A DNA stretch of 22,621 bases from Chrysochromulina tobinii (Eukaryota; Haptophyta; Prymnesiales; Chrysochromulinaceae). A program made the position numbers and the translations under genes. How positions within the stretch are numbered: position 1 is the stretch's first letter; the number at the start of each line of letters is the position of its first letter. Shown in pieces: positions 1-22,621 of this stretch. The stretch lies in assembly GCA_001275005.1 (NCBI GenBank), contig JWZX01001983.1, forward strand, positions 1-22,621, written 5' to 3'. The notes beneath the pieces are model-generated. The model was not told where the DNA came from. It did no database searches and worked only from the letters and a program-made list of their open reading frames with translations.

Positions 1-1
1 G

Positions 2-1347
2 CGTGGAGATAGCCCCGGGCTCAAAGAGCTCATGCAATTGCGAGTAGGTGGCGAGGTGACTGCTGAAGATGTGTATAATTTTGAAGTGAGGCCAAGCATG
101 ACCAGGGACATGAGCTTTGAAGTGGCTGTCGCGGAGCTCAACCGCACCAAAGGAGAGGCCATTGCGGCTGCGTGGCTTGCGAAATTGAGAGAAAGGGCCA
201 ATTCAATTCAGCAGCAGAAAGGTGGGTTGTACACGGGCCATCACGATTGCGTCCGCTCAGTCTTCTGCAACCTGGATGCTGGAAGTCCAGAGCATGCCCA
301 AATGTGCTTCGGCTGCATGCTTCTGCTCTCAAATAGATCGTTCAATCGGCGTGTGAGGGCGCGCACAGAGTCTGGCCCAGAACCAGCCCAGACAGCCAAC
401 TATTCGACGCTCACGGACGATCAGAAGAATAAGCGGCTGAAAGAGCGGCATGATGATGCCAAGGTGGACGCGAAGCGAGAACAACGGCATGATAGAAGCG
501 CAGATCGCATGCTTGCAGCTGCACACGCCCGCTTTGAGGTCGCACAGCTAGAGGCCCTCAGCATGTTGCAATGGCTGAGGAGGGTGACAAGGAGGATGAC
601 CCCACAGAAGCCCGCCCGGATGGCGAGGCGGTGGACCAGACCGTCATCGCCGCTCAGGATGCTCAAGATGCGGACGCGGTGCTCGGCCAGCTGATGCGCA
701 CTGCCCTCCCAGAAGATCAACAAGAGCTCAGCCCAGACAGGGCGGCGGTGCTAGAGGAGGTCAGTGCGCTGCTCGCGGCCTTCAACCAGACGCTGCAGGA
801 GGAGTCCAAGGATCGTAAGTATCGCTTCCATGTGAAGCGGTTGCTCAAGGGGCACTTGCGAGCAGGTGACGCTGTCGATCCGGACCTGGACTATATCACA
901 GATGACGACGACCTGGCAGTGCTTTTCACGCGCGCAGATGGCTCAACGTTTTGGTCGATTGGCAACATAGAGGCGGTTGCAGTGGCGAGGGGCAATGTTG
1001 ACCGTGCGAGGGCAGTCGGGGCTCGCAGCGGGGTCTACCTGGCTTCTCTTGATGCGGACGAGCGCCCCATCAAAGGGGTGCACATCGACGACCCGAAAGC
1101 CATGTTCCTCTTTCGCTGGTACCAGGAGATAGACAAATCGGGCAAAGTGCTAGAGGGCTACCAAAACAAGGAGTGCACGGCCTACTTTCTCCCTCACGAC
1201 AATGGGGGGTATCCATTCGAGTGGGTGAGCAACCTGCAGGTCATCTGCCCTGTCCACCTCTCTCCTCACCCAGACAAGAACCGCACCTTCAAACTCCCAG
1301 CAGCAGACAGGAAGACTGTCACAGAAGCAATGAAAGACAAAAAGTGA
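2..1347 (+). CDS. Hypothetical acidic protein, 5'-partial, with internal frame break
   Basis: I do not recognise this protein. The first frame is open from the window edge (in-frame ATG at 32) and looks coding to about position 565, with a Cys/His patch (HHDCVRSVFC...CFGC, bases about 240-320) and a Lys/Arg/Asp-rich helical stretch. Coding character then moves to another frame with an ATG at 571, which runs to the TGA at 1345-1347. That part has a very acidic start and a more globular C-terminal half (FHVKRLLKGHLRAGD, YFLPHDNGGYPFEWV). The second frame has a stop at 535-537, so the two halves cannot simply overlap further upstream. A GT-AG intron at 464-561 (98 nt; AAG|GTGGAC and CCTCAG|CATG) would join them in frame. 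A one-base indel is equally possible, because the putative intron itself reads as plausible charged-helix protein. The gene starts outside the window. It could be a multicopy or mobile-element-derived gene, but nothing visible proves that. Confidence 0.55.
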
Positions 1348-1427
1348 GACAAAGAAAAGCTGTGACCCAGTAGAGATAACCCCTAATATACCCCTGACAA
1401 ATTGTAAGCAAAGCTATATGCCACCGG

Positions 1428-1693
1428 GCTCGACAAAGCTTAGACAATAAGCTCGACAGCTTGACAGCTCGACACGCGCTCGACATTAAGCTCGACTAAA
1501 GCTCGACACCTCGACACGCGCTCGACACCTCGACAGCTCGACAGCTCGACAGCTTCTTGACAGCTCGACGCGCCGGCGCATGGAGTCAGCCTCGACTGGG
1601 CTCGACAGGTCTCGACAGGCTCGACAGGCAAGGCCTCGACAGCGGCTCGACGGAGCCTCGACAGAGCCTCGACAGCTCGACAGCTCGACAGCC
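1428..1693. repeat. GCTCGACA-type short tandem repeat block
   Basis: About 265 bp consists mostly of degenerate 8-11 nt units on the core CTCGACA (GCTCGACAG, CCTCGACAC, GGCTCGACGGAG), interrupted by short unique stretches near 1485-1500 and 1560-1590. The right part uses the longer unit CCTCGACAGAG. Several frames stay open across it only because the unit lacks stops; I do not call these genes. It lies in the spacer between the left-edge gene and the pectinacetylesterase gene. Confidence 0.85.
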
Positions 1694-2137
1694 AGGGCTC
1701 AAGTGCGTTCGAGAATGTATTCTAACGCGCGCGCCGGTGCCGCTCGAAGGCTCGTGTCGTTTGCTGTTGTTGTTGGCTTATTAACACGCCTGGGTCCAGC
1801 ACGCAGCAGTAGACTCGGCCGGGCAGCGCCTGAAGAGTGGCTTTATCAAGTCTCAGGTTAATTATTTCAGGGGCCTGCGTACAGGGTCCCCAGCTCTCAA
1901 AAATAATGGAGTGTGTACCCCCTTTTGGGGGCCACCGCCTCCACCCGGACGATGTGCTAGGTCGCAGGTATCAGACGGACATACGGCCTTCATGATCACC
2001 GCATCTCCCTCCCAGGTAAGTATGAGGATTCGACAAGTGGTTACAAATGTTTATATACTTTGCTCTTTCGTGGCAGCGCAAGTGGCGCGCAAGGAGCGGG
2101 TCGGCAAGAGAGGCGCCTCTTCGAGAAGCCATTTCAC
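1694..2137 (+). other. Upstream region of the pectinacetylesterase gene; possible 5'-UTR intron
   Basis: No convincing gene. A strong donor (CAG|GTAAGT, GT at 2016) pairs with an acceptor after a pyrimidine run (TTTCGTGGCAG, ending 2076), giving a 61-nt intron just before the ATG at 2138. Upstream ORFs do not join in frame to the esterase, so the intron would sit in the 5' UTR. The same stretch contains TTTATATA at about 2050-2057, which could instead be a TATA element with transcription starting just downstream. Sequence alone does not decide between the two. Confidence 0.35.
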
Positions 2138-3256
2138 ATGGGATTGGCGATGGTGTTGTGTGGCCTTGCCCTGCCGGTTGCGAACGCCGTTAATGAGGCG
2201 GAGGCCGTGCCGCTCGACGCATACCCCCTCGCCACCTGCCTCGATGGGAGCGCCGCCCGCTACTACCTCTCCCGCGGCGATCCCAACTCGACGACGTGGC
2301 TGCTCTACCTTGAGGGCGGCAGCTTCTGCGCCTCCGAAGCCGAGTGCCGCAAGCGCTCCCACGGCTATCTCGGCACCACAAAGCGCGACAAGAGCATAAT
2401 GTCCCTCGACGAGTTCTACTTCTCGCGTGACCCGCTCGCAAGCCCGCTCCTCAGCTCAGCGCACCATGTCTACATCCGGTACTGTGACGGTGCATACTAC
2501 GCGGGAGAGCGGCACGAGCCGGTGCTCCATGGATCGCTGCCGCCTCTCTACCATCGTGGTAAGTGGATCAGCGAGGCGGTGATGGCCGACCTAGTCGCGC
2601 ACCGTGGGCTCGATATCGCCACTGACGTGGTGCTCGCAGGCTGCAGTGCAGGTGCGATCGCGCTGTATGCCCACATCGATGCGATGCGGCAGCGGCTGCC
2701 CAGCTCGGCGCGCGTCGTCGGCTTCGCGGACTCGGGCTTTTATCTTGATGTGAACGGATACGCCGATGCCAAGACATTCGTCGTCGCTGAGACCGGGCAC
2801 AATGTATCCAGCCTGCTCAGCCTGCAGTGCACTGAAGCGCACCAGGCTGCCAAGGAGCGCTGCCTGGTCGCCCAATACAGCGCTCAGTACGTGCGCACGC
2901 CGCTGTTTGCGTTCCAGAGCCGGTATGACCTGGACCAGCGCTCCAACCTGAACGACACGTGCCAGGCCTCCAATGCCTGCATTGAGGAGTATGGTCAGAA
3001 CTTGACCCGTAGAATGCGCACGTGGATGAACACCAGCGCCGAGGTGGGCGTTCGCCACGGCGCGTTTATGGATGGGTGTAACCGCCACTGCGACGGCGCC
3101 GCCAATGCGTCGCTCCCCGACCTCTTCCCGCTCAGCATGCAAGTGGACGGCGTCACACCGCTCCAGAGCCTGGCACGGTGGCACAGCGGTGGAGTCGGCA
3201 GCCAAGCATTGTGGATACAACCAGGCACCTATCCCTGCGCCACCTGCTGCGGCTGA
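2138..3256 (+). CDS. Secreted pectinacetylesterase / NOTUM-family hydrolase
   Basis: The 372-aa protein belongs to the PAE/NOTUM family of serine carboxylesterases, which remove acetyl or acyl groups from polysaccharides or proteins outside the cell. I chose the ATG at 2138 because it opens a signal peptide (MGLAMVLCGLALPVANA); the frame further upstream has only a TTG. Family landmarks appear in order: LYLEGGSFCASEAEC (about 57-70), YIRYCDGAYYAG (oxyanion/Cys region), the nucleophile elbow GCSAGA with Ser170, SRYDLDQ with the likely catalytic Asp264, and GCNRHC with His317. Many paired Cys and several N-glycosylation sequons (NVS, NDT, NTS, NAS) fit secretion. Length is normal for the family and no intron is needed in the coding part. 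The substrate cannot be told from sequence; an algal cell-wall or scale polysaccharide is an inference. Confidence 0.9.
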   Translation: MGLAMVLCGLALPVANAVNEAEAVPLDAYPLATCLDGSAARYYLSRGDPNSTTWLLYLEGGSFCASEAECRKRSHGYLGTTKRDKSIMSLDEFYFSRDPLASPLLSSAHHVYIRYCDGAYYAGERHEPVLHGSLPPLYHRGKWISEAVMADLVAHRGLDIATDVVLAGCSAGAIALYAHIDAMRQRLPSSARVVGFADSGFYLDVNGYADAKTFVVAETGHNVSSLLSLQCTEAHQAAKERCLVAQYSAQYVRTPLFAFQSRYDLDQRSNLNDTCQASNACIEEYGQNLTRRMRTWMNTSAEVGVRHGAFMDGCNRHCDGAANASLPDLFPLSMQVDGVTPLQSLARWHSGGVGSQALWIQPGTYPCATCCG

Positions 3257-3642
3257 CAGAAGAGGTGACTCCGCTCGCCGACTTGGCCAAAGAGATGGAT
3301 GCGCTGCGGCGCACCTCGCCGGACCAAGGCCCGCAAGGGAGTCGGGTCTCATTTTGATCCGCCCGCGCGCCACCCAGCCTCCCAGGCGGTGTAACATTTA
3401 GATTAGCATTTTTTCGAACGATCAAACGTCGTGGCACGTTAACGCCACCGCACTCAAGAGCACAACTCCACTCACGCACGTCGACAATCAAATACACAAA
3501 AAGAAACCGCACTCCCGCGCCGGAGCAGAGGGACCATGAGAGGGACGCGAGCTGCCCGGGACCGCAGAAGTGACAGTTCTCAGAACGAGCGGGACGAAAA
3601 GAAAACGAATCGATTCCGTAAGTATCCGATCGCCTCCACATC
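3257..3642. other. Intergenic spacer between convergent genes
   Basis: This is the 3' flank of the esterase gene and the 3' side of the convergent MFS gene. I see no gene. Short frames on both strands lack conserved motifs or starts. The stretch 3400-3530 is less GC-rich than the neighbouring genes, as expected for an untranslated or intergenic region. Confidence 0.6.
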
Positions 3643-3773
3643 CCCCAAAGCGCCGTCACGACGGTGCGTGTGCCTCGACTTGACGAACCCCAAAGCGCCG
3701 TCACGTGTGCGTGTGCCTCGACTTGACGAACCCCAAAGCGCCGTCACGTGTGCGTGTGCCTCGGCTTGACGAA
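3643..3773. repeat. 43-45 bp tandem repeat, three copies
   Basis: Three near-identical copies start at 3643, 3688 and 3731 (periods 45 and 43). Each begins CCCCAAAGCGCCGTCACG and ends CTTGACGAA. The last copy overlaps the 3' end of the minus-strand MFS gene and encodes its final residues (FVKPRHTHT) and TGA stop, so one repeat copy doubles as coding sequence. Copies 1 and 2 lie downstream of that stop, in its presumed 3' UTR. Confidence 0.9.
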
Positions 3774-5353
3774 GAGTGCGCCGATGCAGCCAACGGCCAT
3801 AACGGTTGACGTGATGGCGAGCAGCGTCGGCTCATCATGTGAGAGCGAGCCGTTGACGAACTGGGCGGCCACGCTCGCGAGACGGCCCGAGGCAGCGAGG
3901 ACGGCCAGCGCGGTCGCGCGGACCTGAGGAGGGAGGCAATCAGAGGTCATCAGAGGCACGCACATGTCATCAGGGATACTCAGAGGTCATCAGAGGCAAT
4001 CCTACCTCGACGCCAAAGGCAATCAGAGGTCATCAGAGGTCATCATAGGCAATCAGAGGTCATCAGAGGTCATCAGAGGAGATCCTACCTCGACGCCAAA
4101 GGCAATCAGAGGTCATCAGAGGTCATCATAGGCAATCAGAGGTCATCAGAGGTCATCAGAGGCAATCCTACCTCGACGCCAAAGGCCTCTGTGGAGAGCA
4201 CATCGAGGGCGTTCCAACTCGCTGTCGACGTAGCGCTGAAGATGCATGCGGCGGCGATGACCATCTCACTTGAGCTCGTGTCCACCGCACCGAGCGCGAG
4301 CGCGGCGAGGGAAGCGGCGACCATCGAGCTCACAAGCAGCGTGCGACGTCCAATCGAATCGATGCAGAAGACAGAGAGCAGGTTGCCTGGGAGCATCGCG
4401 ACGGCATAGAGCAGTGCGACCAAGTACGGGTCGTGCACACCCGCGTGCGTCAGGAGAGTGGTGATCCAGGTCGAGAGGCCATAAGAGCCAAAGTTGAGCC
4501 CCGCCCACACGAGGCACAGCGGCAGCAGCGCCGCACGCTCCGCGGGAGCGCTCAGCGTCGTGAGCACTCGACGTAACGTCATCGGCTCCGCGGCGGGAGG
4601 TAGCGGCGAGGTAGGCTGGTCGGCGATCGAGTCGTTCAAGGACGTGGACGGGGAGATCTCCTGCGGGGAGATCTCCTGTGGAAGGCTCGGTGGGGTCAGG
4701 TTCACAGCCCATGCGAGCGTCGTCGAGATGGCGGGCACCACCGAGCAAGTGAGTGCAAACCCACGCCACGGCTCCGACCAGCCGAACGACGGGGGAGCGT
4801 CTGCAGAGCTGCCGAGCATCAGGAGGGCTAGAGCCGCCGCGATGACCGCTCCCACCATCCAAAAGGAGGCGACGATCGTGATGGCGGGGCCTGTGCGCCC
4901 CACGGGCGCATTCTCAGTCGCGAGTGCAAAGAGCGGCGGCGTGGCAGCACCAACGCCCGTACCAGCCAGCACCCGTAGGATCACCAATGAGGGCAGATTT
5001 GGCGCGAGAGCTGCCGACGCAGCCGCAACGAATGCGAGGGTGAGCGCCCACCTGAGGGCGTACGCACGGCCGACCGTGTCGGCGACAGCACCGCTCGCAA
5101 AGCCGCCAAAGAGCATCCCGACGAACACGCCTGCGGCGATTGCCGTCTGCCCGGCGGGATCGTCGCTCGCGCGCTGCAGAATGGACCCAGCGCTGAGCAC
5201 CTCGACCGCCTCGGCAGCATTGGCGAGACACAGGGTACCGTACACGAGGGAGAGTGGCGGGCGTCTCTCAGGTCTGGTCAACAGCGCATCGTGCTGGCCA
5301 GACCTGATCTCATCGACAGGGTGGGTGGCAGCATCTTCCGGTGCTGCCCTCAT
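3744..5353 (-). CDS. Major facilitator superfamily transporter (SVOP/sugar-transporter-like)
   Basis: The 453-aa membrane transporter is built from two exons, 5353-4172 and 3923-3744. The first ATG is at 5353; further upstream only a GTG is in frame. Hydrophobic segments fit about 12 helices. Motif A is visible as GAVADTVGRA (about residues 88-97) with a counterpart DSIGRR in the second half, and RVLAGTGVGAATPPL with TENAP matches the family's helix 4-5 region. A hydrophilic loop of about 45 residues with a duplicated QEIS separates the halves. Splicing after GTCGAG (4172) to GTCCGC (3923) gives EAFGVE|VRATAL, matching the family's conserved E-x-x-VRA-T motif before the last helices, which strongly supports the junction. 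The substrate is unknown; relatives carry sugars, organic ions or nicotinate. The last residues and stop come from a tandem repeat copy. The gene is divergent from the AAA ATPase gene. Confidence 0.88.
3924..4171 (-). repeat. Repeat-built intron of the MFS gene with triplicated donor
   Basis: This 248-nt phase-0 intron runs on the minus strand from GTAGGAT (4171) to CCCTCCTCAG (3924). It consists mainly of CTCTGATGACC, CTCTGATTGCC and CTATGATGACC units. An 83-bp period repeats the last exon bases (GCCTTTGGCGTCGAG) plus the donor GTAGGAT: the true junction is at 4165-4187 and two further copies lie at 4082-4104 and 3999-4021. The 3' end carries the same acceptor module (CTCTGATTGCCTCCCTC...CAG) found in the AAA and S28 introns. 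If unspliced, translation stops at 4136-4138. Use of either inner donor would keep that stop. Confidence 0.85.
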
Positions 5354-5644
5354 GTGGACGGTCGACCGGCTCAAGCTCCTGATGCGGGGCTGCTGCTGCA
5401 GGAGCCCCACTAGCTCTATGGCAACTATCCAGATGGCCGTCGTCTTGCTGGCGGTGGCCGCAAAGCGGGCCGCCCTCCTCTCGTGGTTTCGAGTGGGAGC
5501 CTTTACGAAGATTCCAGGAAAGCGAGCGCGAGATTCACTACGCCCAACAGGATCGATAGAACGAGTTCACATTACTGACCGTTCATGTCTCGGTACGTAC
5601 TCTTTTGCCTAGAATCTTTCACACTCGAGAATCCGCAGGCTTCG
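5354..5644. promoter_or_regulatory. Divergent intergenic region between the MFS and AAA genes
   Basis: About 290 bp separates two divergent start codons, so it should hold both promoters. I find no clear TATA box or other named element. An in-frame ATG at 5585 would extend the AAA protein by 20 residues, but the ATG at 5645 starts the hydrophobic presequence. Confidence 0.4.
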
Positions 5645-7987
5645 ATGGGGTTCCTGGCCCTATTAGCCGTGTTGCCCTCGCTGCATGGGTTTCGTCCATC
5701 GCCGACATGTCGTGGACGTGGAGTGCACGTCCGACGTGCACTCTACATGAACCTGCCACCATCCGTGCCGGAGGCCTCGCCCAGCACGGACAAGATTGAG
5801 GGCGTCGTGACTCCGGTCAACCCGTGGCTGGCCGCGCCGGGTGAGTCATTCAAGGAGGCCTTGTACACAAAGCCCAAGCTTCTCGAGAAGATGGAAGATG
5901 GCACCTTTTTTGAGCAGGAGAAGGAGGGAGATGGCACGTTTCAACCCGAGTTCGTCAGGTACGAGCGCCGGACCTTTATCGGTGAACGGGCGCCGCTCCC
6001 CGATCTGCTCAAGACGGTGGTTGAGGCGACGGAGGCAGCCATTGCCAATGTCAACGCGGGCGGTCAGGAGGCGTACGGTGACTGGATGGGCGACAAGGAG
6101 CGCCTCCAACTCATCGAGGCGCTCCGTGGGCTCCGCGGTCGTAAGCTCGTTTGGTGGCTCGATGCGCCGCGGCCGCTGCGCGTGGTGGCGGCGAGATCTG
6201 CCAAGTATGAGATCTCGATCGTGTGCCTGCCTCGTGGTCAGCAGCTGCCGCCGGCGGCCGTGCCCCGTGGCTCCGTCATCCTCTGCCAGCCGCTCCTCGG
6301 CCAGTTTGACGTGCGCCGGCTTCGATTCGACATCACCGGCAAGGCGTCCGTCGCCCCAATCGAGCTGATGAGACGTACACTCAGGTATGGCGACGTGAAG
6401 CTGGGAGCGCCGCATTGGGCGGGCTCTGATTGCCTCTGATGACCTCTGATTGCCTCCTTCATCAGGTATGGCGACGTGAAGCTGGGAGCGCCGCTGCTCC
6501 TCTCTGGGGGCAGCTGCCACGAGTTTGTTGGCAAGCCTGGGATCGCGTCGGCGTTCCTTCAGGTGGCCATGCTCCCTCCCACGTCCAATTTCCCACAGTG
6601 GGGCGACACGGGCGATGGGAGCATAGGGTGGAGACGTCCACCGGGCGAGACGACGGAACAGAATGACGATGTGGTGGCGGGGGTCGCGATCGGGGTGCAC
6701 GACGTGTCGGAGGTCCTCGAGATCGACCGACCGACCGAGGAGAGCCTAGCGAGGGAGCGCGAGCTCGACCGTGGCGCCTCCCCCTCAACGGCTCCGAAGC
6801 TCGTTGAGACCCTCGGCGAGCGCATCGGGGGCTTGGAAGGTCCGATCTGCGCGATCGTTCGACGGGCGCTCGCGTCGCGGCTCTATCCCCCGGAGATCAC
6901 ACGAGATCTCGGGATCAGCCCGGTGCGTGGGCTGCTTCTCTACGGCCCCCCCGGCTGTGGAAAGACGCTGCTCGCACGCGAGATCGCGGCCGCGATGGGC
7001 GCGCGCCCTCCGAAGATTGTCAACGGCCCCGAGATGATGTCCAAGTTCGTGGGGGCCTCTGAGGAGTTTGTGCGCGCGCTGTTTGCCGAGGCGGAGGCGG
7101 AACAGGCGGAGGCGGGCGACGCCTCCGCACTGCACGTGATCGTCTTTGACGAGATGGACGCGTTCACGCGCGAGCGTGGCAGTCTGACCGGCGACACCTC
7201 GGGCATCCGCGACTCGGTCGTCAATCAACTGCTCGCCAAGATGGATGGCATTGAGCAGCTCGACAACATTCTGGTCATCGGGATGACCAACCGACCCGAA
7301 CTCATGGACCCAGCGCTGCTACGCCCCGGCCGGCTCGAGGTGCAGGTCCTTGTGCCGCTGCCCGACAAGGACGGGCGCACGCGCATCCTCGGCATCCACT
7401 CGCGCCAGCTGCGCGAGCGCGGCTGCCTTGACGCACGTGCCGCCGCCGCGCTGAGCAGCGGCTCGCTCGCTCAGGTGAGTGTCGTTAATTGCCTCTGATT
7501 GCCTCTGATTGCCTCTGATTAGCGCAGCGGCTCGCTTGCTCAGGTCACCGAGGGCTACTCGGGCGCCGACCTCGCCGGGCTGCTCCGCGCCGCCGCATCG
7601 TACTCGTTAGAGCGCTACGTGGAGGAGGCCATGCTCTCAGGTGAGTGTCGTTAATTGCCTCTGATTGCCTCTGATTGCCTCTGATTGCCATCCGTGGAGG
7701 AGGCCATGCTCTCAGGCATCGCCCCAGGCGCGGCGTTGGACGCCAAGGCATCCAAGCGTCCGGTTTCGTCAGGGAGGCGGGGGCTGCTAGAGGTGCGCTA
7801 CAAAGATCTCGTGAGGGCGCTGCGCGAGACGCGGCCGACGGGGAGCTCCGCAACGCGCTCAGAGCTTGCCGAGGGCAGTGGGCGAGGTCTGATGGCCTCG
7901 CTCAGCCTGCGGGTGCGCGGTCTTCGACGCGAGGCGCAGCTGCACAAGCTGACGGAGCGTGCGATGGCTGGGTCGCGCGTAGCCTAA
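5645..7987 (+). CDS. NSF-like AAA ATPase with predicted plastid presequence
   Basis: Four exons (5645-6384, 6466-7474, 7544-7640, 7716-7987) encode 705 aa. The C-terminal half is a single AAA module closely resembling the D1 domain of N-ethylmaleimide-sensitive factor: [20 protein letters not shown], Walker A GPPGCGKT (407-414), [18 protein letters not shown], Walker B VIVFDEMD (Glu476), sensor 1 IGMTNR, and arginine fingers in [23 protein letters not shown] follows across the second intron. No D2 module or NSF-type N domain is visible. Residues about 60-260 are unrecognised. The N terminus ([20 protein letters not shown]) is a signal peptide followed by Phe and a basic, acid-poor stretch, the layout of secondary-plastid targeting. 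NSF normally disassembles SNARE complexes in the cytosol; a plastid role is inference. All three introns are repeat-built. An alternative start at 5585 adds 20 residues and would mask the signal. Confidence 0.85.
6385..6465 (+). repeat. AAA gene intron 1: repeat-built, donor inside duplicated exon
   Basis: The intron is 81 nt. A 33-bp stretch starting TCAGGTATGGCGACG occurs perfectly at 6381-6413 and 6462-6494, offset exactly by the intron length. The first copy supplies the donor (CAG|GTATGG). The intervening 48 nt holds CTCTGATTGCC and CTCTGATGACC units and ends in the acceptor module CCTTCATCAG. Retention gives a stop at 6437-6439. Splicing gives [15 protein letters not shown]. Confidence 0.88.
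7475..7543 (+). repeat. AAA gene intron 2: repeat-built, acceptor inside duplicated exon
   Basis: The intron is 69 nt and phase 0. It begins GTGAGTGTCGTTAATTGCC followed by TCTGATTGCC units. The last 20 bases repeat the end of the upstream exon: 7455-7476 matches 7524-7545 with one mismatch, offset 69. The acceptor CAG is therefore a copy of the exon's own CAG. Retention stops at 7496-7498. Splicing gives [16 protein letters not shown], the expected NSF-like continuation. Confidence 0.88.
7641..7715 (+). repeat. AAA gene intron 3: sister copy of intron 2
   Basis: The intron is 75 nt and phase 1. Its first 46 nt (7641-7686) are identical to those of intron 2 (7475-7520). A perfect 24-bp exon duplication (7618-7641 and 7693-7716, core GGAGGAGGCCATGCTCTCAG) supplies the acceptor. 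Retention gives a TAA at 7652-7654. Splicing gives [15 protein letters not shown]. Confidence 0.88.
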
Positions 7988-8463
7988 ACCCCACTGTTTG
8001 AAAGATAGTAAAATGTGCTTTGTGTTGAGATTCGGCGAATTGGTCCAATTTTCAAGTTTCGTCTCATTTCCCTTGAGTTGCCTTTCTTGTTTTAGATGAA
8101 GGCCGGGAGCCGTCCATCCTGTAACACATCCTCTCTCCGCGCAAAGAAAGGACGTCCATCGCTTCTCCGCGCAAAGAAAGGAGCCTGTCACAGGGAGCAA
8201 CGAGCAAGCAGTCCAACGCGCGCGCGCGCGCCGGACCCTCGAGAGGTACGAGACTGTGACCTCATGGCGTGCTCGTGCGCGCCGGCCCTTGTTGCCAACT
8301 CGAGAGCCGCCGGCCGGTGCCTCGAAGCGCCCTCGTGGAGCATGGCATGCTTCGCACCTTTGGGGCCTCGGGAGCCTGACTTTTTCTCCGATTGCGTGTC
8401 AGGGAAAGTCGGCCAACTCTCTCGCGCCGCCACAGCACTCGACGCCACCACCGCGCTGAACAA
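7988..8463. other. Spacer between AAA gene stop and ankyrin-ART gene start
   Basis: No gene seen. It contains a 19-bp direct repeat (TCTCCGCGCAAAGAAAGGA at 8134-8152 and 8164-8182), a GC dinucleotide run near 8219-8231 and a short palindrome AATTGGTCCAATT near 8038-8050. It should hold the 3' UTR of the AAA gene and the promoter of the next gene. No core promoter element stands out. Confidence 0.55.
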
Positions 8464-10722
8464 ATGGGTTCCGGAAGCTCCAAGTTTGTGATGGGCAAGG
8501 GTGTGTACAAGGCCGCATGGGACGGCAACGAGGCGGAGCTCAGGCGGCTGATCGGCCTTGGGTGGAGCGTCAACTGGCACAATCCTGAGGTGCGCCGCCG
8601 CATGTGCTTCGCATGGGCGCCCGCGGCGTCGTCGCCGCCTCTGCCTTCGGTCGCCCCCGCCGCGCCCGCCCGACACGGCGCCATTTTCCCCACAGCCCAG
8701 CTGCACGGCGCGCGGCGCGATTGGCGCGGCGGCGCTCGTCGCACCCCCGCGTGCTCGCTCATTCGTATCGCCCCCTTGGCCCTTGATGATGGCTCGTATG
8801 TGCGTCCAGGCATACGGACGCACAGCTCTGATGACGGCCTCATTGTACGGGCACGAAGGGTGCGTCCGCCTCCTCCTCGAGTCCGAGGCGATCGAGGTCA
8901 ACGCCACGGATGTAAGCCTCGAGCGTACACTTCCCCAAGCACATGCCATGGGTCAGCTTCCATTTCGTTGCTCTCCTCCCTTTATTGTCTTCTCCTCCCT
9001 TTGTTGTCTTCAGGACATCGGACGGTCAGCTCTGCATTGGGCGGCAGACTTCGGCCGCCTCGCGATCGCGAAGCGTCTCCTCGAACGAGGCGCGGATCTG
9101 ACGCTCCGTAACCGAGACCTGTACGGCAAGACGGCCCTCGACGACGCACGGAAGCAGGGCAAGAGCGAGGTCGTGGCTTTGTTGAGCGGGCCTCGGTACG
9201 CGGATGGAGACCGAACTGAATGCGAACTGAATGCGACTCGAATGCGAACCGAATGAAAACCGAAATGCGGGGAGGCGCCGTCTTGGGCGCACGCGGACCA
9301 GGGATTATCTGCCGCTCGGCGAACGAATCGTGGCGAGCTGCCATGGGATGCGGCCGAGAGGTCGCAGCGTCACGCCCTCTGGGGCGACACAGCGCCCCGC
9401 CATTCCACGCCCTTCACATTTGGCGACGGGTCCAGTACGACCGAATCCTACGCGCCATGGTGGGCACATCGGGAGTCGATGGCGGACTCGCGGCCTGGTT
9501 TGCCTCACTCATTGTGGCTGAGACCGGCCGCGCCGGCTGCGCTACAGACAGTGGCACCCCGACGCGCGCGCGCGCGCTCAGGCGCGCACTTGGACGCTCT
9601 CTGGCGCACTGATGAGCACGCACTCTGGCGCAATCATTGGCAATCATCGGCAATCATCGGCAATCAGCAGCACTCAGAAGCACTCAGGAGCCATCAGTCG
9701 CCCCACGCCGTCGCCCCACGCCGTCGTCCTCAGAGAGGGCGCTGCTGCCTCCACTGCCACTGACTGCCTTGCCATCATCCCAAGATGTGCGGTGCTCTCG
9801 CGCTTCGTGATTGCATTCGATGACGCGTCGTGCTGGGCGCCACTGCTCAGTGCCAACAGCGTGCGTATGCCCGTGCGTTCGAAACAGGTGGGACAAGGCG
9901 GCGGCGGCCGACAAGGCGGCGGCCGACAAGGCGGCGGCCGCGAAGGCGGCGGCCGCGAAGGTGGTGGCCGCGAAGGCGACGGCCGCGAAGGCGACGGCCG
10001 CGAAGGCGGCGGCGGAGAGTGTGGCCCAGCAGGCACGCATCGCCGACGTCGCTGACGAGCCGCTCGAGCTCATGGGCCCGATCACGGGTGTGATGAAGTG
10101 CGTGTGCTTGTCGCTCATGGACGCGGCGGCGGCGAGCGGCGTTGAAGACATCAACGCGCACGCCTTCATCGCGAGTAAGGCGGGGGCGCAGCTTGCCGCG
10201 GCCGATCCGCACGGCCTCGACGCGGACGAGGCGGGCGGGCTGTGGCTGTACACGGCAGAGAGCGACTTCTACCCGAAGCTCAACCGGCTGCTGCGCACAC
10301 GCGACCGCTCCGCACTCAAGCCCTTCTTCCCGTACCTGCAGCTGATGCTGACGGCGCGCAGCAAGCTGCCCAAGTACACCGGCTCCGTCTGGCGCGGCGT
10401 CAAGGGCGTCGACCTGCGCGCCCAGTACCCCAAGAACAAGGAGGTCTGGTGGTGGGCCTTCTCGTCGACGACCAAGCAGCTGCGTACGCTGACGAACCCG
10501 ATGTTCCTCGGCACCAGCGGCGTGCGCACCGTCTTCATGATCGAGATCGTGCACGGCGTCGACCTGCAGCGCTACTCGGCGTTCCAGGGCGTAGCGAGCG
10601 AGGCGGAGGTCCTGCTCTACCCAGGCACGAAGTTCAAGGTGGTCGACGCGATGGAGATGGGTGGCGGCCTCTTCCAGGTGCATCTGAGGGAGGTGCCGCT
10701 CACCGTCGCCCTCTTCAAGTGA
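8464..10722 (+). CDS. N-myristoylated ankyrin repeat / ADP-ribosyltransferase fusion
   Basis: I assemble 414 aa from exons 8464-8589, 8810-8911, 9014-9195 and 9888-10722. The start MGSGSSKF fits the N-myristoylation consensus (Gly2, Ser6, Lys7). Residues about 11-135 are four ankyrin units (YGRTALMTASLYGHEGCVRLL, GRSALHWAADFGRLAIAKRLL, YGKTALDDARKQGK), with introns falling between units in phase 0. A long Lys-Ala repeat (about 138-180; AAAAK units) looks like a rigid single helix. The C-terminal domain has the R-S-ExE signature of arginine-type mono-ADP-ribosyltransferases: VWRGV (Arg306), AFSSTT (Ser329) and SEAEV (Glu375, Glu377). It should transfer ADP-ribose from NAD+ to protein. The third intron (9196-9887, 692 nt) joins CCTCG|G in frame but is the least certain junction; two separate genes remain possible. 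Membrane anchoring is inference. Confidence 0.72.
9213..9268 (+). repeat. 11-nt GAACTGAATGC tandem repeat at the start of ART gene intron 3
   Basis: Units GAACTGAATGC, GAACTGAATGC, GACTCGAATGC, GAACCGAATG and a degenerate fifth follow each other 17 nt after the proposed donor at 9196. The period equals that of the CTCTGATTGCC family, but the sequence differs. Units hold CTGAAT or CCGAAT, close to a branch-point motif. Confidence 0.75.
9629..9725 (+). repeat. GGCAATCATC array inside ART gene intron 3
   Basis: Three to four units of GGCAATCATC/T are followed by CACTCAGAAG-type units (9671-9690) and a doubled GTCGCCCCACGCC (about 9698-9725). GGCAATCA is the reverse complement of TGATTGCC, so this resembles the intron repeat family in antisense orientation within a larger intron. 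Confidence 0.65.
9895..10014 (+). repeat. 15-nt AAGGCGGCGGCCGCG coding repeat (Lys-Ala helix)
   Basis: About eight units of 12-15 nt encode DKAAAADKAAADKAAAAK-type sequence in the linker of the ankyrin-ART protein. Variants KVVAA and KATAA show limited divergence. Confidence 0.85.
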
Positions 10723-11192
10723 GCGCGACGCCCGAGCACCTGTCGACGCTGCGCTGACGGGGCCGCATGGTGCATGCTGAGGGGCGGCCGCGTGCGGGGT
10801 GGGTCTGGGTGGTGCCTGGCAGCTCTCCGCACGTGCAGAGCAATGGAAAGTGTGTGCATCATATCTCGGAGTATGTGCGGTTCCGCAGGCGGGGCATGCG
10901 TGTCTGCGCGCCGCTCTCCTCCATTCTGACTTCAAACCCCATGTTTTCTAACCATACTTAGGCACAGGCGACAGGTCATGCAAACACAGCGAACCATTTT
11001 CACATGAACCATTTTCACATGCGCGCGGCATTGCGCATTCTCCAGGTTCAGGTCAGACTCGTCTGTATTCCGCGAGTGTCTGAATTCTCTGCCGAGATCA
11101 TCTCAGCCGCCTGCCAGCCCTCCGGGCCAGCTCATCTCGATCTCGATCTCGATTGGGCCTAGAGGAGAGGATGCACACTTCTGAGTCGCCGC
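10723..11192. other. Spacer between convergent ART and helicase genes
   Basis: No gene seen. It holds both 3' ends. A perfect 15-bp tandem duplication (GAACCATTTTCACAT at 10991-11005 and 11006-11020) and a TCTCGA run at about 11134-11152 are the only structures I can point to. Confidence 0.6.
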
Positions 11193-12833
11193 TCACCACC
11201 ATTGCTTCCCGCCGCCGCCCTTGCCCTTGCCGCCGCCCTTGCCTTTGAAGCCCTTGCCCTTCCCTCCACCGCCGCCGCCGCGCTGTGCCATCATGGAGAG
11301 CTCGGCCGGCACCACCTGCCCGGCATCGCTCAGAATACGCACGAGCTCGCGCGCATGCTTCGAATCGCCGTTGGTGAAGAGCGTGTCGGCGACGCCAGTC
11401 GCGCCCGCACGCCCCGTGCGCCCGATGCGATGAATATAGTCCTCAGAGCCTCCATCGCCGGGCGGGTAGTCGTAGTTGATGACGTGGCCGATGCCGTTGA
11501 TATCGAGGCCACGCGCGGCGACGTCGGTCGCGATGACCATCGTTAGCTGCCCCGCGCGGAATCGCTCGATGACCGACTCGCGCTCGCGCTGGGTGCGATC
11601 TCCAGAGAGCGTGTCGACGGGCAGCTGGTGATCCCAGCAGTACTGGCCGATCGCGTTGACATCCCTCTTCGTGTTCGCAAAGATGATGACGCGAGTGCCC
11701 ACGGCGGCGCCGCCTGCCTTATAGGGCGCGAGTAGCTCGACGAAAGCTTCCCACTTGGCAGCGGGCTGCACGAGCCGTACATGCTGGACGACAGCCTTGT
11801 TGGCTGTGAGCTTGTCGCCGCCCGAGCCAACCGTCACCTTGACTTGGGACGGGCCGAGCAGGTCCGCGGCGACGCGCTGCACCGCCTTGGGCCACGTGGC
11901 CGTGAACAGAAACGTCTGGCGACCCTCGGGCATCTTGGCCACGATCGCGCGAATATCCTTCTCGAAGCCCATGTCGAGCATCCGATCGGCCTCGTCGAGC
12001 ACGAGCATCGAGCACATCTCGAGGCTCGTCGCGGCGCCGCCGTAGCTCGTGCCGTGCAGGTCGAGCATGTCCATCATGCGCCCGGGCGTCGCGATCAGGA
12101 TCTCGGCGCCGCGAGATAGCTCCGAGATCTGCTTCCACTTTGGGTCGCCGCCGTAGACGGCGACGGCGCGGATCTGGAGCGGCGCCCCAAATTTGGTCGC
12201 CTCGCCCTTGATCTGCAGCGCAAGCTCGCGCGTTGGCGCCATCACGAGGCAGAGCGGCTTGCCGGCGGCCTTCTCCCAATGCAGCTGCGCGCGGGAGAGC
12301 GCGGGCAAGAGATAGCCGAGCGTCTTGCCCGAGCCGGTCTTGGCGATCGCGAGGACATCCTTGCCGGCCATCGCAATCGGCCACGAGGCGCCCTGCACCG
12401 CCGAGGGCATCGAGAAGCCCTGCTGCATCAGCAGCTGCACGAGCGGCGCCGGAAAGGGCGCGGCCGCGAGGCTCGTGCACGGCGACTGATGCTCGGCCGA
12501 GTGGATGGTGATCTCGTTCGCCTGCATAAAGGTGCATGCCGCCTCGAAGTCGTCGACCTTGGCGAGTGGCTTCGAGCCATGCTCGATGCTGATCTCCTCA
12601 CCCGACCCGGAGGTGCCACTCTCAGCCGAGGATGCAGGCCCTGCGGCAGCTTCTGCGGCACGCTTCTGCATCTTGGCCTCCTTGCGCGCGCGCGCGCGCG
12701 CGCCGCGCTTGGCGTCCGCGTCGTCGTCGTCACCGCCGCCAAGGCGAGCGCGCTTGGGCTTCGGTGAGGCATTCACCACCTCTGTGCTCTTCACGGCCAT
12801 GTCGTTGGCGGACTCGATGCGCTTCAGTCCCAT
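11193..12833 (-). CDS. DEAD-box ATP-dependent RNA helicase (Dbp2/DDX5-like)
   Basis: The 546-aa protein lies in one exon. All helicase motifs are present: the Q-motif region with FSMPSAVQ (140-147), motif I AKTGSGKT (164-171), Ia PTRELAL (200-206), Ib TPGR (249-252), II DEAD (280-283), III as TAT rather than SAT (311-313) followed by WPKAVQ, IV VIIFANTKRD, V TDVAARGLDI, and VI HRIGRTGR (468-475). It unwinds or remodels RNA with ATP. FTATWPKAVQ resembles the Dbp2/p68 branch (ribosome biogenesis, mRNP remodelling), but orthology is not proven. A basic N terminus with PKPKRARL suggests nuclear import, and the tail is a Gly/Lys low-complexity segment (KGKGFKGKGGG) typical of RNA binding. I chose the ATG at 12833; the frame extends 16 codons upstream only to a TTG. 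It is convergent with the ART gene. Confidence 0.95.
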   Translation of the reverse strand: MGLKRIESANDMAVKSTEVVNASPKPKRARLGGGDDDDADAKRGARARARKEAKMQKRAAEAAAGPASSAESGTSGSGEEISIEHGSKPLAKVDDFEAACTFMQANEITIHSAEHQSPCTSLAAAPFPAPLVQLLMQQGFSMPSAVQGASWPIAMAGKDVLAIAKTGSGKTLGYLLPALSRAQLHWEKAAGKPLCLVMAPTRELALQIKGEATKFGAPLQIRAVAVYGGDPKWKQISELSRGAEILIATPGRMMDMLDLHGTSYGGAATSLEMCSMLVLDEADRMLDMGFEKDIRAIVAKMPEGRQTFLFTATWPKAVQRVAADLLGPSQVKVTVGSGGDKLTANKAVVQHVRLVQPAAKWEAFVELLAPYKAGGAAVGTRVIIFANTKRDVNAIGQYCWDHQLPVDTLSGDRTQRERESVIERFRAGQLTMVIATDVAARGLDINGIGHVINYDYPPGDGGSEDYIHRIGRTGRAGATGVADTLFTNGDSKHARELVRILSDAGQVVPAELSMMAQRGGGGGGKGKGFKGKGGGKGKGGGGKQWW

Positions 12834-13399
12834 GTTGAGATGCAGATGCAAAGAAGCGCAACGGGGTTCAGAGCCTTCCAAGCGCGACGTCGCCGGGGGT
12901 GTCGTGTTGCAGCCCCTGAGGAATTCTCAGGTGTGACATTTTTGTTGTTTAGTTCCCTTCTCATGGTTCCCTTTCGTCCACCACGGCATGAGACCCGCGA
13001 CGTCCCGAGCGGCGAGAACGCAGACGGTCACCGCCATCCGGGTGGCATCCGCGCTTGTCCGCGCGCGTGCTGGTGTAAAACGCCTGGAGGATCGGGTGAC
13101 AGTTCAGGGCACTGGTGTGCTCGGCAATGTGCATGGGGTACACATGAAAATCAACCTTTGATAAATAATGACCGGCAAGCGGCATGAACATGTTCGGAGC
13201 AATGACGCCCGTCCGGAACGATGCGAGCGAGCGCCGCAGGGGCATGCGCAGGGGGCGCATATCGAAAAGCTGGCTTCCTCGCGTACGGAAACGTTCTCAC
13301 GTGTCCACGCCGTGAACGGTACTGAACAAGTGTGACTCACACAGCCGTTAGCCTCGCGCGCCCAAACCAAACCTTCCCTGAAGCTCGAGGAGTCCGAGG
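12834..13399. other. Spacer upstream of the helicase gene
   Basis: No supported gene. Frames of up to about 115 codons on both strands lack motifs and overlap each other. It contains the helicase promoter and the 3' flank of the small orphan gene. The stretch 13130-13180 (TTGATAAATAATGACC) is AT-richer than its surroundings. Confidence 0.5.
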
Positions 13400-13951
13400 T
13401 CATGTGCCGCCTCCGCCACTCAGCAATCTCGCAGCCAGCGTCCCAGCAAAGCGACCCTTATTCGCGAGAGTGTGCGACGCCACCGTAGCAGCACCTGCGC
13501 TCTCAGCCGGCGGCTTCCGCGGCGCCGCTGCAGGCACAATGCGTGCTGCAGGCTCGGCTGAGGCCTCGGCGCTCATCGCCGTCTCCTCCTTTTGCTGGCG
13601 CTTTGCAGCTTTTCCGCTCACCTGTGGTCCCGGCTGGGCGACTCCCGCGCCCGCTTCAAGTGCGCTACCCTCGTGCTTGCGCTTACCAAGCAACTTCTTG
13701 TGCGAGCGCGACGTGCCAAACTCCACATGCGCGTCCCAGAGCGCCTCAAATGTTGGCTGGAAGTCCTCGTCGGAGAGTGGCAAATAGTGAGACGCTTGAG
13801 CAAGTCCCTGGCCGTTGTAGTGTTTGGCCAGCGGCTGTTCTACGCGGCCGATAATCTTGTCCGCCTGCAGTTGTGGCATGGGCACGCTAATCATTTTCTG
13901 GCGTGCCGGCGGCATCGAGGCCTTGGGCGCCTTCGGAGTGTTTTTCCCCAT
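13400..13951 (-). CDS. Small basic protein of unknown function
   Basis: The 183-aa ORF has a clear ATG and high-GC coding character. I do not recognise a family. The N-terminal half looks conserved-like and globular (ISVPMPQLQADKIIGRVEQP, GLAQASHYLPLSDEDF, LWDAHVEFGT), followed by a basic cluster KKLLGKRKH (85-93) that could be a nuclear localisation signal. The C-terminal half is Ala/Pro/Lys-rich and probably disordered. It sits on the same strand as the helicase with a 566-bp gap, so co-transcription is unlikely. A role in the nucleus or nucleolus is only a guess from composition. Confidence 0.6.
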   Translation of the reverse strand: MGKNTPKAPKASMPPARQKMISVPMPQLQADKIIGRVEQPLAKHYNGQGLAQASHYLPLSDEDFQPTFEALWDAHVEFGTSRSHKKLLGKRKHEGSALEAGAGVAQPGPQVSGKAAKRQQKEETAMSAEASAEPAARIVPAAAPRKPPAESAGAATVASHTLANKGRFAGTLAARLLSGGGGT

Positions 13952-14236
13952 CGTCTTTTTCTTGTGAACTCCGAAGAGGGTGTGAACGAAACTTGCGAAA
14001 CACCGTGAAAAATTCCATCTCTAACATGGGCATACAAGTACGGCATGCGCGCACACACACGACGTCACGTCGCTCAACATTCACTGCTGTGAAAGACTCT
14101 CAACCGCTACATGGCTGTGGATTTGTTTGCGCCGCCGGATGTCTTGGGCGTTGTAGTGGGCGCCGCCGACGACCCGGTGCCGGTGGCCAGAAGCGGAGCG
14201 ACCGTCCCCAACGCGCGCCTCATCCGTGGCGTCATC
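13952..14236 (+). other. Spacer with a doubtful short plus-strand ORF from 14111
   Basis: An ATG at 14111 opens a frame reading MAVDLFAPPDVLGVVVGAA and continuing through the downstream 15-bp repeat, where it reads DLVSR repeatedly. It then runs antisense over the next gene, which is normal shadow behaviour. On the minus strand the same bases read as a Thr/Ser/Gly-rich frame ending at 14108-14110. Third-position GC does not favour either, so I do not call a gene. Confidence 0.25.
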
Positions 14237-14326
14237 GATCTGGTCTCACGAGATCTGGTCTCGCGAGATCTGGTCTCGCGAGATCTGGACTCGCGAGATC
14301 TGGTCTCGCGAGATCTGGTCTCGCCT
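14237..14326. repeat. 15-bp GATCTGGTCTCGCGA tandem repeat, six copies
   Basis: Six head-to-tail copies have only three substitutions: A for G in copy 1, A for T in copy 4, and the last base of copy 6. The unit contains the palindromes TCGCGA and, across junctions, AGATCT, so the array can also fold. It lies just beyond the stop of the minus-strand secreted orphan, in its presumed 3' UTR. Confidence 0.95.
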
Positions 14327-14347
14327 CCCCTTTCTCAGACGACAAGG

Positions 14348-15508
14348 TCATTGGAAGATGAGCGAGTAGGAGCGGAGCATGCCGGCGACGGCCTTCTCCG
14401 TCAGATGCGCCTGCCCATCGCCAAGCGTGTGCATGCGGCTCAGAAAGTCCGCACGCTCGACCGTCGCACCCCCTACCGACGCAGCCGTACTCAAATAGCG
14501 TACGAGGGCATCGCGGCGCTGCCCGACGGCCTGGGCGTGGTAGATGAGGACGGAGCCGGCGCGGTTGAGCGACGAGAGTGCAGGCGCGAGCGCGAGCTCC
14601 TCGGCGCACCAGTGGCTTGCATGCACGTGCACCACCGCACGCTCGGCCCGCGCCCCACGCAACACGTGCAGCTCGAGCGTCGAGCGCAGCGGGTGGTACT
14701 GGTTCCAGAGGGCGCCGTAGAAGGAGCGCACGACCTGCTCGACGAGCGCGCGCCGCGTCGCGTACGTCTCGGCGTACTGCAGCATCCACTTGAGGTGCTC
14801 ACTTCCGACGAACTCGGGAGCAATGAGCCGAAGGAGCAGTGACGCTTGAGCCTCCTCCGGCGCAGCGCCTAGAAGGAGATCAGACGGCTGGCCGACGGCG
14901 GCGGCGAGCTGCGCGACGGCGGCGGCGTCGATGCACGAGAAGAACTTGCCGCCCACATCGTGCAGCCGCTGCAGCCAGCCTTCGAAGAGGCGAGTCGTCT
15001 CCGCTTGACCGATCTGACGCTCGCCCACGTGTTCGAGCACCGTAAGAGCGAGCGCGAACTCGCCCAGGTCGCCGCCGTACGCATACAGACCGACACGTGC
15101 GTGGCGGCCATCGACGCACGCGAAGCCTGCCGCGTCCAGGGGCACCCAGTCGACCGCGCTCGCTGGGCCGACGATGGCCATCAGCTGGTCCGGCGAGAGC
15201 GCCCGATGCGCAGGCGCGTACACGGTCTGGTTGGAGAACTCGACGTCGCTCGGCTGCGTCGGCACGGTGGGCGAGCCGCCCTGCTGGGGCAACGGCTCGA
15301 CCATGAGCGCGTGCTGCGCGCTCGCGCCCGAGCTTAGAGCCTTGCCGCTGAAGACCTGCTCAGGCGAAGGGTTCGTACTCGAGTACGAGGTCTCATTGAG
15401 GCCCGCGCAGCGCGACTGGCAGTGAAGCGTGACGGACGAGGTCTCGCAGCGCTCCGCGCGCGCCGACGCGGCCAAAGAGAGGAGCAGGAAGCTGGCAATG
15501 GCGCGCAT
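14348..15508 (-). CDS. Secreted protein of unknown function with CVDGR...GGDLGEF motif
   Basis: The 386-aa protein starts with a good signal peptide (MRAIASFLLLSLAASARA) from the ATG at 15508. An upstream ATG at 15574 would add 22 basic residues and weaken the signal. A Cys-containing N-terminal part (ERCETSS...HCQSRC) and a Ser/Pro linker precede a probably globular domain. The standout motif is FACVDGRHARVGLYAYGGDLGEF (Cys131), which recalls the CVDGR...PGG segment of cadmium-type carbonic anhydrases. Candidate further metal ligands are His238 (VGSEHLKW) and the later HASHWC cluster, but their spacing does not match the carbonic anhydrase pattern I remember, so the assignment stays a hypothesis. 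It is divergent from the S28 peptidase gene, with about 200 bp between starts. It acts in the secretory route or outside the cell. Confidence 0.7.
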   Translation of the reverse strand: MRAIASFLLLSLAASARAERCETSSVTLHCQSRCAGLNETSYSSTNPSPEQVFSGKALSSGASAQHALMVEPLPQQGGSPTVPTQPSDVEFSNQTVYAPAHRALSPDQLMAIVGPASAVDWVPLDAAGFACVDGRHARVGLYAYGGDLGEFALALTVLEHVGERQIGQAETTRLFEGWLQRLHDVGGKFFSCIDAAAVAQLAAAVGQPSDLLLGAAPEEAQASLLLRLIAPEFVGSEHLKWMLQYAETYATRRALVEQVVRSFYGALWNQYHPLRSTLELHVLRGARAERAVVHVHASHWCAEELALAPALSSLNRAGSVLIYHAQAVGQRRDALVRYLSTAASVGGATVERADFLSRMHTLGDGQAHLTEKAVAGMLRSYSLIFQ

Positions 15509-15707
15509 CCCTGCTTCCGAGGGCGCGGCCTTGAGGATAAGGGTCTCCCTCCTCACCTTGCGCTTTGTGAACATTTGTCAACGTCTGTGAACAATTGGAG
15601 CTTGTGCGTGTCAGAAGTCACACAGAACATTCACATTCACACACGCACAGTGCAGGTGGACCCGTGTTCGCGTTCGGCTTCCGCAGCGCAAGCGCTTGTC
15701 GCACGAA
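15509..15707. promoter_or_regulatory. Short divergent promoter region
   Basis: Only 199 bp separates the divergent start codons of the CVDGR-motif protein and the S28 peptidase, two secreted proteins. Shared regulation is possible. A run of ACATTCACATTCACACACGC (about 15626-15645) is the only distinctive sequence; no TATA box is seen. Confidence 0.4.
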
Positions 15708-17973
15708 ATGTTCGGAGACGCCGGCTTCCTATTGCTCGCCGCCGTATCCATCGTTTCCGCTACGCTGCCGCCGCGCCCCATAGGCGGCTGGCGGCAGGCC
15801 GAGGTGGTGCCGGGCCGGCCTTCGACGGCGAACTGCACGTGGAAAAACTTTACACAGAAGATCGACCATTTTGGCGTCGCCACCGGCACGTTTCCTCAGC
15901 GCCTGTGCATCTACGACAAGTGGTGGAAATCGGCGACACGAGCTGGCTTCAGCGCAGCCGCCGACGCACCAGGCCCGATTCTCTTCTACACGGGCAACGA
16001 GTCACCGGTTGAGGAGTACATCAACAACACGGGGCTCATGTGGGAGATTGCCGAGCAAATGGGCGCGCTGATCGTGTTCGCTGAGCACCGCTTCGAGCCG
16101 CTGTCCCACCCTGCGCTGTGCGGCCACGGCACGCAAAAGTGCTTCGCCTTCTGCACCACCGCCCAGGCGATCGCCGACTGGGCCACGATCATCGCCGACT
16201 TGCGCACGCAGCACACCGTCCGTGCGCCCGCCGTGGCGTTCGGGGGCAGCTACGGCGGCATGATTGCGGGCTGGTTCCGCATCAAGTACCCCGAGGTTAT
16301 TGACGGCGTGATCGCGGCGTCCGCGCCGATCTGGCAGCTCGCGGGCACGGTCCAGCGCGAGACGCTCGACATGCAAGCGGTCGCCATCACCCGCGGCGTG
16401 AGCGCCGCCGGCGGGGCCACCGACCAATGCCGCGACAACCTGATCGCGGCGTGGCCGCTGCTCCATGAGCTCGGCAAGTCGGTGGACGGCCTCAAGCTGG
16501 TTTCCGAGCCGGTCAAGGCATGCTCGGGCACGCTCAAGAGCGTGGATAGCCTCATTAGCTGGGCGCAGGGCCCTTATTTCTACCTCGCCGAAGGCAACTA
16601 CCCTTTCCCTAGCGACTACATCACCTTCTCCCTGCGCCCCGGCAACCCGCCACCGCTGCCCGCGTGGCCGATGCGCGTCGCGTGCGAGCAGGGCCTGAAC
16701 CGCGACTTCGGGGTCCAGCTGCGCGGCTCGGTGCGCGACGTTCGTTACAGCGTGCCTCTGATGAGGACCTCTGATGATGACCTCTGATTGCCTCCCTCAT
16801 CAGGTGCGCGACGTTCGTTACAGCGTGAGCCTGGGCGCGCTCCACGCCGACGTCGACTGGCGTGACATCTCTGGCAACGGAGCCACGCTGACGAACGACG
16901 AGATCGTGAGCTCGGGGATATTGGACTTGGCGAAGGCGGTCGCAGACGCGGCGGGCGTGTGGTACAATCTGACCAAGGACGTCACGTGCAACAACTTTGG
17001 GGGCGCGGCCGACGTGACCAAATTTGGACTGGGCCGTGGGCTGGGCCGGAGCGGCGCCCGTCACGGCGCTCGCTCGAGCGTGCTCTCAGCACGGAAGATG
17101 AGCGCGGCGAGCTCTCACGACGTGGCCACGACGCTTACGGTAGCTGAGCTCAAGCCCGAGCTCAAGCCCGAGCTCAAGCCCGAGCTCAAGCCCGAGCTCA
17201 AGCCCGAGCTCAAGCCCGAGCTCAAGCCCGAGCTCAAGCCCGAGCTCAAGCCCGAGCTCAAGCCCGAGCTCAAGCCCGAGCTCAAGCCCGAGCTCAAGGC
17301 GGACCCACCGCCGGTGCCGGGGGGCCAGCTGTGCCCGACGTGTCCGCCGTGCGAAGGTTGCCCTGTGTGCCCCGTGCAGTACTGCAACGTGACGCAGACC
17401 GCCGAGTGCTCGCATTCGGGCGAGCTCGACAAGACCTTCTCGTGGGACGGTATCTGCTGCAACGACGCCCTCTCGCAGATCGATATCCATGGGGTCGGGA
17501 GAGACATTTTCTGGCCGCCACAGCCCGCCTTCCGCAACTACACCGTCGAGAGCGTGGTCGGCCCACACGGGCTGCGCCCGGGCTGGTGTGCGTCCGAGTA
17601 TGGGCGTGACGGCCTGTACGGCGCCCCTCTGATTACAGACTTGTGGTCGACTTGGATGGAGGCGTATTACGGTGGGCGCGATCACATCACTGAGCACACG
17701 AACATCGTCTGGAGCAACGGCGCACTCGATCCTTGGTCCGGTCAGGGCGTCTACCCGCCAGGCGGAGGGCCTGAAGTCGGGAAGCCCATGGTGCAGAACA
17801 TCAGCGCCGACGGCTCCCAGTTCGCCCTCATCCTCGACCTCGGGGCCCATCATTTGGATCTCATGTTCACGGACGCACGCAACCCGCCGTGCTTCTTCGA
17901 GGCGAGGGCGATTGAAGAGCGCGCGATTCGTCAATGGTGCCAGCAAGCGTACGACACGCACGCGCCGTCGTGA
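15708..17973 (+). CDS. Serine carboxypeptidase S28 family (Pro-X carboxypeptidase/DPP II-like)
   Basis: Two exons (15708-16730, 16804-17973) encode 730 aa. The ATG at 15708 opens a hydrophobic signal segment (GFLLLAAVSIVSATLP). S28 peptidases are lysosomal/vacuolar or secreted enzymes that cleave after proline. Landmarks are FTQKIDHFG, ILFYTGNE, VFAEHRFEP, nucleophile elbow GGSYGG (Ser181), IVWSNGALDPWSG (Asp650) and GAHHLDL (catalytic His, about 690). The length exceeds the usual 450-520 aa because an insert separates CNNFGGAAD from YCNVTQTAEC. It holds a Gly/Arg-rich stretch, twelve ELKP repeats and a CPTCPPCEGCPVCP cluster. That insert could instead be an in-frame intron: 17014-17379 (GTGACC...GTGCAG, 366 nt) or 17140-17379 (240 nt), both stop-free and phase 0. 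Splicing would restore a more typical length (608 or 650 aa). Confidence 0.9.
16731..16803 (+). repeat. S28 gene intron: repeat-built, donor inside duplicated exon
   Basis: The intron is 73 nt and phase 0. A 25-bp duplication (16730-16754 and 16803-16827, starting GGTGCGCGACG) is offset by the intron length; the first copy provides the donor (TCG|GTGCGC). The 48 nt between copies carry CTCTGATGA/CTCTGATTGCC units and the acceptor module CTCCCTCATCAG shared with AAA intron 1 and the MFS intron. Retention stops at 16785-16787. Splicing gives RGS|VRDVRYSVSLGALHAD. Confidence 0.9.
17146..17298 (+). repeat. 12-bp GAGCTCAAGCCC tandem repeat, 12 perfect copies
   Basis: Twelve identical units (17146-17289) plus a partial thirteenth (GAGCTCAAG) encode ELKP repeats inside the S28 peptidase. 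The absence of any substitution points to recent expansion, ongoing homogenisation, or strong constraint. Confidence 0.97.
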
Positions 17974-18060
17974 GCCGGCTTTCCGTTCTCAGAGAATGGG
18001 AAGCCTTCTGACGAGCTCGCTACTTCTACCTGAGCCTGAAGCGTCAGGGGTAGGAATCTG
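17974..18060. other. 3' flank of the S28 gene
   Basis: Short non-coding stretch before the direct repeat. It contains CTGAGCCTGAAGCGTCAGG but no clear terminator or polyadenylation signal. Confidence 0.4.
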
Positions 18061-18186
18061 TTCCTACCTCGCCAGGCCCTGGTGAGAAGTGACGTCCGTC
18101 CCCTGATGCCCCCTGTGAATATGACCCCCCAGTTTCCTACCTCGCCTGGCCCTGGTGAGAAGTGACGTCAGTCCCCTGATACCCCC
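18061..18186. repeat. 53-bp direct repeat, two copies, period 73
   Basis: Copies at 18061-18113 and 18134-18186 begin TTCCTACCTCGCC and end CCCTGATRCCCCC, with about three differences. Each contains CCTGGTGAGAAGTGACGTC, which has both a donor-like GTGAGAAGT and a near-palindromic TGACGTC (CRE-like) element. It lies downstream of the S28 gene. The region from here to 18500 has no gene I can support. Confidence 0.9.
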
Positions 18187-18640
18187 AAAGTTGCGAGCCG
18201 TACCGTCATTGACCGAACAGTGGAGGCCTGTCTCTGCATGGCAGTGGCGGTGTGGTCTCCGTCTGCGCTGTGCCTGACTTTGACGTCTGACGAACCGCAC
18301 TGAGCCGAGCTCTGCTTGTGCCCGTGCACGCACATCTACGAGCTGTATCATTTGCTATTTAATCCTCTCTGCTACCGCTTAACGACATGCACCCATAACG
18401 AATCCATGTCGAGCTACATTCGAGAGGCATCAAAGTGGTGGCCTAGACGAAAGACGGGATCTTAGCCTTGACCCAAATTGGCGGTGGGGAGGGCGCGGCT
18501 ATTTTTCCTGCATTCTGCTTTCTGGATTGTGTACACACTATCCCGCGAGCCGCGTATCCGACCCGCCGCGAACCGCACGAGACCTGATTTCGGCGTACAC
18601 GTCACAGTGTAGCTTAAAGTGTAGCTAGACCGGACCGAAT

Positions 18641-18700
18641 GATCGGGGCATGGATCGGGGACGGGATGCGGATCGGGGAGTCGGGATAAGGAGTCGGGAC
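18641..18700. repeat. GGATCGGGG-rich short repeat
   Basis: Imperfect units on GGATCGGGGA and GAGTCGGGAT follow each other in a G-rich run. The region is non-coding. Confidence 0.6.
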
Positions 18701-18738
18701 CCCACAAAGCGAAAGGTGAGCACTCGAGTCTCGACACT

Positions 18739-19154
18739 GAGTTCAAAATCAGGTGGTGCTGGTGGAGATAGTGTGTCAATCCAGAAATACCACCTCCCCC
18801 TGCAGCCTACCCCTTTGGGCCAATCACGGAGTTCAAAATCAGAGTGATGGACAGATGGAGGGCCGGGTAGAGTGTGAATCCAGTTCCAGATTGAAACAGA
18901 ATACCTCCCCGCCTGCACCGTTTGGCATCAAATTGATCGGATCAAACGACGATCACATTCACAATGCGGGAGGGCTTATTTCTGGATTGTCAACACATTG
19001 ATGTATCCCCACCACCTGATTTTGAACCGTCAGTGATTCATACACATAAGGGAAAGGGGAGTGGGCTGGAGGGGACCGGCTATTTCTGGATTCACGCACG
19101 CACTATCCCTAGCAATTGATCCCTAGTTCCCTACCACCTGGATTTCGAACTCAG
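18739..19154. mobile_element. Cluster of inverted MITE-like copies ending in GAGTTCAAAATCAG / AATCCAGAAATA
   Basis: At least four related copies of about 50-74 bp occur in both orientations: plus at 18739-18789 and 18829-18890, minus at 18977-19027 and 19081-19154. A shorter related piece lies near 18518-18545. One end is GAGTTCAAAATCAGGTGGT and the other is ATAGTGTGT..AATCCAGAAATA. The copies at 18739 and 18977 are clear inverted repeats about 190 bp apart, so the whole could fold or be a nested non-autonomous element. No transposase is present and target-site duplications are not obvious. The rest of 18187-19235 holds no gene. A TTCTTC-rich tract at about 19172-19203 lies 3' of the next gene. 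Confidence 0.6.
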
Positions 19155-19235
19155 GGAGAGGGTGCGGTCAGCTTCTTGATTCTTCTTCTTCGACTTCTTC
19201 TCCTAACGCTGTTGGCATTTTGGTCCGCATCGCCG

Positions 19236-22200
19236 TCAGCGGTCAGGCAAAATGCCAGGGGACGGATCATGCCAGTAGGTCGTCGAGATGGGCGGCAGCC
19301 TCCTTCGGTCCAGAACATGGCCGTCGAGCTCGACAGCTGAGGTCGGACCATCCCAACGGGTCGTGACGATCGGCGGCAACCTCTCGATGCGTCGCTCGGA
19401 TGGGAAAACAGGTGCACGGCGCCCGTGCAAGTGAGTAGGGCGACGGTGTGCCACCCTCGCCAGGTCATACGGGGCCGATGGTGGCCACGGCGACAACCCA
19501 GGAGGCCACGTAGGATCTGGCGAGGCCACCCGGTAGCACTGCCCGCCGATGACAAAGAGTTGGCCGGCCGAGACGTCCGCGGGCACGACGAACTGGGGGG
19601 CCGGCCTGACGGAGATTGACTGAGATCCAGTATGCTGTCCAGCATACAGACCATGTGGCGAGACAGCTCCGTCGAGCTCCGTCGATCTCCGTCGATCTCC
19701 GTCGGGTCGTACGTCGGCATACAGGCCACGCGGTGAAACAGCTCCGTTCCTGCTGTAGCTGGTTTGCGGCGGCCAATCCCCCATAGCGGTCGGGACAGAG
19801 GCAGGCTCAGCACTTGACATAGCGCGCGGTGCAGCTCGCGCGACGCCCGGCGAGACGCCCGACGCGACGCGCGACCCGACGAAAACGAGGCGCCCCTGTT
19901 GCCCAAGCCCCACGGCTGGCCGCCTGACGTTCGATGTCGTCGTCTGGCTGTTTGTGTCCGGGTTCGATGTGGTCGTCCGGAAGCTTTTTGACCTTGCCCT
20001 GCCCGCCACCGCCGGGGTCGGCGCGACTTTGTTCACTGCATGCAGAGAGAAGCGATTGACACAGTAGCAGGTGAGGAGGAGCACCACGACCCCTAAGCAC
20101 ACCCAGCCAATGATGATGCCCACGCGCATGGTCTCGTCCGAAGCAGTTCTCAAGGCGGTGCTCGCGAACGAGGTCTCTTCCCGCGGCGGCGAGGGCGGCG
20201 GGGGCGAAGGTGGCGGGTAGGCCGCGGCGGGCGCGCTGGTAATCGTGAGGACGGTGGCCGTGTAGGAGGTAGTCGTGAGGAACGTACTCGCCGCCGTCGC
20301 GTTGGCAAGGTGAGGGCTGAGCGCGCTGACAGCAGTCGCCGCCGCGGCGGCCGTCTCGACGGCGATCGTAAAGGTCAGCAAGACTGAGCTGCCTTGCAGC
20401 TCCCGGCGTAGCTCGCGCAATCTCGCGTCCGTGAGCTCGCGCAATCTCGTCTCCGTGAGCTCGCGCAATCTCGTCACGGGCGTCACGTCGAGCGTGACGG
20501 CACTCAAGGCCACGCTCGCCTGGTTTGCAACGGCGCTGCGCAACTCGAGACGGACCGTTGGGGTGAAGTCGGGCACGCCGCCGGCCACGACGACGGCCAT
20601 CTTAACGGAGGCCACGATTGGCAGCGCGGGTGGCGGTGGAGAGGGAGGCGGCGGCGAGGGCGGCGGCGAAGGTGGTGGCGGAGAGGGAGACGGAGGTGAA
20701 GGCGGCGGAGAGGGCGGGGGAGGCATGCCTAACATGGCAGGAGGCATGCCTAATATGGCAGGAGGCATGCTTGGCGAAGGCGACAGAGCCGATGGCGGTG
20801 GCGGCGGGATCGACAGAGGTGGCAATGGCTCTGGTGACTTGGGGGCAAGTGATGGCGGCGAAAATGGAAGCCTAGGCGGAGACGGCGGCGGCGGCGGGAG
20901 CGGCGGCGAGGGGGAGGACGGAGGCGGCGAGGGCGGCGGCGGCGGCGGCGGCGTGGATGGCGGCAAGGCCGGCGGCGAGGGCGAAGCTGGCGGCGGCGAG
21001 GGCGGCGGCGGTGGCGGCGGCGGCGGGACCTTGGGCGGGTACAGGGGCGGGGACGGCGGCAGTGCGGGCGGTGGCGGGTTGGGTGGCGGCGAATACATGA
21101 AACACGAGCCGTTGTCGAGCGTCGCGAGCGAGTTGTAGTTGACCGCAATCGGCGCGGTGCACCCAGGCGTGTCGTAGACGCAGACTGCCGTCTGCAACTG
21201 CGCCGTCGTGAATTGGGTCATCGAGAGCGAGACTGCCTGCTCGCTCGAGACCGTCGCGTCGTGCGCGTAGTTGCGCGCCGTAGTGGCGGTGCAGCCGACG
21301 ACGTGGAAAGCGCACGAGCCATCGCTCGCGGTGGCCAACGCGTTGTAATTGGACGCGGTCGGGTTTGTGCACCCGAGCACAGGATAGTAACAAATCCCGT
21401 TGGGCACGTTAGCCTCGCTGTCGTAGTTGTGCGCCGTCGGGTCCATGCAGCCGGGGTAGGCGTACACACAGTCGCTCTTGCGCTGAATGGTCGCATTGGC
21501 CTGGTAGTTGAGCGCTGTTGGCTCGAGGCAGCCGTAGATCGTCGGCGGCGCGCACATGGACTGGTTGTGCGTGTTGGCGCCCGCGACATAATAAAGGTTG
21601 GTCGACTCGGTGCAGCCATAGATGGGAAACATGCACGCCGCATTTGCATGGGCCATGCCCGCACTGTCATAGTTGAGCGCTCCCGGGTCCAGGCAGCTTG
21701 CGCTCCCCGACGACTGCAGCTGTCGGCGTCCGGCAGCGCACATGCTGGCGACGTGAAAGGCGGCATTCACATTGTAGTTGGACGATACCGAGTCGGCGCA
21801 GCCCGGAAAGCGGCAGCAGCCGCAATCCACGTTGTACGAGACGTTTGCGAAATTGGACGCACTGGGGTTCATGCAGCCAGCAAAGACAGCCACGCACGAG
21901 CCGTCGTTGGTTGTGGCATTTGTATTGAAGTTGAGCGCGAAACCATCCGTGCAGCCCAGGTACGTGCACTGGTGAATCACGTGCACATTGGCACCCGGGT
22001 GGTAGCTGTCGGCCATCGAGTCCATGCAGCCGGGCACTCGGTATGTGCACAGCGCGTTCGAAGTGGCCGACGGGTTGAAGTTGAGCGCGGTGGTGTCGAG
22101 GCAGCCAGTGTACTGGCAGGTACTGTCGTCGATGGTCGCCGCCACGCGATAGTTCTCGGCTGTGGAGTCGACACAGCCAAGAATGAGTGGGGGGCACGAG

Positions 22201-22621
22201 CCGTCGTCGTGCGTGGCCGCGGGATCATAAGCAGCCGTGCGTGAGTCCGTGCAGCCGCCGATGCCCACGCAGGTGCCATCATCCACCACGGCGAACACGC
22301 GGTAGTTGAGCGCGCGAGAGTCGGTGCAGCCGCCAGGTGGGGGACGGGGCGGCGGCGGCGACGGAGCCGGAGGCCGTGGCGGAGAGGGCGGGGGCGGACT
22401 GGGCGGAGGAGGCGAGGGCGGTGGTGACGGCGGAGGAGCGTACGGCGGGTACGGCGGAGGTGGCGATTGTGGCGGTGATGGAGGGGGGCTTGGGGGCGGC
22501 GGAGAAGGAGGCGGTGACGGAGGGGGTGGCGAGGGCGGCGGTGAGGGCGGCGGGGGCGAAGGCGGAGGCGAGTGGCGGAGGCGTTGATGGTGGCGGTGAT
22601 GGTGGAGGCGGCGATGGCGGT
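19236..22621 (-). CDS. Large surface protein: Cys-rich repeats, Pro-rich spacers, one TM helix (5'-partial)
   Basis: The frame is open from the right edge to the TGA at 19236, over 1,100 codons; its start lies outside. N to C: a Pro/Ser-rich stretch (22600-22340), then 15 repeats of about 24 residues on GC(T/M/L)D(S/P)xAxNYxxxA(T/N)xxDGSC (22330-21100). Next come a long SPPPP region (21095-20630), a domain (VASVKMAVVVAGGVPDF...VLTITSAPAA; 20620-20225) with repeated RLRELT(E/D) and MPPAMLG, a transmembrane helix (VGIIIGWVCLGVVVLLLTCY; about 20125-20060) and a tail of about 270 residues with repeated GAVSPxGLYA and RLPPIxTTxW. This is a type I surface protein; SPPPP tracts recall hydroxyproline-rich pherophorin/extensin-type proteins. 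The Cys repeat resembles GCTDPTAxNYxPxAxxDDGSC modules seen in secreted bacterial and algal proteins; binding is unknown. At about 22572 the Pro-rich frame shifts by one base, suggesting an indel or exon edge. Confidence 0.85.
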   Translation of the reverse strand, partial: RHRRLHHHRHHQRLRHSPPPSPPPPSPPPSPPPPSPPPSPPPPSPPPSPPQSPPPPYPPYAPPPSPPPSPPPPSPPPPSPPRPPAPSPPPPRPPPGGCTDSRALNYRVFAVVDDGTCVGIGGCTDSRTAAYDPAATHDDGSCPPLILGCVDSTAENYRVAATIDDSTCQYTGCLDTTALNFNPSATSNALCTYRVPGCMDSMADSYHPGANVHVIHQCTYLGCTDGFALNFNTNATTNDGSCVAVFAGCMNPSASNFANVSYNVDCGCCRFPGCADSVSSNYNVNAAFHVASMCAAGRRQLQSSGSASCLDPGALNYDSAGMAHANAACMFPIYGCTESTNLYYVAGANTHNQSMCAPPTIYGCLEPTALNYQANATIQRKSDCVYAYPGCMDPTAHNYDSEANVPNGICYYPVLGCTNPTASNYNALATASDGSCAFHVVGCTATTARNYAHDATVSSEQAVSLSMTQFTTAQLQTAVCVYDTPGCTAPIAVNYNSLATLDNGSCFMYSPPPNPPPPALPPSPPLYPPKVPPPPPPPPPSPPPASPSPPALPPSTPPPPPPPSPPPSSPSPPLPPPPPSPPRLPFSPPSLAPKSPEPLPPLSIPPPPPSALSPSPSMPPAILGMPPAMLGMPPPPSPPPSPPSPSPPPPSPPPSPPPPSPPPPALPIVASVKMAVVVAGGVPDFTPTVRLELRSAVANQASVALSAVTLDVTPVTRLRELTETRLRELTDARLRELRRELQGSSVLLTFTIAVETAAAAATAVSALSPHLANATAASTFLTTTSYTATVLTITSAPAAAYPPPSPPPPSPPREETSFASTALRTASDETMRVGIIIGWVCLGVVVLLLTCYCVNRFSLHAVNKVAPTPAVAGRARSKSFRTTTSNPDTNSQTTTSNVRRPAVGLGQQGRLVFVGSRVASGVSPGVARAAPRAMSSAEPASVPTAMGDWPPQTSYSRNGAVSPRGLYADVRPDGDRRRSTELDGAVSPHGLYAGQHTGSQSISVRPAPQFVVPADVSAGQLFVIGGQCYRVASPDPTWPPGLSPWPPSAPYDLARVAHRRPTHLHGRRAPVFPSERRIERLPPIVTTRWDGPTSAVELDGHVLDRRRLPPISTTYWHDPSPGILPDR
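20411..20480 (-). repeat. 24-bp coding repeat (RLRELT(E/D)), about three copies
   Basis: Plus-strand units GCTCGCGCAATCTCGxxTCC start at 20411, 20435 and 20459. On the coding strand they read TRLRELTE, TRLRELTD and ARLREL just before LRRELQG. Confidence 0.9.
20719..20775 (-). repeat. 21-bp coding repeat (MPPAxLG), 2.7 copies
   Basis: Units GGAGGCATGCCTAACATGGC start at 20719, 20740 and 20761 within the Pro-rich region. They encode MPPAILG, MPPAMLG and MPP. Confidence 0.9.

Follow-up and report, generated by a model that had tools for sequence, protein, structure and literature searches.

Introduction

The birth of introns is a long-standing question, and few genomes allow it to be watched. 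The closest described systems are introners, known from Micromonas and Aureococcus and from 175 genomes as many similar introns that lie in different genes and are enriched in genes (Gozashti et al. 2022, PMC9860276). According to the passages of that paper considered here, the target duplication may give the 5′, the 3′ or both splice sites, and the mRNA length is mostly unchanged. The same passages report repeats of 3–9 bp for the earlier introner families, a survey that sought similarity near both splice boundaries, and the filtering of low-complexity families from the main survey. For the introners of Amoebophrya, the part of PMC7789003 considered describes direct repeats of 3–5 nt at the exon/intron borders, inverted repeats with hairpins, and non-canonical splice sites. 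For Daphnia pulex, passages of PMC4202315 describe introns gained when staggered double-strand breaks are repaired, with 33 repeats of 4–12 bp, and tandem genomic duplication of AGGT segments is treated in a passage of the review PMC3443670. Direct repeats of 4–30 bp (mean 11.4) at or near the intron borders were found in each of 213 introns in the excerpt of PMC11782384. Here, we describe introns of a repeat family in the window, a 22,621-nt stretch of DNA of Chrysochromulina tobinii (contig JWZX01001983.1), and across the 53 Mb assembly.

Results

Five Introns in the Window

The first-pass annotation of the window had placed five introns in it, each tied to a duplication of neighboring exon sequence. 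All five are present with GT..AG ends, and the sizes given for their duplications were borne out (Table 1). The offset between the two copies is exactly the intron length in all four short introns, as had been claimed. These four differ in layout: in introns 7475 and 7641, the duplicated sequence is that of the upstream exon and the insert gives the GT, whereas in introns 6385 and 16731, it is that of the downstream exon and the insert gives the AG. The MFS intron contains two further copies of the 15 bases at the end of the preceding exon, spaced 83 bp. The predicted RNA structure of the four short introns was no better than that of shuffled sequences (z = 0.01, 0.75, 0.64, and −1.25).

Table 1. 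Introns of the window and the duplicated exon pieces and insert associated with them.
Feature	Position	Strand	Description
Intron, MFS/sugar-transporter-like gene	3924..4171	-	248 nt; GT..AG; body of 10-nt units; 3′ end CTCCCTCCTCAG; spliced frame open
Original copy of duplicated exon piece, MFS gene	4172..4186	-	exon end GCCTTTGGCGTCGAG
Copy 2 of MFS exon piece, within intron	4089..4103	-	83 bp on from original
Copy 3 of MFS exon piece, within intron	4006..4020	-	another 83 bp on
Intron, AAA ATPase gene	6385..6465	+	81 nt; GT..AG; layout B, AG from insert
33-bp duplication, copy 1, intron 6385	6381..6413	+	flank-duplication comparison
Insert, intron 6385	6414..6461	+	ATTGGGCGGG + three units + CTCCTTCA
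33-bp duplication, copy 2, intron 6385	6462..6494	+	flank-duplication comparison
Intron, AAA ATPase gene	7475..7543	+	69 nt; GT..AG; layout A, GT from insert; splice join inside AAA lid domain
22-bp duplication, copy 1, intron 7475	7455..7476	+	flank-duplication comparison
22-bp duplication, copy 2, intron 7475	7524..7545	+	one mismatch; carries 3′ splice site
Intron, AAA ATPase gene	7641..7715	+	75 nt; GT..AG; layout A; 5′ head GTGAGTGTCGTTAATTGCC common with intron 7475
24-bp duplication, copy 1, intron 7641	7618..7641	+	flank-duplication comparison
24-bp duplication, copy 2, intron 7641	7693..7716	+	flank-duplication comparison
Intron, peptidase S28 gene	16731..16803	+	73 nt; GT..AG; layout B; 3′ end CTCTGATTGCCTCCCTCATCAG
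25-bp duplication, copy 1, intron 16731	16730..16754	+	read off sequence
25-bp duplication, copy 2, intron 16731	16803..16827	+	read off sequence

Repeat Unit and Genome-Wide Family

The five introns do share a repeat unit, but its length had been read as 11 nt. The unit is 10 nt long, CTCTGATNRC, with the variants CTCTGATTGC, CTCTGATGAC, and CTCTGATGGC, and the 11-mer had taken in the first C of the following unit. The spacing of the word CTCTGAT in 76 distinct arrays was 10 nt in 207 cases, 11 nt in 43, and other values in the rest. A scan for an 11+11-nt pattern accordingly yielded only 19 places, because the true unit is 10 nt. The genome-wide array search that had been proposed found the family across the 53 Mb assembly: paired units occur 1945 + 1927 = 3,872 times (reversed control, 1), and the 3′ splice end CTCCCTCATCAGGT followed by exon GT occurs in 570 + 638 = 1,208 places (control, 0), where every tandem copy within one intron is scored separately. 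Counted in the same manner, the unit plus 3′ end gave 115 + 102 matches (control, 0), and the 5′ head 83 + 85 = 168 occurrences (control, 2). The observation on repeat-built introns thus holds genome-wide. The patterns of unit array and 3′ end had no match in viral contigs, nor had the unit array any in bacterial and archaeal genomes. The array body is short of AG (42 against 183 expected) and of GT (23 against 374 expected), while the branch-site-like word CTNAY, which may be used as such, is found 0.90 times per 10 nt of it, or about every 11 nt.

The sense orientation claimed for the window introns held when it was tested genome-wide. Coding-like flanks were present in 64 of 89 arrays; of these, 63 were sense and 1 was antisense, in a set that takes in the window genes used to train the codon model and loci chosen by the 3′-end pattern. 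The subset picked by the unit pattern alone gave 21 sense to 1 antisense among 22 of 35 arrays. The flanks of the other 25 of the 89 arrays were not coding-like, leaving room for arrays between genes.

Exon Duplications and Three Layouts

The flanking duplication lay beyond the 99th percentile of the control, composed of 1,260 swapped-flank pairs, in 38 of 84 arrays (5 of the 89 were too near a sequence end and were left out), and was not above it in 46. In the subset picked by the unit pattern alone, the proportion was 13 of 32. The 38 positive arrays include the window introns 6385, 7475, and 7641; the MFS array did not pass, and intron 16731 stood outside the 84-array set with too few full units. 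When sites were taken by their 5′ heads, 26 of 38, some of them tandem, exceeded the control 99% value of 13; L095, L096, and L101 were skipped as overlaps, and one of 39 heads was too short. A separate comparison gave 16 of 30 sites above the control 95% value of 9.0, a control spoilt by tandem arrays (maximum 60). The 32 strong duplications (score of at least 16) were 16–55 bp long with a median of 26.5, and 31 of them were at most 42 bp; the search window was 130–170 nt, and the lower length limit was fixed by the score cut. In arrays without a strong duplication, repeats of 3–9 bp were indistinguishable from chance.

These duplications fall into three layouts. In layout A, a 5′ piece is inserted, which contains the GT, and the acceptor comes from the exon duplicate. 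In layout B, a 3′ piece is inserted, which contains the AG, and the donor comes from the exon duplicate. In layout C, an internal piece is inserted, and both GT and AG come from the exon copies. A GT..AG pair at the exact offset was found in 21 of the 32 strong duplications (5 in layout A, 9 in B, and 7 in C) and a GC..AG pair in 4, three of them at one locus; 7 had no splice-consistent pair. Some duplications across the splice join were perfect.

Microhomology at the 5′ junction, the variable one in layout B, was 2.17 nt as compared with 0.47 nt (p = 8e-5). This value is from 17 scorable junctions of 34 clean ones, the other 17 having too few matches in the array pool, after 3 of 37 rows were taken out as tandem. 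For layout A, the difference was not significant (1.08 against 0.47 nt, p = 0.06; 11 scorable of 21, some tandem, with too few matches in the pool for the other 10). Insert starts were seen at every unit phase, with mild clustering of the boundaries: start phases 1–2 in 13 of 33 and end phases 8–9 in 11 of 21, in rows that are partly redundant. This clustering brought up the idea of lariats, with inserts breaking at the branch-like CTGAT. We do not claim it, because microhomology could let GC-rich exons anneal at those positions too.

Proteins Across the Splice Joins

Removal of the predicted introns restores the protein or leaves the frame open in four genes, so that splicing in the cell may be presumed. 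The S28 join was indel-free in 40 of 40 homologues aligned, among 120 listed, and the AAA joins were colinear with P0121 (93% identical). In the Lon-like gene, conserved motifs are restored, which we take to be Lon-like. These three comparisons bear out the earlier claim that intron removal restores conserved proteins. Furthermore, the spliced MFS protein gave a Pfam Sugar_tr match (residues 70–420) that spans the join at about residue 396, a position counted by hand in a query with an altered first residue. P0122, a 95% identical relative, runs into intron 7475 and reads QVSVVNCL before its end, indicating that this intron can be unspliced.

Shared Tags and Putative Donors

Two sets of introns share an apparently exon-derived tag that points to a putative parent. 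In the Lon-like gene (L078), the tag CGATTACTCTGATGATGACC is common to three introns. The exon adjoining the third reads GACCGATTAC. Between the two copies of the duplication at this intron there are 3 mismatches in 40 bases; those of the second intron, 28 bp, are identical. The three introns also have CAG/GTGCTC in common, that is, four exon bases past the GT; this is weak evidence because GTGCTC is present at 9 of 86 comparable sites, these three included. In the other set, the exon that follows the C858 array (L124) apparently starts with GTGCTCCTCACCCTGA; this array has expanded locally to five 42-bp units, and sequence with the tag recurs on three other contigs (C176, C373, and C2244). 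On contig C176 (L066), two of the copies are exact and full-length, and one is a variant. For the tag ATTGGGCGGGCTCTGATTGCC of intron 6385, no donor was found in the whole assembly, where 12 other places matched, all at 3 mismatches. Local donors were not supported: the longest shared array stretch in 72 pairs from one contig did not differ significantly from that in 3,583 other pairs (p = 0.11).

Discussion

At the level of DNA sequence, the analysis established the repeat family, the orientation of its arrays, the exon duplications, the three layouts, and the shared tags. They are, on balance, probably best explained by the gain of spliceosomal introns, as predicted here, through insertion of fragments copied from existing introns of one repeat family during repair or template switching. 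An exon would be opened by a staggered break or a replication pause, and repair synthesis would jump, usually via 0 to about 5 nt of microhomology, into a CTCTGATNRC-bodied intron lying in the affected gene or on a different contig, copy a stretch, and jump back. The outcome would be a copied fragment with a few tens of bp of exon repeated on either side of it. Selection would retain those events in which GT and AG lie exactly one duplication offset apart and the mRNA is therefore unchanged. Such fragments could be 5′ ones, with the GT in the insert and the AG closing the second exon copy; 3′ ones, with the GT at the start of the first exon copy and the AG in the insert; or internal ones, for which the exon copies provide both. 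The body lends itself to this, being low in GT and AG and having one CTNAY word per 11 nt or so, and a wide variety of fragments could therefore function. The template was presumably DNA, and RNA is possible. Recent gain by insertion or templated duplication at AG/G-type sites, as read from the window by the first-pass annotation, is supported by the genome-wide copies, the sense orientation, the duplications, the restored proteins, and the parental tags. Against copying during break repair stand the non-significant microhomology of layout A, the lack of support for local donors, the 46 arrays without an above-control duplication, the 7 strong duplications without a splice-consistent pair, and the phase clustering of insert boundaries, which is unexpected from random breaks unless microhomology explains it.

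The two exact full-length copies on C176, in a layout that leaves insert ends unselected, fit an excised intron unit no less well. They lead to a rather doubtful alternative, target-primed reverse transcription of excised intron RNA, in which a nicked exon end would prime cDNA on that RNA, the ends would vary through truncation, and the duplication would stem from staggered nicks. This RNA route has its machinery because the genome encodes reverse transcriptases (26 PF00078 matches, 22 over the cut-off), and it agrees with the variant third copy on C176 and the sense orientation of the arrays. Layout B likewise has the fixed 3′ end, that of the intron, and the variable 5′ ends of 5′-truncated retrocopies, but layout A has the opposite polarity, fixed at the 5′ end and variable at the 3′ end, and internal fragments missing both ends exist as well (layout C, 7 of 32). 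The exon bases shared past the GT by the L078 introns speak weakly against an excised RNA.

An insert with defined ends would be expected of a non-autonomous DNA transposon, a MITE-like introner whose transposase made the duplications. Signs of DNA transposition are described for many introner families elsewhere in passages of PMC9860276, and the 3′ end TCATCAG, the reverse complement of CTGATGA in the unit, is a possible relic of inverted ends. This complementarity is limited to 7 nt, and the inserts show no fixed ends with terminal inverted repeats, since either end may be missing. Inserts also start at all unit phases, and the strong duplications exceed those of earlier introner families, which makes this origin improbable. 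Very improbable, too, is that ordinary old introns underwent minisatellite expansion and that tandem duplication later spread exon pieces. Local expansion is clear in the 83-bp periods of the MFS intron and the 42-bp units at C858, and the 46 arrays without an above-control duplication fit it, but it does not account for the 3′ ends and 5′ heads shared across the assembly, the tag on other contigs, or the duplications, some perfect, that span the splice join. That the segments are gene-disabling insertions or assembly artefacts rather than introns has hardly any probability: P0122 favors it by reading into intron 7475, but the GT..AG pairs at the exact offset, the sense bias of 63 to 1, and the open or restored proteins of four genes argue against it.

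If fragments are copied during break repair, the family may be a replicator with neither ends nor machinery, an idea that we put forward tentatively. The 10-nt repeat, in which GT and AG are scarce and most units bear a branch-site-like word, would make almost any copied fragment spliceable, host break repair and splicing selection alone would spread the introns, and new introns may carry a tag naming their parent. With 38 of 84 arrays still flanked by their exon duplications, two sets of introns sharing tags, and a single family using three layouts, counting could test whether the template was DNA or RNA, how the breaks were shaped, and what part splicing selection played.

L1-type retrocopies show variable truncation, microhomology, and variable target duplications, as seen here; in the present family, however, either end is truncated, there is no tail, and the source is a set of introns. 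The likeness to introners lies in many similar introns across genes, in their sense orientation, and in a target duplication that supplies splice sites. Compared with introners as described in the passages of PMC9860276, the CTCTGATNRC introns differ by strong duplications of at least 16 bp and unfixed ends: three layouts occur in one family with a minisatellite body, and family sequence reaches one splice boundary (A and B) or neither (C), the remainder being exon duplicate. The earlier remark that this class is unfamiliar stands against those families. This kind would likely have been lost from that survey because low-complexity families were removed, which suggests that a type of intron gain may escape surveys that discard low-complexity introns. 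A literature search limited to open-licence publications listed no matching introns. With Amoebophrya introners, in the part of PMC7789003 considered, the family shares border direct repeats and spread within one genome, but the window introns have GT..AG ends and the four short ones no structure beyond shuffles. The exon repeat at the opposite intron end agrees with staggered-break repair but is longer than in Daphnia pulex, for which the passages of PMC4202315 name no multi-copy source family, unlike the one family here. Tandem genomic duplication likewise has an AG/GT exon duplicate that gives both splice sites at an offset equal to the intron length, a feature of layout C only; here, a copied intron piece lies between the copies, and layouts A and B take one splice site from it. 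Border repeats of such size are not unique to this family, given the range in the excerpt of PMC11782384, but here they flank one multi-copy insert family at an offset equal to the intron length. Beyond the first-pass annotation, the present analysis adds the unit length of 10 nt, the use of three layouts by a single family, duplications of at most about 42 bp in most cases, microhomology at the junctions, and the tracing of donors.

Repeat unit and genome-wide distribution

The sequence read bore out the coordinates that the first-pass annotation had claimed for the five introns, which are collected in the table below with other features of the window. The repeat unit, described there as an 11-mer, is in fact the 10-nt CTCTGATNRC, because the 11-mer overlaps the next unit by one C. 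The most frequent units among 76 distinct arrays were CTCTGATGAC (150), CTCTGATTGC (111) and CTCTGATGGC (85), and the unit spacing was 10 nt (n = 207) or 11 nt (n = 43), remaining spacings being scarcer. Both AG (42 vs 183 expected) and GT (23 vs 374) are scarce in the body, and CTNAY words, which we infer to be branch sites, reach a density of 0.90 per 10 nt. A search for RNA structure in the four short window introns found none exceeding shuffles.

Features of the window
Feature	Position	Strand	Remarks
Intergenic CTCGACA-type tandem array	about 1438-1692		no relation to the intron unit
U1 spliceosomal RNA gene	1867-2023	minus	89.9 bits vs cut-off 69.5
Intron, MFS/sugar transporter	3924-4171	minus	
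Start of AAA ATPase gene	5587-5760		N-terminus in a different frame from P0122
Introns, AAA ATPase	6385-6465, 7475-7543, 7641-7715	plus	
Decayed array GGCAATCATCGGCAATCATC	about 9630-9700	minus	CTGATTGCC-like units amid apparent plus-strand genes
Intron, peptidase S28	16731-16803	plus	
In-frame ELKP coding repeat, S28 gene	about 17150-17300		many copies; few in relative P0001
Open frame, 1,127 aa	19150-22621	minus	proline-rich in places; numerous Cys repeats of GCxDxxAxNYxxxATxDDGSC type

The proposed intron family in genes was upheld by a search of the assembly (53.15 Mb, 2,253 contigs; reversed patterns as control), in which paired units occurred at 1,945 + 1,927 places and the reversed pattern at 1. 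Likewise, CTCCCTCATCAGGT was found at 570 + 638 places (reversed, 0), the unit joined to the 3′ end at 115 + 102 (0), and GTGAGTGTCGTTAATTGCC with ≤3 mismatches at 83 + 85 (2). The claim that the introns always lie in sense was examined genome-wide using a codon model built from four genes of the window; when applied back to these training genes, it called 173 of 181 sequence windows correctly. Coding-like flanks were found for 64 of 89 arrays, of which 63 were sense and 1 antisense, the latter lying in an array-dense stretch of contig C33 and called from flank scores of only −9 vs 0 and 6 vs 7. In a subset of 35 arrays, on contigs of the first 100 listed paired-unit places, 22 were coding-like (21 to 1) and 13 were not; an earlier run that defined the flanks more crudely scored 18 as sense, 2 as antisense and 15 as unclear. 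The decayed array in the window is possibly an antisense or intergenic relic, an exception to the sense rule. The U1 gene start reads ATACTTACCTG, which fits CAG/GTAAGT donors.

Host proteins

The spliced transporter gave hits to Sugar_tr and MFS_1, the first of which spans the intron join. In the spliced AAA protein, AAA and AAA_lid_3 domains were recognized; the lid match covers residues 580-610, a stretch that contains the 7475 join. Of 7,999 candidates scored against the spliced S28 protein, 582 reached E ≤0.001, and none of 40 aligned homologues (of 120 listed) has an indel at the join. The S28 match in Emiliania huxleyi is 73% over 45% of the protein, and the AAA matches include entries with truncated names beginning Scypho (62%) and Prymne (59%); these named relatives suggest a haptophyte origin. 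The length of the ELKP repeat varies among S28 relatives.

In an alignment of 17 AAA homologues, all three joins are colinear in the close relative P0121, which equals the AAA protein in length (705 aa) though with compensating indels near both termini. A second close relative, P0122, is colinear at the 6385 join and terminates at the 7475 join, its C-terminus QVSVVNCL being an exact read-through of the window's 7475 intron. P0122 thus represents either a relative's transcript retaining this intron, or genomic DNA with the 7475 intron and without the 6385 intron. The other 15 homologues are colinear at 7475, have a shorter loop a few residues downstream of 6385, and show gaps near 7641. At the AAA gene start, the AAWVSS stretch sits in another frame than in P0122, and therefore this region may contain a further intron or indels.

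Exon duplications and insertion layouts

The exon duplications of 33, 22, 24 and 25 bp noted for the four short introns were confirmed, with an offset equal to the intron length, and the duplication reported at the MFS intron was also recovered, the final 15 bases of the exon being present within the intron in two extra copies 83 bp apart. Genome-wide, a duplication above the 99% control accompanied 38 of 84 arrays and 26 of 38 head sites (GT-bearing 5′ starts of family introns), some of which are tandem and not independent. Although the search reached over 130-170 nt, the 32 duplications scoring ≥16 were 16-55 bp long (median 26.5; ≤42 in 31). Their lower limit is set by the score cut, and a looser cut gave 13-bp cases.

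Three layouts were distinguished by whether the duplicated exon piece (D) or the insert supplies each splice site. Layout A reads exon D / GT-headed 5′ fragment / D /, the acceptor being supplied by D, and layout B reads / D / 3′ fragment with a CTCCCTCATCAG-like end / D, the donor being supplied by D. In layout C, AG/GT lies inside D and the insert is internal body; AGGT was present in 7.4% of length-matched random exon segments, a control that applies to this layout only. The 32 duplications comprised 9 of B, 5 of A, 7 of C, 4 with GC..AG and 7 with no fitting pair. At array locus L053, a 42-bp duplication around 960 flanks a 28-nt body insert without a fitting splice pair, and the right flank is non-coding-like; this insert possibly arose outside splicing selection.

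Probable donor introns and proposed origin of the inserts

Three introns of a gene on C289 (locus L078), which we take to be Lon-like by its motifs, have CGATTACTCTGATGATGACC in common. The third is likely the parent and the other two copies, judging from sequence, since its adjoining exon itself reads GACCGATTAC and its duplication copies mismatch at 3 of 40 bases vs a perfect 28-bp duplication at the second. On C858, the apparent exon behind a five-fold array reads GTGCTCCTCACCCTGACGGAG, its frame being assessed by eye; three of the units are exact and two have one change. At locus L124 of this contig (about 90-300), a 42-nt intron unit is repeated five times in tandem; every copy starts with GT and ends with CAG, and the copies are putative nested alternative introns. 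Sequence bearing GTGCTCCTCACCCTGATGACC was also found on C176 (3 places), C373 (3) and C2244 (2), where the exon behind the copies, when visible, has ≤7 leading bases in common with this parent-indicating tag. On C2244 and at one C373 place, the insert is located between CATCAG and GTGC of a pre-existing join, which fits the position expected from homology at the join. A tested preference for local donors was unsupported.

We propose that fragments of family introns would be copied into staggered or re-copied exon sites, and that selection for clean splicing would act on the copied inserts. With such selection, fragment copying as a single event type accounts for all three layouts. At the variable junction of layout B, insert and exon shared a mean of 2.17 nt vs 0.47 with swapped exons (p = 8 × 10⁻⁵; 17 scorable of 34), and a first run with tandem rows kept gave 2.36 vs 0.42 (22 of 37); the layout A junction gave 1.08 vs 0.47 (p = 0.06; 11 of 21). 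The main rival template is excised-intron RNA, which is favored by the polarity of layout B, by C176 with two exact full-length copies, and by reverse transcriptases encoded in the genome (26 matches, 22 above cut-off). We prefer a DNA template, copied via patch repair or template switching, because the intact end can be either one and because, in a few cases, join homology seems to extend into the parent's exon.

Comparison with known modes of intron gain

Haptophyte introns have been described as repeat-rich. The mode of gain proposed here resembles introner-driven gain. The poor fit to a known introner class suspected earlier was substantiated, as two features of the introner families compared are absent here: a short duplication and similarity towards both ends. 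In the main introner survey, low-complexity families were discarded (PMC9860276), so that CTCTGATNRC-type introns would stay hidden. Direct repeats of 4-30 bp near the borders of introns generally are known from another report (PMC11782384). Compared with the Daphnia repair introns as described (PMC4202315), the repeats of the present introns are longer, and their source is a family of many copies.
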